NCBI GenBank assembly: GCA_023512475.1
Contig: JAILZL010000017.1
Coordinates: 1 to 59,501, forward strand
Direction: 5' to 3'
DNA: 59,501 nt
Origin: Syntrophobacterales bacterium
Lineage (GTDB): Bacteria > Desulfobacterota > Desulfobaccia > Desulfobaccales > 0-14-0-80-60-11
A program made the translations under genes and the position numbers. Shown here in pieces: positions 1-59,501 of this stretch (position 1 is the first letter of the stretch; each line of letters opens with the position of its first letter). The notes beneath the pieces are model-generated. The model made no database searches. It worked only from the letters and a program-made list of their open reading frames with translations, and was not told where the DNA came from.

Positions 1-553
1 GGGTCTTCTCGATCAGGTGGAAGACGGCGTTGGTCATGGGGGGGTCCAGGCCCGTTACCGGCTCGTCGAAGAGGAGGATCTCCGGCTCCTGGATGAGGGC
101 CCGGGCCAGGGCCACCCGCTTTTTCATGCCGCCGGAGAGCTCGTCGGGGTATTTGAGGTCCGCCTCCGGGGGCAGATTCACCTGCTCCAAGCGCTGGCGC
201 ACCCGGCGGCGGATCTCCGCCTCCGGCAGCCGGGTCTTTTCCCGCAAGGGGAAGGCCACATTGTCAAACACGGTCAGGGAGTCAAACAGGGCCCCGCCCT
301 GAAAGAGCACCCCGATGCGCTTTTTCAGCTCCAGCCGCTCCCGGCCCCGGGCCCGGGTGAGGTCCACCCCCTGGATGAGAATGCGTCCGGCATCCGGGGT
401 GAGCAGGCCGGCGATGTGCTTCAGGAGCACACTCTTGCCGGCGCCGCTCTTGCCGATGATCACCGTGATCTCCCCCGGCGGGACGGTGAGGCTCACGCCG
501 TTGAGCACCTGCTGGCCGTTGAAGCTACGGCAGAGGTCCACGATCTCAATCAT
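1..553 (-). CDS. mlaF: MlaF-like ABC transporter ATP-binding protein (partial)
   Basis: ATPase of a Mla/Ttg2-type phospholipid (lipid asymmetry) ABC importer acting at the inner membrane. About 184 residues are visible and the C-terminus lies beyond the left edge. Seen: Walker A GKSGAGKS at residues 34-41, ABC signature LSGGM at 139-143 followed by KKRVALARAL, and Walker B ILLFDEP followed by TGLDPP. The ATG sits 3 bases after the mlaE stop, so the two genes are one operon. The LSGGM-KKR form and the MlaE partner favour the Mla family over other ABC ATPases. Confidence 0.9.
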   Translation of the reverse strand, partial: MIEIVDLCRSFNGQQVLNGVSLTVPPGEITVIIGKSGAGKSVLLKHIAGLLTPDAGRILIQGVDLTRARGRERLELKKRIGVLFQGGALFDSLTVFDNVAFPLREKTRLPEAEIRRRVRQRLEQVNLPPEADLKYPDELSGGMKKRVALARALIQEPEILLFDEPVTGLDPPMTNAVFHLIEKT

Positions 554-556
554 CGG

Positions 557-1327
557 CTACATAAAGAAGCTGGTGAGGATATAGTCCCACCCCAAAACCA
601 GGACCGCGGAGGTCACCACCGTGTGGGTGGTGGCCCGGGAGACCCCCTCCGCCCCCCGGTCGGTGTAATAGCCGTTGTAACAGGCCACTCCGGTAACAAT
701 CAAGCCGAAGACCACGGATTTGACCACCCCGCCCTTGACATCCAGGTTGACCACGCTCTGGACCATGCCCGAAAAATAGGAGCCGGAGCTCACCCCCAGA
801 AGGCCCACCCCCACCGCATAGCCCCCGAGAATCCCCACCACGTCGAAGATAGCGGTCAGGAGGGGCACCGACACCAGCCCCGCCACCATCTTGGGGCTCA
901 CCACATACTGCAGGGGATGGACGGCCATGGTGTCCAGGGCGTCCAGCTGCTCGGTGATGCGCATGATGCCGATTTCGGCGGTGATGGCGCTGCCGGCCCG
1001 GCCCGAGACCATCAGGGCGGTGAGCACCGGCCCCAGCTCCCGGATGAGGCTCAGGGCCACCGCCGAGCCCAGGGCGCTTTCGGCCCCGAATTTGCGCAGG
1101 GTGTAATAGCCCTGCAGCCCCAGGACCATGCCGGTGAAGGCGGCGGTGAGACCGATGATGAGGAGGGAGGAGAAGCCGATAAAGTAGGTCTCGGCCAGAA
1201 TCCGCCGGGGCCGGAAGGGGGGCAGGATGGCCAGGGCCAGGGAGGACAGGATAAAGAGGGTGAAGCGGCCCACCCGCTGGGTATAATCCAGGGTCAGCCG
1301 TCCCACCCCGCGCACCGCCGTCAGCAT
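557..1327 (-). CDS. mlaE: MlaE-family ABC transporter permease
   Basis: Permease of the Mla-type lipid transporter, 256 residues with about five hydrophobic segments. The diagnostic MlaE core is visible: ELGPVLTALMVSGRAGSA, then AEIGIMRITEQ-DAL and the VSPKMVAG segment. Start chosen at the ATG ending at 1327, preceded by GGCGGGAGGAGCA, a strong ribosome site. A longer in-frame start 66 bases upstream adds only G/P-rich residues and has no such site. mlaF follows; no MlaD substrate-binding gene is in the window (it may lie beyond mlaF). Confidence 0.93.
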   Translation of the reverse strand: MLTAVRGVGRLTLDYTQRVGRFTLFILSSLALAILPPFRPRRILAETYFIGFSSLLIIGLTAAFTGMVLGLQGYYTLRKFGAESALGSAVALSLIRELGPVLTALMVSGRAGSAITAEIGIMRITEQLDALDTMAVHPLQYVVSPKMVAGLVSVPLLTAIFDVVGILGGYAVGVGLLGVSSGSYFSGMVQSVVNLDVKGGVVKSVVFGLIVTGVACYNGYYTDRGAEGVSRATTHTVVTSAVLVLGWDYILTSFFM

Positions 1328-1661
1328 TGCTCCTCCCGCCGCCCCGCCTGACCCCGGCTTCCATGGCCTCAGCCCGCTGCCCCGGAGTACCACAGAAGCT
1401 CCGAATTCCGGACCCCGGGCCTGGCATCATGGGGCGGATGCCATTTTACTTACTGAAGATGGGGGAAAAAAGCAAGGCTCACCCCTCGGCCAGGCCAAGG
1501 TCCGGAAAGCCCCTGACCGGCGCCGGTCGGGCGACGGGGTGAGAAAAGATTTGACGCTTCCGGCGCCTCTGCATTAACATAAAAGCCTGCCTGAGGGATG
1601 GCGGGGGCGGAAAGCCGCGTCCGCCCTCCTTTCCGGTGCAATGTGAGGATAAGGAGTCGCA
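1328..1661. other. Divergent intergenic region mlaE / gap
   Basis: A 334-base region between divergent genes. It holds the mlaE ribosome site at its left end and a candidate promoter for the glycolytic operon at 1551-1580. No convincing ORF or RNA gene was seen. Confidence 0.6.
1551..1580 (+). promoter_or_regulatory. Candidate sigma-70 promoter of gap-pgk-tpiA
   Basis: TTGACG at 1551-1556, an 18-base spacer and TAACAT at 1575-1580, about 80 bases before the gap ATG. The surroundings are locally AT-rich. The -10 matches consensus at 4 of 6 positions, so this is a prediction only. Confidence 0.5.
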
Positions 1662-2668
1662 ATGCCTGTCAAGGTCGCCATCAACGGCTTCGGCCGCATC
1701 GGCCGCTGTCTGGCCCGGATCCTTTTCAGCGAGCGGCGTGATCTCACGCTGGTGGCCATCAACAGCCGGGCCGGGGCCGAGGTCCAGGCCCATCTCCTGA
1801 AATATGATTCTGTGCATGGCACCTTCCCCGGGGAGGTGGAGGCCCGGGGGGACCGCCTGGTGGTGAACGGCGCCGAGGTCCTCCTCACCCAGATCGATGA
1901 CCTGCCAGAAAAGCTCCCCTGGGGGGAGCTGGGGGTGGAGGTGGTCCTGGAATCCACCGGCGCCTTCCGGGACCGGGCCAGCATTGAGGGGCACCTTAGG
2001 GCCGGGGCCCGGAAGGTGGTCCTGTCCGCCCCGGGAAAGAAGATCGACGCCACCTTCGTCATGGGGGTGAACACCCACCTGTATGATCCGGCCCGCCACC
2101 ACATCGTCAGCAACGCCTCCTGCACGACCAATTGCCTGGCGCCCCTGGTGAAGGTGCTCCACGAAGCCTTCGGGGTGGAACACGGGCTCATGACCACGGT
2201 GCATTCCTACACCATGGATCAGCGGCTGCTGGACGGGTCCCACAGCGATCTGCGCCGGGCCCGAGCCGCGGCCCTCTCCATGATCCCCACCTCCACCGGC
2301 GCGGCCCGGGCGGTGACCGAGGTCCTCCCGGAACTCAAGGGCAGGCTGGACGGGTTGGCGGTGCGGGTGCCCACCGCCAATGTCTCCCTGGTGGATTTCG
2401 TGGCCACGGTGGGCCGCCCCACCACCACCGAAGAGGTGAACCAGGCCATGGAGGCCGCCGCGCAGGGGCCCCTGAAGGGGATCCTGGCGGTCTCCCGGGT
2501 GCCCCTGGTGTCCATCGACCATAACGGTTCCCCGTACTCCGCCATCCTGGATGCGGAGCTCACCAGCGTCATGGGCGGCACCCTGGTGAAAGTCATGGCG
2601 TGGTATGACAATGAAATGGGATTTTCCCATCGCATGCTGGACCTGGCCCACTTGGTAGGGAGCGCGTG

Positions 2669-2669
<1 letters not shown>
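1662..2669 (+). CDS. gap: Glyceraldehyde-3-phosphate dehydrogenase
   Basis: Oxidises and phosphorylates glyceraldehyde 3-phosphate to 1,3-bisphosphoglycerate with NAD(P) in the cytoplasm. 335 residues, normal for type I GAPDH. N-terminal Rossmann motif INGFGRIGR, catalytic Cys154 in [12 protein letters not shown], and the C-terminal [12 protein letters not shown] segment are all intact. A good ribosome site (AAGGAG) lies 6 bases before the ATG. First gene of gap-pgk-tpiA; its stop codon overlaps the pgk start. Confidence 0.97.
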
Positions 2670-3898
<1,229 letters not shown>

Positions 3899-3899
3899 G

Positions 3900-4640
3900 A
3901 TGAAAAAACTCATCGCCGGCAACTGGAAGATGCACACCACCCTGGCCGAAGCCCGGGAGCTGGCCCGGGGTATCGTCCAGGGGCTGGGGGAGGCGCCCCG
4001 GCCCGAGGTGGCGGTGGCCCCGCCCTACACCGCCCTGGCGGCGGTGGCCGACGTCCTGGCCGGCACCCCGGTGCATCTGGCGGCCCAGGATGTCTTCTGG
4101 GAGGAAAAGGGGGCCTTCACCGGCGCCATCTCCCCCCTCATGCTGGTGGATGTGGGCTGCCGTCTGGTCATCGTCGGCCACTCGGAGCGGCGCCAGCACT
4201 TCGGCGAGACCGACGCCACGGTGAACCGCAAGGTGAAGGCCGCCCTGAAAGCGGGCTTGGCCCCCATCGTCTGCGTGGGGGAGACCCTGGCACAGCGGGA
4301 GGAGGGCCGCACCCTGGCGGTGGTGGAGCGGCAGATCCGGGAAGGCCTGGCGGAGCTTCCCGCCGACGCCGGGGCGCGCCTGGTCATCGCCTATGAGCCG
4401 GTATGGGCCATCGGCACCGGCCGGACCGCCACCCCGGCCCAGGCCCAGGAGGTGCATGCCTTTATCCGCACTCTCCTGCCGGGCGTGCTGGGCACCGCCC
4501 GGGTGCGCATTCTCTATGGGGGGAGCGTCACCCCGGACAACGCCGCCGCCCTGTTGGCCGAGCCGGATATTGACGGCGCGTTGGTGGGCGGGGCGTCCCT
4601 TATGGCCGCGTCCTTCCTGGCCATTATCGCCGCCGCCTGA
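3900..4640 (+). CDS. tpiA: Triosephosphate isomerase
   Basis: Interconverts dihydroxyacetone phosphate and glyceraldehyde 3-phosphate. 246 residues. Seen: substrate-binding AGNWKMH near the N-terminus, the electrophilic His in VIVGHSERR, the catalytic Glu in [11 protein letters not shown], the mobile loop just after it, and the phosphate-binding YGGSV near the C-terminus. It starts one base after the pgk stop, so it is the third gene of the coupled glycolytic operon. Confidence 0.97.
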
Positions 4641-4758
4641 GGGCCGGGGGCCGGGCCAGACCCGGGGGTGCCGCCTGTGCCGGCGCCGGAAGATCTGTCT
4701 TCACGGGGACGGCGCGCGGGCCGGGAGGCCAGGCCTCTGCCGGGCCCTGGAAAACCCC

Positions 4759-4787
4759 TTGCGGCTCGGGGGGATTTTCTTTATATT
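4759..4787 (+). promoter_or_regulatory. Candidate secG promoter
   Basis: TTGCGG at 4759-4764, a 17-base spacer and TATATT at 4782-4787. The -10 ends only 9 bases before the secG ATG, so a transcript from here would have almost no 5' leader. No Shine-Dalgarno sequence lies between. Confidence 0.4.
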
Positions 4788-4796
4788 TAAACTGCT

Positions 4797-5138
4797 ATGA
4801 GCACTGTGGTGACCATCATCCATATCGTGGTGTGCCTGGCCCTCATCAGCATTGTGCTCCTGCAGCACGGCAAAGGGGCGGGCATCGGCGCAGCCTTCGG
4901 GGGGTCCAGCCAGACGGTCTTTGGCAGCACCGGGGCGGCGCCCTTTCTGGCCAAACTGACGGCGGTGGCGGCCATCCTCTTCATGTGCACCTCCCTGGGG
5001 CTCACGGTTCTGGGCCGCCAGCAGGTGAAGAGCACCATCATGCAGGAGACCCGGCCGCCGGTGTCCCAGCCGGCCCCGGCCAAACCCGCCCCGGCCGAGA
5101 TCCCCGCGCCGCCGGCTCCTGCGGCCCCGGGCAAATGA
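4797..5138 (+). CDS. secG: Preprotein translocase subunit SecG
   Basis: Small accessory subunit of the SecYEG channel. 113 residues with two membrane segments (about 5-22 and 54-72) separated by the conserved GAGIGAAFGGSSQTVFGS loop. The C-terminal tail is Pro/Ala-rich (VSQPAPAKPAPAEIPAPPAP), longer than the E. coli tail but common in related anaerobes. It lies 156 bases after tpiA, a linkage widely conserved in bacteria, and just before tRNA-Leu. No clear ribosome site precedes the ATG. Confidence 0.93.
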   Translation: MSTVVTIIHIVVCLALISIVLLQHGKGAGIGAAFGGSSQTVFGSTGAAPFLAKLTAVAAILFMCTSLGLTVLGRQQVKSTIMQETRPPVSQPAPAKPAPAEIPAPPAPAAPGK

Positions 5139-5148
5139 GGCGATCCAT

Positions 5149-5234
5149 GCCGAAGTGGTGGAACCTGGTAGACACGCCATCTTGAGGGGGTGGTGGGGAG
5201 ACCCGTGCGGGTTCAAATCCCGCCTTCGGCACCA
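5149..5234 (+). tRNA. tRNA-Leu (anticodon GAG)
   Basis: Class II tRNA with encoded CCA (5232-5234). Acceptor stem GCCGAAG (5149-5155) pairs with CTTCGGC (5224-5230), discriminator A at 5231. Anticodon stem CCATC/GGTGG encloses loop TTGAGGG, giving anticodon GAG. A long variable arm (GGG..CCC) and T-stem GCGGG/CCCGC with loop TTCAAAT are present. The leucine-type D arm reads GTGGAACCTGGTAGACAC. A strong terminator follows within 12 bases. Confidence 0.97.
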
Positions 5235-5245
5235 AAAGATAAAAA

Positions 5246-5280
5246 AGGCGTAATCCTGAAGGATTACGCCTCTTTTATTT
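5246..5280 (+). terminator. Rho-independent terminator after tRNA-Leu
   Basis: Perfect 11-bp stem AGGCGTAATCC / GGATTACGCCT with a TGAA loop, followed by a T-rich run and preceded by an A-run, so it could also work from the opposite strand. Confidence 0.93.
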
Positions 5281-5815
5281 TGGCAGGTAGCGGATGGGTT
5301 GCAGCCAGGGCGGCCCCGGCAGATTCACCTGCCCCCGGTGGCTCCCGGGGAAGAGAGGATCATGAATGTCCACCGTCATCCGGATGCCGCGGTGCCCCAA
5401 CCGTTCCTGGACCCAGATTCGGGCCCATTCCGGCGGTAGGATGGGAAATCGTTGTTGCTGCCCCTGCCGGCGGATTCAGTGGCCACTCCCGTCCTGACCC
5501 ACGCCTGTGCCTCTTGGTGCCTAATTCGCAATAAAAATTGGCCGCCTGCCGCGATCTTCATCTTCCCGACCAAAGCAGGGGATTCCCCCTTGCTCAAAAT
5601 GAGTAGTTTTACCTATGGCTTTGGGGACAGGGGAATCTACAATCATTCTTAAAGACAGTTTTTGGACCTCTCTTCCTGCTGCCGCTTGCGGTGGCGAAAC
5701 CTTCACCCGGCCTGTGCTGCCTGGGTCTCCCGGCCAGGAGGCCATCGCCTGGGAAACCGCCGGCCCCAGTCCCATGGTTTGGTTCACGTCGGCCTCTTAA
5801 CCCTTTGGAGAAAGG
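5281..5815. other. Long non-coding region before the dihaem cytochrome
   Basis: 535 bases without a convincing gene; translations in all frames look non-native. I compared it by eye with c-di-GMP and cobalamin riboswitch cores and found no match. A more AT-rich patch at about 5525-5660 probably contains the promoter of the downstream cytochrome. A ribosome site (GGAGAAAGG) lies at its right end. Confidence 0.5.
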
Positions 5816-8470
5816 ATGAACGCAATGTTTCTCGGGAAACTGAGCCGCAGCAGAGCCGCTTCCTGGCTCCTGGTCCCCCTGGTCGCCGGGCTGCTCCTCA
5901 CCGGAGTGCCGATGAGGCCGGCCGCCGCCGCCTCCCTGGACCCGGCCGCCGTCCGGGAATTCGCCAAGCTCAAGGGGCTCGACTCCTTGCGCGCCGCCAT
6001 CAAGCAGGACGCGGTGGCCAAAAAGGGTCTGCCCCTGCTCCTGGACCCCGACGGCAACGTGAAGCCCTCGGGGCGCAACGTGCCCTTGCATCCCAGCCTC
6101 ACGTCCTTATTGAACAGCAAGAACAAAAATGCCCGGCTGGTGGCGGCCCAATTGGGCAAGGCCCTGTTCTGGGACATGCAGCTGGGGAGTGACGGCCAGG
6201 CCTGCGCCTCCTGCCACTTCCACGCCGGCGCCGACAACCGGATCAAAAACCAGTTGAACCCGGATGTCAAGCGGATTGAGAACATCCGGCAAGGCGACAT
6301 CAAGGGCTTCCACTTTGCCAAGGACGCTCCGGACTTCGACCTGGATATCTTCCCCGGCCACAATTACACCTTTCAGGCCGCGGACTTCCCCTTTGTCAAG
6401 AACATCGGCAACGGCGACAACGTCCTCCCCGATCCTGCTGCTAAGGTTATTTTTCCCAACGTAGCCCAGGGCAACACCAACGACGTGGCCTCCTCCCAAG
6501 GGGTGTTCTTCAGCCGGTTCGAGGCCGTTGACCCCAGCGGTTTGGTGGACCCTTTTAATGCCAAGATCGAAAATAAATACAACGTCTTCGCCCTGGGTTC
6601 CCAGAACTTCCCACCCGGGGTGGGGACGGAACTCCGGGACAAGGGCGACCCGGTTCAGGACCCCGCGGGCTTCCTGGTGCCGGCTGACGGCGGCGCCTTC
6701 GGCGGCAAGGTCAACGTCCGCCGGGTGGAGCCCCGGAACACCCCCAGCACCATCAACGCGGTCTTCAACCTGCACAACTTCTGGGACGGCCGGGCCAACT
6801 TTCACTTCAACGGCGTCACCCCCCACGGCCGCACCGACCGGGCCGCCCGCATCTTCGTGAGCAACAAGAACGTCATCCAGGCCCGGAACCTGGAGCTGCC
6901 CTTCGCTTCCCTGGCCTCCCAGGCCGTGGGCCCGCCCCTGAGCGACTTCGAGATGTCCTTCGCCGGCCGCATCCGGCCGGACGTGGCCAAGAAGATGGTG
7001 AACCGCACGCCTCTGGCCACCCAGTTCATCCATCCGGACGACAGCCTTTTGGGCACGGCCAGCGGCCTGCGGAATACCAGCGGCTACGGCCTCAATAAAA
7101 AGTATGCCGACCTCATCAAGGCGGCCTTTAACCCCAGCCTGTACGATTCCACCCAGAAAATCATTTTCAGCAACGCCAGCGTGAAAAACCTGTCGGCCAA
7201 CGACCCCCTCTTCCAGCAGGGCACCTTCCAGATCGTGGATGCCAAGACAGCCGCGGACCTGCTGAAACAGGGCGTGGTCAAGCAGAGCGACGTGTACTCC
7301 CTGATGGAGGCCAACTTCTCCGTCTTCTTCGGCATCGCGGTGATGCTCTACGAATCCGAGCTGGTGGCCGATGACACCCCCTTTGACCGGTTCATGGCGG
7401 GGGACAATGCCGCCCTGAGCGAGTCCGCACTCCTGGGCCTGGCGGTCTTTGTGGGCTTCCCCAGGGTCAGCGATGGCCGCTGCGTCAACTGCCACGGCGG
7501 CCCGGAAATGACCAATGCCTCCATCCGCAAAACCCAGGCCGGCAAAGACCTCATCGAACCTATGATCATGGGCGACGGCAGGTTTGCCTTCTATGACGGC
7601 GGCTTTTACAACATCGGCGTCACCCCCACCGCGGAGGACGTGGGCCGGGGCGGCCGCGGGCCGGAGGACAAGCCCCTGGCCTCTTCCCGCCAGTTCCTCT
7701 TCGCCGACCAGGGCATCAACGGGCCCATCAACTTCCCCATCATCGGCGCGCCCCTCATGAACCTTAAGGTCGGGAACTGTGTGGCCACCGATCCGGTGAC
7801 CTCAGCCTGCCTCAAGCAGGAACTCCTCGCGGTGGATGAGGAAACCGGGGCAGAGGAAGTGGTGTGCCTCGATGTCAATATGGACGGCAAGTGCGGCCTC
7901 AAAGACGACCTCCAACTCCTGCGGGTGGCCGTGGATGGCGCCTTCAAGACCCCGGGGATCCGCAACCAGGAGCTGCAAGGCCCCTACATGCATAACGGCG
8001 GCTTCAAGACCCTGGTGGAAGTGATCCAGTTCTACGACCGGGGCGGCAACTTCTGCCGGCTCAACTTCCCGGACCTGGACCCCGACATCCAGTTCATCGG
8101 CCTCACGGAAGCAGAAGAGGAGGGCCTGGTGGCCTTCATCATCGCCTGCACCGATGAGCGGGTGCGCTATGAGAAGGCCCCCTTCGACCACCCCGAACTC
8201 CGGATCCCCGACGGCCATCCGGGCGACCAGAACAGCACCACGGCGGACGCGCTCTTTAATGGCAAGCAGGCCCAGGATGTCGTGAAGGTCCTGCCCGCAG
8301 TGGGCAAAGGCGGCAATGCCACACCGCTTAAGGGCTTCCAGGTGGGCCTGGGCCTGCCCGACGGCCTGGAAGGCCACCTGCTCTTCGGCGCCAACGGTGA
8401 AGAAGTTGCCAGCGATGTGCTCGTGAACGGCGCGCCCAAGTGCAACCTGCCCTTGCCGCCAACCCCCTAA
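5816..8470 (+). CDS. Exported dihaem cytochrome c peroxidase/MauG-family protein
   Basis: Probably a periplasmic or surface redox protein. 884 residues, about twice the size of a classical dihaem peroxidase. N-terminal signal peptide (Arg-rich start, hydrophobic core, PAAAA cleavage region near 35-39). Haem sites CASCH at 130-134 and CVNCH at 556-560. Family landmarks: LGKALFWDMQLGSDGQAC, NTPSTINAVFN-HNFWDGRA, and GPYMHNGGFKTL with a Met that may be an axial ligand. The ~420 residues between haems far exceed the usual spacing. A Cys-flanked dockerin/EF-like loop (DVNMDGKCGLKDD) follows at 684-700. Substrate unknown; peroxidase activity is not proven by sequence. Confidence 0.85.
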   Translation: MNAMFLGKLSRSRAASWLLVPLVAGLLLTGVPMRPAAAASLDPAAVREFAKLKGLDSLRAAIKQDAVAKKGLPLLLDPDGNVKPSGRNVPLHPSLTSLLNSKNKNARLVAAQLGKALFWDMQLGSDGQACASCHFHAGADNRIKNQLNPDVKRIENIRQGDIKGFHFAKDAPDFDLDIFPGHNYTFQAADFPFVKNIGNGDNVLPDPAAKVIFPNVAQGNTNDVASSQGVFFSRFEAVDPSGLVDPFNAKIENKYNVFALGSQNFPPGVGTELRDKGDPVQDPAGFLVPADGGAFGGKVNVRRVEPRNTPSTINAVFNLHNFWDGRANFHFNGVTPHGRTDRAARIFVSNKNVIQARNLELPFASLASQAVGPPLSDFEMSFAGRIRPDVAKKMVNRTPLATQFIHPDDSLLGTASGLRNTSGYGLNKKYADLIKAAFNPSLYDSTQKIIFSNASVKNLSANDPLFQQGTFQIVDAKTAADLLKQGVVKQSDVYSLMEANFSVFFGIAVMLYESELVADDTPFDRFMAGDNAALSESALLGLAVFVGFPRVSDGRCVNCHGGPEMTNASIRKTQAGKDLIEPMIMGDGRFAFYDGGFYNIGVTPTAEDVGRGGRGPEDKPLASSRQFLFADQGINGPINFPIIGAPLMNLKVGNCVATDPVTSACLKQELLAVDEETGAEEVVCLDVNMDGKCGLKDDLQLLRVAVDGAFKTPGIRNQELQGPYMHNGGFKTLVEVIQFYDRGGNFCRLNFPDLDPDIQFIGLTEAEEEGLVAFIIACTDERVRYEKAPFDHPELRIPDGHPGDQNSTTADALFNGKQAQDVVKVLPAVGKGGNATPLKGFQVGLGLPDGLEGHLLFGANGEEVASDVLVNGAPKCNLPLPPTP

Positions 8471-8491
8471 TCTGAATCACCGTCAACCTGA

Positions 8492-8525
8492 AGCCGCGTC
8501 CCCGGGAGGGGGCGCGGCTATTTTT
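8492..8525 (+). terminator. Terminator of the dihaem cytochrome gene
   Basis: Stem AGCCGCG-CCCC / GGGG-CGCGGCT closed by a short GGGA-type loop and followed by ATTTTTG, starting 22 bases after the stop codon. Confidence 0.85.
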
Positions 8526-8900
8526 GTCCTGGGGCGGCCGGGTTATGGGACCCTTGCGGGGCGGGGCCGCCCCGCAATCTCCCTCTCCTGGCTGGAGATT
8601 TTGGCTTAAATTCAATAACGAATGTTTATTATAACAACCGGTTATAAGAATATATTCTTCCCAAAGTATCCGGGGGCCTCCCCGGGGCCCGGCCCTGGGC
8701 GCCTCTTTCTCCCGGGGGCCGCTCCCCGGGCGCTGATTTTCTCCCAGGTTCCTACCATCGGAGAATTGCCACGGCCGGGAAGGCGATGGGGCCAAGTATC
8801 TTTTAAATCGCATTTATAGATAAAATTTTGTGGAAAAATTTTTTGAACTAAGGTAATCATTCCTCCAGGGGAAATGATCCTTCCAGGAGGGCTTCGGAGG
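8526..8900. other. Non-coding region between the two cytochrome genes
   Basis: 375 bases with two AT-rich islands (about 8600-8660 and 8800-8860) in otherwise G/C-rich sequence. It contains the 8629-8647 inverted repeat and -10-like hexamers (TATAGA 8815, TAAAAT 8821) without a good -35. The ribosome site AGGAGGG lies near 8885. No gene seen. Confidence 0.5.
8629..8647. promoter_or_regulatory. Inverted repeat, possible operator
   Basis: TTATAAC (8629-8635), 5-base spacer, GTTATAA (8641-8647): a perfect 7-bp dyad inside an AT-rich island upstream of the pentahaem cytochrome gene. It is short, so chance is possible, but symmetry and position fit a transcription-factor site. Confidence 0.4.
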
Positions 8901-11120
8901 ATGAAAAGAGGCGTCCATGTGATCCTGGTGGTCCTGGCGGCCGGGGTGTTGTGCGCCGCCACCACGGTGCCCCCGGAAATCCAGCAGCCCGGCACCCAGC
9001 CCAATGAGGTGAAGAACCTGGAATCCCCGGACCGCTGCAACAACTGTCACGGCGGCTACAACCGGGCGGTGGAGCCCGCCTTCAACTGGCGGGGCAGCAT
9101 GATGGCCAACGCCGGCCGGGACCCCCTCTTCTGGGCCACCCTGGCCATCGCGGAACAGGACTTTGACGGCGCCGGTGACCTGTGCATCCGCTGCCACAGC
9201 CCCGGGGGCTGGTACGGCGGCCGCTCCACCCCCACCGACGGCTCCGCCCTGATGGCGGGGGACGCGGACGGGGTGGAGTGCGACACCTGCCACAAGATGA
9301 CCAACCCCAACAACCGGGAACACCTGCTGGGGGTGATGAATCCCCCCTTCATCGCCAATGATGAACAGAGCCCGGCCACCGGCTACTACGGCAGCGGCAT
9401 GCTCTCCCTCTATGGCGGCAGCGCCAAGCTGGGGCCGTACTCCGACGCCAGCGCCAAGCATCAGTCCCTGCCATCCCGGTTCCACCGGGAGGTGGATTTC
9501 TGCGGCTCCTGCCATGACGTCTCCAACCCCGCGGTGGGGGATCTGGCCCACAATCATGGCGCCCAGCCCACTGCCGACCCGGTCACCGCCAGCGGCATCC
9601 TGGGCTCCCCGGTGGGCGTCAAGGCGGCCTTCAACAACTTCCCCTACCAGTATGGGATTGTGGAGCGCACCTACAGCGAGTTCATGGCCGGGGCCCTGTC
9701 CCGCACCCTGGTCTCGGACTACCCCAGCCTGCCGGTGGACCTGCAGGCCGGGGCCATCAAGGCCGCCTATGAGGCCGCCAAGGGCAATTACGCCGACGGC
9801 ACGCCCCGCTACTTCAGCTGCCAGATCTGTCATGTGCGGCCGGTCACCGGCCAGGGCTGCAACAAGGCCGGCACTCCTGTCCGCACCGATCTGCCTTTGC
9901 ACGACATGACCGGCGGCAATTACTGGATCCCCGAGGCCATCAAGTATCAGAACGCCCAGGGGACCCTGAGGCTGGGGGGCGGGCTCACCCCGGTGCAGCT
10001 GGAGGCCCTGGACGCGGGGAAACTGAGGGCCCAGCAGCAGCTCAACCTGGCTGCGGCCCTGAAGGTGCAGGGCAACACCCTGAGAGTGATCAACCTCACC
10101 GGCCACAAGCTCATCTCCGGCTACCCCGAGGGCCGGCGCATGTGGCTGAACATCAAATGGTATGACGGCTCCGGGAAGCTCCTCCGGGAGGACGGCCAAT
10201 ACGGCGAGATCCTGGCCACTCTTCCCGGCCTGCCCCCTCTGAAGGTCAAGACCATCCTGAACCCGGAGAGCACCCGGGTCTATGAGGCCCACTACGCCAT
10301 GACCCGGGAGTGGGCCGAGCAGCTCCTGGACCTGGGCTATTCGCCCTCTTTCCCTCTGAGTTATGACCGGGTGACCGGCGAGGTGACCAAGACCCTGGAG
10401 GAGCTGGCCAACGGCAGTGAGTCTTATCACGAGACCTTCCATTTTGTCCTCAACAATTACGTGGCCAAGGACAACCGCATCCCGCCCTACGGCTTCACCG
10501 ATGAGGAGGCCCGGAAGCGCAACGCCCTGCCGGTGCCGGCGGAGCAGTACCGCAATGCCGACGGCAGCTACCGCTGGTGGGACGAGGTCTCCCTCTCGCC
10601 GCCGGCCGGCGCCCTCTATGCGGACCTCAAACTGCTTTACCAGCCCACCAGCTGGGAGTATATCCAGTTCCTCTACCTGGCCAACCAGGGCACCAACCCC
10701 TTCCTGGCGGAAGAGGGGAGGAATCTCCTGGACGCCTGGCTGAACACCGGCATGGCGGAGCCCTATGTCATGGCCAGCGCCACCTGGGGTGCGGCGCCGG
10801 GGCCCACCTGTCCCACTCCCGGGGCGCCCCAGAATCTCACGGCCAAGGCCGGCAAAAAGAGCATCACCCTGAGCTGGCAGGCGGGCAGTCCTGCCCCCAC
10901 CGGCGGCTACCGCATCTACTACACCCAGGCCGGAAAGCTGCAGTTTCGGGCCGGGGTGGGTCCCGGGACCATGACCTACAAGGACACCGGCCTCACCAGC
11001 CGGGTGACCTACACCTATGTGGTCACCGCCTGGAACGACTGCAACGGCAACGGCGTCTTTGATCCGGGAACGGATCAGGAAAGCGCCGCGAGCAACCAGG
11101 CGTCGGCCACGGCCCAGTAG
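8901..11120 (+). CDS. Exported pentahaem cytochrome c with C-terminal fibronectin type III domain
   Basis: 739 residues. Start chosen at ATG 8901, which gives a clean signal peptide (MKRG plus a hydrophobic run ending in AA) and lies about 10 bases after AGGAGGG; an upstream in-frame ATG at 8874 is less likely. Five CXXCH motifs: CNNCH 46-50, CIRCH 95-99, CDTCH 127-131, CGSCH 201-205, CQICH 307-311. The middle ~300 residues have no haem motif. A fibronectin-III-like domain covers about 640-735. Predicted role: extracytoplasmic electron transfer, with the FN3 domain for anchoring or partner binding. Partner unknown. Confidence 0.83.
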   Translation: MKRGVHVILVVLAAGVLCAATTVPPEIQQPGTQPNEVKNLESPDRCNNCHGGYNRAVEPAFNWRGSMMANAGRDPLFWATLAIAEQDFDGAGDLCIRCHSPGGWYGGRSTPTDGSALMAGDADGVECDTCHKMTNPNNREHLLGVMNPPFIANDEQSPATGYYGSGMLSLYGGSAKLGPYSDASAKHQSLPSRFHREVDFCGSCHDVSNPAVGDLAHNHGAQPTADPVTASGILGSPVGVKAAFNNFPYQYGIVERTYSEFMAGALSRTLVSDYPSLPVDLQAGAIKAAYEAAKGNYADGTPRYFSCQICHVRPVTGQGCNKAGTPVRTDLPLHDMTGGNYWIPEAIKYQNAQGTLRLGGGLTPVQLEALDAGKLRAQQQLNLAAALKVQGNTLRVINLTGHKLISGYPEGRRMWLNIKWYDGSGKLLREDGQYGEILATLPGLPPLKVKTILNPESTRVYEAHYAMTREWAEQLLDLGYSPSFPLSYDRVTGEVTKTLEELANGSESYHETFHFVLNNYVAKDNRIPPYGFTDEEARKRNALPVPAEQYRNADGSYRWWDEVSLSPPAGALYADLKLLYQPTSWEYIQFLYLANQGTNPFLAEEGRNLLDAWLNTGMAEPYVMASATWGAAPGPTCPTPGAPQNLTAKAGKKSITLSWQAGSPAPTGGYRIYYTQAGKLQFRAGVGPGTMTYKDTGLTSRVTYTYVVTAWNDCNGNGVFDPGTDQESAASNQASATAQ

Positions 11121-11143
11121 CCCTGCTGCCACCGGCTTCTTTT

Positions 11144-11171
11144 CAGGGGGGTCCGAGGTCGGGCCCCCCTG
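11144..11171 (+). terminator. Terminator-like hairpin after the pentahaem cytochrome
   Basis: CAGGGGGG / CCCCCCTG stem with a central loop, 24 bases after the stop. It lacks a strong T-run, so termination efficiency is uncertain. Confidence 0.5.
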
Positions 11172-11210
11172 ATTGCTTCAATCCCGGATGGCACCCGGGA
11201 GATTTTTCCC

Positions 11211-11239
11211 TTGTCCCGGAGAAGGGGGAAAATTATACT
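11211..11239 (+). promoter_or_regulatory. Candidate sigma-70 promoter of the cus operon
   Basis: TTGTCC at 11211-11216, a 17-base spacer and TATACT at 11234-11239, in a short AT-rich patch 137 bases before the outer-membrane channel ATG. The ~130-base leader may carry regulation; I saw no recognisable riboswitch. Confidence 0.6.
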
Positions 11240-11376
11240 AAAAAAGTAGAGATAATGTGGACTGGGGAGGGGGAGCCGCGGTTCCACCTCCCCGGACCCC
11301 TGCCCTCCAGCCGTCATGCCCCGGTCTGCCGTGGCCGGGGGGACAGGCGGGCTGGCGGGCCAGAGAGGATGAAGAT

Positions 11377-12687
11377 ATGGGACCGTTATCCTGGCGGAGT
11401 CTCAGCCTGGCGCTGGCCCTGGCCCTCCTGGCCGCGGCGGCGGACCTGGCCGGGGCCGGCGGCCTGCCTCCGGACCTGGAGGCCCTCATTGCCGAAGCCC
11501 AGGCCGCCAACCCGGAGGTGAAGGAGCGGGCGGCCCTGACCGCGGCCGCCCGGGAGCGCATCCGTTCCGCCGGCGCCCTGGATGATCCGGAGTTCGCCTT
11601 TGTCCTCAAAGACATCCCCACCGACAAATGGACCTTCAATCGGGATCCCATGACCCAGAAGATGGTGGAGCTCAACCAGAAGCTGCCCTTCCCGGGGAAG
11701 CGCCGGCTGCGCTCGGAGGTGGCGGCGGCGGAGGCCCACGCGGAGGAGTGGGTGTTCCGGGACAAGGTGAAGGAAATCCGCACCCGGGTGATCGCCGCCT
11801 ATTGGAACCTGGCCTGGGCCCAGAGCTCCTATGACCTCACCGCCAGGAACAAAGGCCTGTGGGAGCAGGTGGTGCGGGTGGCGGAGGCCCGCTACGGGGT
11901 GGGGCAGGGGACCCAGACCGAGGTGCTGCAGGCCCAGGTGGAGCTGGGGAATTACCTGGACAAGCTCCTCACCTGGCAGCAACGGCTGGAGTCCTGGCGG
12001 GCGGTGCTCAACGCCCTGCGCAACCGCCCTCCGGAGACCCCGCTGCCCCGGCCCCGGCCCCCGGCCCCCCGCCCCTTTACCCTCCAGGCCTCCCAGGTTC
12101 TGGACCTGGCCCTGGAGCGGCCGCAGCTCCAGGCCCTGAAGGCCCAGATCCTCAGGCAGGAAAAGGCCCTGGAGCTGGCCCGTAAGGAATACTACCCCGA
12201 CTTCACCCTGGGGGTGGCCTACGGCTTCAAGCAGCGCCTCGTCGGCCCCCTGGCGGAGATGAACAATCCCGACATGTTTTCAGCCAAGATCATGGTGAAT
12301 CTCCCTGTATGGGTGGGGGACAAGATCAAGCCCCGCATCCGGGAGGAGGAGGCCCGGCACCGCGCCGCCCGGGAAGCCCACCAGGCCGCCTGGACCACCC
12401 TCAGCGCCGCCGTCCAGGATCGGGTGGCCAAACTGGAGCGCCTCTCCCGGCAGATTCAGTTGTATGAAAAGGGCCTGCTCCCCCAGGCCCGGCAGGCCGC
12501 GGAGGCCGCCCTGCCGGCCTACCAGACCGGCATGGTCAGCTTTGCCCAGCTCTACCAGAGCCAGATTGCCGCCTACAATGCCGAGCTGATGCTGCAGGAA
12601 TATCTCAAGGATTTTGAAGAGACGTGGGCGGAGCTGGAGTTCCTGGCCGGGCAGGAGCTGCCCCGCCGGAGCGGAGGACGGCCATGA
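11377..12687 (+). CDS. cusC: TolC/CusC-type outer-membrane efflux protein
   Basis: Outer-membrane channel of a tripartite RND efflux pump. 436 residues from the ATG at 11377, which follows AGAGGA and gives a hydrophobic export signal; the ORF is open 120 bases further upstream but that part looks non-native. Two repeated OEP halves of long amphipathic helices are visible (about 30-200 and 235-425), with family features such as QKLPFPGKRRLRSEVA and ARYGVGQGTQTEVLQAQVEL. No lipobox Cys was seen. The adaptor gene overlaps its last 4 bases, so channel, adaptor and pump form one operon. Confidence 0.88.
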   Translation: MGPLSWRSLSLALALALLAAAADLAGAGGLPPDLEALIAEAQAANPEVKERAALTAAARERIRSAGALDDPEFAFVLKDIPTDKWTFNRDPMTQKMVELNQKLPFPGKRRLRSEVAAAEAHAEEWVFRDKVKEIRTRVIAAYWNLAWAQSSYDLTARNKGLWEQVVRVAEARYGVGQGTQTEVLQAQVELGNYLDKLLTWQQRLESWRAVLNALRNRPPETPLPRPRPPAPRPFTLQASQVLDLALERPQLQALKAQILRQEKALELARKEYYPDFTLGVAYGFKQRLVGPLAEMNNPDMFSAKIMVNLPVWVGDKIKPRIREEEARHRAAREAHQAAWTTLSAAVQDRVAKLERLSRQIQLYEKGLLPQARQAAEAALPAYQTGMVSFAQLYQSQIAAYNAELMLQEYLKDFEETWAELEFLAGQELPRRSGGRP

Positions 12688-14288
12688 GAGGGACCCGGGC
12701 ACTGCTCCTCGGCCTGGTGCTCGGCGCCGCCCTGAGCCTGGCGGCGGCCGGGGTTCTGTATCTGAAGGGCTATCACCTGATGGCCCCCCAGGCGCCTGCC
12801 CCGGGCCCGTCGGCGGCGGCCCGGCCGCTGTGCTACGTCTCCCCCGCCGATCCCGGCTATATCCGCTTTGAGCCGGGGAAAGATGACCAGGGCCGGGAGC
12901 TGGTGCCGGTGTACCCGCTTCAGCCGGGCGCGGCCACGACCCCCCGGACAGTTAAGTACTGGATGAGCCCCATGGATCCGAAATACATCTCCGACAAGCC
13001 CGGCAAGGATCCCATGGGGCATGAGCTGGTGCCGTTTTATGGAGAACTGGGGGGGTCGGGCGCCCCGGGCCCGGCCGCCAAGGAACGCAAGGTCAAATAC
13101 TGGATCTCCCCCATGGACCCGGGCTATGTCAGCGACAAACCCGGCAAGGCTCCCTGCGGCATGGACCTGGTGCCGGTCTATGAAGAGGAGGCCGGAAGCG
13201 CTCGGGAAGGGGTCATCACGGTGGACCCCGGGGTGATCCAGTCCATGGGGGTACGCACCGCCCAAGCCGAGCTGAAGCCCCTGACCCGGCGCATTCGGGC
13301 CGTGGGGCGGGTCACCTTCAATGAGCGCCGCCTGTATCAGGTGACCACCAAGATCAGCGGCTGGGTGGAGCGCCTGTATGTGAATGCCGCGGGCGATGCG
13401 GTGCGCCGGGGCCAGCCCCTGGTGAGCCTGTACAGCCCCGAGCTGGTGAGCGCCCAGCGGGAACTGCTCCTGGCCCGGGATAATCTAAGGACTCTGGACC
13501 AGAGCGACTTTTCGGAGCTGAAAGACAGCGCCCGCCGCCTCTATGAGGCGGCCCGGGAGCGCCTGGGCAATTGGGACATTCCCGCCGGCGAAATAGAGGA
13601 GCTCCTCCGCACGGGCCGCGTGAAGCGGGAGCTCCTCCTGAAGGCCCCGGTCACGGGGGTGGTGGTGAAGCGGATGGTGACCCAGGGGCAGATGGTGCAG
13701 CCCGGCATGCCCCTGCTGGAGGTGGCCGATCTCAGCACCGTCTGGGTGGAGGCGGAGGTCTATGAATACGAGCTCCCCTGGGTGAAGGTGGGCCAGCACG
13801 CCCACATCACGCTGAGCTATCTGCCGGGGGAGACCTTTCACGGTGAGGTGGACTACCTCTATCCCTTTCTCCAGGGCGACACCCGCACTGCCCGGGTGCG
13901 GCTGGTGGTGCCCAATCCGAAAATGAGGCTCAAACCGGACATGTTTGCTCAGGTGGACCTGGTGGCGCCCGCCGCTGCCGCGACGGTGGTGGTGCCCAGT
14001 GAGGCGATCCTGGACACGGGGGAGCGCCAGCATGTCTTTGTGGCTTTGGGACAAGGTCGTTTCGAACCCCGGCCGGTGAAGCTGGGGCTGCGGGGCGATG
14101 AGGGCCTGGTGGAAGTGCGGGAGGGCCTCCGGCCGGGGGAGGAGGTGGTGACCTCGGCCCAGTTTCTCCTGGATTCCGAGTCCCGCTTCCGGGAGGCCAT
14201 CGCCCAGATGCTCAAGGCCAGCGGCCAGAAGGAAGGGGAGAAGGCCGCCCCTGCGGCCCCGGCCATGCCCCCGGGGCACAAGCACTGA
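12684..14288 (+). CDS. cusB: CusB/CzcB-type RND periplasmic adaptor with three N-terminal HMBD-like repeats
   Basis: Membrane-fusion protein joining the RND pump to the outer-membrane channel. 534 residues; N-terminal membrane anchor (about 5-28). Three tandem heavy-metal-binding-domain-like repeats at about 49-78, 90-119 and 137-166, each built on SPMDP-like and KPGK-LVP motifs. In the usual repeat the core reads CPMHP with a later CGMDLVP; here CPMHP has become SPADP or SPMDP, and only the third copy keeps a Cys (APCGMDLVPV). The HlyD barrel-sandwich and beta-barrel region follows (about 175-500). Its start overlaps the channel stop (ATGA), after a GGAGG ribosome site. Confidence 0.9.
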   Translation: MRGTRALLLGLVLGAALSLAAAGVLYLKGYHLMAPQAPAPGPSAAARPLCYVSPADPGYIRFEPGKDDQGRELVPVYPLQPGAATTPRTVKYWMSPMDPKYISDKPGKDPMGHELVPFYGELGGSGAPGPAAKERKVKYWISPMDPGYVSDKPGKAPCGMDLVPVYEEEAGSAREGVITVDPGVIQSMGVRTAQAELKPLTRRIRAVGRVTFNERRLYQVTTKISGWVERLYVNAAGDAVRRGQPLVSLYSPELVSAQRELLLARDNLRTLDQSDFSELKDSARRLYEAARERLGNWDIPAGEIEELLRTGRVKRELLLKAPVTGVVVKRMVTQGQMVQPGMPLLEVADLSTVWVEAEVYEYELPWVKVGQHAHITLSYLPGETFHGEVDYLYPFLQGDTRTARVRLVVPNPKMRLKPDMFAQVDLVAPAAAATVVVPSEAILDTGERQHVFVALGQGRFEPRPVKLGLRGDEGLVEVREGLRPGEEVVTSAQFLLDSESRFREAIAQMLKASGQKEGEKAAPAAPAMPPGHKH

Positions 14289-14365
14289 GAGAGGCAGCCT
14301 GAAGCCGGGAGCGGCCCGGGGTCTCTCTCCCCCTCCGAGCCCGGCTCACTCCGGAAAGCGCTCTT

Positions 14366-17300
14366 ATGGTCGCCCGTTTGATCGATCTCTGCGTCAAAAA
14401 TCGCGGCCTCGTCCTGCTCGTCTGGCTGGCCATCACCGCCTGGGGCCTCTATTGCACCTACAACCTGCCGGTGGACGCCATCCCGGATCTCTCCGATGTC
14501 CAGGTGATCATCCGCACGGAGTGGCCGGAGCAGGCCCCCCAGGTGGTGGAGGACCAGGTCACCTATCCTTTGAGCACCGCCATGCTGGCCGTCCCCCAGG
14601 CCAAGGTGGTGCGGGGCTATTCCTCCTTCGGCTACTCCCTGGTCTATATCCTCTTTGAGGACGGCACCGACATCTACTGGGCCCGCTCCCGGGTGCTGGA
14701 GTACCTGAATGTCGTCCGGGGCCGGCTCCCCGCGGGGGTCAACCCCCAGCTGGGACCGGACGCCACCGGGGTGGGCTGGGTCTTCCAGTATGTCCTGGAG
14801 GATCCCACCGGGCGCCACGACCTGGCACAGCTGCGCAGCATCCAGGACTGGTATCTGCGCTACCAGCTGCAGGCCGTGCCCGGGGTGGCGGAAGTGGCCT
14901 CCGTGGGGGGCTTCGTCAAGCAGTACCAGGTGGTGGTGGACCCCAACCGGCTGGCGGCCTACAACCTGCCCCTGTCCCGGCTGCGGGAGGCCATCCAGCG
15001 GGCCAACCAGGATACCGGCGGCCGGGTGGTGGAAATGGCCGAAATTGAGTACATGGTCCGGGGGCTGGGCTACATCCGCTCAGTGGCGGACGTGGAAAAC
15101 ATCGTGGTGGCCGCCGACCCCCGGGGCACTCCCGTCAGGGTGAAGGATGTGGGGCTGGTGCGTCTGGGGCCGGAGCTCCGCCGGGGACTGGCGGAGGCCA
15201 ACGGCATGGGCGAGGTGGTGGGGGGCATCGTGGTCATGCGCCACGGCGAGAACGCCCGGGCCGTCATCCAGGAGGTGAAGTCCAAGCTGGAGGAGCTGAA
15301 GGCCGGGCTGCCGCCGGGGGTGCGGATTGTCACCGCCTACGACCGCTCCGGCCTCATCGAGCGGGCCATTGACACCCTGAAGTGGGCCATTTATGAGCAG
15401 GTGGCTATCGTGTCTCTGATCACGGTGCTCTTCCTCCTGCACCTGCGCAGCGCCATTGTGGCCATCATCTCCCTGCCTTTGGGGGTGCTCATCTCCTTCA
15501 TCCTCCAGTACCAGTTCAACATCACCGCCAACATCCTCTCCCTGGCCGGCATTGCCATCGCCATCGGCGACATGGTGGACGCCTCCATGGTCATGGTGGA
15601 GAACGCCCACAAAAAGCTGGAGGATCTCCCCCCCGGGGAGGACCGCACCCCCATCGTGCTGGAGGCCGCCAAGGAGGTGGGGCCCTCCCTGTTTTTCTCC
15701 CTGCTGGTGCTCACCGTCTCCTTCCTCCCCATCTTTGCCCTCCAGGGGGAGAGCGGCCGCCTCTTCAAGCCCTTGGCCTACACCAAGACCTTTGCCATGG
15801 CCGGGGCCTCCCTTTTGGCCATCACCCTCATCCCCATCCTGATGGTGGTCTTCATCCGGGGGCGCATCCCCCGGGAGGAGCGCAATCCCCTGTCCCGGGC
15901 GGCCCAGTTCCTCTACCGGCCGTTTTTGGAGCTCAGCCTGCGCTATCCTGCGGCCGCCATTGTCACCGCCCTGGTGGTCCTGGCCGTCAGCATCTACCCC
16001 CTCACCCGGCTGGGGAGCGAGTTCATGCCGCCTCTGGACGAAGGCGACCTCCTTTATATGCCCACCACCATGCCGGGGCTCTCCATCACCAAGGCCCGGG
16101 AGGTGCTCCAGCAGACCGACCGCATCATCAAAACCTTCCCGGAGGTGGAGTACGTCTTCGGTAAGGTGGGGCGGGCCGACACCGCCACTGACCCCGCCCC
16201 TTTGAGCATGATTGAGACCACCATCAAGCTCAAACCCCGGGAGCAGTGGCGGCCGGGCTACGACACCGAGCGGCTCATCCGGGAGCTGGACCAGGCGGTG
16301 AGGTTTCCGGGCCTGGCCAACTCCTGGGGCTACCCCATCAAGATCCGCATCGACATGCTCTCCACCGGCATGAAGACCCCGGTGGGCCTGAAGCTCCTGG
16401 GGCCGGATCTTCATGTCCTCACCCGCCTGGGCACCGAGGCCGAGGCCATCCTCCGGGAGGTGCCGGGCACCGCCAGCGTCTTTGCCGAACGCCCCCTGGG
16501 CGGCTATTATCTGGATTTTAAGATCAACCGGGAGGAGGCGGCCCGCTACGGCCTCAATGTGGGGGATATCCAGGACGTCATCGCCACCGGGCTGGGGGGG
16601 ATGACCCTCACCCAGACAGTGGAGGGTCTGGAGCGCTATCCCGTCAACCTGCGGTATTTCCAGGATTATCGGGAAAACCTGCCGGCCCTTAAGCGCCTCC
16701 TCATCCCCACCCCCACCGGCGCCCAGATCCCCATGGGCCAGGTGGCGGAGCTCACCATCCGGCAGGGGCCGGACATGATCAAGAGCGAAGGCGGCCGGCC
16801 CAGCGTCTGGCTCTACGTGGACATCCGGGACATTGACCTGGGGGGTTACCTGGCCCAGGCCCGGCGGGCCATCGCCGAGAAGCTCAGGCTGCCGGCGGGC
16901 TACAGCCTGGTGTGGAGCGGCCAGTTCGAGTATCTGGAGCGGGCCCGGGAGCGGCTTCTGGTGATCGTGCCCATCACCCTGGCCCTCATCGTGGTGCTCA
17001 TGTATCTGGCCACTTTCTCCTTCACCAAGGTGGTCATCATCCTCCTGTCTCTCCCCTTCTCCATCGTGGGCGGCATCTGGCTCCTCTATCTCCTGGACTA
17101 CAACCTGAGCCTGGGGGTGGTGGTGGGCATGATCGCCCTTCTGGGGCTGGACGCCGAAACCGGGGTGGTGATGCTCCTGTATCAGGACCTGGTCTACCAG
17201 AAGCGGAAGGAGGAGGGGCGGCTGAGGACCCGGCAGGACCTCATCGATGCCGTCCGGGAGGGGGCGCTCATGCGTCTCAGGCCCAAGCTGATGACGGTCC

Positions 17301-17491
17301 TGGCCAACATCTTTGGCCTGCTGCCGGTGATGTGGGCCACCGGCACCGGGGCCGAGGTGGCCAAGCGCATCGCCGCGCCCATGGTGGGCGGGGTCACCAC
17401 CTCCTTTTTGCTGGAGCTCCTCGTCTATCCCGCCATCTACCAGCTGTGGAAATGGCATGCGGAAGTCAAACACCTGGGAAGCAAAGGGTAA
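14366..17491 (+). CDS. cusA: CusA/CzcA-family heavy-metal efflux RND pump
   Basis: Proton-driven inner-membrane pump exporting metal cations. 1041 residues, standard length, with the RND pattern of one N-terminal membrane helix, a large periplasmic loop, a helix bundle, a second loop and a final bundle. HME-RND landmarks: DAIPDLSDVQV at 36-46, and the TM4 motif IAIGDMVDASMVMVENAH with acidic proton-relay residues. A Met equivalent to one CusA Cu/Ag ligand is plausible in GPDMIKSE, but the other ligands cannot be assigned without alignment, so Cu/Ag versus Co/Zn/Cd remains open. Confidence 0.93.
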   Translation: MVARLIDLCVKNRGLVLLVWLAITAWGLYCTYNLPVDAIPDLSDVQVIIRTEWPEQAPQVVEDQVTYPLSTAMLAVPQAKVVRGYSSFGYSLVYILFEDGTDIYWARSRVLEYLNVVRGRLPAGVNPQLGPDATGVGWVFQYVLEDPTGRHDLAQLRSIQDWYLRYQLQAVPGVAEVASVGGFVKQYQVVVDPNRLAAYNLPLSRLREAIQRANQDTGGRVVEMAEIEYMVRGLGYIRSVADVENIVVAADPRGTPVRVKDVGLVRLGPELRRGLAEANGMGEVVGGIVVMRHGENARAVIQEVKSKLEELKAGLPPGVRIVTAYDRSGLIERAIDTLKWAIYEQVAIVSLITVLFLLHLRSAIVAIISLPLGVLISFILQYQFNITANILSLAGIAIAIGDMVDASMVMVENAHKKLEDLPPGEDRTPIVLEAAKEVGPSLFFSLLVLTVSFLPIFALQGESGRLFKPLAYTKTFAMAGASLLAITLIPILMVVFIRGRIPREERNPLSRAAQFLYRPFLELSLRYPAAAIVTALVVLAVSIYPLTRLGSEFMPPLDEGDLLYMPTTMPGLSITKAREVLQQTDRIIKTFPEVEYVFGKVGRADTATDPAPLSMIETTIKLKPREQWRPGYDTERLIRELDQAVRFPGLANSWGYPIKIRIDMLSTGMKTPVGLKLLGPDLHVLTRLGTEAEAILREVPGTASVFAERPLGGYYLDFKINREEAARYGLNVGDIQDVIATGLGGMTLTQTVEGLERYPVNLRYFQDYRENLPALKRLLIPTPTGAQIPMGQVAELTIRQGPDMIKSEGGRPSVWLYVDIRDIDLGGYLAQARRAIAEKLRLPAGYSLVWSGQFEYLERARERLLVIVPITLALIVVLMYLATFSFTKVVIILLSLPFSIVGGIWLLYLLDYNLSLGVVVGMIALLGLDAETGVVMLLYQDLVYQKRKEEGRLRTRQDLIDAVREGALMRLRPKLMTVLANIFGLLPVMWATGTGAEVAKRIAAPMVGGVTTSFLLELLVYPAIYQLWKWHAEVKHLGSKG

Positions 17492-17619
17492 AAGCGGGGT
17501 CTCAGGGGCCAGCACCCCGGGACATGGGCCCCTGATGGGGGTTTGGGCTTACGGGGTGGCGTTGTGGCAGGGGCCCCGGACTCCCTCTCCGGGCAGGGGC
17601 GCAGCCCGATGCGATTTGA

Positions 17620-17645
17620 CAGGCGTTTTGGCCTGCTTATTTTTA
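17620..17645 (+). terminator. Possible terminator downstream of cusA
   Basis: CAGGC-GTTTTG-GCCTG hairpin followed by CTTATTTTTAA. It overlaps a second dyad, GCTTAT / ATAAGC (17635-17653). The 5-bp stem makes termination only moderately likely. Confidence 0.45.
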
Positions 17646-17704
17646 AGATAAGCACCGTCCCTCAGGGCGGAGAGCACAAGATTTTCGCATAATCGGGGCG
17701 GAAC

Positions 17705-17896
17705 ATGAAATCTCTGCTGTTTGTCATGCTGTCTCTGGGTCTGGCGCTGTGGCTGTCGGGCTGCGCCACCCCGGCCCCCACCCCCTACCGGGAGGTCCCG
17801 GACTTCCCCAAATGGGAGGATCCCTGGGGCTTCAGCCGGGATCCGGCCCTCCGGGACTGGGGCACCATGCCTTATTACAACCCCTATCTGCAATAA
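17705..17896 (+). CDS. Small lipoprotein, function unknown
   Basis: 63 residues. A clear lipoprotein signal: MKSLLF, a hydrophobic core and lipobox LSGC with Cys20, followed by a short Pro/Trp/Tyr-rich tail ending DWGTMPYYNPYLQ. An AT-rich patch and GGCGGAAC precede the ATG. It lies 213 bases after cusA; a link to the efflux system is suggested only by position. Asp21 is absent (Cys is followed by Ala), which would fit sorting to the outer membrane if the E. coli rule applies. Confidence 0.75.
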   Translation: MKSLLFVMLSLGLALWLSGCATPAPTPYREVPDFPKWEDPWGFSRDPALRDWGTMPYYNPYLQ

Positions 17897-17978
17897 GGCC
17901 GAAACCGGGGCCGCCCGCGGCACCGGAACCCCGGGGCGCGGCGGCGCGGCCTCACCATCCCGACCCGTCAGAGTGCCT

Positions 17979-19013
17979 ATGACCCAGCCGTTGATCCCGG
18001 GGGGCCTGCGCACCACCGCCATGGGGATCCTGCCCCACGATGAGGTGGAGCCGGCCCTCCAGCTGGCCCTGTCCCTGGACATCCCCTTCTGGCCCCAGCT
18101 CCCTCATTACAGCTACTATGAGGACATGTATGTCCAGGCGGCGGAGCACTTCCCCGGCATCATCCTGTTGCCGGAACAGAACACCCTGCGCTTCGATACC
18201 GGCAAGTTCTACGCCGAGCTGGACACCCTGTGGGAGCATTGGGAAGATTTAAGCTATTTCGATGTCACCGGGGAGTATTCCGTCGTCTATGAGCGCTTCC
18301 TGGCCCTGGATCTGAGCGGCTATGTGGCCATCCGGGGGCAGATGGAGGGCCCCGTCAGCTTCGGGCTCAAGGTCCTGGATGAGCGGGACCGGCCCATCAT
18401 CTTCAACGACGACGTGCGCTCGGTGATGATGGACTTCATGGCCCGGCGGGTGCAGGCCCAGCTCACCCGCCTCAAGGCCAAGCACCCCCGGGCCTTCATG
18501 TATGTGGATGAGCCAGGGCTGCAGTTCATCTTCAGCTCGGTGTCCGGCTATACCGATATCCAGGGGAAGGAGGACCTGGACCGCTTCTTCTCCCAGATCG
18601 ACCGGCCCCGGGGCATTCATTTGTGCGGCAACCCGGAGTGGGAGTTCCTCCTCAACCGGGACCTGGACCTGCTCTCCATGGACGCCTTCACCAACGGCGA
18701 GATCCTCAAGGCCTACGCCCGGTCTCTGAAGAAGTTCCTGGAGCGGGGCGGGGTGCTGGTCTGGGGCATCATCCCCACCTGGTACGACGCCTTTGCAGAG
18801 ACCACCCTGGAGGAGCTCATCCTCTATCTGGAGGGGCTGTGGGAGGTGCTGGTGGCCGCCGGGGTCGCCCGGGAGCAGCTCCTGGAGCAGAGCCTCCTCT
18901 CCCCGGCCCGCTGCTGCCTGGTGAACCCGGACCGGACCCGCACGGTCACCGAGGCCTTCGGCTGGCTGCGGGAGATGTCCCGGCGCCTGCGGGAGAAATA
19001 CCGGCTGGCGTGA
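17979..19013 (+). CDS. UROD/MetE-like TIM-barrel protein
   Basis: 344 residues. The N-terminal GLRTTAMGILPHDEVEPAL and the central MYVDEPGLQF resemble cobalamin-independent methionine synthase and uroporphyrinogen-decarboxylase superfamily barrels. IHLCGNPEW supplies the His-x-Cys pair that binds zinc in MetE/MtaA-type methyltransferases. It is too short for full MetE (~750 residues). A methyltransferase-like role is possible; substrate unknown. Start chosen at the ATG at 17979; the ORF is open 86 codons upstream across the lipoprotein gene, in a different frame and with non-native sequence. recO follows after 41 bases. Confidence 0.78.
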   Translation: MTQPLIPGGLRTTAMGILPHDEVEPALQLALSLDIPFWPQLPHYSYYEDMYVQAAEHFPGIILLPEQNTLRFDTGKFYAELDTLWEHWEDLSYFDVTGEYSVVYERFLALDLSGYVAIRGQMEGPVSFGLKVLDERDRPIIFNDDVRSVMMDFMARRVQAQLTRLKAKHPRAFMYVDEPGLQFIFSSVSGYTDIQGKEDLDRFFSQIDRPRGIHLCGNPEWEFLLNRDLDLLSMDAFTNGEILKAYARSLKKFLERGGVLVWGIIPTWYDAFAETTLEELILYLEGLWEVLVAAGVAREQLLEQSLLSPARCCLVNPDRTRTVTEAFGWLREMSRRLREKYRLA

Positions 19014-19054
19014 GGCAGGCCAATTGCGGCCGGCTGATCTTCCCCTGCGAGACT

Positions 19055-19831
19055 ATGGCTGCCATCCAGACGCCGGCATTGATTCTCTCGGTCAAGACCG
19101 TGGGGGAGGCGGACTGTCTGGTCACCTTCCTGACGCCGGTCCGGGGGCGCCTCACCGGGGTGGCCAAACACGCCAGAAAGAGCCGGCGGCGCTTCCCCAA
19201 TGTGTTGGAGCCCCTGAACCGGGTGGAGCTCTGGCTCTCCGCCCGGCCCCGGGGGGAGCTGGAGTTTCTGGAAAAGGGCGAGCTGGTGCGGGCCTTTGCC
19301 GGCCTCCGGCGGGATCTCCCCCGGCTGGCGGCGGCGGCGGTGCTGGCGGAGCTGGCCGGGGAGCTGGCCTCCCCCCTGGAGGGCGCCGGGGCCATCTTTG
19401 CCCTCCTGGAGCTGGCCCTCTCCCGGCTGGAGGAGGGCGCGGCGCCGGACTCCCTGCTCCTGGCCACCGCCGCCCACCTCCTGAAACTGGGGGGCTATGC
19501 CTGGCAGCTGGAGGCCTGCCGCACGTGCGGGGAGAGACCCGCCGGGCCGGCCTGGCTGAGCCTCCGGGAGGGCGGGATCTATTGCCCCGCCTGCCGCACC
19601 CAGGCCCCGGGACCCCTGATGAGCCTGGACGCCGGGGCCCGCAAGCTCCTCGCCGCCGCCCAGAGCCTGCCGGCGGACCGCCTGAACCGCCTCGTCTTTC
19701 CGCCCCGGCAGGCGGAACAGTGCCTGGCCGCATTGAGAAGCTTTTTGCGCCACCATCTGGACCGGCCTCTCAAGGCCTGGGAGTTCTTTGACCGGATCCG
19801 GGCCGGGGCCGCCAGCCCTGCCGGCCTGTGA
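19055..19831 (+). CDS. recO: DNA repair protein RecO
   Basis: Recombination mediator of the RecFOR pathway that loads RecA on SSB-coated DNA. 258 residues: N-terminal OB fold (SVKTVGEADCLVTFLTP, then GRLTGVAKHARKS), helical middle, and a C-terminal zinc-finger region CRTCG...YCPACR. The start at 19055 matches the usual RecO N-terminus (short stretch, then PALILSVK). The ribosome site is weak. It may be co-transcribed with the barrel protein upstream. Confidence 0.92.
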   Translation: MAAIQTPALILSVKTVGEADCLVTFLTPVRGRLTGVAKHARKSRRRFPNVLEPLNRVELWLSARPRGELEFLEKGELVRAFAGLRRDLPRLAAAAVLAELAGELASPLEGAGAIFALLELALSRLEEGAAPDSLLLATAAHLLKLGGYAWQLEACRTCGERPAGPAWLSLREGGIYCPACRTQAPGPLMSLDAGARKLLAAAQSLPADRLNRLVFPPRQAEQCLAALRSFLRHHLDRPLKAWEFFDRIRAGAASPAGL

Positions 19832-19947
19832 AAGGGCATTTCCCAAGGGCGGCCGGGAGTGGGCGGAGGAGGGATGACCCGGGGGGCGGCCCGCCCGGGC
19901 GCCCGGAGGAGGGAGCCCTCCCTGAATCACAGAAAGGAGGAGGACCC

Positions 19948-20469
19948 ATGAAACTGACCGGCAAACGCATCGCCATCCTGGCGGAAAACCTCTATCAGGA
20001 GCTGGAGGTTTGGTATCCCCTGCTCCGCTTCCGGGAGGAGGGGGCGAAAGTGGTGGTGGTGGGCTCGGGGAGCGCACGCACCCACAGCAGCAAGCTGGGC
20101 TATCCGGTGGAGGTGGACCGGAAGGCCGAGGAGGTCTCGGCGGCGGAGTTCGACGCGGTCATCATCCCCGGGGGCTATGCCCCGGATATCATGCGGCGCT
20201 ATCCGGCCATGGTGCGCCTGGTGCGGGAGGCGGCCCTGGCGGGCAAGGTGGTGGCCGCCATCTGCCACGGCGGCTGGATGCTGGCCTCCGCTGAGGTCCT
20301 CCAGGGCCGGAAGGTCACCGCCTTTTTCGCCATCAAAGACGACCTGGTGCATGCCGGGGCCACCTTTGTGGACGCGGAGGTGGTGGTGGACGGCAATCTC
20401 ATCACCTCCCGCAAACCCGAGGATCTGCCCGCCTTCTGCCGGGCCATCATCGCCGCTTTGAGCGCCTGA
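19948..20469 (+). CDS. DJ-1/PfpI-family protein
   Basis: 173 residues, a single DJ-1/PfpI domain. The nucleophile elbow AICHGGWML carries Cys-His, and the N-terminal ENLYQELEV supplies the conserved Glu. PGGYAPDIMRR is typical of the PfpI/YhbO subgroup, implicated in stress protection, glyoxalase/deglycase-type activity or peptidase activity. Exact activity cannot be assigned. A very strong ribosome site (AAAGGAGG) precedes the ATG, suggesting high expression. A terminator follows. Confidence 0.9.
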   Translation: MKLTGKRIAILAENLYQELEVWYPLLRFREEGAKVVVVGSGSARTHSSKLGYPVEVDRKAEEVSAAEFDAVIIPGGYAPDIMRRYPAMVRLVREAALAGKVVAAICHGGWMLASAEVLQGRKVTAFFAIKDDLVHAGATFVDAEVVVDGNLITSRKPEDLPAFCRAIIAALSA

Positions 20470-20545
20470 TCGGGGGATTTTCCCCAGGGAGCGGCCGGGG
20501 GAGCGGTAGCTCCCCCCGTCCCTGGAGACCGGAAGCCGCAAACTG

Positions 20546-20580
20546 GAGGGGGCAGGGGCCGTGCCCCCTCTTGCCATTTT
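20546..20580 (+). terminator. Terminator after the DJ-1/PfpI gene
   Basis: Perfect 9-bp stem GAGGGGGCA / TGCCCCCTC around GGGGCCG, followed by TTGCCATTTT. A second GC-rich hairpin followed by TTTTT lies at about 20627-20652 and could act as backup. Confidence 0.65.
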
Positions 20581-21011
20581 ACAGGCTTCCCCCGTTTTGC
20601 GCCTGTCCCGGACAGGTCATGGGACACCCCCGGGCCCGGCGCCGGGGTTTTTCCAAATAAGCCAGTAAGAACAGCCAGTTAGATGCGGAGCCCTCTGGTC
20701 CGGGGCTTGCAGTTTGTGCAGGCAAGCCCCCGGCACCGGTCAGGTGGTGGGCAGCCCGGCTTCCGCTGCGCTGCGGCAGGGAGGCGCAGTTTCCCCGGAC
20801 GAGGGCAGAAAGCGTGTCGGCCGTGCCGGTGGTGCTGGCAATCCGGGCCTGTCTCAGGTATTTCCTGAGGCATTCATCAGGAAATGCCTGATGGGCCCTG
20901 ACGGAAAGGAGCAATCCCGTGGTCAGCGGCCACGTCTCCTGGGGCATGGAAGGAGGGCCCGCCGGGAACGCCGGGGGAGTACCGGCCCGGCGGCCGGGGC
21001 CGGAGGCTGGG
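20581..21011. other. Non-coding region with several dyads
   Basis: 431 bases without a convincing gene. It holds a second terminator-like hairpin (about 20627-20652), a short palindrome CCTGTCC-C-GGACAGG (20602-20616) and the paired operator-like dyads at 20854-20891. A strong ribosome-site-like AAAGGAG at 20904-20910 precedes an in-frame GTG at 20919, an alternative start for the next gene. Confidence 0.55.
20854..20891. promoter_or_regulatory. Two tandem 15-bp palindromes, probable operator pair
   Basis: TCAGG-TATTT-CCTGA at 20854-20868 and TCAGG-AAATG-CCTGA at 20877-20891. Read on opposite strands the two copies differ at one base (TCAGGAAATACCTGA versus TCAGGAAATGCCTGA). Their centres are 23 bases apart, about two helical turns, so two dimers could bind on one face. 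They lie just upstream of a winged-helix protein gene. Confidence 0.6.
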
Positions 21012-21578
21012 ATGCCGCAGGACAACGATGAACTCGTGAACCGCACCCTGGTGGCCGGCCTCATCCTGGAGGTCATCCTGGAGGCAGGGCCTCTGCCCCG
21101 GGATCCCCAACTCCGGCGCCATCTGGTGAAAAGCGGGCTGCGGCGGGCCCTGGTGAACCGTCTGGCGGGCCACATGCCCCTGCATTCCTTCCGGTCCATG
21201 GCCCGGCGCCTGGATGACTGGTTCGAGCTCTACTATCACCGGCTGCCCTGGGAAGGGGGTGACTTTTTCTTAGGCGGCGAGGCTCCCGCCGGCCCGCCTC
21301 TCAAGGAGGAGCTGCTCTCGGAGGCCTTGCAGGGGGTGGAGCCGCTGCTCCCCAAGCGGCGCCACCGCAAACTGGACCGGGCCCGCCTGGAGGCCTTTCT
21401 CAAGCGCACCCACGGCCACTGGTTCCGCCTGCGGGACTTTGAGGAATTCTTCCACATCGATCGCAAGACCGCCTGGGAATACGTCACCAAACTGATCCAG
21501 GCGGGGCTTCTCAGCCACAACCAGGGCCGGGCGGCCGCGGCCCGCTACCGTCTGGCGCCCCGGTTCGTGGAGGAATGA
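21012..21578 (+). CDS. Unknown protein with C-terminal winged-helix-like domain
   Basis: 188 residues from the ATG at 21012 (GGAGG 5 bases upstream). A GTG at 20919, behind a strong AAAGGAG, would add 31 G/P-rich residues and cannot be excluded. The N-terminal half is helical and Leu/Arg-rich. The C-terminal segment (RLRDFEEFF, IDRKTAWEYVTKLIQAGLL, then a basic strand) reads as a winged helix: helix, recognition helix and wing. Possibly a DNA-binding regulator acting on the operator pair upstream. I do not recognise the family. Confidence 0.72.
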   Translation: MPQDNDELVNRTLVAGLILEVILEAGPLPRDPQLRRHLVKSGLRRALVNRLAGHMPLHSFRSMARRLDDWFELYYHRLPWEGGDFFLGGEAPAGPPLKEELLSEALQGVEPLLPKRRHRKLDRARLEAFLKRTHGHWFRLRDFEEFFHIDRKTAWEYVTKLIQAGLLSHNQGRAAAARYRLAPRFVEE

Positions 21579-21767
21579 CGGCCACGGGGGCCAAAATCTT
21601 CTCCGAATCATGTCCTCCCCGGGTCTTTTAGGTTTGTCCTCCGGAACATCAAGACGCTTCCCCAGGAAAGATGGGCTCAGGGCCTACGCATCTCCCCTGG
21701 ATGAGGGGGCCGGGGTCGCGCCCTGAACCCAGGCGCCACGGTATGGTCATGGACCTCCCGGCTCCCC

Positions 21768-21796
21768 TTGGTCAGCCCCGCGGGTTGTGGTATCAT
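21768..21796 (+). promoter_or_regulatory. Candidate promoter of the acyl-CoA synthetase gene
   Basis: TTGGTC (21768-21773), a 17-base spacer and TATCAT (21791-21796), 38 bases before the ATG at 21835. The -10 matches 5 of 6 positions; the -35 is weak. Confidence 0.5.
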
Positions 21797-21834
21797 CAGG
21801 GCACCCGCGCAGCCACCACCCCAGGGAGGAGACC

Positions 21835-23865
21835 ATGGAGAACCTGGAGAGTCTCACCCCCATCTTCCGGCCCCGCGCCGTGGCGGTCATCGGCGCCTCC
21901 ACCGTGCCCGGCAAGCTGGGCTACGACATCCTGGCCAACCTGAAAAACGGCGGTTTTGCCGGTCCCATCTATCCCATCAACCCCAAGGCTGAGGAGATCC
22001 TGGGGCTCAAGGCCTACAAGGCCATCACCGAGACCCCGGAGGCCCCGGACCTGGCGGTGGTGGTCATCCCCGCCCGTCTGGTGAGCGCCACCCTGGAGCA
22101 GTGCGCCGCCCGGGGGGTCAAGGCGGCGGTGGTCATCACCGGGGGTTTTGCCGAAGCCGGGCCCGAGGGCGAGCGCCTCCAGGACGAGATGGCGGCGGTG
22201 ATCCGCCGGACCGGCCTGCGGGTCATCGGGCCCAACTGCCAGGGGATCAACCTGCCGCATCAGAGCCTGTGCGCCTCCTGGCCCCTCATCACCACCCGGG
22301 GGCGCATCGCCTTTGCCTCCCAGTCCGGCACCGTGGGGGCCGCCTTCCTGGACCTGGCCGCGGCCGAGGGCCTGGGGGTGAGCGCCTTCGTCAGCCTGGG
22401 CAACCGGGTGGACGTGGACGAAGCCGAGGTCATCGCCTATTTCACCCAGGATCCGGCCACCCAGGTCATCGCCCTTTATCTGGAGGGGGTCAAACGCCCC
22501 ACCTATTTTCTGGATGCCTTGCGGGAGTGCACCAAGCCCCTGGTCATTCTCAAGGCGGGGCGCACCCAAAGGGGCGGCGAGGCGGCCAGTTCCCACACCA
22601 AGTCGCTGGCCGGGGTGGACGCGGTCTATGACGCCCTGTTTGCCAAATACCAGGTATATCGGGCCGACACCCTGGAGGACCTCTTTGACTTCGCCAAGGC
22701 CCTGGCCTACCTGCCCCGGCCCCGGGGCCGCAGCCTGATGATCACCACCAGCTCCGGGGGCGCGGCCATTCTGGCCATTGACGAAGCCGAGCGCCATGGT
22801 CTGGAGACCCCGGAGCCCAGCCCGGCCCTCAAGGCGGTGCTTCGGGAGATGCTGCCGCCCCACTGCGCCGCGGGCAATCCCGTGGACCTCACCGGGGATG
22901 TCATCGGCGATCCCTCCCTCTATAAAAAAGTCATGGAGGCCACCCGCTCGGAGTATGAGTACCAGGTGGTGATCTTCGGCGACCCCATTCCCGGGGCCAG
23001 CGAGGTGGTGACCCCCGGGGCGGCGGAGCTGGTCATCTTCCTGGGCGGCGCCGAGGTGGAGCGGGAGGAGCGGCACAAGCTCTATGCCAAGGGCATCCCC
23101 GTCTTTCCCACCCCGGAGCGGGGCATCAAGGCCCTGGCCCAGTTTTTCCGGCACCTGCCCGCGCCCGCGGCCCCGGCTGCCCTCTCCCTCCCCCGCCCGG
23201 CCCCGGGATTGCGCCTGCTGCCGGCCCAGGAGGCGGCGGAGATGGTGAGCCAGGCGGGCATTCCGGTGGCGGCCGCACCCCTGGCCACGAATCCCGAGGA
23301 GGCGGTGCGTCTGGCGGAGCAGTTCGGCTACCCCGTGGCCCTGAAGGTGGCCTCCCCGGATCTGCCCCACAAGACCGACGTGGGCGGGGTGAGACTCTAC
23401 CTCACGTCCCCCGAGGAGGTGAAGGACGCCTACCAGGAGATCATGGCCTCCGTGCGCCTCAAGGAGCGGGAGGCCCGGGTGGAGGGGGTCACCGTGTCCC
23501 GCATGGCGCCGCCGGGCGGCCTGGAGGTCATCATCGGCACCGTTACCGACCCCCAGTTCGGGCCGGTGCTGATGTTCGGCCTGGGGGGCATCTACACCGA
23601 AATCTATGGGGACGTGGCCTTCTGTCTTCTCCCCGCAGACGATGAGGACCTGGACCGCCTCCTGCGGGGCATCAAGGGCTATCCCCTGCTCACCGGCTAC
23701 CGGGGTCAGCCCCGGCGGGATGTGGCCGCCCTGAAGCAGGCCCTGAAGGCCCTGGCGAACTTTGCCCAGCGCCACCCGGAGCTGGATCAGGTGGAGATCA
23801 ACCCGCTTTTGGTCTATGACAAGGGCGTCTTCGGGGTGGATGCCCGGATTCTGTCCCGGATCTGA
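21835..23865 (+). CDS. Acetate/acyl-CoA ligase (ADP-forming), alpha-beta fusion
   Basis: NDP-forming acyl-CoA synthetase that conserves energy by making ATP from acyl-CoA, Pi and ADP, or runs in reverse. 676 residues. CoA-binding domain at the N-terminus (RAVAVIGASTVPGKLGYDIL), succinyl-CoA-ligase-like middle with the phospho-His region SSHTKSLAGVDAVYDALF, and a C-terminal ATP-grasp domain (VALKVASPDLPHKTDVGGV, then FGLGGIYTEIYGDVAF). Alpha and beta are fused in that order. The ATG follows AGGGAGGAGACC. No acetyltransferase domain, so it is not a PatZ-type protein. Substrate (acetate, branched or aryl acids) unknown. Confidence 0.9.
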   Translation: MENLESLTPIFRPRAVAVIGASTVPGKLGYDILANLKNGGFAGPIYPINPKAEEILGLKAYKAITETPEAPDLAVVVIPARLVSATLEQCAARGVKAAVVITGGFAEAGPEGERLQDEMAAVIRRTGLRVIGPNCQGINLPHQSLCASWPLITTRGRIAFASQSGTVGAAFLDLAAAEGLGVSAFVSLGNRVDVDEAEVIAYFTQDPATQVIALYLEGVKRPTYFLDALRECTKPLVILKAGRTQRGGEAASSHTKSLAGVDAVYDALFAKYQVYRADTLEDLFDFAKALAYLPRPRGRSLMITTSSGGAAILAIDEAERHGLETPEPSPALKAVLREMLPPHCAAGNPVDLTGDVIGDPSLYKKVMEATRSEYEYQVVIFGDPIPGASEVVTPGAAELVIFLGGAEVEREERHKLYAKGIPVFPTPERGIKALAQFFRHLPAPAAPAALSLPRPAPGLRLLPAQEAAEMVSQAGIPVAAAPLATNPEEAVRLAEQFGYPVALKVASPDLPHKTDVGGVRLYLTSPEEVKDAYQEIMASVRLKEREARVEGVTVSRMAPPGGLEVIIGTVTDPQFGPVLMFGLGGIYTEIYGDVAFCLLPADDEDLDRLLRGIKGYPLLTGYRGQPRRDVAALKQALKALANFAQRHPELDQVEINPLLVYDKGVFGVDARILSRI

Positions 23866-24162
23866 GGGGCGCACGGCGGGCCGGCTCTGCCCCGGCGGTT
23901 CGGACGGGGGCAGGGAGAGGCAGGCACCTTCCCGTCCATGATACCGTGCCCCTGGTAGGGGGGGAGAGGGAGGCGCGCCAAGGCGCTGCCCGGTTCCACG
24001 ACGGTTGCCCTGTTAGGGGAGAAGGGCCCCGGGAAGGGTGAGCTCCGGTCCTCGCGCCCCCATCAGGGGAGTGGGGGGTGTGAGGGGGCAGGGAAAACGA
24101 CCTTCCCTTACCAACCCTGTGCGCACGGCAGTAAACAAAATGCCCGTTTCACCCTTATCTCC

Positions 24163-25404
24163 ATGGCGCCCTTGGAATTCTTCCGCCTGAAGACCCGGGA
24201 CGAGGTCCTGGCCCTTTATGTCCGGTTTGCGCCCACGGCCGCGGAAACCGTCCCCCTGGCCGAGGCCTGGGGGCGGGTCCTGGCCCGGGACCTGGCCGCG
24301 CCGGAGTCCCTGCCCGCCTTTCCCCGGGCCGGCATGGACGGCTATGCGGTGCGGGCGCAGGACACCTTCGGGGCCTCCCCGGGTCTCCCCCAATACCTGG
24401 AGCTGGTGGGGGAGGTGGCCATGGGGGAGGCCCCCACCCTGGAGGTGGGCCCCGGGCAGGCGGCCCGGCTGCCCACCGGCGGCATGCTTCCGGCAGGGGC
24501 GGATGCGGTGCTCATGGTGGAATACGCCGCCGAGCTGCCCGACGGCACCGTGGAGGTGCGGCGGCCGGTAGCCCCCGGAGAGAATGTGGTGCAGCCCGGG
24601 GAGGATGTGCGGGCCGGGGAGGTGCTCTTGGCAGCGGGCCGGCGGCTGCGGCCTCAGGACCTGGGGCTGCTGGCCGCCCTGGGAGTGACGGAGGTGCCGG
24701 TGCATCGCCGGCCCCGGGTGGCGGTGCTCTCCAGCGGCAATGAGATCGTGCCCCTGGAGGCCCACCCGCGGCCGGGTCAGGTGCGGGACGCCAATGCCTA
24801 TCTCACCCTGGCCCAAGTGGAGGAGGCCGGGGGGGTGGCCACCTATTCCGGCATCGTTCCGGATGACGCCGCCGCCCTGCGCACCGCCCTGGGGGCGGCT
24901 CTCCCCGGAGCCGATCTGGTGATTCTCTCCGGCGGGTCCTCCGTGGGGGCCCGGGACCTGAGCCTGGGAGCCATCGCCGCCCTGCCGGAGGCGGAAGTGC
25001 TGGTGCACGGGGTGGCCATCCGGCCGGGGAAGCCCACCATCCTGGCGGTGGTGGAGGGAAAGCCCTTGCTGGGCCTGCCCGGACACCCGGCTTCCGCCGC
25101 CATCGTCATGCAGGTGCTGGGCCGTCCCCTGGTGGCCCGCCTGGGGGGAGTGCGGGAAAGCCCCTCCAAGGGCGGCCGGGTGCTGGCCCGTCTCTCCCGC
25201 AACCTGGCCGGGGCCACCGGGCGGGAGGATTTCGTCCGGGTGCGCCTCCGGCCCGAAGGTGATACCCTGTGGGCTGATCCCCTCCTGGGAGCCTCGGCCC
25301 TCCTGTCGCCTCTCGTGAAAAGCGATGGCCTGGTGACCATCCCTCTGGGGCAGGAAGGGATCTTTCAGGGGGAGCTCGTCGAAGTGGAGCTCTTTCCCGG
25401 CTGA
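24163..25404 (+). CDS. moeA: Molybdopterin molybdenumtransferase MoeA
   Basis: Inserts molybdate (or tungstate) into adenylylated molybdopterin to give Moco. 413 residues, normal length. MoeA landmarks: FPRAGMDGYAVRA, LPTGGMLPAGADAV, the MPT-binding ILSGGSSVGARD, and IRPGKPTILAV followed by GLPGHPASAA. No Shine-Dalgarno was visible before the ATG. The 297-base gap upstream (23866-24162) is G-rich and contains no gene I can support. Suggests molybdo- or tungsto-enzymes elsewhere in the genome. Confidence 0.94.
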   Translation: MAPLEFFRLKTRDEVLALYVRFAPTAAETVPLAEAWGRVLARDLAAPESLPAFPRAGMDGYAVRAQDTFGASPGLPQYLELVGEVAMGEAPTLEVGPGQAARLPTGGMLPAGADAVLMVEYAAELPDGTVEVRRPVAPGENVVQPGEDVRAGEVLLAAGRRLRPQDLGLLAALGVTEVPVHRRPRVAVLSSGNEIVPLEAHPRPGQVRDANAYLTLAQVEEAGGVATYSGIVPDDAAALRTALGAALPGADLVILSGGSSVGARDLSLGAIAALPEAEVLVHGVAIRPGKPTILAVVEGKPLLGLPGHPASAAIVMQVLGRPLVARLGGVRESPSKGGRVLARLSRNLAGATGREDFVRVRLRPEGDTLWADPLLGASALLSPLVKSDGLVTIPLGQEGIFQGELVEVELFPG

Positions 25405-25494
25405 GAAGGCGGATTTTCCCTCCCGGAGAGCTGCTGCGACGTCAGGCAGGGCGCCGGTGGCGGCGACTTCCTGCCGGAGAGGCCGGGAGACCTC

Positions 25495-26700
25495 ATGTTC
25501 AGGAACCTGCGTTTCCGCCCTCACTGTTTTTCGCTGCTGCTGGCACTGGTGCTCCTGTGCGGGGCCACGCCGGTATGGGCTGGCGTGGCCCAGGACAAGG
25601 TCACCCTATATTTTTTCTGGGCACATGGCTGTCCTCATTGCCTGGAGGAAAAGCGGTTTCTCCACCGCCTGAGCCGGGAGTTTCCCGGGCTGGAGGTGGT
25701 GGAGCTGGAACTGACCACATCTGCGGAGAACCGGGAGCTGCTGCGCCGGGTGGCCCAGACCCTGGGGGCGGAGCTCGCCGCAGTGCCCTTCACCGTGGTG
25801 GGACGCACCTTTGTGGTGGGCTGGCAGGGCGAGGCCAATACCGGCACCCTGTTGCGGCAGGCGGTCGCTGCGGCCGTCCGGGAAGGCTGGCCCGATGTGG
25901 TGGCGCCCCTGAGGCAGGCGCCGGCCCCGGCGGCGCCCCGGGTGGGGGGGAGCCACCGGCTGGTGCTCCCGGGGCTGGGGGAGATTGACCTGGGGAAGCT
26001 CCCCCTCCTCACCCTCACTCTGCTTTTGGGGGCCCTGGACGGCTTCAACCCCTGTGCCATGTGGGCCCTGGTCTTTCTCATCGGCCTGCTTCTGGGGATG
26101 GAAAACCGGAAGCGCCGCTGGGTTTTGGGAAGCGTCTTCATCCTCGGCTCCGGTCTGGTCTATTTCCTCTTTATGGCCGCCTGGCTCAATATCTTTCTGT
26201 TCCTGGGGCTCATCGTCTGGATCCGCTGGGGCATCGGTCTGGTGGCCTTGGCGGCCGGGGCGGTCAACCTGCGGTCCTGGTGGCGGGATCACTCCGGCAC
26301 CTGCCCCTATCTGGGGAGCGAGCGGCGGCGCACCTTTCTGGAGCGGCTCCAACGGGCGGTGGACCGCCAAAGCTTCTGGCTGGCCGCGGGGGGTGTCTTT
26401 CTTCTGGGGGTGGCGGTGAACCTGGTGGAGCTCTTCTGTTCCATCGGGCTGCCGGTGGTGTACACCCAGATCCTGGCCCTCACCCCTTTGCCGGGATGGG
26501 CGTATTACGGCCTTCTCAGCCTGTATATCCTGGTCTTCATGCTGGATGATCTGGTGGTGTTCGTGGTCTCCATGCTCACCCTGGAATACCTGGGGCTGAC
26601 GCACCGCTACCAGCGCTTCTCCCATCTCCTGGGCGGGGTGGTGCTCCTGGCCATCGGCTTGGCTTTGATCCTGAAACCGGAGTGGCTCAGGTTTGCCTGA
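25495..26700 (+). CDS. Thioredoxin-like domain fused to CcdA/DsbD-like membrane domain
   Basis: 401 residues. Signal peptide (about 1-29, PVWAG), then an exported thioredoxin/glutaredoxin-like domain with CPHC at 46-49 (about 35-130), then a membrane domain of about six helices from residue ~170. The membrane domain carries FNPCAMW with Cys187 and a second membrane Cys at 315 in LFCSIGLP, the pair expected of DsbD/CcdA electron carriers. Likely passes electrons from cytoplasmic thioredoxin to the periplasm, for example for haem ligation or disulfide repair. The domain order (thioredoxin before CcdA) differs from E. coli DsbD. Confidence 0.85.
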   Translation: MFRNLRFRPHCFSLLLALVLLCGATPVWAGVAQDKVTLYFFWAHGCPHCLEEKRFLHRLSREFPGLEVVELELTTSAENRELLRRVAQTLGAELAAVPFTVVGRTFVVGWQGEANTGTLLRQAVAAAVREGWPDVVAPLRQAPAPAAPRVGGSHRLVLPGLGEIDLGKLPLLTLTLLLGALDGFNPCAMWALVFLIGLLLGMENRKRRWVLGSVFILGSGLVYFLFMAAWLNIFLFLGLIVWIRWGIGLVALAAGAVNLRSWWRDHSGTCPYLGSERRRTFLERLQRAVDRQSFWLAAGGVFLLGVAVNLVELFCSIGLPVVYTQILALTPLPGWAYYGLLSLYILVFMLDDLVVFVVSMLTLEYLGLTHRYQRFSHLLGGVVLLAIGLALILKPEWLRFA

Positions 26701-26765
26701 GCCCCGCCGCCTGTCTCCCTCACCCTGACGGCCTGTGCCCAGGCCCCACACCGAGGAGGAATACG

Positions 26766-27398
26766 ATGGCCCAGATTCTCTATCTCAAGGCGTCGCCCCG
26801 GGTGGGACGCTCCCATTCCGTGGCGGTGGCCGATTCCTTTGTGGCGGCCTATCAGGAGCTGCATCCCGGGGACCCCGTCGAGGTCCTGGATCTCTTCCAG
26901 GCCGAGCTGCCGGCCTTTGACGGCCTGCTGGTGAACGCCAAGTACAACATCCTCCACGGCCGGCCGCACTCCCCCGAGGAGGCCGGGGCCTGGCGGCGGG
27001 TGGAGGAGCTCATCGGCCAGTTCAAGGCGGCGGACAAATATGTGCTGGCCACCCCCATGTGGAACTTCAGCATCCCCTATCGGCTGAAGCAGTATCTGGA
27101 TATCATCGTGCAGCCCACGTATACCTTCAGCTACGCCCCGGACACCGGCTACCGGGGCCTGGTTACCGGCAAGCCCATCATGCTGGTGTGCGCCCGGGGG
27201 GGCGCCTATCCCGAGGGCACCCTGGCCGCCGCCTATGACTTGCAAACCGCCTACCTCAAGCTTATTTTGCAGTTCATCGGGTTCACCGACCTGCGCTGGC
27301 TGCTCATTGAACCCACCCTGGAGCAGGGCCCCGAGATGGCCCAGGAGAAGCGGCGCCAGGCCATGGCCAGGGCCCGGGAACTGGCCCGGGAGTTTTGA
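26766..27398 (+). CDS. azoR: FMN-dependent NADH-azoreductase (AzoR family)
   Basis: 210-residue flavodoxin-fold NAD(P)H:quinone/azo reductase. Seen: the phosphate loop [12 protein letters not shown] near the N-terminus, [18 protein letters not shown] with the flavin-contacting motif, and the VCARGG segment. A strong ribosome site (GAGGAGGA) precedes the ATG. In AzoR the physiological substrates are mainly quinones; azo reduction is a side activity. It lies between a thiol-redox gene and rubrerythrin, a small redox/stress neighbourhood. Confidence 0.9.
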
Positions 27399-27484
27399 GC
27401 TCCGGGACGCAGGGGAGGGGAGGGGGGCTTACACTTTGCGCCGTCGGTGACCAAGTTCAGAAAGGCAGGGAGAAAGGACGCAGG

Positions 27485-28066
27485 ATGAATCTGAAGGGCA
27501 CCCAAACGGAAAAGAATCTGCTGGCCGCCTTTGCCGGGGAATCCCAGGCGCGCAACCGTTACACCTACTATGCCAGTGTGGCCCGGAAAGCGGGGCTGGA
27601 GTTCATCGCCGCCATCTTCGAGGAGACCGCGGACAATGAAAAGGAGCACGCCAAGGTCTTCTTTCAGCATCTGACCCGGGGTGGCAGCGGGGAGGCCGTT
27701 ATTGAGGCCGGTTATCCCTTTCATCTGGGGGACACCTTGAGCAACCTGGAGGCGGCCGCGGCGGGGGAAAATTACGAGTGGACCACCATGTATCAGGATT
27801 TCGCCCGGGTGGCGGAGGAGGAGGGCTTTCGGGAGGTGGCCATCTCCTTTCGGGAGATCGCCAAGGTGGAGAAGTTCCACGAAGCCCGATACCGGGCCCT
27901 CATTGAGCACCTGAAAAATGAGACGCTCTTCCGGCGCAAGGATCCCATCCGCTGGCACTGCCGCAACTGCGGCTATATCGTCTGGGGGCACCACCCGCCG
28001 GATCCGTGCCCTTCCTGCCGCCATCCCCAGGGCTATTATGAGCCCCTGGCGGAAAACTACCTCTGA
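27485..28066 (+). CDS. rbr: Rubrerythrin
   Basis: Non-haem di-iron peroxidase that removes H2O2 in anaerobes. 193 residues. N-terminal four-helix bundle with the Glu ligands in [26 protein letters not shown] and a later [16 protein letters not shown]-terminal rubredoxin-like centre CRNC at 159-162 and CPSC at 175-178. The ATG follows AAGGACGCAGG. Complete and typical. Confidence 0.96.
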
Positions 28067-28354
28067 GCCGGCCAACTCTGTGGCCTGTGCCTGGTGCCGC
28101 GGTAGCCTCGGCCTGCGCCATCGGGCCGTCCCGAGAGGGGGCGGCCTGGTTTTCCGGGGGAGTGGCCTCAGAAAGAGCCCCTCGCCTCCCCCCGGGGAGA
28201 GGCACGCCGGCGGGGGCGCCTGTGGGGGACACCCGGTGAGAAACCAGGTGCCCGATGGGGATCTCAGCCGGCGTCGGCCGCGCCGACTTTCGGTTTACCC
28301 CTCTTTCCCTTCACCCCATTCCCGGGTCCGGCAGGACCGGGGCCGTTCCCCGGC

Positions 28355-28633
28355 TTAAAGGAGCCGGAGGAGATAGGGGGGCTGGAGCCGGTGGGTCTCG
28401 GACAGGACCTCTGGAGTCTCCGCTTTCAGGGTGGCGACCAGGTGCGTCAGCAGGCGCTGGGCCTCTGCCAGGGTGTGGGGCTGGAGTTCCCGGGCCCGCT
28501 GGTTTTCCTGGGAGACCAACACCAGCATGTCCCGGAAGGCTGCCCCCGCGGGGCATGGGGAGCGGGAGGATTTCTGGGACCGGCTGTCGGTGGGTTCTCC
28601 TCGCACCAGCGTCAGATGTGACTCGACCTTCAT
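28355..28633 (-). CDS. Small unknown protein (92 residues)
   Basis: Reads from the ATG at 28631-28633 to TAA at 28355-28357. No known domain. Codon use (CTG, GCC, CAG, GAG) matches genuine neighbours, and the product has helical content (FRDMLVLVSQENQRARELQ, then LAEAQRLLTHLVATLKAE) ending LQPPYLLRLL, unlike typical shadow ORFs. A weak ribosome site (CAGGACAGCC) precedes the start and a GC-rich hairpin follows the stop. The ORF is open far upstream into plsY antisense sequence, but that part is not native. Function unknown. Confidence 0.55.
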   Translation of the reverse strand: MKVESHLTLVRGEPTDSRSQKSSRSPCPAGAAFRDMLVLVSQENQRARELQPHTLAEAQRLLTHLVATLKAETPEVLSETHRLQPPYLLRLL

Positions 28634-28736
28634 GGCTGTCCTGCCCTGTCCCGGGGGAGAGTCGCGTGCGGGGTGGGCCAGGTCCGGGGTGGCCCCCGGA
28701 GTGCACCCGGCCGCAATTTTTTTATCGGCTTTTGGG

Positions 28737-28756
28737 CGGATTTTCTTTAAAATCCG
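28737..28756. repeat. Dyad between the small minus-strand gene and plsY
   Basis: CGGATTTT-CTTT-AAAATCCG, a perfect 8-bp inverted repeat in an AT-richer patch between divergent genes. Could be an operator or part of a promoter for either side. The rest of 28067-28354 and 28634-28807 shows no supported gene. Confidence 0.4.
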
Positions 28757-28807
28757 GCCCAGGAACCGGAGAGGAAACCCAGGGGACGCGGAGGGGGCTT
28801 GGCAGGC

Positions 28808-29404
28808 ATGGCCACATTTTTCCTGTTGCTGGCGGGGGGCTACCTTGTGGGGTCCTTTCCCACCGGCTTGGTGGTGGCCCGGGTGCTGGGGGGGCCGGAT
28901 CCCCGGCAGGCGGGCAGCGGCAATGTGGGGGCGGCCAATCTCTACCGCCTGCTGGGCCCCCGGGCCGGAGGTCTCACCCTGGCGGGAGACGCCCTCAAAG
29001 GCGCCTTGCCGGTGCTGGTGGCCAGCTATTCCTTGAGGCCGCTGGGCCCCTGGCAGGAGAGCGCCGTGGCCGCCGTGGGTCTGGCCGCGGTCCTGGGCCA
29101 TGTCTGGTCCCTGTTTTTGGGGTTTCGGGGCGGCAAGGGCGTGGCCACCGCCTTCGGGGTGCTGGCGGTGCTCACCCCCTGGGCCACCGTCAATCTCCTG
29201 GCGGCCTATCTTTTGGCGGTGCACCGCAGCCGGGTCTTCGCGGTGGGCTCCCTCATGGCCGCCTGGCTGATGCCCCTGGCGGTGGGCCTGTTTTCCGACT
29301 CCAAGGCCTACCTGCTGCTGGCCGGCATCTTCTCCGGCCTCATCCTGCTGCGCCACCGGGACAATCTGGAGCGCCTGGTGCGGGGCGAGGAGCCCCGGAT
29401 TTAG
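28808..29404 (+). CDS. plsY: Glycerol-3-phosphate acyltransferase PlsY
   Basis: Inner-membrane enzyme that acylates glycerol 3-phosphate from acyl-phosphate in phospholipid synthesis. 198 residues with several hydrophobic helices. Family motifs seen: GSFPTGLVVAR, GSGNVGAANLYR (substrate binding), GDALKGALPV, GHVWSLFLGFRGGKGVATAFG and the C-terminal LLRHRDNLERL. Start set at ATG 28808; a TTG 9 bases earlier is the alternative. Confidence 0.92.
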   Translation: MATFFLLLAGGYLVGSFPTGLVVARVLGGPDPRQAGSGNVGAANLYRLLGPRAGGLTLAGDALKGALPVLVASYSLRPLGPWQESAVAAVGLAAVLGHVWSLFLGFRGGKGVATAFGVLAVLTPWATVNLLAAYLLAVHRSRVFAVGSLMAAWLMPLAVGLFSDSKAYLLLAGIFSGLILLRHRDNLERLVRGEEPRI

Positions 29405-29449
29405 CGGCCCCCCGACCCCCCCGGGTCCATCTCAGCCACGGAGACTGCG

Positions 29450-30112
29450 ATGCTGGTCAAGGACTGGATGACGAAAAACCCGGTCACCATCACCGACGAC
29501 ACCTCCATGATGAAGGCCATCCACCTCATGAAGCAGCACCGCTTCCGGCGTCTGCCGGTGATGCACGGGGGCGAGCTGGTGGGGGTGGTGACGGACCGGG
29601 ACCTCAAGGAGGCCTCCCCCTCCAAGGCCACCACCCTGGATGTGCATGAACTCTACTATCTTTTGGCGGAGTTGCAGGTCAAGGACATCATGAGCCGCAA
29701 TCCCCTCACCGTGCGGGAGGACGATACGGTGGAGCATGCCGCCCAGCTCATGCTGGAGCACACCATCTCCGGGTTGCCGGTGGTGAATGCCGCAGGCCGC
29801 CTCACGGGGATCATCACCCAATCGGACGTGTTCCGGGCCTTCATGCACATCACCGGCATCCAGCAGGGCGGGGTGCAGTTTGCCCTGCGGCTGGAGGACA
29901 AGCCGGGGCTCATCAAGGAGGTGGTGGATCTGCTCCGCAGCCGGGGGGCCCGCTTCATCAGCCTTCTCACCTCCACCGCCACCTCGGAGGAGGGCTACCG
30001 GGAGGTGTACATCCGGGTGAAGAACCTGCCTCCGGAGGAGGTGGCCGCCGCCCGGGAGGAGCTGGCCCGGCGCTTCACCGTGCTGCACGTCATTGATGAC
30101 AGCGCCCGCTGA
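29450..30112 (+). CDS. CBS-pair and ACT domain protein
   Basis: 220 residues. Two CBS motifs (about 1-60, starting VKDWMTKNPVTITDD, and 75-130, starting VKDIMSRNPLTVREDD) followed by an ACT-like domain (about 140-215, ALRLEDKPGLIKEVVDLL). The CBS pair likely binds an adenosine nucleotide and the ACT domain a small molecule such as an amino acid, so this is a ligand sensor without a visible catalytic domain. GGAGACTGC precedes the ATG. Target unknown. The convergent methyltransferase gene ends 148 bases downstream; no clear terminator was seen between. Confidence 0.88.
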   Translation: MLVKDWMTKNPVTITDDTSMMKAIHLMKQHRFRRLPVMHGGELVGVVTDRDLKEASPSKATTLDVHELYYLLAELQVKDIMSRNPLTVREDDTVEHAAQLMLEHTISGLPVVNAAGRLTGIITQSDVFRAFMHITGIQQGGVQFALRLEDKPGLIKEVVDLLRSRGARFISLLTSTATSEEGYREVYIRVKNLPPEEVAAAREELARRFTVLHVIDDSAR

Positions 30113-30259
30113 GCCAGGGCGCCCCCGGCCCTCCCCCTACGAGCCCATCCCGACAGCGTGCATGGCAGCGCGCGGAGGCTGCCCCGGAAAATTTCCTGCG
30201 CCTCCCTTCCTACCGGGCCTCCCCCTCTACTGGGCCCCCACAATCCTATCCCCCTAGGG

Positions 30260-31045
30260 TTACGAGGCCGCGGCGGCCGGGCCGGCGGCTTTGCGGAACA
30301 CCACCCAGAGATTGGGGGAAAAGCGCGGGGTGTCGATCTCCAGGCGGTCCACCGCCAGGGCTGCCAGGTTGTTCAGGGCGCACCAGAGCACCAGCAGGGG
30401 GAGGAGCAGGCCCGCCAGGGCTGTCCCCAGGACGCCGCGGCGGCTGAGGCGGGCCAGCCCGGAGAAGACCCAGTTGTGCACCAGTTGCACCACTGCAGTA
30501 CCCACCCCGCCCTGGTAGCGCAGCGTCTCCACTTCCAACCCCGCCCGGGCCAGCAGTTCCTTCAGCCCGTAAGGCGAAAAACGGAAGAAATCATAAGGGC
30601 CCACGTGCACATTATAGATGAAGGGCACGGAGAGGATGCCGGTGCCGCCCGGCCTCAGGACCCGGGAGATCTCCTGCAGCACCGTGTCCGGCTGATTGAC
30701 ATGCTCCAGGACCTGGGAGCACAGGACCGCATCGAAGCTGCCGTCGGCAAAGGGCAGGCGCCGGGCGTCGCCATAGACCTCGGGACGGGCCTGGAAATCC
30801 TGGAGGGCCTGGGTCACCGGGTAATCCAGGCCGATATAGTGGCGGACCCGGGGCAGGTGCGGCCGGTAGGGCTGGTTGCCGCAGCCCACATCCAGAAGCC
30901 GGCCCTGAAGCCGGTGGCCGTCGGCCCGCAGGTGCCGCCGGAAATAGTGGGAGGGCAGGAATTGAAAATGGAGCACATTGGCACTGAGTTCCCGGCCGCA
31001 CAGCCGGCCGTAGAAGTGGGTCATCAGGCGGGCGAGTTTCCGCAT
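30260..31045 (-). CDS. SAM-dependent methyltransferase
   Basis: 261 residues, class I fold. SAM-binding motif I LLDVGCGNQPY, acidic loop IGLDYP, motif SFDAVLCSQVLEHV and RVLRPGGTGILSVPF. The C-terminal ~60 residues contain a hydrophobic stretch (LLLPLLVLWCALNNLAALA), so it may associate with the membrane. Last gene of the polysaccharide operon, 3 bases after asnB. Probably methylates a sugar or lipid-linked glycan, but the acceptor is unknown. Confidence 0.87.
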   Translation of the reverse strand: MRKLARLMTHFYGRLCGRELSANVLHFQFLPSHYFRRHLRADGHRLQGRLLDVGCGNQPYRPHLPRVRHYIGLDYPVTQALQDFQARPEVYGDARRLPFADGSFDAVLCSQVLEHVNQPDTVLQEISRVLRPGGTGILSVPFIYNVHVGPYDFFRFSPYGLKELLARAGLEVETLRYQGGVGTAVVQLVHNWVFSGLARLSRRGVLGTALAGLLLPLLVLWCALNNLAALAVDRLEIDTPRFSPNLWVVFRKAAGPAAAAS

Positions 31046-31048
31046 CGG

Positions 31049-32983
31049 TCATCCTCCCAGGCTCTGCCGGCACCATTCATCCAGGACCAGCAGGCGCCAG
31101 AGGTCTTCGCTGAGGTCCTGCTGCCCCCCCAGAAAGCGCCGGAGGAGGGCCGCCACCGCCTCGGGTTGGCAGAGCCGATACAGCGGCGCCTCCTTAGGCA
31201 GCAGGCGCGCGGTGAGGATGGCGGCCACATCCCCTTTGAGCCAGCGGCGCAGGGGCATCTGGAAGCCGTTTTTGGGCCGCTCCACAAACCCGGGGCCCAG
31301 GTCTGCGGCCAGCAGGTGCCGGAGGAGCACCTTTTGGCGGCGGCCGTCATACTTGAGGGCCTGGGGCAGCCCCAGGGCCAGCTCCACCAGGCGGTGGTCC
31401 AACAGGGGACAGCGCAGCTCCAGGGAGGCCGCCATGGAGGCCCGGTCGGCCTTGACCAGGATATCCTCCGGCAGGTAGGTGAGGAGGTCCACATACTGCA
31501 GGCGGGTGAGGAAATCCCGGGGGCCTTCCTCCCAGGCGGCGGTGAAATGGGCATGGAGCAGGTCCTGATCCCCAGGCGCCGGCCGCAGTTCCGGGCGCAC
31601 CAGACCCAGGGCCTGATCCCGGGAGACGATGGCCCGGTAGAGGTGCCCGCCGGCCGCGGCCCGTTGCCAGAAGCTCTTGCCCCGCATCCGGGCGGGCCAG
31701 GCCAGGGCCAGCAGGCCGAAGAGGGGGCGGCGCAGCCCCTCCGGCACCGGGCCCCAGAGGTGTTCCAGGCGGGCGGCGTGATGGTAGCGGCGGTAGCCCG
31801 CCAGGATTTCATCCCCGCCGTCCCCTGAGAGGGCTACGGTCACCTGTCGCCGGGCCAGCCGGGAGACAATGAGCGTGGGCAGGGCCGAGGAGTCGGCGAA
31901 GGGCTCGTCAAACTGGCGCACCACCTCGGGCAGGAGCGCCAGGGCATCGGGGCTGACCACCTCTTCGGTGTGCTCGGTGCGATAGCGGGTGGCCACCTGC
32001 CGGGCCCACGGCAGTTCGCTGGCCTCGGCCTCCGGAAAGCCGATGGCGAAGGTCCTAAGCGGCCCGGCCCCCAGGCGGTGCATCTGCCGCACCACCAGAG
32101 TGGAATCCAACCCTCCCGAGGAGAAGGCGCCCAGAGGCACATCGCTCACCAGGCGCAGGCGCACCGCGGCCGTGAGCTCCGCCTCGAACTCCTCCTGCCA
32201 GTCCTTCCAGGACCCCTCGGGCCCGGCCGCGACCGGCTGCCAGTAGCGCCGCAGGCGGAGTTCCCCGGGCCGGTCCAGCTCCACCCAGGCCAAGTGGGCC
32301 GGGGGCAGTTTGGCCAGGCCGCGGAAGATGGTGCGGGGGGAGGGGATATAGCCATACAGGAGGTATTGGCTCAGGGCCACCGGATCCAGCTCCCGGGGCA
32401 CTTCCGGGTCCGCCAGGAGGGCCTTGAGCTCCGAGGCAAACTGGAATCCCGCCGGAGAGGCATAATAGTACAGGGGTTTTTTCCCCAGCCGGTCCCGGGC
32501 CAGAAACAGGCGGCGCGCCTTGAGGTCCAGGATGGCGAAGGCGAACATGCCCCGCAGATGGCGGAGGCACTCCTCCCCCCAGCGCACAAAGGCCCACAGC
32601 AGCACCTCCGTGTCGGAGTTGGCGGTGCGGAAGGTGACGCCCTCGGCGGCCAGCTGGCGCCGCAGCTCCTGGTAATTGTAGATTTCGCCGTTGAAGCTGA
32701 TCCAGTAGCGCCCCTGGGCCGCCATGGGTTGGGCCGCAGCCTCGGACAGGTCCAGCACCGCCAGGCGCCGGTGCCCCAGGAACAGATCCCAGGGACCGGC
32801 CGGGGGCTCCGGCAGCCCGTCCCCATCCCGGCGGAGGCATACCGCCCCGGAAGCGGAGCAGGCCAGGAGATAGCCGCCGGCGTCCGGGCCACGATGCCGC
32901 AGGGTGTCGGTCTGGCGGCGGCACAGGCCGAAGGATACCGGCCCGGCCCCCGGGAGGTTTACGCGGCCGAATATACCGCACAT
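31049..32983 (-). CDS. asnB: Asparagine synthase (glutamine-hydrolysing) family, AsnB
   Basis: 644 residues. N-terminal glutamine amidotransferase domain beginning MCGIFG, with Cys2 as nucleophile, and SFNGEIYNYQELR. C-terminal synthetase domain with the PP-loop FSSGGLDSTLV and SGDGGDEILAGYRRY. Start set by the obligatory MCG N-terminus and a GGAGG site; it overlaps the 3' end of the upstream gene by 25 bases. In polysaccharide clusters such enzymes are thought to amidate uronic acids or amino-acid decorations; position supports that over amino-acid metabolism, but it is inference. Confidence 0.93.
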   Translation of the reverse strand: MCGIFGRVNLPGAGPVSFGLCRRQTDTLRHRGPDAGGYLLACSASGAVCLRRDGDGLPEPPAGPWDLFLGHRRLAVLDLSEAAAQPMAAQGRYWISFNGEIYNYQELRRQLAAEGVTFRTANSDTEVLLWAFVRWGEECLRHLRGMFAFAILDLKARRLFLARDRLGKKPLYYYASPAGFQFASELKALLADPEVPRELDPVALSQYLLYGYIPSPRTIFRGLAKLPPAHLAWVELDRPGELRLRRYWQPVAAGPEGSWKDWQEEFEAELTAAVRLRLVSDVPLGAFSSGGLDSTLVVRQMHRLGAGPLRTFAIGFPEAEASELPWARQVATRYRTEHTEEVVSPDALALLPEVVRQFDEPFADSSALPTLIVSRLARRQVTVALSGDGGDEILAGYRRYHHAARLEHLWGPVPEGLRRPLFGLLALAWPARMRGKSFWQRAAAGGHLYRAIVSRDQALGLVRPELRPAPGDQDLLHAHFTAAWEEGPRDFLTRLQYVDLLTYLPEDILVKADRASMAASLELRCPLLDHRLVELALGLPQALKYDGRRQKVLLRHLLAADLGPGFVERPKNGFQMPLRRWLKGDVAAILTARLLPKEAPLYRLCQPEAVAALLRRFLGGQQDLSEDLWRLLVLDEWCRQSLGG

Positions 32984-34515
32984 GGCTGGGCCTCCAGGGG
33001 CATCTCCGGCGCCGGCAGACCCCGGTGCTGGAGGATCTCCTGGCGCCGGGTCCAGAAACCGCTCTCCTCCTGGTGCAGGGCCACCAGGGCCCGGAATTCC
33101 GCCAGGACCTCCGGGGCCAGTGCCGGGCGGAGGTCGTTCTGTTCCTCCGGGTCTTGGTGAAGGTCGTAGATTTCCAGCTCCCCGTCCCAGCGCTCCAGGA
33201 TCTTGAGGCCCTGATCCAGGAAGAGGGCGAACCGGGAGGGGGAGAAGGTCTCCCGGGTCAGGGCGGCCTGCCGGGCCCGATACTGCCACTGGGTCAGCCA
33301 CATCTCCGGATACAGGAGCTGGGCCAGGGCGCTTTCCCGGGAGGGCGCGCCCAGGAGGGAATGGGAGGTCGCCGGGTGGGGGAGGGGACTGCCCACCAGA
33401 TCCAGCACCGTGGCGTAAATGTCCGTCAGCGAGGCCAGGCGGTCATCAGTACCCGGCGGCGCCACGTCCCGAGGATAGCGGATGATGAGGGGCACCCAGA
33501 TAAGCTCGTTATACAGGGAGAGGATGTGGGTGTAATGCCCCTTTTCGCCCAGGTGCTCGCCGTGGTCGGAGGTGATGATCACCACGGTATTCTCAAAGGC
33601 GGGGGACTGGCGCAGGGCCTCCCACAGCCGGCCCAGGACCTCATCCTGATACAGAATCTCATCATCGTACAGGTTCCGGTAGGTCTCCACCATCCGGGCC
33701 GTTTCGGGGGTCTTAGGGCGGCGGTAGAAGCGCTGGGGGTCCACCCAGGCCCGGTCCCGCCAGCGGGAGAAGCGCCGCCGGCGCAGGGGCGGCCGGTAGG
33801 TCTGGTGCGCCTCCATCAGGTTGATGAAGAGGAAGTACGGCTGACCGGCTTCCTGGGTGAGACGGGGGAGCATCCGGCGGACCCAGGCCACGGTCTTTTC
33901 CGTGTAGCCGGCGGATTTGGCCACCGGGCTGGGGTGCCAGAAGTCCCGGAGCAGCCGCCGGGTCAGCTGCCGGGCGGTGCGGCAAAGCGGCCCCACTCCG
34001 CCGCCCTCCTTCAGGTAGGTGAAGGTGAGGGCCACCGCCTCCCGGAGGTTCACCGCCTGTTTCAGGCGAGCGCCCAGCTCTCCGCCGTTCTCCCGGGGCC
34101 CGCCGGTGAGGTTGTGGAAAAACCGGTCCAGATCGTGGCGGCCGAAGTCGGTGAATTCATCAAAGGCACCGCACAGGCCGGTGGCCGGGCTCACCAGGCC
34201 GTTGGAGGAGATGCCCAGGGTGCGGTAGCCGGCCATTTTGAGCACGGTGGTGAGATGATGCAGGTTGTCCTCCAGGAGGAAGCTGCCCTCACAGGCCCCA
34301 TGCTGGCTGGGATAGAGGCCGGTGAACAGGGAGGCGTGGGAGGGCACGGTCCAGCACCCCGGGGCGTAGCAGCGGGTATAGACCCGGCAGTCCTGTGCCA
34401 GGCGCTCCAGGTAGGGGGAGGTGGGCCGGGGGTAGCCGTAGAGGGACAGGTGCCGGGCGCCGGTGGTGTCCAGCACAATGAGCACGATATGGGGCATCCG
34501 GGCGGTCAGGGTCAT
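32959..34515 (-). CDS. Alkaline-phosphatase/sulfatase superfamily protein with Thr at the nucleophile position
   Basis: 518 residues. Metal-binding N-terminal motif IVLDTTGARHLSLYGY (Asp16), active-site segment WTVPSHASLFTG, and C-terminal SDHGEHLGEKG. Arylsulfatases need Cys or Ser in C/S-x-P-x-R for formylglycine; here the equivalent residue is Thr56 in TVPSH and the Arg is missing, so a classical FGly sulfatase is unlikely. Thr is the nucleophile in related phosphotransferases. No signal peptide or membrane helix is visible, so it may act in the cytoplasm. Starts inside the flippase stop codon (ATGA overlap). Confidence 0.88.
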   Translation of the reverse strand: MTLTARMPHIVLIVLDTTGARHLSLYGYPRPTSPYLERLAQDCRVYTRCYAPGCWTVPSHASLFTGLYPSQHGACEGSFLLEDNLHHLTTVLKMAGYRTLGISSNGLVSPATGLCGAFDEFTDFGRHDLDRFFHNLTGGPRENGGELGARLKQAVNLREAVALTFTYLKEGGGVGPLCRTARQLTRRLLRDFWHPSPVAKSAGYTEKTVAWVRRMLPRLTQEAGQPYFLFINLMEAHQTYRPPLRRRRFSRWRDRAWVDPQRFYRRPKTPETARMVETYRNLYDDEILYQDEVLGRLWEALRQSPAFENTVVIITSDHGEHLGEKGHYTHILSLYNELIWVPLIIRYPRDVAPPGTDDRLASLTDIYATVLDLVGSPLPHPATSHSLLGAPSRESALAQLLYPEMWLTQWQYRARQAALTRETFSPSRFALFLDQGLKILERWDGELEIYDLHQDPEEQNDLRPALAPEVLAEFRALVALHQEESGFWTRRQEILQHRGLPAPEMPLEAQPCAVYSAA

Positions 34516-35987
34516 GAGGTCCCCTCCTGTACAGGCCGTTGTAACAGCAGCATCATTTCCTGCAGCACCGGTCGGGCGGTCAGGCCCAGATAGGTGCAGC
34601 CAAAAAGCAGGGCGGCGGCGACAGGTCCCAGGGGGTTCAGGGACAGGCCGAAGATGCCGGCGGCCACGGCGCCCCCCAGGTGGGCCGGGAGAACGTCCCG
34701 GGCGAAGATGGTGAGCCCCAGACGCCGGTGCACCGCCACACTCATCCCCAGGTTGACCCCCACCAGCCAGGCGGCTTTGGCCGCGGCCAAGCCGGTGAGG
34801 CCGCCCAGGGCGGCCCCCACCCCCAAGAGGGGCAGGCCTGCCAGGGCCGCCAGGGCCAGGATACGGGTCAGCGCCACCTGGTGGCCGGTCATCGCCAGGA
34901 GAAACCCCACCGAGCCGCAGGCCACGTTCACCAGCTGGGCCAGGGCCAGAAGCCGCAGGGCCGTGGCTCCGGCCTCAAAGCCCGGGCCGAACCAGCCCAG
35001 CAGCCGGGGGGCCAGAAGCAGGCACCCCAGGGTCAGGGGCAGGGCCAGGTAGTAGGTCCAGCGGGAGGCGGCCCGCCCCAGGCCCTCCAACTGGCGACGG
35101 TCCCCCTGCCCGTGGAGGCGGCTGAACAGGGGCGGCAGCACCGCATTGATGGCGATGAGGGGCAGGCTCACCAGCAGGGCGGTCTTGTTGGCGGCCTCAA
35201 AGTATGCCACCTGGGCCGGCGGCTGAAACCACCCCAGCAGCAGGCTGTCCAGGGAGCCGAAGGCCAGCCATACCAGAGCGCTCAGAAACAAGGGGGTGCT
35301 GTACCGCAGGAGCTCCCGCAGGGGTTCAGGGGGGCAGGCGCCGGCAGGACGCTGCCGCAGGCCCTGCAGAAGCCGGGCCACGATCAGGGAGCCCGAGGCC
35401 AGGTGGCTGAGGAGGAGGGCCAGCCCCAGGACGGCCACCGCCCTGGCCCCCGGTGCTCCCGCCAGGGCGCAGATGAAGAGCAGGAAGAGGAGGGGAAAGA
35501 CCCCGTCCTGACTCAGTACCACCCAGCGGGGTCCCTGGAGTGCCCGCAGGGCTTCGGCCAAGACCCCCAGCGCCGCGGTCAGCGGCAGAAGCACGCACAC
35601 CCAGGGCAGCAGGGGCAGGAGCTTAGGTGCCTGAAAACGCCCGGCCAGCCAGTCGCCGGCCAGCCAGAGCCCGCCTGCGGTGAGGGCCCCCAGGCCGCCC
35701 ACGAGCGCCAGGGTCGGGAGCAGCAAGGCCAGGAGACGGTCACGGCCGGCCTCGGGACCGCCGGCGGCACAAAACCGCAGAATCCCGGTGTCCAGCCCCA
35801 GGCGGCAGATGACCGCCAGGGTGGTGAGGAGGTAGAGCCCCACAGTATAGGTGCCCATGGCCTCCGCCCCATACAGCCGGGCCAGCAGGATCAGGGAATA
35901 ATACCCCAGCGGCAGACTGAGGACCTTGACCGTCAGCACCAGCAATGAGTCCACCGCCAGGGTGCGTAACAGGGGAGACGGCGCCAT
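34512..35987 (-). CDS. Wzx-type polysaccharide flippase (MATE/MOP superfamily)
   Basis: 491 residues, almost entirely hydrophobic, with about 12-14 membrane helices. The N-terminal SLPLGYYSLILLARLYGAEAMGTYTVGLYLL is typical of lipid-linked oligosaccharide flippases. Likely moves a lipid-linked repeat unit across the inner membrane. Its start directly abuts the upstream stop and its stop overlaps the next start, so it is translationally coupled on both sides. No Wzy-type polymerase was recognised in the cluster. Confidence 0.87.
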   Translation of the reverse strand: MAPSPLLRTLAVDSLLVLTVKVLSLPLGYYSLILLARLYGAEAMGTYTVGLYLLTTLAVICRLGLDTGILRFCAAGGPEAGRDRLLALLLPTLALVGGLGALTAGGLWLAGDWLAGRFQAPKLLPLLPWVCVLLPLTAALGVLAEALRALQGPRWVVLSQDGVFPLLFLLFICALAGAPGARAVAVLGLALLLSHLASGSLIVARLLQGLRQRPAGACPPEPLRELLRYSTPLFLSALVWLAFGSLDSLLLGWFQPPAQVAYFEAANKTALLVSLPLIAINAVLPPLFSRLHGQGDRRQLEGLGRAASRWTYYLALPLTLGCLLLAPRLLGWFGPGFEAGATALRLLALAQLVNVACGSVGFLLAMTGHQVALTRILALAALAGLPLLGVGAALGGLTGLAAAKAAWLVGVNLGMSVAVHRRLGLTIFARDVLPAHLGGAVAAGIFGLSLNPLGPVAAALLFGCTYLGLTARPVLQEMMLLLQRPVQEGTS

Positions 35988-36662
35988 CTAAAAATATCCC
36001 ATGGCCCTGAGGCGCTTCATGATCTCTTCTTTTTTGGGGTTGCGCCCCGCCCGTTCGGCGCCCCCGGTGATGCCCCGCTGGGTGCAGGGCGCACAGCCCA
36101 GGCTGCGGTAGCCCTGGCGGTACAGGGAGCAGAAGGGCACCTCATGGGCCCGCTGATAGGCCCAGATGTCCAGCTCGGTGAAGTGCAGGATGGGGTGCAC
36201 CCGCACGTGCTCCGGCGCCTGACGCGGGGCGAAATAGGCCTCCTGGCGCCGGTCGGGCTGCTCGTCCCAGCGCATGCCGGTGATGAGGGCCTGCCAGCCG
36301 TGCTCCTCAATGGCCCGGGCGATCACCCGGGTCTTGAGCAGGGTACAGCACTCCTCCTGGTCGGCGGCAATCCGGATGGTGCGGATGGCCTCCTCGTTGC
36401 GGGCAATGATGAGGTTCAGGTCCCATTCCCGGGCCAGCCGGTCCCTAAAGGCATAGATCTCCGGGAATTTGACGCTGGTGTCGATGTTCAGCACCGGGAT
36501 GGGCACCCGGCCGCCCCCGATCTCTTTGAGCAGATGCAGGATGGTGGTGGAGTCCTTGCCCCCGGTCCAGGCCAGGGCGATGGCGTCCCCGAAACGGGTG
36601 AGGGCCTCTTCCAGGACCTCCCGGCTGAGCCGGATCTTTTCCTCCAGACCGTTGGTATTCAT
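35988..36662 (-). CDS. APS/PAPS-reductase-like PP-loop protein with Fe-S cysteine motif
   Basis: 224 residues. PP-loop TGGKDST at 33-39; NIDTSVKFPEIYAFRDR and ITGMRWDEQ shared with CysH/CysD proteins. Cys105-Cys106 and Cys190-x-x-Cys193 reproduce the CC-x(~80)-CxxC pattern that binds a 4Fe-4S cluster in assimilatory APS reductases. The protein ends at 224 and lacks the C-terminal ECG(I/L)H-type catalytic cysteine, so the standard thiosulfonate mechanism cannot be assumed. It lies 14 bases after a UDP-sulfoquinovose synthase gene, whose enzyme needs sulfite; a role in sulfur supply for it is inferred. CysD-like activity is the alternative. Confidence 0.85.
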   Translation of the reverse strand: MNTNGLEEKIRLSREVLEEALTRFGDAIALAWTGGKDSTTILHLLKEIGGGRVPIPVLNIDTSVKFPEIYAFRDRLAREWDLNLIIARNEEAIRTIRIAADQEECCTLLKTRVIARAIEEHGWQALITGMRWDEQPDRRQEAYFAPRQAPEHVRVHPILHFTELDIWAYQRAHEVPFCSLYRQGYRSLGCAPCTQRGITGGAERAGRNPKKEEIMKRLRAMGYF

Positions 36663-36676
36663 GGGCGCTCCTTTGC

Positions 36677-37882
36677 TTACAGATTAGTGACCAGCCGGAG
36701 AGGCTGGGGTGCTGCCGCGGCCTGCTGCCCCGCCGGCCGCCAGGTGATGCGGGGCAGGATATACTCCGGCCGGATCCTCTCCCGGTGGCGCTGCACCATC
36801 TGCAGCATCTCCACCAGCACCTCCCGGGTCAGGTAGTGGGGCTGGAGGCCCAAGGAGAGGAGGCCGGTGTGGGCGGGATTGTAATAGTGTTCCTCGGCCT
36901 CCTGCCGGGGGTTGGGCAGGCGCCGGATGGCCACCTCCAGGCCCAGGTCCCGGGCCGCCTCCTGGACCCGCCGGGCCAGCTCCAGGACCGTGAAGGTCTC
37001 CACAAACTGATTGAAGACCCGGTACTGGCCCGGGGCCGCGGGCTGGGTCAGGGCCAGGGTGACGCAGGCCAGGGTGTCCTTGAGGTGGAGGTAGCCCCGG
37101 GTCTGGCCCCCCCGCCCGTAGACGGTGAGGGGGACGCCCGCCACGGCCTGCACCAGGAAGCGGTTGAGCACCGTGCCGAAGATGTCGTCGTAATTGAAGA
37201 TGGTGGCCAGGCGCTCCTCCCCCTCCTCCAGGCCGCTGCTCAGCCCGTACACCGGACCCTGGTTGAGGTCCGTGACCCGCAGGTTCCAGATGCGGGCGTA
37301 AAAATACAGCATGTCCCCGTCCTGGGATTTGGTGAGGTGGTAGAGGGACCCGGGGGTTTTGGGATAGAGGAAGGTGTGCCGGCGGCCTTTGTACTCCACC
37401 TCGAGGTAGCCCTCCTCGATGTCGATGTTGGGGGTGCCGTACACCCCCATGGTCCCCAGCTTGACGATGTGGCAGTCCGGCTGGAATTCCGCCACCGTGT
37501 GGATGAGGTTCAGGGTGGACACCAGGTTGTTGGTCAGGGTGAACAGGGCGCTCTCCCGGTCCCGCATGGAATAGGGGGCCGAGGGTTGTTCGGCGTAGTG
37601 CACCACCCCCTCGGGGCCGAAGTCCTGAAAGACCCGGGAGAGGAAGGGGTAATCGCAGACATCCCCCACCGCCACCTGGATGGTGTGGCCGGAGAGGGCC
37701 CGCCAGAGCTCGGCCCGCTGATGCAGGTTGGGCACCGGCACCAGGGGCTCGCAGTTGAGGGAGGTGCATATGCGTCGCCGGAAATAGTTGTCCACCACCA
37801 TGACCTCGTGGCCGGCGGCCGTCAGATGCATGGCCGTGGGCCACCCCAGATAGCCGTCGCCGCCCAAAACCAAAATCCGCAT
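36677..37882 (-). CDS. sqdB: UDP-sulfoquinovose synthase (SQD1/SqdB family)
   Basis: Makes UDP-sulfoquinovose from UDP-glucose and sulfite using bound NAD+. 401 residues, short-chain dehydrogenase fold. GGDGYLGW at 7-14, EQPSAPYSM at 98-106, Thr144 in LGTMG followed by YGTPNIDIEEGYL, Tyr181-x3-Lys185, DLNQGPVYG, VFNQFVETF near 290, and EEHYYN at 330-335. These are SQD1 hallmarks, and Thr/Tyr/Lys fall almost exactly where the plant enzyme has its catalytic residues (Thr145, Tyr182, Lys186), so I prefer this over a general epimerase. No SqdX/SQD2 glycosyltransferase is adjacent, and the operon is a surface-polysaccharide operon. Confidence 0.92.
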   Translation of the reverse strand: MRILVLGGDGYLGWPTAMHLTAAGHEVMVVDNYFRRRICTSLNCEPLVPVPNLHQRAELWRALSGHTIQVAVGDVCDYPFLSRVFQDFGPEGVVHYAEQPSAPYSMRDRESALFTLTNNLVSTLNLIHTVAEFQPDCHIVKLGTMGVYGTPNIDIEEGYLEVEYKGRRHTFLYPKTPGSLYHLTKSQDGDMLYFYARIWNLRVTDLNQGPVYGLSSGLEEGEERLATIFNYDDIFGTVLNRFLVQAVAGVPLTVYGRGGQTRGYLHLKDTLACVTLALTQPAAPGQYRVFNQFVETFTVLELARRVQEAARDLGLEVAIRRLPNPRQEAEEHYYNPAHTGLLSLGLQPHYLTREVLVEMLQMVQRHRERIRPEYILPRITWRPAGQQAAAAPQPLRLVTNL

Positions 37883-37885
37883 GGC

Positions 37886-39016
37886 TCACCTCCGCCCCGT
37901 GGCCTGCAGGACGGGCGGGACCTGAAGGCGCGGCACCTCCTGGGGGGTCCCGAGACCCCAGGGGGCGAGCTCCCGGGACACTTCCGGCAGCACCTCGTTC
38001 TCCCGGAGGTAGTGCTTGATCTGCTCCACGCTCAGGGGCTTTTCCCGGGAGGAGACATACGCCCGGGGCACCGCCCGGGGAAAGACCTCCCCCGGGTAGG
38101 AGTACTCAATTTTCTGGTAGAAGTTGCGCATGGCCGGCAGGATGACGAACATCCTCTCCAGCTCCACCGCCCGGCCGGTCTCCTCCTGGCTCATGAGTTC
38201 CTCGTAGAGCTTCTCCCCCGAGCGGGCGCCGATGAACCGGATGCCCAGATCGTCGGGGTCATAGCCGTAGACCGGGGCCAGAAGCTCGATCATGGCCTGG
38301 GCCAGATCCAGGATGCGCATCACCGGCATCTTGGTCACCAGGACCTCGCCGCCGCAGGCCAGCACCGCGGCCTCCAGGACCAGGCGGGCCGCCTCCTGCA
38401 GGGTCATGAAGAAGCGGGTCATGTGGACGTCTGTCACCGTCACCGGCTGGCCCCGGCGGATCTGCTCGGCGAAGATGGGCACCACCGAGCCCCGGGAGCC
38501 GATGACGTTGCCGAAGCGGACGCTGGAAAAGACCTGGCGGCCGTTGGGGTTGACGATGTTGGCCGCGGTCATGAGGCGCTCCCCCATGAGCTTGGAGGTG
38601 CCCATGACGTTGGTGGGGTTCACCGCCTTGTCGGAGCTGGTGAAGATCACCCGGGGGACCTTGTGGGCCAGGGCCGCCTGGATGACGTTTTTCACCCCCA
38701 GGATGTTGGTCTGCACCACATCGAAGGGGTTGTATTCCGACAGGGTGACGTGCTTGTAGGCTGCCACGTGGAAGATCAGGTCCACGCCGGGGCAGAGATT
38801 CTCCAGCTTGCGGCCGTCCCGCACATCCCCCAGGTAGGCCGTGAGGCGGCCGTCGGTGCCGTAGGCCTCCCGGAGGAGGAAAAGCTCCGTTTCGTTATTG
38901 TCCACCGCCCGGATCTCCGCCGGCTCCAGTGCCAGGAGCTGCCGCACCAGCTCCTGCCCCACCGAGCCGGCCGCACCGGTGATGAGAATGGTCTTGCGGG
39001 CAAAATGCTCTTTCAT
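37886..39016 (-). CDS. CapD-like UDP-sugar 4,6-dehydratase/epimerase
   Basis: 376 residues, extended SDR of the short CapD/FlaA1/WbjB group. Rossmann motif TGAAGSVGQE, AAYKHV-LSEYNP, and TSSDKAVNPTNVMGTSK, where Met replaces the usual catalytic Tyr as in inverting 4,6-dehydratases. No membrane domain, so not the large WbpM type. Likely converts UDP-GlcNAc to a 4-keto-6-deoxy sugar precursor. Ends 3 bases before sqdB. Confidence 0.9.
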   Translation of the reverse strand: MKEHFARKTILITGAAGSVGQELVRQLLALEPAEIRAVDNNETELFLLREAYGTDGRLTAYLGDVRDGRKLENLCPGVDLIFHVAAYKHVTLSEYNPFDVVQTNILGVKNVIQAALAHKVPRVIFTSSDKAVNPTNVMGTSKLMGERLMTAANIVNPNGRQVFSSVRFGNVIGSRGSVVPIFAEQIRRGQPVTVTDVHMTRFFMTLQEAARLVLEAAVLACGGEVLVTKMPVMRILDLAQAMIELLAPVYGYDPDDLGIRFIGARSGEKLYEELMSQEETGRAVELERMFVILPAMRNFYQKIEYSYPGEVFPRAVPRAYVSSREKPLSVEQIKHYLRENEVLPEVSRELAPWGLGTPQEVPRLQVPPVLQATGRR

Positions 39017-39057
39017 GGCTCCACCCGATCGGTCGTTGAAATCACCCGTGGAGGACC

Positions 39058-39078
39058 GTCCCCTGCTGTTTTGGGGAC
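39058..39078 (-). other. Intercistronic hairpin between wzc and the CapD-like gene
   Basis: GTCCCC / GGGGAC, a 6-bp stem with a 9-base loop in the only sizeable gap (69 bases) of the first part of the operon. May tune transcript stability or downstream expression; there is no strong T-run on the minus strand. Confidence 0.35.
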
Positions 39079-39085
39079 CGGCGGC

Positions 39086-41371
39086 TCAGCGGCCGGCCGA
39101 GGCCCGGGTCTCCCCCGGTGAGTCACCATAGTAAAGGTTGTAGTAGCCCTGGTGGTAGTGGCCGTTTCGCCCCAGGCCGTTTGGCTGCACCTGGTTGAGC
39201 ACCAGCCCCAGGAGGGGGGCCTGCGCCCGGGCGAAGAGCTGCCGGGCCAGGCGTCCGGAGGCCCGGGAGGTGCCTTGATGTTTGACCACCAGAAGGACCC
39301 CGTCCGCCAGCGCAGCCACCACCCGGGCGTCGCTGAACCCCAGAACCGGCGGGGTGTCCAGAAGGAGGTGGTGGTATTCCTGCTGCAGCTGGGCCAGCAG
39401 GGTGCGGAAGCGGGGGGATTGGAGCAGTTCCGCCGGATTGGGCGGCACCGGCCCCGCGGGCACGAACCAGAGGTTCTCCACCGGGGTGGGGAGGATGATC
39501 TCCTCCAGGGCGGCACTGCCCGTGAGGTAGTTGGTGAGGCCCGGCTGGGAGGGCAGATTGAAGGCCTGATGCAGGCGGGGCCGCCTAAGGTCGCAGTCGA
39601 GCAGGATGGTGCGCCGCTGCCCCAGGGCCAGGGAGGCCGCCAGGTTCAGGGAGATGGTGGACTTGCCCTCCCGGGGGTTGGGGCTGGTGATGACCAGGGT
39701 CCGGGGCGGCTGCCCGGAGGCCGACAGCATCAGGGAGGTGCGGAGATGGCGCACCGCCTCGCTCACAGGGGAGCGGGGCTGCTCCACCACCACGAGATCC
39801 GCCTGACCCTCCGGTTCTCCCGGGGGGAAGGGGCTGCGGAAGAAGGGCAGGTGGGCCAGGAGGCGGTCCGTGAGGCCCGGTCCCGGCAGGGCCTTCTCCC
39901 CCGGCGCCAGCGGCACCACCCCTAGGATGGGCGTCTGGCAGATGCGCTCGGCCTCCTCCGAGGTCTTCAGGGTGTCATCCAGGTATTCCGCCAGGAAGGC
40001 GGCGCCGATACCACCCCCCAGACCGATGACCCCGGCCAGGGCCAGGAAGAGGAGGGTTTTGGGGAAATGGGGTTCCACCGGCAGATCCGCCGGGTCAATG
40101 ACGGCCACGTTGCTGGCCACCATGGTGCTGGCCACCGTGGTCTCCCCCATGCGGGCCAGCAGGGCCTGGTAGAGCTTTTCGGTGGTCTGGGTGTCCCGTT
40201 TGAGCATCTGGAAGTCGATGAGGCTGTCCTGCAGGTGGGCCAGCTGCTGCTTGTGGGTCTCAAAGGCCTCGCTGAGGAGCTTCTCGGCCCGGGAGGCCGC
40301 CTCATAGTCGGCCCGGGCGCTCTCCTGCAGGCGCTTCACCTCCGCCGCCAGGCGGCTGCTCAGTTCCTGGAGCTTGGCGTTTTCGGCCTGCATCTCAGGA
40401 TGGCCGGGGAGATAAATCCGGGCCAGGCTGGCCACCTTGGCATTCTGGGCCACGTACTCCTGCCGCAGCTGGGCGATGAGGGGGTGGTTGGTGATGGGGG
40501 AGGCGTCGGGCCCCTTCTCCTTGAGCTGCCGGTAGATGGCCTCCTTGGCCAGCCGCTCGGACTGGGCCTTGGTGAGCAGCCCCCCCAGCTCCACGTATTT
40601 CTGGAACAGCACCGTGTCCTTGCCCCCCAGATCCTCCATGACAAAGATATCGGCCTTGCGGCTGTAGTCGAAGAGCTTCCGGGTGGAGGCCTGCAGACGC
40701 TGGCCCATCTGCTCCAGCTGCTTCTCCAGCCACTCCCGGACGATCACAAAGGATTGGCTGCGGCTGTCAATGGCCAGCTGCACATACTCCCGGGGCAGGG
40801 CGTTGGCCACTTTCTGGGCCAGGGACTGGTCGCTGGACAGAAAGGAGACCTCCACCAGAAAGGAGTCTTTGACAGGCTTGATCTCCAGCTTCTTCAGGAA
40901 CAGGTCGATGAGGTCGTTTTTGCGTTTTTCCGGGGTGAGATCCGGTTGTCGGCTGACCTCCTGAAAGTCCGGATGGTCGGCCAGGTTCAGGGATTCGATG
41001 AGGCGCCAGGCCAGGGCCCGGCTGGCCAGGATCCTGTTCTGGGTTTCCTGGAATTTGCTGAGGTCCGCCCCGCCCCGGATGGCGGCCAGCGGATCATTGT
41101 CCCCCAGCTGGGGGCCGGGATTGTCCTGGGTGATCTGGATGACGGTGCTGGCCCGGTACACCGGGGTGACCACCAGGCAGAAGATCCCGGTGAGGAGGAG
41201 GACCCCGGCCAGGGTGCCCAAAAGCCACCACTTGCGGGAGCGGAGGATGCCCAGGTAATCCCGGAAGGTGAGGGTCTCCTGGGAGAGGAGGTCGGGGTAA
41301 TATTCCATCTCCCGGGCGGACGGGACCCCGGGGGTGGGGATCGCCACAGGCGAGCGGTTATCCTGTAACAT
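39086..41371 (-). CDS. wzc: Wzc-type polysaccharide co-polymerase with BY-kinase domain
   Basis: Controls chain length and export of a surface polysaccharide. 761 residues. Membrane helix around residue 50-70 after LGILRSRKWW, periplasmic Wzz and coiled-coil region (about 75-430), second helix near 435-460 (TLLFLALAGVIGLGGGIGAAF), then a cytoplasmic tyrosine kinase: Walker A SPNPREGKSTIS, A' LLDCDLRRP, B LLLDTPPVLGFSD. A C-terminal Tyr cluster (GHYHQGYYNLYYGD) is the expected autophosphorylation site. Start chosen at ATG ending 41371; the upstream open part (41 codons) overlaps wza and is not native. Confidence 0.92.
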   Translation of the reverse strand: MLQDNRSPVAIPTPGVPSAREMEYYPDLLSQETLTFRDYLGILRSRKWWLLGTLAGVLLLTGIFCLVVTPVYRASTVIQITQDNPGPQLGDNDPLAAIRGGADLSKFQETQNRILASRALAWRLIESLNLADHPDFQEVSRQPDLTPEKRKNDLIDLFLKKLEIKPVKDSFLVEVSFLSSDQSLAQKVANALPREYVQLAIDSRSQSFVIVREWLEKQLEQMGQRLQASTRKLFDYSRKADIFVMEDLGGKDTVLFQKYVELGGLLTKAQSERLAKEAIYRQLKEKGPDASPITNHPLIAQLRQEYVAQNAKVASLARIYLPGHPEMQAENAKLQELSSRLAAEVKRLQESARADYEAASRAEKLLSEAFETHKQQLAHLQDSLIDFQMLKRDTQTTEKLYQALLARMGETTVASTMVASNVAVIDPADLPVEPHFPKTLLFLALAGVIGLGGGIGAAFLAEYLDDTLKTSEEAERICQTPILGVVPLAPGEKALPGPGLTDRLLAHLPFFRSPFPPGEPEGQADLVVVEQPRSPVSEAVRHLRTSLMLSASGQPPRTLVITSPNPREGKSTISLNLAASLALGQRRTILLDCDLRRPRLHQAFNLPSQPGLTNYLTGSAALEEIILPTPVENLWFVPAGPVPPNPAELLQSPRFRTLLAQLQQEYHHLLLDTPPVLGFSDARVVAALADGVLLVVKHQGTSRASGRLARQLFARAQAPLLGLVLNQVQPNGLGRNGHYHQGYYNLYYGDSPGETRASAGR

Positions 41372-41393
41372 GGCTTTTTCCTCTGCGAAGCTT

Positions 41394-42449
41394 TCAGTTG
41401 GCGAACCGGTAGGCGCCGCTGTAGGTCCCGGGCAGGAGCTCCTTGAAGATGAAGAGCCCTTTGCGCAGGGCGCTTTCCCCCACCACCACCACATCGTTGT
41501 CCTTGAGGGGGATGTCCTCCTCCTGGCGGTTGAGGATGCGCTTCAGGTCCGCGGCCAGCTGGATGGCGTTGCCTTTATCATCCCGGCGGGTGACGCTCAC
41601 CCGGGAGGTGCCCAGAACCGGATCCAGCCCCCCGGCCAGGGCCACCGCCTGGCTGACGGTGAGGTTGTCCTTCACCGTGACGCTGCCGGGCCGGCGCACC
41701 CCGCCCAGCACATAGGCATTGCCGGCGAAGGGGACATGGATGACATCCCCGTGGCGGATGGGAAGGTTGAGGGAGGTCTCGCCACTGAGGAGGCGCTTCA
41801 GATCCACCACGATGGTCTCGGCCCGGGGGGAGAAGGGCGGCGGGGTGCCCCGGTCCTCCCGGGGGTCCTGCCGCCGGATGATGTGCACCACATCCCCGGC
41901 CTTGGCGGCCCCGGGCTTGTCCTGCAGCCCCCCGGCCAGGGCCAGCATCTCCAGCAGGGTGCGGGGTCCGATCATTTCATAGGCGCCGGGTTTGTCCACC
42001 GCGCCGGTGATGGCCACCCGCTGGTGGCGGAACTCCTTGACGGACACGGTGATCTGGGGGTTGCGGAGGTACTGGGAGCCAAAGGCCGCGGCCAGCCGTT
42101 TCTCGATGGCTTGGGGAGTCTGTCCGGCCACCTGCACGTCGCCCACCAGGGGCAGGCTGATTTTGCCGTCGCCGGTGACCCGGACGGTGCGGTTGAGGTT
42201 GTCCTGGCCGAAGACCACCACCTCCAGGAGGTCTTCGGGGCCCACTTCGTAGTCCCGGCGGCTCTGGGGCGCCACCGCCCCGGCCTGGGTGAGGAGCTGG
42301 TGCTGCAGCTGCTGCCGGGAGCGGCTGTCGCTCTCCACCTGGGCCACCAGGGCCGCGGGCGGCACCGTGGCCGTCGTGCCGCAGCCCCACAACACCCCGG
42401 CCAGCAGGGCACCGACAAGGGCGCTCCGGAAAGAGACTGACATGGTCAT
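41394..42449 (-). CDS. wza: Wza-type polysaccharide export outer-membrane lipoprotein
   Basis: Outer-membrane exit channel subunit. 351 residues. Lipoprotein signal with lipobox LWGC (Cys23). Poly_export domain starting YEVGPEDLLEVVVFGQDNL and two SLBB-type beta-grasp domains (VAITGAVDKPGAYEMIG and YVLGGVRRPGSVTVKDNLT). First gene of the minus-strand operon. The start at 42449 follows TAGGACTCGGCC; an ATG two codons inside is possible. Partner of the Wzc-type kinase 22 bases downstream. Confidence 0.92.
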   Translation of the reverse strand: MTMSVSFRSALVGALLAGVLWGCGTTATVPPAALVAQVESDSRSRQQLQHQLLTQAGAVAPQSRRDYEVGPEDLLEVVVFGQDNLNRTVRVTGDGKISLPLVGDVQVAGQTPQAIEKRLAAAFGSQYLRNPQITVSVKEFRHQRVAITGAVDKPGAYEMIGPRTLLEMLALAGGLQDKPGAAKAGDVVHIIRRQDPREDRGTPPPFSPRAETIVVDLKRLLSGETSLNLPIRHGDVIHVPFAGNAYVLGGVRRPGSVTVKDNLTVSQAVALAGGLDPVLGTSRVSVTRRDDKGNAIQLAADLKRILNRQEEDIPLKDNDVVVVGESALRKGLFIFKELLPGTYSGAYRFAN

Positions 42450-42750
42450 GGCCGAGTCCTACCCCCTGATGGTGAAGTGCGGGGAGGTGTCTCCCCTGCC
42501 GGCGGCCCACCCGGCCGGCCTCCCCTTTGTGCCACCACATCGGAGGGCGGTGCAGGAAACTTTAAAAAAATTTGCAGATTCCTGAAGTGAAGTTGAAAAT
42601 GCTTAACATTTGAACGGCTTAGCCCATCTGAGGGATAAGCCCCCCTCCATTAGGTCCGGGCAGGGGGGAAGGGCCCGGGGGTGAAATCTTCTTTTTTTCC
42701 CGGCGCGCCTGTGGTAAAGAAACAGAGGAGTCAACCGGTTAGGGGAAGGC
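42450..42750. other. Divergent regulatory region upstream of the polysaccharide operon
   Basis: 301 bases between wza (minus) and the zinc-ribbon gene (plus), with a markedly AT-rich core at about 42555-42615. Contains the 15-bp dyad AAATG-CTTAA-CATTT (42597-42611) and a hairpin GGCTTA / TAAGCC with an inner CCC/GGG (42616-42641). Probably holds both promoters and a regulator site. No gene and no recognised riboswitch. Confidence 0.6.
42597..42611. promoter_or_regulatory. Dyad AAATG-N5-CATTT, possible operator
   Basis: Symmetric 15-bp element in the AT-rich core of the divergent region, directly next to the GGCTTA/TAAGCC hairpin. Position suggests control of wza and/or the zinc-ribbon gene. 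Confidence 0.4.
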
Positions 42751-43485
42751 ATGCACTATTGCAGCCAATGTGACCTGGTACATGGCGAGGAGCATCGGTT
42801 CTGCCAGCGCTGCGGTCAGCTGCTGCGCCGTCTCCCGCCCGGTCAGCTTCAGGACTGCCCCCGCTGCGGTGCCCCGGCGGTGCCGGGGCAGAAATTCTGT
42901 CTGGAATGCGGCCTGCCCCTCAAGCTGATGGCGGCCGGCCGGGAGGAGGTCGTCACGTCCCCGCCCCCGTATTATTCCCGCCCGGACAGCCGTTCCCGGG
43001 GCCGGCGCCGGCGCCCCGGGCTCTGGTGGGGCGTGGCGGCGGTGGTGCTCATTCTTACGGCCTACGGCGGCTATCGTCTCGTCAGCCGCGTGCCCACCGC
43101 CCCCCGTCCCCCGGCAGCCGCCACCCCCCAGGAAGACCTGAGGCGGGAGGTGGAGCGGCTGGCGGAGCGCATCCGGTCCGCCCACCTGGCCAAGGACATC
43201 AACAAGTGGCTCACCTGCTATGCGCCCACCTATCCGGATCTGGGCCGGCTGGAGAGCCAGATCCTGGAGCTGTGGAAGAACTACGACATCAAAGACGTCT
43301 CCTACCGCATCTCCGATCTGGAGCGCCAAGGCGAGCGGCAGGCCACCGGGGTCATAGTCTGGAACCTCCAGCTCTACGACCATCGGACCCATGACTATTC
43401 CCTGCTGAGGCCCGCCTATCGCATCACCCTGGAGCGCTACCCCGACGGCTGGAAGATCCTGGACAGCCGGGAGGAGGGGTCCTGA
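42751..43485 (+). CDS. Zinc-ribbon membrane protein with C-terminal NTF2-like domain
   Basis: 244 residues. Two CxxC pairs of a zinc-ribbon (CSQC..CQRC, about 4-22) and two of a second (CPRC..CLEC, about 36-53), a Pro/Arg-rich linker, one membrane helix (about 92-110), then an exported domain of about 110 residues with IRSAHLAKDINKWLTCYAP and YRITLERYPDGWKILDSRE, typical of NTF2/SnoaL-like stress-type folds. The cytoplasmic ribbon plus external domain suggests a sensor or scaffold. Function unknown. The next gene starts 1 base after its stop. Confidence 0.82.
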   Translation: MHYCSQCDLVHGEEHRFCQRCGQLLRRLPPGQLQDCPRCGAPAVPGQKFCLECGLPLKLMAAGREEVVTSPPPYYSRPDSRSRGRRRRPGLWWGVAAVVLILTAYGGYRLVSRVPTAPRPPAAATPQEDLRREVERLAERIRSAHLAKDINKWLTCYAPTYPDLGRLESQILELWKNYDIKDVSYRISDLERQGERQATGVIVWNLQLYDHRTHDYSLLRPAYRITLERYPDGWKILDSREEGS

Positions 43486-43486
43486 C

Positions 43487-44128
43487 ATGAGTGGGGCCGC
43501 GCTGCTGGCCGCTGTGCTGATTCTGGGTATTGTGGGGGGGTGTCAGCCCTTCATCCGGGAGCAGATCCCCCCGCCGCCGCCCCCGGCGGTGGCCCCCCCG
43601 CCCCCGCCGCCGGCGCGGCCGACGCTGTATGTCGCCGCCTCCCGCCTCAATCTGAGGGCCTGTGCCGGGATGGACTGCCCCAAGCTCACCGCCCTGGAGC
43701 GCAACGACGAGGTGGAGCCCTTAAGCGAGGCCGAGGACTGGACCCAGGTGCGGGTGAAGCGGGACGGCAGCATCGGCTGGGTGGCCAGCCGCTACCTCTC
43801 CGCCACGCCGGTGAGGCCCGAGGCGGTCCCGGCCCCGCTGCCGCCCGCGCCCCAGGCGGAGGGCTTCCAGCCGGTGACCCCGCCGGTGCCCTCCCCGCCG
43901 CCCCCGGTGCCCGAGCGGCCACCTGTGCCGGAGAAGCCCAAACCGGTGCGGCCGGCGGAACCCCCGGCGGTGAAGCCGGCGCCCAAACCGGCGGAGGCGG
44001 CGGAACCCGCCCGGCCCCAGCCCCCGACGGAGGAGCGCCCGGCCCCGGCCCGCAAACCGCCGGAGGAGCGGCCGGCTCCCCCTCCGGAGCCCCCGGCGGA
44101 GCCGCCCAAGAAGATCCGCATCATGTGA
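43487..44128 (+). CDS. SH3b-domain lipoprotein with long proline-rich tail
   Basis: 213 residues. Lipoprotein signal with lipobox VGGC (Cys19). A Pro-rich linker, one bacterial SH3 domain (about 47-106: YVAASRLNLRACAGMDCPK to GWVASRYLS), then about 100 residues of Pro/Ala/Glu/Lys-rich repeats ending PPKKIRIM. Likely spans or binds the cell wall. It is coupled to the zinc-ribbon gene (1-base gap), so the two probably work together at the envelope. Confidence 0.83.
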   Translation: MSGAALLAAVLILGIVGGCQPFIREQIPPPPPPAVAPPPPPPARPTLYVAASRLNLRACAGMDCPKLTALERNDEVEPLSEAEDWTQVRVKRDGSIGWVASRYLSATPVRPEAVPAPLPPAPQAEGFQPVTPPVPSPPPPVPERPPVPEKPKPVRPAEPPAVKPAPKPAEAAEPARPQPPTEERPAPARKPPEERPAPPPEPPAEPPKKIRIM

Positions 44129-44200
44129 GGGCGGCAGTCCCAGGGAAGGGCAGGGTGGGTCCCGCCGCGGCGGTCGTGCCGGCCCCTCTCGAGGCCAGCC

Positions 44201-45517
44201 ATGCCTGAGACCCCCTCTCTTTTCGCACCGGAAGCCCCCCTGGCGGCCCGCATGCGCCCCCGGACCCTGGCGGAGTTCGTGGGCCAGGAGCACCTGGTGG
44301 GGGAAGGAAAGATCCTCTGGCGGGTGATGCGGGCCCGCCGCCTCTTTTCCTCCATGATCTTCTGGGGCCCCCCGGGGAGCGGCAAGACCACCCTGGCCCG
44401 CCTGATCGCCCGGGAGCTGGACTGCGAGTTTGTCAGTCTCAGCGCGGTGATGAGCGGGGTGGCCGACCTGCGGCGGGTGGTGGAGCAGGCCCGGCGCCTC
44501 AGGGACCGGGGCCGCCGGCTGGTGGTGCTCATCGATGAGATCCACCGCTTCAACAAGGCCCAGCAGGATGCCCTGCTCCCGCACGTGGAGGAGGGCCTCA
44601 TCACCCTCATGGGGGCCACCACCGAGAATCCCTTCTTTGAAGTCATCGGGCCGCTGCTCAGCCGCTCCCGGGTCTTTGTCCTGGAGCCCCTGACCTCTGA
44701 GCATCTGCTGGTCATCCTCCGGCGCGCCCTCACGGACCCGGAGCGGGGGCTGGGAGGGATCCCGGCGGAGGTGAGCGAGGAGGCCCTGCACCTGGTGGCG
44801 GAACGGGCCGGGGGGGACGCCCGCCGGGCCCTCAACACCCTGGAGCTGGCGGTCCTGAGCACCCCGGCGGATCCCGACGGCCGGGTGCGGGTGGGACCAG
44901 AGGTCATCCGGGAGTGCCTCCCCCGCCGGGAGCTGGTCTATGACAAGGAGGGGGACGCCCACTACGACACCGTGAGCGCCTTCATCAAGAGCGTTAGGGG
45001 CTCGGATGTGGACGCCGCCCTCCTGTGGCTGGCCCGGATGCTGAAGGGGGGCGAGGATCCCCGCTTCATCCTCCGGCGGCTGTTCATCCTGGCCTCCGAG
45101 GACATCGGCCTGGCGGACCCCCAGGCCCTGGTGCAGGTGGCCGCGGCCTCCCGGGCCCTGGAGTGGGTGGGCCTGCCCGAGGCGGAGTATCACCTGGCCC
45201 AGGCCACCATGTATCTGGCCCTGGCCCCCAAGAGCAACTCCACCCAGGCGTATTTCAAGGCCCAAGCCGCCCTGGAGGAGACGGGCGCCACCCAGGTGCC
45301 CCTGCATCTCATGGACTCTTCCCGGGACGGCCGGGCCCTGGGGCATGGCCGGGACTACCTCTACCCCCATGATTTCCCGGGCCACTGGGTGAAGCAGGAC
45401 TATCTGCCTGAGGCCCTGAAGGGCCGCCGCTTTTACGAGCCGGGGGAGGAGGGGGCGGAGCGGCAGCTGGCGGCCCGCTGGCGGGCCCGGCGGGGGGAGA
45501 CGGGGCCGGAAAACTGA
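44201..45517 (+). CDS. rarA: Replication-associated recombination protein RarA (MgsA)
   Basis: AAA+ ATPase acting at stalled replication forks. 438 residues. N-terminal LAARMRPRTLAEFVGQEHLVGEG, Walker A GPPGSGKTT, Walker B VVLIDEIHRFNKAQQDALLPHVEEG, sensor 1 GATTENPFFEV, and C-terminal MgsA region (AFIKSVRGSDVDAALLWLARML). Complete. No known antibiotic or mobile link. Confidence 0.95.
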   Translation: MPETPSLFAPEAPLAARMRPRTLAEFVGQEHLVGEGKILWRVMRARRLFSSMIFWGPPGSGKTTLARLIARELDCEFVSLSAVMSGVADLRRVVEQARRLRDRGRRLVVLIDEIHRFNKAQQDALLPHVEEGLITLMGATTENPFFEVIGPLLSRSRVFVLEPLTSEHLLVILRRALTDPERGLGGIPAEVSEEALHLVAERAGGDARRALNTLELAVLSTPADPDGRVRVGPEVIRECLPRRELVYDKEGDAHYDTVSAFIKSVRGSDVDAALLWLARMLKGGEDPRFILRRLFILASEDIGLADPQALVQVAAASRALEWVGLPEAEYHLAQATMYLALAPKSNSTQAYFKAQAALEETGATQVPLHLMDSSRDGRALGHGRDYLYPHDFPGHWVKQDYLPEALKGRRFYEPGEEGAERQLAARWRARRGETGPEN

Positions 45518-45645
45518 CAGCCTCCCTCTCACCACCCCCATGCAAGGGCTGGCAGGGGCAGGGGCCGTGACTCCAGGCCCTTCCCCTGCACCTCCCATGG
45601 CCGGGCCGGCCGGCGGGCCTGGGGCCGAATTTTCCGGCGGCTCTC

Positions 45646-45674
45646 TGGACAGAGGGGCCGGCAGGAATTATAAT
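45646..45674 (+). promoter_or_regulatory. Strong sigma-70-like promoter
   Basis: TGGACA (45646-45651), a 17-base spacer and perfect TATAAT (45669-45674). One of the closest matches to consensus in the window. Drives the receiver-domain gene, with a ~55-base leader, and probably the two genes after it. Confidence 0.72.
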
Positions 45675-45737
45675 ATTTATGCGTCGCGGCCGGTCAAACG
45701 GCCAGGGGGAGCGCCGCTTCGGAAGGGGGTGTTCCGA

Positions 45738-46085
45738 ATGGCGCGCATCCTGTTGCTGGAGGGAGAGCCCAACATCCGCCGGCTCTGCCGGGAGGAGCTG
45801 CTGGAGGAGGGTTACGAGGTGGTGGCGGCCGGCACCGGCTGGGAGGGGGTCCGGCTGGTGGAGGCCTTTCACCCGGATGTGGTCATTTTGGAGGCTCGGC
45901 TGCCGGATACCTCGGGTCTGGAAGTGAGCCGCATGGTCAAGGGGACGGACCGCCGGGTCCGCCTGGTGCTGTTCACCCATTGCCTGCCGCCCCGGGACCT
46001 TCGGGCCGTGGGGGCGGATGCCTATGTCCCCAAATCCTGGGATCTGGAACCTCTGAAACAGACGGTGAGGCGGCTGTTGTCCTGA
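45738..46085 (+). CDS. Atypical stand-alone receiver domain (Glu at phospho-acceptor)
   Basis: 115 residues, one receiver domain. The acidic pair is altered (LLLEGEP: Glu8, Gly9, Glu10) and the phospho-acceptor Asp is Glu52 in VVILEARLP. Thr80 and Lys99 (VPKSWD) are kept. Glu at this site can mimic phosphorylation, so the protein may be constitutively active or phosphorylation-independent. No output domain. Start taken at ATG 45738; a GTG at 45729 is possible. A strong promoter lies upstream and a thiamine-binding-type gene follows 11 bases after the stop. Confidence 0.82.
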   Translation: MARILLLEGEPNIRRLCREELLEEGYEVVAAGTGWEGVRLVEAFHPDVVILEARLPDTSGLEVSRMVKGTDRRVRLVLFTHCLPPRDLRAVGADAYVPKSWDLEPLKQTVRRLLS

Positions 46086-46096
46086 GGGAGGGGCCC

Positions 46097-46396
46097 ATGG
46101 CACTCATGGAGATCAGCATCGTGCCCGTGGGATTGGGCACCCCCAGCATGGGGGATTATCTGGCGGAGATCGAGGCCCATCTGCGGCGGCGGCAGGTGGT
46201 GCACCAGCTCACCGACATGGGCACCGTGATCTACGGCCCCATCGAGGAACTCCTGGCCGTGGCCCGGGAGCTGCATGAGCTGCCCTTTGCCCGGGGGGTG
46301 CGCCGGGTGCTCACCCACATCGCCATTGATGACCGCCGGGACAAGGAGGTCAGGCTGGGGGACAAGACGAGAAGCGTGGAAGCCCGGCTCACCTGA
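46097..46396 (+). CDS. MTH1187/YkoF-type thiamine-binding family protein (UPF0045)
   Basis: 99 residues, one ferredoxin-like alpha-beta domain. Landmarks: [21 protein letters not shown] near the N-terminus, then [16 protein letters not shown] and [16 protein letters not shown]. Members of this family bind thiamine or related ligands; whether this one transports, senses or stores it is unknown. GGGAGGGGCCC precedes the ATG. dnaJ starts 8 bases after its stop. Confidence 0.85.
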
Positions 46397-46404
46397 CACG
46401 GATC

Positions 46405-47583
46405 ATGCCCGCCACCCAGAAGGATTACTACCGCATCCTGGGGGTGTCCCGCGACGCCACCCCGGAAGAGATCAAGAAAGCTTACCGCAAGCTGGCCCTG
46501 AAGTACCACCCCGACCGCAACCCCGGGGACAAGCAGGCGGAGGAGAGATTCAAGGAGGCGGCGGAGGCCTACGAGGTGCTCCGGGATCCCGAAAAGCGCC
46601 GCCTCTATGATATGTACGGCCACGAAGGGGTCTCCTCCACCGGCTTCACCGGGTTCAGCGACTTCTCCGATATCTTCCGCTCCTTCAGCGACATCTTCGA
46701 GGACCTCTTCGGCTTCGGCAGCTTCGGCGCCGGGCGGGAGCCCCGGCCCCAGCAGGGTGCCGACCTGCGCTACGACCTCACCCTGGATTTTCTGGACGCC
46801 ACCTTGGGGACCGAGGTGACCATCGAGGTGCCCCGGCTGGTGAACTGCCGCACCTGCGGCGGCTCCGGCGCCAAACCCGGCACCCGCACCATCCCCTGCC
46901 CCCAGTGCGGCGGCCGGGGGGTGGTCTCCCGCAGCCACGGCATCTTCCAGATCACCACCACCTGCCCCCGCTGCGGGGGCTTGCGGGAATTCATTGCCGA
47001 GCCCTGCCCCGACTGCCAGGGCGAGGGGATGGCCCGGGAAAAGAAAAAGCTCCGGGTCAAGATTCCCCCGGGCATGGACAGCGGCACCCACCTCATCATG
47101 GCGGGGGAGGGCAACGAAGGCCGCTATGGCGGCCCCCCCGGCGACCTGTACATCATCCTGAATGTGCGGCCCCACGAGCTCTTCCGGCGGGAGGGCTACG
47201 ATCTGAAGCTGGAGGTGCCCCTCAGCTTTGTGCAGGCCGCCCTGGGTACCCGCCTCACCATCCCCACCCTCACCGGCACCCAGGAGATCACCATCCCCCC
47301 CGGCACCCAGCCCGGGGAGGTCATCCGCCTGAAGAACGAGGGGGTGCCCTATCCCAAGGGTCAGCGTCGGGGTGACCTCCTCGTCACCGTGCGGGTTACC
47401 ATCCCCAAAAGCCTCACCCCCCGCCAGGAGGAGCTGCTGCGGGAGCTGGCCCGGGAGGAGGGGACCGCCCAGCAAACCCGAAGCCGGAAAAAGGCCGCGG
47501 GAGCCAAAAACAATCCCGCCCCCCAGGAGGAGGGCCTCCTCCGGAGGCTCTGGCACTCCGTCAAAGAATGGGCCGATCTCTGA
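46405..47583 (+). CDS. dnaJ: Chaperone protein DnaJ
   Basis: Hsp40 co-chaperone that stimulates DnaK. 392 residues. J domain 1-70 with the HPD motif ([10 protein letters not shown]), Gly/Phe region (about 75-110), zinc-finger region with [24 protein letters not shown] and CPDCQGEG, then two C-terminal substrate-binding domains. The third zinc motif has lost its final Gly. A charged C-terminal tail of about 40 residues ([17 protein letters not shown]..., ending SVKEWADL) extends beyond standard DnaJ. No dnaK or grpE nearby. Confidence 0.92.
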
Positions 47584-47617
47584 CCCCGACCTGGGAGGGC
47601 GCCCCGGGCTGACGGCC

Positions 47618-47660
47618 TGATTTTGATTGACAATCAGGGCCCGACGGCGTTAATTATAAT
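47618..47660 (+). promoter_or_regulatory. Hairpin and possible promoter before korA
   Basis: CTGATT (47618-47623) pairs with AATCAG (47632-47637), possibly ending dnaJ transcription. A perfect TTGACA (47627-47632) lies inside, and a perfect TATAAT at 47655-47660, but their spacing is 22 bases. A 17-base spacing selects the weaker TTAATT (47650). A promoter is likely; exact elements are uncertain. Confidence 0.4.
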
Positions 47661-47695
47661 TTTCACAAGGGCCTCGGGCCCGCCCCGGAGACGGA

Positions 47696-49402
47696 ATGCC
47701 CATTGATCTCAACATCCTCATCGGCGGGGCCGCCGGGCAGGGGGTGCACTCCATCACCACCCCCCTGGCCCGGAGCCTGGTCAGGGCCGGCGCTCGGGTG
47801 GTGGTTGTTCAGGACTACCAGTCCCGCATCCGGGGCGGCCATATCTTCAATGTCCTGCGGGTCTCCGACGTGCCGCTGGCCGGCCCCCGGGAAGGGGTGG
47901 ATCTTCTGGTGGCCCTGAACCAGGAGACCGTGGCCCTGCACCTGCCGGAGCTGGCTCCGGGCGGCCTCCTCATCTACGACGCCGAGCAGGTGCAGGAGGT
48001 GCCCCCCGGGGTTCCGGCCCTGGGCCTGTCTTTGGAGGAGCTCCTCCCCGGCACCCAGGCGGGGGAGATCGCCGTCAACGCCGGGGCCTCCGGCGCGGTT
48101 CTGGGGCTGTTGGAGCTCCCGGTGGCGGGGCTGGCGGAGATGCTGGCGGAGAGCTTCGCCGCCAAGGGCGAGGAGGTGGCCGGCTGGAACCGGCAGGCCG
48201 CCACCCGGGGCTGGGAGCTGGCCCAGAAGTTCCCCCATGCCGTCTCCCTGGCCGGCCTGACCCCGCCTCCCACCCCCTGGCTGCTGATGAGCGGCCATGA
48301 GGCGGTGGCGGTGGGGGCGCTGATGGCCGGCCTCACCTTCATCAGCGGCTACCCCATGACCCCCTGGACCAGCCTCTTCAACGCCGTGGCCCAGCGGGCC
48401 CTGAAATACGGGGTGGTCCTGGAGCAGGCCGAAGACGAGATCTGCGCCATCAACATGGCCATCGGCGCCAGCTACGCCGGGGCCCGGGCCATGACCGGGA
48501 CCTCCGGGGGCGGTTTCTGCCTCATGACCGAGGCCGTGGGGCTGGCGGCCATGACTGAAACCCCCCTGGTGGTGGTGGTGGCCCAACGCCCCGGGCCCTC
48601 CACCGGGCTGCCCACCCGCACCTCCCAGGGGGACCTCCAGTTCGTGCTCTGGGCCGGCCAGGACGACTCCCCCCGGGCGGTGCTGGCGCCGGGTTCCCCG
48701 GCCCAGGGCTATGCGGTGGCCCTCAAGGCCTTCGACCTGGCGGAGCGCTACCAGATCCCGGTCTTCATCCTCACGGACCAGTATTTTGCCGACAGCCAGC
48801 ACACCTGCCGGGTGGAGGACTTCCCGGCCCGGCGCATCCCCTTCGCCCTGGAGACGGAGCCCGCCGGAGGGGTTTATGAGCGCTACGCCCTCACCGAAAG
48901 CGGCATCTCCCCCCGGCGGCTGCCGGGTTTCGGGCCGGAGCTGGTGGTGGCCGACTCCGACGAGCACACCCCCGACGGCCACCTCACCGAGGACCTGAGG
49001 GTGCGGGTGCAGATGCACGAGAAGCGCCTGCGCAAGCTCACGGCCCTGGCCGGAGAGATGCGGGGCCTGACCACCGCGGGGGACCCGGAGGCCCCGGTGG
49101 TGCTCCTGTGCTGGGGCTCCAGCCGGGGGCCGGTCTCCGAGGCGGTGAGCCGCCTGGCGGCCCAGGGGGTGGCGGCCCGCATGGTGCATCTGAGCGAGCT
49201 GTGGCCCTTCCCCCGGGAGCCGGTGCTCTCGGCCCTTGAAGGTGCCAAAAAGCTGGTGGTGGTGGAACAGAACGCCTCCGGCCAGCTCATGCGCCTGTTG
49301 AGGCAGGAGACGGGCCTGGTGGGTACCCAGGCGGTGCGCCGCTATGACGGCCGGCCCTTCACCCCGGAGTACATCCTCCGGGGTCTTTCGGGGGTGGTGT
49401 GA
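47696..49402 (+). CDS. korA: 2-oxoacid:acceptor oxidoreductase, fused gamma-alpha subunit
   Basis: 568 residues. N-terminal gamma domain (about 1-180: GGAAGQGVHSITTPLARSL and SRIRGGHIFNVLR) fused to the pyrimidine-binding alpha domain (SGYPMTPWTSLFNA, TGTSGGGFCLMTEAVGLA). With KorB it forms a thiamine-diphosphate enzyme that makes acyl-CoA and reduced ferredoxin from 2-oxoacids. Fused gamma-alpha is typical of 2-oxoglutarate or 2-oxoacid types; substrate not decided. GGAG precedes the ATG, and the stop overlaps the korB start. Confidence 0.9.
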   Translation: MPIDLNILIGGAAGQGVHSITTPLARSLVRAGARVVVVQDYQSRIRGGHIFNVLRVSDVPLAGPREGVDLLVALNQETVALHLPELAPGGLLIYDAEQVQEVPPGVPALGLSLEELLPGTQAGEIAVNAGASGAVLGLLELPVAGLAEMLAESFAAKGEEVAGWNRQAATRGWELAQKFPHAVSLAGLTPPPTPWLLMSGHEAVAVGALMAGLTFISGYPMTPWTSLFNAVAQRALKYGVVLEQAEDEICAINMAIGASYAGARAMTGTSGGGFCLMTEAVGLAAMTETPLVVVVAQRPGPSTGLPTRTSQGDLQFVLWAGQDDSPRAVLAPGSPAQGYAVALKAFDLAERYQIPVFILTDQYFADSQHTCRVEDFPARRIPFALETEPAGGVYERYALTESGISPRRLPGFGPELVVADSDEHTPDGHLTEDLRVRVQMHEKRLRKLTALAGEMRGLTTAGDPEAPVVLLCWGSSRGPVSEAVSRLAAQGVAARMVHLSELWPFPREPVLSALEGAKKLVVVEQNASGQLMRLLRQETGLVGTQAVRRYDGRPFTPEYILRGLSGVV

Positions 49403-50256
49403 TGCTGCCGCCGGAACTGTATGCAGGCATTGAATCCGCCTGGTGTCCGGGCTGCGGCAATTTCCCCATGCTCAAGGCCTTCAAGCAGGCCCTGGCGGAG
49501 CTGGAGATCCGGCCCCAGGACCTGGTGCTGGTCTCCGCCATCGGCCAGTCCAGCAAGTTCCCCCATTACCTCAAATGCAACACCTTCAACGGCATCCACG
49601 GCCGGGCCCTGCCGGTGGCCACCGGCATCCGGCTGGCCAACCCCACCCTCAAGGTGGTGGTGACCGTGGGAGACGGGGACCAGTACGGCGAGGGGGGGAA
49701 CCACCTGCTGGCGGCCTTCCGGCGCAATCCGGACCTCACCCTGGTGGTGCACAACAATCAGATCTACGCCCTGACCAAGGGGCAGGCCTCGCCCACCAGC
49801 GACCAGGGTACCAAGGACCTCCTGCACCCCCAAGGGGTGCCCTATCCCCCCCTGCACCCCCTGGCCCTGGCGGTGGCCCAGGACTGCTCCTGGGTGGGGC
49901 GGTCCTTTGCGGGAATGCCTCAGCACCTCACCGAAATGTACAAAAAGGCCCTCACCCACAAGGGACTGGCCTTTCTGGAGGTGCTGCAGCCCTGCGTCAC
50001 CTTCAACAAGGTCAACACCTATGAATGGTACCGGAAGCGGGTCTATGAGGTGGAGACCCGGCCGGATTATGCGCCCGAGGATGAGTTGTGGGCCTACCGG
50101 GTGGCCAAGGAGTGGGGCGAGCAGATCCCCATCGGGGTGATCTTCCGGAAGCCCCGGCCCATCCTGGAAGAGAGCTTCCCCCAGCTGGCGGCGGGGCCCC
50201 TGGCCGGGCGCCTGCCTGAGCGGCCGCTGGCGGAGCTGTTGGCGGAGTTCAGCTGA
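49402..50256 (+). CDS. korB: 2-oxoacid:acceptor oxidoreductase, beta (TPP) subunit
   Basis: 284 residues. WCPGCGNFPMLKAFKQ near the N-terminus and the TPP/Mg motif VGDGDQYGEGGNHLLAA, followed by VHNNQIYALTKGQASPT. CVTFN and the C-terminal VIFRKPRP also fit KorB/VorB-type subunits. The ATG overlaps the korA stop (TGATG). No ferredoxin-like delta subunit follows, so electrons probably go to a ferredoxin encoded elsewhere. Confidence 0.92.
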   Translation: MLPPELYAGIESAWCPGCGNFPMLKAFKQALAELEIRPQDLVLVSAIGQSSKFPHYLKCNTFNGIHGRALPVATGIRLANPTLKVVVTVGDGDQYGEGGNHLLAAFRRNPDLTLVVHNNQIYALTKGQASPTSDQGTKDLLHPQGVPYPPLHPLALAVAQDCSWVGRSFAGMPQHLTEMYKKALTHKGLAFLEVLQPCVTFNKVNTYEWYRKRVYEVETRPDYAPEDELWAYRVAKEWGEQIPIGVIFRKPRPILEESFPQLAAGPLAGRLPERPLAELLAEFS

Positions 50257-50370
50257 CCGCCCCGGGTGCCGATAACGGGGGGGGCCGGCGATGGCGTCCG
50301 CTGAAAGGGAGAAAATCCCCACCGGGGGGCCGGCATTCCGGCCCCGGGAGGAACATGCGAGAGGGAACCG

Positions 50371-50544
50371 ATGACCGAGGCAAAATCTCTCCTGGAAATG
50401 CGTTCCTGGGACATCCTGAAGGAGCCCAACCGGATCCTCCTGGAGGAGGACTACAGCCGCATGGAGCTCCTCATCTATTTTCTCACCTGGACGGTGGAGA
50501 TCGGCCTGGCTCTGGTTCTGGCCGTCACCTACCTCCGGGGGTAA
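50371..50544 (+). CDS. Small single-span membrane protein (57 residues)
   Basis: Reads MTEAKSLLEMRSWDIL to AVTYLRG and stop TAA. A helical acidic N-terminus, then one membrane helix at about 34-53 (LLIYFLTWTVEIGLALVLAV). GAGAGGGAACCG precedes the ATG, and codon use matches neighbours. Shorter than common annotation cut-offs. It lies 114 bases after korB and could anchor or assist that enzyme, but no function can be assigned. Confidence 0.68.
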   Translation: MTEAKSLLEMRSWDILKEPNRILLEEDYSRMELLIYFLTWTVEIGLALVLAVTYLRG

Positions 50545-50564
50545 AAAGAACCGGGCTGAACCGA

Positions 50565-50593
50565 TTGACCCGAACCCGGCGTGGATTTACAAT
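50565..50593 (+). promoter_or_regulatory. Strong sigma-70-like promoter before a structured leader
   Basis: TTGACC (50565-50570), a 17-base spacer and TACAAT (50588-50593). Both hexamers match consensus at 5 of 6 positions. The predicted start near 50600 leaves ~170 untranslated bases before the U32 peptidase ATG. Confidence 0.72.
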
Positions 50594-50599
50594 AAGCTA

Positions 50600-50769
50600 A
50601 CGGGAGATGCGCTGAACGCGGCCGGCAGCATCGGGAACGGGGCAGGGAGCGCGCCCCGGATAGACAGGAAGCCTGTGACAGGAGCCCACCAAACCTGGGG
50701 GTTACCTGAGATCCTGGCATCGCAGGAAAACCAGGCCGCAACTGCCAGGCTCAGGGAGGTGTGGGAGAT
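50600..50769 (+). ncRNA. Candidate structured leader or small RNA (6S-like?)
   Basis: Long-range pairing closes the region: CTGA (50612-50615) with TCAG (50751-50754), GCC-GGCAG (50621-50628) with CTGCC-A-GGC (50742-50750). Inside are ACAGG-AAG-CCTGT (50664-50676), and CAGGA (50679-50683)/TCCTG (50712-50716) enclosing AACC-TGGG-GGTT (50692-50703). A long imperfect stem with an open middle and apical hairpin recalls 6S RNA, but no consensus was confirmed. A regulatory 5' leader is the alternative. Confidence 0.35.
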
Positions 50770-51798
50770 ATGGTGAACGAACTGTTGGCCCCCGGCGGCA
50801 GCCTGGAAATGGTGGCCGCCGTGCTGGAAAGCGGCGCCGACGCGGTGTACGTGGGCGCCAAGGGGTTTAGCCGGCGCAAATGCGCCTGGGAGCTGGAAGA
50901 CAGCCAGATTGAGGAGGCGGTGCGCCTGGCCCGGGAGCGAAAGGGCAAGATCCGGGTGGCGCTCAACGCGGAAATCCCCGGGGACAAGATTCCGCTCCTG
51001 CTCAAAAAAGTGGAGAAATACGCCCACTTCGGCATCGAAGGGGTGATCGTCAAGACGCCGGCCGTCATGCAGGAGATCCACCGGCTCTTCCCGGAGTTGA
51101 TCATCCACGCCAGCGTGGGGTGCAACATCATCACCAAGGAGGACATGGCCCGCTATCAGGCCTACGGCGCCTCCCAGATTGTGGCCTCCACCGAGATCAA
51201 CACGGTGGAGAAGCTGGCCCGCTTCAAGGCCGACGCCGATGCCCTGGGGCTCAAGGCCGAGGTCCTCATCCATGGCAACCGCTGCATCGGCGGGGTGGGC
51301 AACTGCCTGTTTCATGAGCTGGTGGCCGACAGCTACGTGCGCAAGGTCTACTACGATGAGGAAGGCAACGAGATCGTGGAGTACGAGGGCTGGCCGGACC
51401 GGAGCGGCAGCTGCTTCAGGATCTGCCTCCTCACCGACGAGCAGCGCCATCGCATCCTGAGGCAGCGGGGCCATAGCCCGGAGTTCATCGAGGCCATCAA
51501 CGAGCGCATCCGGAGAAGCCCCAACGTGGCCTTCGCCATCCTGGGGGATGAGCTCAAGGCGTATCTCAACCTGGGGCTGGCCACCCTCAAGGTGCAAGGC
51601 CGGGAATATGCGGTGAGCATGATCTCCCGCATGATCTGCTGCTACCGTCAGCTCATCGACGCCCATCAGCGGGGGGAGGACATCAACAGCCCCATCCTCC
51701 TGCGCATCCAGGAGCGGCTCCGGGAGATCGTGGCGGAGCGGGACCGGGCCCGCATGGAGAAGACCAAGGAGCTGCACCGCCAGATCGTCGGTCTGTAA
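50770..51798 (+). CDS. Peptidase U32 family protein
   Basis: 342 residues from ATG 50770 (GGGAGAT and GGAGG upstream; an in-frame GTG at 50761 directly abuts GGAGG and is less likely). N-terminal [26 protein letters not shown] is the family signature; Cys residues in [14 protein letters not shown] and SCFRICLL resemble the conserved cluster that binds Fe-S in RlhA/UbiU/UbiV-type members. Known members hydroxylate tRNA/rRNA bases or ubiquinone precursors without O2; a true peptidase role is doubtful. Specific function not assigned. Confidence 0.88.
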
Positions 51799-51818
51799 GG
51801 CCCGGCCGGAACTGAACG

Positions 51819-51850
51819 GGGCGGGGGCGGAAGCCCCCGCCCTCATTTAT
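51819..51850 (+). terminator. Terminator after the U32 gene
   Basis: Perfect 10-bp stem GGGCGGGGGC / GCCCCCGCCC with a GGAA loop, followed by TCATTTAT, 20 bases after the stop. Confidence 0.85.
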
Positions 51851-52009
51851 GTACGGGGAGCCCGGGAAAGGGCGGGCCGCTTCCGCAGCCCGGGGTCCCC
51901 CCGGAAGCAGCTGTGGGGCGGAGAATCTGCGCGGCGGAAGCCGTGGCGCCCCTGAGGCCTGTCCGTACACCATTCCCTGGGCAGGAGCCTCAGGATTTGT
52001 AACTTTTTC

Positions 52010-52038
52010 TTTCCAGGGGTATACACCTGCCTTATAAT
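52010..52038 (+). promoter_or_regulatory. Promoter of the GT39 operon
   Basis: TTTCCA (52010-52015), a 17-base spacer and perfect TATAAT (52033-52038), 46 bases before the ATG at 52085. The preceding 51851-52009 contains no gene. Confidence 0.68.
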
Positions 52039-52084
52039 AGGGGAGGTTTTTTTGCCCGGCTGAAGAAAATCCGCGCCGAGGCCG

Positions 52085-53722
52085 ATGGTCAGTCAGGGTG
52101 ACATAACGTCCATGAAGGCGTTCGCGAAGCCGGCGTGGTGGCCGGAACTGCTCCTGGCGGCGGTGCTGGCAGCGGCATCGCTCTACCATCTGGGCACGTA
52201 TCCGGCCCTCTGGTGGGATGAGGCCATCTTTTCCGAGACCGCGGCCAACCTGGCGGTGCACGGCCGCTATGCCTTTACGGTCCAAAGTCCGGGCCAGCTT
52301 TCCGATCTGGATTATCGCATCAGCGTCGGCCCCACCGTCATCCTGCCGGTGGCCTTGGCCTACCGACTCTTCGGGGTCGGTGTGGAGGCGGGGCGGCTGG
52401 TGGCGGCCGGCTTCCTTCTCCTGGCCTTCGCCGCCGTGTACCTGGCGGTGCGCCGGCTTTGGGGGCGGGCCCCGGCGCTGACGGCCGTCGTCCTGACCCT
52501 GGCGGCTACGGATGTCCTCTATTGGGGCCGGTCGGTGCTGGGCGATATCCCGGCTTTGGCCCTCTTTCTTTTGGGCCTCCGGTTCCTGTTCCCGGCCCTG
52601 GAGGCGTCGGCGGCGGGGCCCCTCTTCCTCGGGGGCCTGCTTCTGGGGCTGGCGGTCAACGCCAAGGAGTTTTACGGCCTGGCGGTGCTGCCCCCGGTGC
52701 TCCTCTGGGCGGCAGGACACCGCCGGGAACCCCGCCGGCTGCTGGTGGGGGTTCTGAGCCTGGGGGCCGGGGTGGGTCTCCCCCTGCTGGGCTACCTCCT
52801 CCTCAAGGCGGCCATTCTCGGGAGCATCTCCGCGGCGCTGTGGCATTTCTGGGAACAGAAGGCCCTGCTGCGGCACGAATTCTTCACCCCCCTCACCATC
52901 GGCCGGGTTTATCCCGAGAGCCTCGCTTACCTGGCGGGCCATCCCCTCTTTTGGCTGGGGGCGGCCGGGTCCTTCTTCCTCTGGCGCCGGGAAGGCCTGT
53001 CCGCCGGGGGGCGCCTGTGGCTGATGCAATGGGCTCTTTGGAGCCTCATGTACCTCACCGCGGTCTATTGGCAGCGCTTTGCTCTGCCGGGCCTGTTTCT
53101 GGCCGCCGGACCTGCGGCCTGGCTGCTGGTGCGCCTGGCCCGGACGCTTCTGGCCCCGCTGGCCCGGAGGACCCGGGCCCTGGCCGCCGGGGTGGTGGCC
53201 GGGTTTGTGCTCCTGACCTTCCCCCTCTCCGGCGTGGACATCCTGACGGCTGTGGTTCGCACCCAAAGCAGCGCCCACCACAAGCTGCTGGAGTTTTTGC
53301 AGGCCCGCATTCCCTGCGATTGCCTCATCGAAACCCCGGAGTATGAGCTGGTCTTTCTCACGGATGAGCACCGCATCCACCTGATGCCGGCCTTCTTTTT
53401 CGTGGAGTCCACCCCCGAGCGGGTGGTGCTCCTCAATCCCCGGGGCCAGGAGTATGATTTCAACCGCACCGGGGCCGATGTGCTCATTTTGGGGAGTTTC
53501 GGCAAGAGCGTCTTCCGCCAGGTGTATCCGCCCGCCCGGATCAGCACGAACTGGCGCAAGGTGGCCCAGGTGGATTTTTACGACATCTACGTGCGCCGGG
53601 GCCGCGAGCAGGCGGTCCTGAAGCGTGGCGGCCCGATGATGGCCAGGGGGCAGTCGTCGGGTTCTTCCCCGACCGCCGGCGCAGCCCATGTCTCCGCCTC
53701 GGATCATCCGTTCCCTCACTGA
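52085..53722 (+). CDS. GT39/ArnT-like membrane glycosyltransferase
   Basis: 545 residues with about 11 membrane helices and a soluble C-terminal region (from about 395). N-terminal LGTYPALWWDEAIFSETA gives the acidic motif of the GT-C fold that uses polyprenyl-phosphate sugars at the periplasmic face. A DIPALALFLLGLRFL segment also fits GT39/ArnT-like proteins. Acceptor unknown (protein, lipid A or glycan). GAGG precedes the ATG; an in-frame ATG at 52112 is possible. The last 35 bases overlap the ATP-grasp gene in another frame. Confidence 0.85.
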   Translation: MVSQGDITSMKAFAKPAWWPELLLAAVLAAASLYHLGTYPALWWDEAIFSETAANLAVHGRYAFTVQSPGQLSDLDYRISVGPTVILPVALAYRLFGVGVEAGRLVAAGFLLLAFAAVYLAVRRLWGRAPALTAVVLTLAATDVLYWGRSVLGDIPALALFLLGLRFLFPALEASAAGPLFLGGLLLGLAVNAKEFYGLAVLPPVLLWAAGHRREPRRLLVGVLSLGAGVGLPLLGYLLLKAAILGSISAALWHFWEQKALLRHEFFTPLTIGRVYPESLAYLAGHPLFWLGAAGSFFLWRREGLSAGGRLWLMQWALWSLMYLTAVYWQRFALPGLFLAAGPAAWLLVRLARTLLAPLARRTRALAAGVVAGFVLLTFPLSGVDILTAVVRTQSSAHHKLLEFLQARIPCDCLIETPEYELVFLTDEHRIHLMPAFFFVESTPERVVLLNPRGQEYDFNRTGADVLILGSFGKSVFRQVYPPARISTNWRKVAQVDFYDIYVRRGREQAVLKRGGPMMARGQSSGSSPTAGAAHVSASDHPFPH

Positions 53723-54464
53723 CTTCCGGAAGCACTATCCCCACCTCACCGCCGGGGACCTGGTGCTGGGCTATCTGCCCCTCCGCCCCGGGGAGGAGAT
53801 CAAGGTCGTGGATCTTCTGGCCCGGGGGGTGAGGTTTTTCCCGCCTTATCTGGCCCAGGCCTTATGCCGCTCCAAGGCGGCCCAGGCCGAGGTCCTGCGG
53901 GATTTCATGGTGCCGGGCACCCAGGTGGTGTACAGCGCCGCCGAGCTGGCGGGCCTGAGCGCCCGTTTTCCCCCGGATCTGCCCCTGGTCTGCAAGCGGG
54001 CCCGGGCCCATCTGGGTCTGGGGGTGTCCCGCTGGCCTTCCCTGGAAAGCCTCCTGGCCCTGGCGGGAGTACGCGATCTGGAGTATCCTTTAATTATACA
54101 ACCCTTTGTGGCGGGAGCCCGGGATTTCCGGGCGGTGCTGGTGGGGGAGTACGGCGAGCTGTATGAGCGGGTCAACCCCTACGATTTCCGGCAGAATCTT
54201 TACCAGGGGGGGCAGGCCCGGACGGCGGTCTTCCCCGCGGCCTGGCAGGAGTTCTGCTGCCGGGTCATGGCCCGGGGCGGGTTTCCCTATGCCGTCCTGG
54301 ATCTCCTTCTGGCGCCGGACGGCAGTATCCACCTCTCCGAAATCAATCTCACCGCCGGGCTGAAGGCCTCCCGTCTGGGGCAGGCGGAGTTCCGCCGCCG
54401 GGTGGCCCTGCTGCAGGAAGAGGAGGCGAGAAGATGGGCCGGCTCATTGACGACCCCCGACTGA
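53688..54464 (+). CDS. ATP-grasp (RimK-type) family protein
   Basis: 258 residues. An N-terminal preATP-grasp-like segment, central ATP-binding core (LPLVCKRARAHLGLGVSRW, LIIQPFVAGARDFRAVLVG), and C-terminal metal site LHLSEINLTAGLKAS-like (HLSEINLTAGL). Such enzymes ligate a carboxylate to an amine or thiol using ATP. Substrates unknown. It overlaps its neighbours on both sides (35 and 31 bases), so translation is coupled. Confidence 0.8.
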   Translation: MSPPRIIRSLTDFRKHYPHLTAGDLVLGYLPLRPGEEIKVVDLLARGVRFFPPYLAQALCRSKAAQAEVLRDFMVPGTQVVYSAAELAGLSARFPPDLPLVCKRARAHLGLGVSRWPSLESLLALAGVRDLEYPLIIQPFVAGARDFRAVLVGEYGELYERVNPYDFRQNLYQGGQARTAVFPAAWQEFCCRVMARGGFPYAVLDLLLAPDGSIHLSEINLTAGLKASRLGQAEFRRRVALLQEEEARRWAGSLTTPD

Positions 54465-55147
54465 CGGACCGGGAACGGGTGTTCCGGGACCGGCGGGATG
54501 CCGGCCGCCGGCTGGCCGCGGCCCTGAAGGAGTTTCAGGGCCGGGAGGTGCGCCTCTTTGCCATCCCCGCGGGCGGGGTGCCGGTGGCCGCGGAAATGGC
54601 TCTGGCCTTCCGGGTGCCCCTGGATCTCCTCATCGTCCGCAAGATCCAGCTCCCCTGGACCACCGAGGCGGGCTTCGGCGCCCTGGACCCGGAGGGCCGG
54701 GCGCTGTTCAATGAAGACCTGGTGGCCCGCTTCGGGCTCTCCCCGGAAGAGATCGAGCGCCAGGTGCAGAAGACCCTGACCTCCCTGCAAGAAAGGGAGG
54801 CCCGGCTGCGGGGGGGCAGGCCGTATCCGCCCCTTCAGAGGGCCACGGTGATGGTGGTGGATGACGGCCTGGCCTCGGGCTACACCATGCGGGCGGCGGT
54901 GCGCTTCCTGAAAGAGAAGGGGGCCGGGGAGCTCATCTGTGCGGTGCCCACCGGCAGCCGCCGCACGGTGGCGGAGCTCCTCCCCCAGGTGGACGTCCTG
55001 GCCTGCCTCAATGTCCGGGGCGGCTGGTCCTTCGCCGTGGCCGACGCCTATGATCTCTGGTATGATCTCACCGAAGGGGAGGTGCAGGAGATCATGGCCG
55101 AGGTGAGCCGGGCGCTGGCCGGCGGGCCGGCAGGGGAGGGCCGGTGA
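54434..55147 (+). CDS. Phosphoribosyltransferase-domain protein
   Basis: 237 residues, type I PRTase fold. FAIPAGGVPVAAEMA and DLLIVRKIQLPWTTEAGFGAL at the N-terminal half; PRPP-binding loop VMVVDDGLASGYTMRAAV followed by an AVPTGSRRT segment. This family is often annotated as predicted phosphoribosyltransferase with unknown base. Overlaps the ATP-grasp gene by 31 bases and the HAD gene by 4, supporting a shared pathway. Confidence 0.85.
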   Translation: MGRLIDDPRLTDRERVFRDRRDAGRRLAAALKEFQGREVRLFAIPAGGVPVAAEMALAFRVPLDLLIVRKIQLPWTTEAGFGALDPEGRALFNEDLVARFGLSPEEIERQVQKTLTSLQEREARLRGGRPYPPLQRATVMVVDDGLASGYTMRAAVRFLKEKGAGELICAVPTGSRRTVAELLPQVDVLACLNVRGGWSFAVADAYDLWYDLTEGEVQEIMAEVSRALAGGPAGEGR

Positions 55148-55743
55148 GCATGGCGGGGGTCGTGCCGGGCTGTCTGCCCCGGGAGCGGCTGGGCTTTGAC
55201 ATCGACGGGGTGGTGGCGGACATCATGACCACCTTCCTGGACCTGGCCCGGGAACACCACGGCCCGCACCCCTTCACCCTGGCGGACATCACCACCTTTC
55301 ACCTGGAGGAGTGCCTCCATCTGCCCCCGGCCCTCATCCGCCGCCTCATCCGGGAGCTCATCGACCGGCCCCATGAACTGCCTGTCCGGCCTCTGCCCCA
55401 GGCGGTGGAGGTCCTCACCCGCCTGGCCCAGGAGGCGCCCCTGGTCTTTGTCACCGCCCGGGACCGGGCCGAGCCCATCCAGCTCTGGCTCAACCGCATC
55501 CTGACCGGGGTGTCGCCCCGGGACATCTGGGTCATGGCCGCCGGCGACCCGGAGGCCAAGGTGCGCTATCTTCACACCCACGCCATCGAGTTTTTTGTGG
55601 AAGACCGCCTGGAGACCTGCTTTGAGCTGGCCCGGGCCGGCATCACCCCCATCGTCTTCGCCCAGCCCTGGAACCGCCGTCCCCACCCCTTCCCGGAAGT
55701 GCAGACCTGGCAGGAGCTGGAGGCCCTGCTCTTCGGCGCCTGA
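55144..55743 (+). CDS. HAD-superfamily phosphatase-like protein
   Basis: 199 residues. HAD motif I FDIDGVVADIM, motif II VFVTARD and motif IV FFVEDRLETC are visible. The DIDGVVAD form fits the 5'-nucleotidase/NagD-like or YqfW-like putative HAD group. Start is GTG 55144 (or ATG 55150), behind GGGGAGGG. Fourth gene of the GT39/ATP-grasp/PRTase operon; probably a small-molecule phosphatase. Confidence 0.83.
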   Translation: MSMAGVVPGCLPRERLGFDIDGVVADIMTTFLDLAREHHGPHPFTLADITTFHLEECLHLPPALIRRLIRELIDRPHELPVRPLPQAVEVLTRLAQEAPLVFVTARDRAEPIQLWLNRILTGVSPRDIWVMAAGDPEAKVRYLHTHAIEFFVEDRLETCFELARAGITPIVFAQPWNRRPHPFPEVQTWQELEALLFGA

Positions 55744-55890
55744 AAAGCAGAGGGGAAAAAGGGGAAGGGGGCCGGGGATCATCTCCCCATCCTCAGGTTC
55801 CCGGGGCGAAGGAGGTCTGGGAATTGGCCCGGGAAAGCCCGGCCGCCGCGGGTCCCGGGAGACGGGAACGGGCCTCTCTTGGAGCCGCAC

Positions 55891-55925
55891 AAACAAAAAG
55901 GCCGCGTGGCTGAGCCACAGCGGCC
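55891..55925 (-). terminator. Terminator of the minus-strand NifU-type gene
   Basis: On the minus strand a GGCCGC..GTGGC/GCCAC..GCGGCC hairpin is followed by TTTTTGTTT. It ends transcription coming from the NifU-type gene. The rest of 55744-55976 shows no gene. Confidence 0.82.
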
Positions 55926-55976
55926 AGGAACATCGTCAGTGGCAGTGGCTTAATCCCGCCCCGGTTCCCCCGTCCG

Positions 55977-56210
55977 TTACATCACCGCCTGAACCTCGGT
56001 GACCCCCGGCACTTCCCGCATGATGGCCTTCTCCACCCCCTGCTTCAGGGTCATCTGGCTCATGGGGCAGCCCTTGCAGGCGCCGGTGAGGCGCACCTTG
56101 ACGATGCCGTCGCTCACGTCCACCAGTTCGATATCGCCGCCGTCCCGCTGCAGAAAGGGCCGGATTTTGGCGATGGCCATTTCCACGCCGCGTTTGATCA
56201 CGTCTTCCAC
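55977..56210 (-). CDS. NifU C-terminal-domain (NFU) Fe-S scaffold protein
   Basis: 77 residues. IRPFLQRDGGDIELVDV and the Fe-S ligand motif CKGCPMS with LKQGVEKAI identify an Nfu domain that carries 4Fe-4S clusters to apoproteins. Start set at GTG 56208-56210: GGGAGG lies 6 bases upstream and the length equals typical single-domain Nfu proteins. An ATG at 56247-56249 has no ribosome site and adds unusual residues. Confidence 0.9.
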   Translation of the reverse strand: MEDVIKRGVEMAIAKIRPFLQRDGGDIELVDVSDGIVKVRLTGACKGCPMSQMTLKQGVEKAIMREVPGVTEVQAVM

Positions 56211-56301
56211 ACAATGCCTCCCGATAGTGATTATCTCTATGCTAACCATCTGAGGGCGCTTTGTAAAGTCAGGGGCCCGGATTCCCGGTTCCGGCTCCCG
56301 A

Positions 56302-57045
56302 TTATGGGGTGAGCTCAAAGACGGCCCGCACCCGGGCCCGGATACTCTCTTCGCCCACCTCCACCGGGGTTTCCGGGGCCGGCGCGGCCAGCATCCGCAT
56401 CTCGGCGCCCGCGGCCCGGAGGGGCTGGGGGAGGGACAAGGTGGACAGCTGCTTCAGCCGCCGGACCTTGAGGCCTCCCGCCCGGGCCAGAGCGTCCGCC
56501 AGATTCCGGGCCTTGGTCAGGGCCTTGGCCGCAGCCTGCTGCTGCAGCTCCTCCAGCCGGGAATGCTCGAAAAACGGGCCCCTAACCCGGGTGGCGCCGT
56601 GTTCCACCCCGGTATCCAGGAGCTTCCCCAGGCGGCCCAGGTCCTTCACCTTCACCTCAAAGACATGGCGGGCCCGGTAGCCCTGCACCTCCTGGGTCTG
56701 CACCTTCTTCTGCCCCTGGCCCCGCTCCACCTGCTGATACACGGGGAAGATATGGTAGGTGAGGGTCTTCAGGCTCTCCTCCGGTCCCAGCAGGGCCTTG
56801 AGGGCCTTAAGGAAGCCCTCGGACAGCCGGGCGTTGGCCGCCGCCGCCTCCTGGGCGGTGGCCGCCTCCGTCTCCAGGTGGAAAAAGAGGGCCGCCTGAT
56901 CGGGCTTGGCAAAGACTTCCCCCTCGGCCTCCACCTCCACGGTGGCGGGCTCCGGCGCGGTCTTGTCCGCCGCCCGGGCGCCGCCGGCGATAAGGCAGGT
57001 CAGGAGACACACAGTCAGGATCATGCGCAAAGGGAGGGATCTCAC
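56302..57045 (-). CDS. Exported SIMPL-domain (DUF541) protein
   Basis: 247 residues. Start chosen at GTG 57043-57045, 8 bases after GGAGG, giving a good signal peptide ([11 protein letters not shown], hydrophobic core, GGARAADK). One SIMPL/DUF541 domain: [26 protein letters not shown] at the N-terminus, [23 protein letters not shown] in the middle, and [21 protein letters not shown] near the end. Known homologues are periplasmic stress-related proteins of unclear activity. Divergent from ftsH. Confidence 0.87.
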
Positions 57046-57244
57046 CGGGTTGACCTCCGTGCCCGGGGCTGCCTCTGGGCCGGCCCTGGGGGTATCAAGG
57101 GATGTCTGAGCCGAAGGCGGGGAACCCCGCACTCCGCCTTCCCGTCCACCTTCCCGCCCCGGGGAGGTGGGGGAAAGGGGAGGAGGCCACAATTCCGGCC
57201 CCTTTCCCCGCAGGTATCATATCACGGGTGCCGGCCGGGTTCAC

Positions 57245-57273
57245 TTGCTAAGTGGTGGTGCCTTCCTTATACT
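57245..57273 (+). promoter_or_regulatory. Promoter of ftsH
   Basis: TTGCTA (57245-57250), a 17-base spacer and TATACT (57268-57273), followed by a ribosome site (AAGGAA) and the ATG at 57292. The 57046-57244 interval holds no gene. Confidence 0.65.
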
Positions 57274-57291
57274 GAGAAGGAACTTAAGATT

Positions 57292-59286
57292 ATGTTCCCC
57301 GATGAGGCCTCCATGCAGCCCAACGCGCTCCGCTGGACCCTGTGGTATTTCCTGGCTTTTCTCCTCCTGTTTCTCGTGCTCCAGAGCTACCTTCCCGGCC
57401 GGCGGGCCGTACCCATCAATTACAGCGAATTCCGCCGCCTGGTGGAGATCAAGGGGGTGGACGACCTGGACATCAGCGCCGAGCTCATTTCCGGCCGCCT
57501 CCTGGAGCCGGGGGTGGAGTTCCTCAGCAAAGAGCGCCAGGAACCGGAGCTGGCCAAGCGCCTGAAGGAATCCTTCGGCCCGGAGCTCCGCTTCTCCACC
57601 GTCAAGCTGGAGGACAAGGACCTGGTGGACCGCCTGGACAAGCAGGGCATCAAATACCGGGCCCTGCCGGAACGCACCTGGGTGACCCAGCTCCTCTCCT
57701 GGCTTTTGCCCATGCTCATTCTGGTGGCCATCTGGGTCTATTTTTTCCAGCGCCTCGGCGCCGGCGCCGGCGGCCTCATGAGCGTGGGGAAGAGCCGGGC
57801 CAAGGTTTATATGGAAGACGAGGTCAAAGTGACCTTCAACGATGTGGCCGGGGTGGAGGAGGCCATCGAGGAGCTCAAGGAGATCATCGAATTCCTGAAA
57901 AACCCGGCCAAATTCCAGACCCTGGGCGGCAAGATCCCCAAAGGGGTGCTGCTGGTGGGGCCGCCGGGCACCGGCAAGACCCTTCTGGCCCGGGCCGTGG
58001 CCGGCGAGGCCGGGGTGCCCTTCATGAGCCTCACCGGCTCGGATTTCGTGGAGATGTTCGTGGGGGTGGGTGCCGCCCGAGTGCGAGACCTCTTTGAAAC
58101 CGCCAAAGCCCATCGCCCCAGCCTTATCTTCGTGGACGAAATTGACGCGGTAGGACGACAGAGAGGAGCAGGCTTAGGGGGAGGGCACGATGAACGAGAA
58201 CAAACTTTGAACCAGCTCCTGGTGGAACTGGATGGGTTTGACCCCAATACGGGTGTCATCGTCATCGCCGCCACCAACAGACCCGACGTCTTAGACCCCG
58301 CCCTCCTGCGACCGGGACGCTTTGACCGACATATCGTCGTGGACGCTCCCGATGCTAACGGGCGTGAAGCCATTTTGAAAATCCACGCCCGAGGGAAACC
58401 CTTAGCGGACGATGTGGACCTCGCAAGCCTTGCGAAAAGGACCGTAGGCTTTACCGGCGCCGACCTCGCTAACCTCCTCAATGAAGCGGCTCTCCTCGCC
58501 GCAAGGAGAAACCGCACCAACATCTCTATGGATGAAATTGAAGAGGCTTTTGACCGCGTGGTTGCGGGTCCCCAGCGCAAGAGCCGGGTGGTAGACCCCA
58601 AAGAGAGAGAAGTGATTGCCTACCATGAGGCGGGACACGCCATCGTCGGCGAACTTTTAGAACACACGGATCCCGTTCACAAGGTCACCATTCTGCCTCG
58701 TGGGCTTTCCCTCGGAAGCACGTGGCAAGTGCCCGAACAGGATCGCTACTTAGTGAAAAAAGCCCAGCTCCTGGATGAAATCACGGCTCTTCTGGGTGGA
58801 CGGGTCGCGGAAGAACTCGTGTTTGGAGAAGTAACGACAGGCGCCAAAAATGACCTGGAGCGGGTCACGGACATCGCCCGGGCAGGTGAGAAAGACATTG
58901 TACGGCGGGTGATTGCCGGGGAGGAAGCCGGGACGGTTTTCTGGCCTTCGGCCAATAAGCTGGAAAATAAAAAGCAGTGGATTGCATACAGCTCCGCCGT
59001 ATGCGGAAAGGTATTTATTGACGAGGGCGCCGTCCGGGCGCTGACCGGGCAGGGCAAAAGCCTGCTGCCATCCGGCGTGACCGGGGTGGAGGGCGCTTTC
59101 GAAATGGGCAATACGGTGCGAATCGTGGGCCCCGACGGCCGGGAGGTGGCCAGGGGTATTTCCAATTACTCATCGGAAGAAATCAACCGGATTAAAGGCG
59201 CCCAGACCCGGGACATCGCCCGCATCCTGGGCCGTAAGGACTACGATGAAGTGGTGCACCGGAACAACCTGGTGCTGGATTTATGA
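57292..59286 (+). CDS. ftsH: FtsH fused in frame to a glutamate 5-kinase C-terminus (probably a chimera)
   Basis: Open frame of 664 residues. 1-530 is the ATP-dependent membrane protease FtsH: two membrane helices (about 14-32 and 137-158), Walker A GPPGTGKT 223-230, Walker B LIFVDEID 278-285, arginine-finger region [19 protein letters not shown], zinc site HEAGH 445-449, and Asp in GAKNDLE. From residue 531 the protein abruptly becomes the end of Pro[15 protein letters not shown], then a PUA domain ([34 protein letters not shown]). About 100 residues of FtsH are missing. Codon use changes near 58078 and again near 58880. Probably misassembly. Confidence 0.8.
58060..58150 (+). other. Codon-usage switch inside ftsH (junction 1)
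   Basis: Upstream ftsH uses the GC-rich codons of the window. From about 58078 the reading frame suddenly shows CGA, GGA, AGA, GTA, TTA and ACT codons, rare before. The switch lies at the Walker B region, among the most conserved in FtsH, so two genomes could be joined there. The protein sequence stays continuous. Confidence 0.65.
58868..58890 (+). other. FtsH-to-ProB junction (junction 2)
   Basis: FtsH homology stops at VTDIAR (residue 530) and ProB C-terminal homology begins at [10 protein letters not shown]. The shared IAR codons (ATCGCCCGG) may be short homology that allowed a false join. Codon use changes again here. Confidence 0.7.
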
Positions 59287-59325
59287 ACAAAGAAAGAAAG
59301 TTTAAAGAAACGGAGGGATTATTCT

Positions 59326-59501
59326 TTGGATAAAAGCCAGGCGAGGTTTCTCATTGCGGCCAGAAGTTTTTTAAACAAGGAAAAAATGGAAAATCCACAA
59401 ATCAATATTTTTGACCACGAGGTTCCAAAGAGCGAAATTTGCCGGATTTCAAAGCTTACGGAAGAAGAAGCGGAGGAAGCGGCGAAGGCATTGGATAGGG
59501 G
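59326..59501 (+). CDS. Unknown AT-rich ORF, truncated by the window end
   Basis: Probable TTG start at 59326 after GGAGGGATTATTC; 58 residues visible (LDKSQARFLIAARSF at the start, then INIFDHEVPKSEICRI and acidic SKLTEEEAEEAAKAL). Much more AT-rich than the rest of the window, in line with the foreign ProB tail 39 bases upstream. It is not ProA, the usual neighbour of ProB. Not identified. Confidence 0.5.
   Translation, partial: MDKSQARFLIAARSFLNKEKMENPQINIFDHEVPKSEICRISKLTEEEAEEAAKALDR

Follow-up and report, generated by a model that had tools for sequence, protein, structure and literature searches.

Do two neighbouring genes, one for an SqdB-type protein (36677-37882, minus strand) and one for a PP-loop protein (35988-36662, minus strand), form a unit in which the second protein makes sulfite for the first? 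This question is raised by a stretch of 59,501 nucleotides from a Syntrophobacterales bacterium, here called the window, for which the initial annotation had proposed such an arrangement in the service of a surface glycan. Both ORFs have been confirmed, as has the gap of 14 bases by which the SqdB-type ORF precedes the other.

Gene content of the operon

The two genes are part of a series of nine, all on the minus strand and separated by short gaps or none (30260-42449). From its upstream end, the series encodes a Wza-type outer-membrane polysaccharide export protein (Poly_export, SLBB; 41394-42449; PF02563 86 bits, PF10531 68 bits), a chain-length regulator and autokinase of the Wzc/EpsF-EpsG type (39086-41371; PF13807 and PF02706; TIGR01005 294 bits; TIGR01007 157 bits, the last above its cut-off), and a soluble nucleotide-sugar 4,6-dehydratase of the PglF/WbpM type, a Polysacc_synt_2 SDR (37886-39016; PF02719 330 bits). 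Then follow the SqdB-type SDR of 401 amino acids, a member of a clade with proline at position 101 (Pro101 clade) and predicted to be a UDP-sulfoquinovose synthase or a close variant, and the PP-loop protein of 224 amino acids (PF01507 146 bits), which carries GGKDS, CC and CxxC motifs and a CysD-like C-terminus and is a predicted adenylyltransferase with an Fe-S site. Downstream of these are encoded a Wzx-type polysaccharide flippase (34512-35987; PF01943 71 bits), a "sulfatase-like" protein of the alkaline-phosphatase (AP) superfamily with threonine at the formylglycine position (CWTVPSHASLFTG; 32959-34515; PF00884 149 bits), an AsnB-type glutamine-dependent amidotransferase of polysaccharide loci (31049-32983; PF00733 305 bits; TIGR03108 549 bits, below its cut-off), and a SAM-dependent methyltransferase (30260-31045; PF08241 75 bits).

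It had been noted earlier that no SqdX/SQD2 transferase is nearby, and this holds true; the Pfam search has found no polymer-building glycosyltransferase of any kind among the nine operon genes. The sole glycosyltransferase-like gene seen near the operon encodes a membrane protein of the PMT_2 family (52112-53722, plus strand; PF13231, 43 bits). Scans for promoters and terminators gave no signal exceeding chance. The product of the operon is probably an exported surface polysaccharide, although the missing glycosyltransferase weighs against a polymer. That the SqdB-type enzyme serves an exported surface glycan and not sulfolipid is supported.

The SqdB-type protein and its regular partner

In a search of the PDB, residues 2-387 of the SqdB-type protein align with the structure of Arabidopsis SQD1 (1qrr) at 455 bits, and as the next PDB family reaches only 49 bits, this full-length match indicates that the protein is not an ordinary epimerase. 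It is 50% identical to SQD1 and scores 439.5 bits with the NCBIfam model for UDP-sulfoquinovose synthase (NF041015), below the curated cut-off of 575. The initial annotation had credited it with all hallmarks of the family, which stands only in part: in the alignment (SQD1 numbering), the triad Thr145/Tyr182/Lys186 as well as His96, Met146 and His183 are kept, but Arg101 is replaced by proline and Glu148 by valine. Val148 was considered as a disabling change and dropped, since the SqdB of S. meliloti (L184), which lacks Pro101, has the same valine, so that this residue is little informative. In Agl3, alanine variants at His95, Arg101, Met145, Tyr182 or Lys186 are inactive (PMC4388408), and as the exchange R101A kills Agl3 and proline occupies this position in the window protein and its whole clade, the product may not be UDP-sulfoquinovose. 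Proline is found there also in homologues that score 558-573 bits, slightly below the cut-off of NF041015. In the tree (48 rows, unrooted), 11 Arg-bearing rows, among them SQD1, the S. meliloti SqdB and a Pseudonocardia protein, are split from 37 Pro-bearing rows with moderate branch support (80/84). The check by tree and homology that had been suggested thus does not place the protein among ordinary epimerases, yet it falls into a diverged clade in which an active-site arginine is replaced. Sulfoquinovose is its likely product, with a real caveat at Arg101. One genome (G004) has two distinct SqdB paralogues within 5.5 kb (L060:8403-13941), one beside a PglF-type SDR and the other beside apparent genes of nonulosonic-acid synthesis.

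The steady partner of SqdB is the PglF-type 4,6-dehydratase encoded upstream, not the PP-loop protein. When an SDR with at least 53% identity to the product of 37886-39016, encoded on the same strand and directly upstream of SqdB, is counted as partner, 18 of the 24 loci that could be tested in the window's Pro101 clade have the pair, and these represent nine families, against none of 10 further Pro loci and none of 10 Arg101 loci (Fisher p 0.0027, which is indicative only because the rows are related). Two of the 18 loci (L069 and L075) are near-identical and should be taken as one. Their SqdB contigs (G005:C59 and G027:C18) belong to MAGs of two families, which points to transfer or a binning error. 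The motif SDK...Mx3K has been listed for PglF/WbpM-type UDP-GlcNAc 4,6-dehydratases (PMC8987622) and is present in the operon SDR, the substrate of which may well be of the UDP-GlcNAc type.

The search for the SqdB/PP-loop pair across genomes did not bear out a general pairing: among 59 related genomes, the two genes are adjacent only in three of a single genus (G000, G001, G002), and in G003, G011 and G021 they lie on separate contigs. Throughout the phylum (297 genomes), the PP-loop gene occurs in 10 genomes, SqdB in 26 and both in four, which are the three of the window's genus and G160, again with different contigs. The window's family (22 genomes) has the PP-loop gene in nine genomes and SqdB in 10, and the six with both, versus about four expected, are near chance. 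Only one of 80 loci from other genomes, in an actinomycete (L088), combines the two outside the genus, with an SqdB of the Arg101 type about 5 kb off. In a sister genus (G003, L059), the same chromosomal place holds Wza-Wzc-SDR-SqdB-Wzx-AsnB-methyltransferase without a PP-loop or sulfatase-like gene, G011 (L061) has Wza-Wzc-SDR-SqdB alone, and G014 (L048) has Wza-Wzc-PP-loop-Wzx-sulfatase without SDR or SqdB. A second PP-loop copy in the window's own genome (G000:C41:10246-10920, L006), 70% identical to the first, lies far from SqdB. This copy is found beside a shortened sulfatase-like ORF near sucCD, and its counterparts in G001 and G002 adjoin longer sulfatase-like genes.

The PP-loop protein, its partner and the supply of sulfite

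The PP-loop protein had been described as an Fe-S protein with a CC...CxxC pattern and as a sulfite-making relative of APS reductases. The PF01507 domain, the CC (105-106) and the CxxC (190-193) are indeed there, but some CysD-type proteins encoded beside CysN have CC and CxxC as well (e.g. G054_CysD_CC, L220), and the pattern is thus not specific for APS reductases. By sequence criteria, the protein is instead an ATP-using relative of ATP sulfurylase. Its PP motif is intact, with TGGKDS versus SFSMED in the CysH of G054, and the C-terminal catalytic cysteine (ECGLH) that is found in the CysH proteins of E. coli and G054 is absent from all rows of the short clade. In the CysH proteins compared, the motif reads SFSMED or is unmatched, and ECGLH is present; the compared CysD proteins have SIGKDS and a tail similar to that of the window protein. 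GKDS, CC, CxxC and a KRLRAMGYF-type C-terminus occur in 29 of 29 aligned family members, and in the tree, the reference branches of which are long, the family is split from CysH with full support and lies nearer to CysD. All NCBIfam scores remain below the respective cut-offs (CysD 143 vs 195 bits; CysH NF002537 121 vs 154 and TIGR00434 99 vs 165). The AlphaFold model (pLDDT 89.6) matches APS/PAPS reductases with Z 20-25, CysD with 21.9 and FAD synthase with 21.7, and with matches so nearly equal the fold alone is not decisive. CysD and FAD synthase are adenylyltransferases, and this is also the probable function of the window protein, together with an Fe-S site. There is no CysN partner beside its gene, viral contigs contain no relatives, and the one PADLOC match, to BrxP, was weak (43 bits), with DndC and SspD unmatched. 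What speaks against this view of the PP-loop protein is a small Fe-S APS reductase that, according to work cited in PMC6286981, exists in M. jannaschii. More distant relatives, those of the long clade, mostly lack the four cysteines. Some of about 265 amino acids are encoded in Nitrospirota between sensor kinase-like and sigma-54 response-regulator-like genes (L119-L146). These neighbours presumably resemble prsK/prsR of exosortase loci.

The gene that recurs beside the PP-loop gene encodes not SqdB but an AP-superfamily sulfatase-like protein. In only 14 of 47 short-clade loci, though, an AP-superfamily ORF is found within 6 kb of the PP-loop gene (12 recognised with an HMM of the partner proteins, L086 and L108 with Pfam), and these loci come from Desulfobacterota, Ammonifex, Nitrospirota, Aenigmatarchaeota, Altiarchaeales and Hydrothermarchaeota. 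A large part of the short-clade loci without such a neighbour are actinobacterial and have another context in common. In Actinomycetota (L087-L102, L104), the PP-loop gene regularly follows an ABC_ATPase-class gene (PF09818), about 2 kb from where that gene starts, and no sulfatase-like gene is present. The two partners are also found fused in one frame, as Sulfatase (PF00884, 15-330) and PAPS_reduct (564-730) in a Nitrospira MAG (L103:4920-7193, plus strand), and as Phosphodiest (PF01663, 22-240) and PAPS_reduct (297-462) in a Hydrothermarchaeota MAG (L108:1113-2582, plus strand). In an alignment with 5g2v, the sulfatase-like protein of the window has threonine at the formylglycine position, where type I sulfatases have cysteine or serine, and is therefore probably no classical sulfatase; related partner proteins have threonine there too. 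As the steady partner of the PP-loop protein is sulfatase-like, a two-gene unit for sulfur supply is unsupported.

In dissimilatory sulfate reduction, sulfite is formed by AprAB. AprA has been found in 15 of 15 and Sat and DsrA in nine of nine genomes tested, in each case including the window's genome, so that sulfite is already supplied in this sulfate reducer. The two PP-loop copies are the only PF01507 proteins of that genome, and five related genomes with SqdB (G004, G018, G022, G024, G027) have no PF01507 protein at all. Given this and the presence of Sat, AprA and DsrA, AprAB is the simplest source of sulfite. With an adjacency confined to one genus, sulfite probably from elsewhere and a PP-loop protein that differs from APS reductases in its sequence marks, the supply module that had been proposed is not sustained.

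Competing readings and known systems

The reading that accounts for these observations, and that we hold to be rather probable, is that the operon builds and exports a surface polysaccharide for which the PglF-type dehydratase and the SqdB-type SDR, as a conserved pair, would supply nucleotide sugars. The dehydratase would give a 4-keto-6-deoxy-HexNAc intermediate, and SqdB would most likely turn UDP-glucose and sulfite into UDP-sulfoquinovose, with the sulfite coming from the general Sat/AprAB pathway and not from the PP-loop neighbour. The PP-loop protein, as a CysD-like adenylyltransferase that uses ATP and probably has an Fe-S site, would carry out with the Thr-type AP-superfamily protein (32959-34515) a separable tailoring step on surface glycans, and the window's genus would have added this pair to an older operon. 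The genes, their order, homology, motifs and distribution and the presence of Sat, AprA and DsrA are observed, while all reactions, the glycan and the origin of the sulfite are inferred from them. It is improbable, in comparison, that the PP-loop protein is APS reductase-like and provides its SqdB neighbour with sulfite for making a sulfonated glycan. The 14-base gap and the occurrence of the pair side by side in three genomes of a single genus would fit, as would CC and CxxC, known from Fe-S APS reductases, and APS/PAPS reductases as top structural matches, but the adjacency occurs nowhere else among the examined loci, both genes are present in only four of 297 phylum genomes, and the intact ATP motif, the absent catalytic cysteine and the placement on the CysD side speak against a reductase, as do the presence of AprA, Sat and DsrA and the SqdB genomes without a PF01507 protein.

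More weight, though still clearly less than even, has to be given to the alternative that the Pro101 clade no longer makes UDP-sulfoquinovose and is a related SDR for another nucleotide sugar, such as a 5,6-dehydratase or one with a 4-keto product, which might work together with the PglF-type dehydratase. The proline in place of an arginine that Agl3 cannot do without and that SQD1 and S. meliloti SqdB retain argues for it, and so do the separate clade, the regular pairing with a PglF-type SDR and scores below the equivalog cut-off; the 50% identity to SQD1, the kept triad, Met146, His96 and His183, the proline in homologues with near-cut-off scores of 558-573 bits, and the abundant sulfite that Sat and AprA lead one to expect in these cells argue against it. 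On the side of the PP-loop protein, CysD-like motifs and the recurrent AP-superfamily neighbours and fusions would also agree with an ATP sulfurylase that gives APS to the Thr-type AP protein as an APS-dependent sulfotransferase, so that the glycan would also be O-sulfated. As there is no CysN partner and APS is already made by Sat, this is rather unlikely, and we know of no AP-superfamily APS sulfotransferase.

Two things are still new here: the Pro101 SqdB clade together with its PglF-type partner, and the PP-loop/AP-superfamily pair, including its fused forms. It can be proposed tentatively, as a possibility short of an expectation, that these are two unrecognised glycan modules: one of Pro101 SqdB and PglF-type dehydratase, in at least nine bacterial families, for a sulfonated or related sugar of exported polysaccharides, and one of a CysD-like Fe-S PP-loop protein and a Thr-type AP enzyme, in bacteria and archaea and sometimes fused, that would first activate a group and then attach it to surface glycans. 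If the Pro101 clade makes UDP-sulfoquinovose, exported polysaccharides of many sulfate-reducing bacteria would contain a sulfonated sugar, and anoxic sediments would have a source of sulfoquinovose beyond sulfolipid; if it makes something else, the automatic annotation as UDP-sulfoquinovose synthase misleads. The PP-loop/AP-superfamily pair, with its natural fusions, is a clear lead to a new glycan-tailoring reaction. To our knowledge, a role of sulfonated sugars in surface glycans is known mainly from the N-glycans of Sulfolobus, and in the literature covered, which excludes most subscription papers, no report was found that places sulfoquinovose in a capsule, O-antigen or exopolysaccharide of bacteria.

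Like SQD1 and the SqdB of S. meliloti, the window protein has full-length homology, the SDR triad and the GTMG-x-YG and YHLxK motifs, but it differs from them in having proline for Arg101, in being encoded in a surface-glycan operon with a PglF-type SDR, and in lacking an adjacent sulfolipid glycosyltransferase. Agl3 of Sulfolobus acidocaldarius is likewise an SqdB-type enzyme for a surface glycan (an N-glycan) and not for sulfolipid, but Agl3 needs Arg101 and serves archaeal N-glycosylation, whereas the window has Wza/Wzc export. The PP-loop protein shares its fold, CC and CxxC with CysH (APS/PAPS reductase), from which it is distant in the tree, keeping the ATP motif and lacking the ECGLH cysteine. 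With CysD it shares GKDS and a C-terminal GY(F/M), and it is 45% identical to a CC/CxxC CysD encoded beside CysN, but it is shorter, has no CysN, and is found in glycan loci with an AP-superfamily partner.
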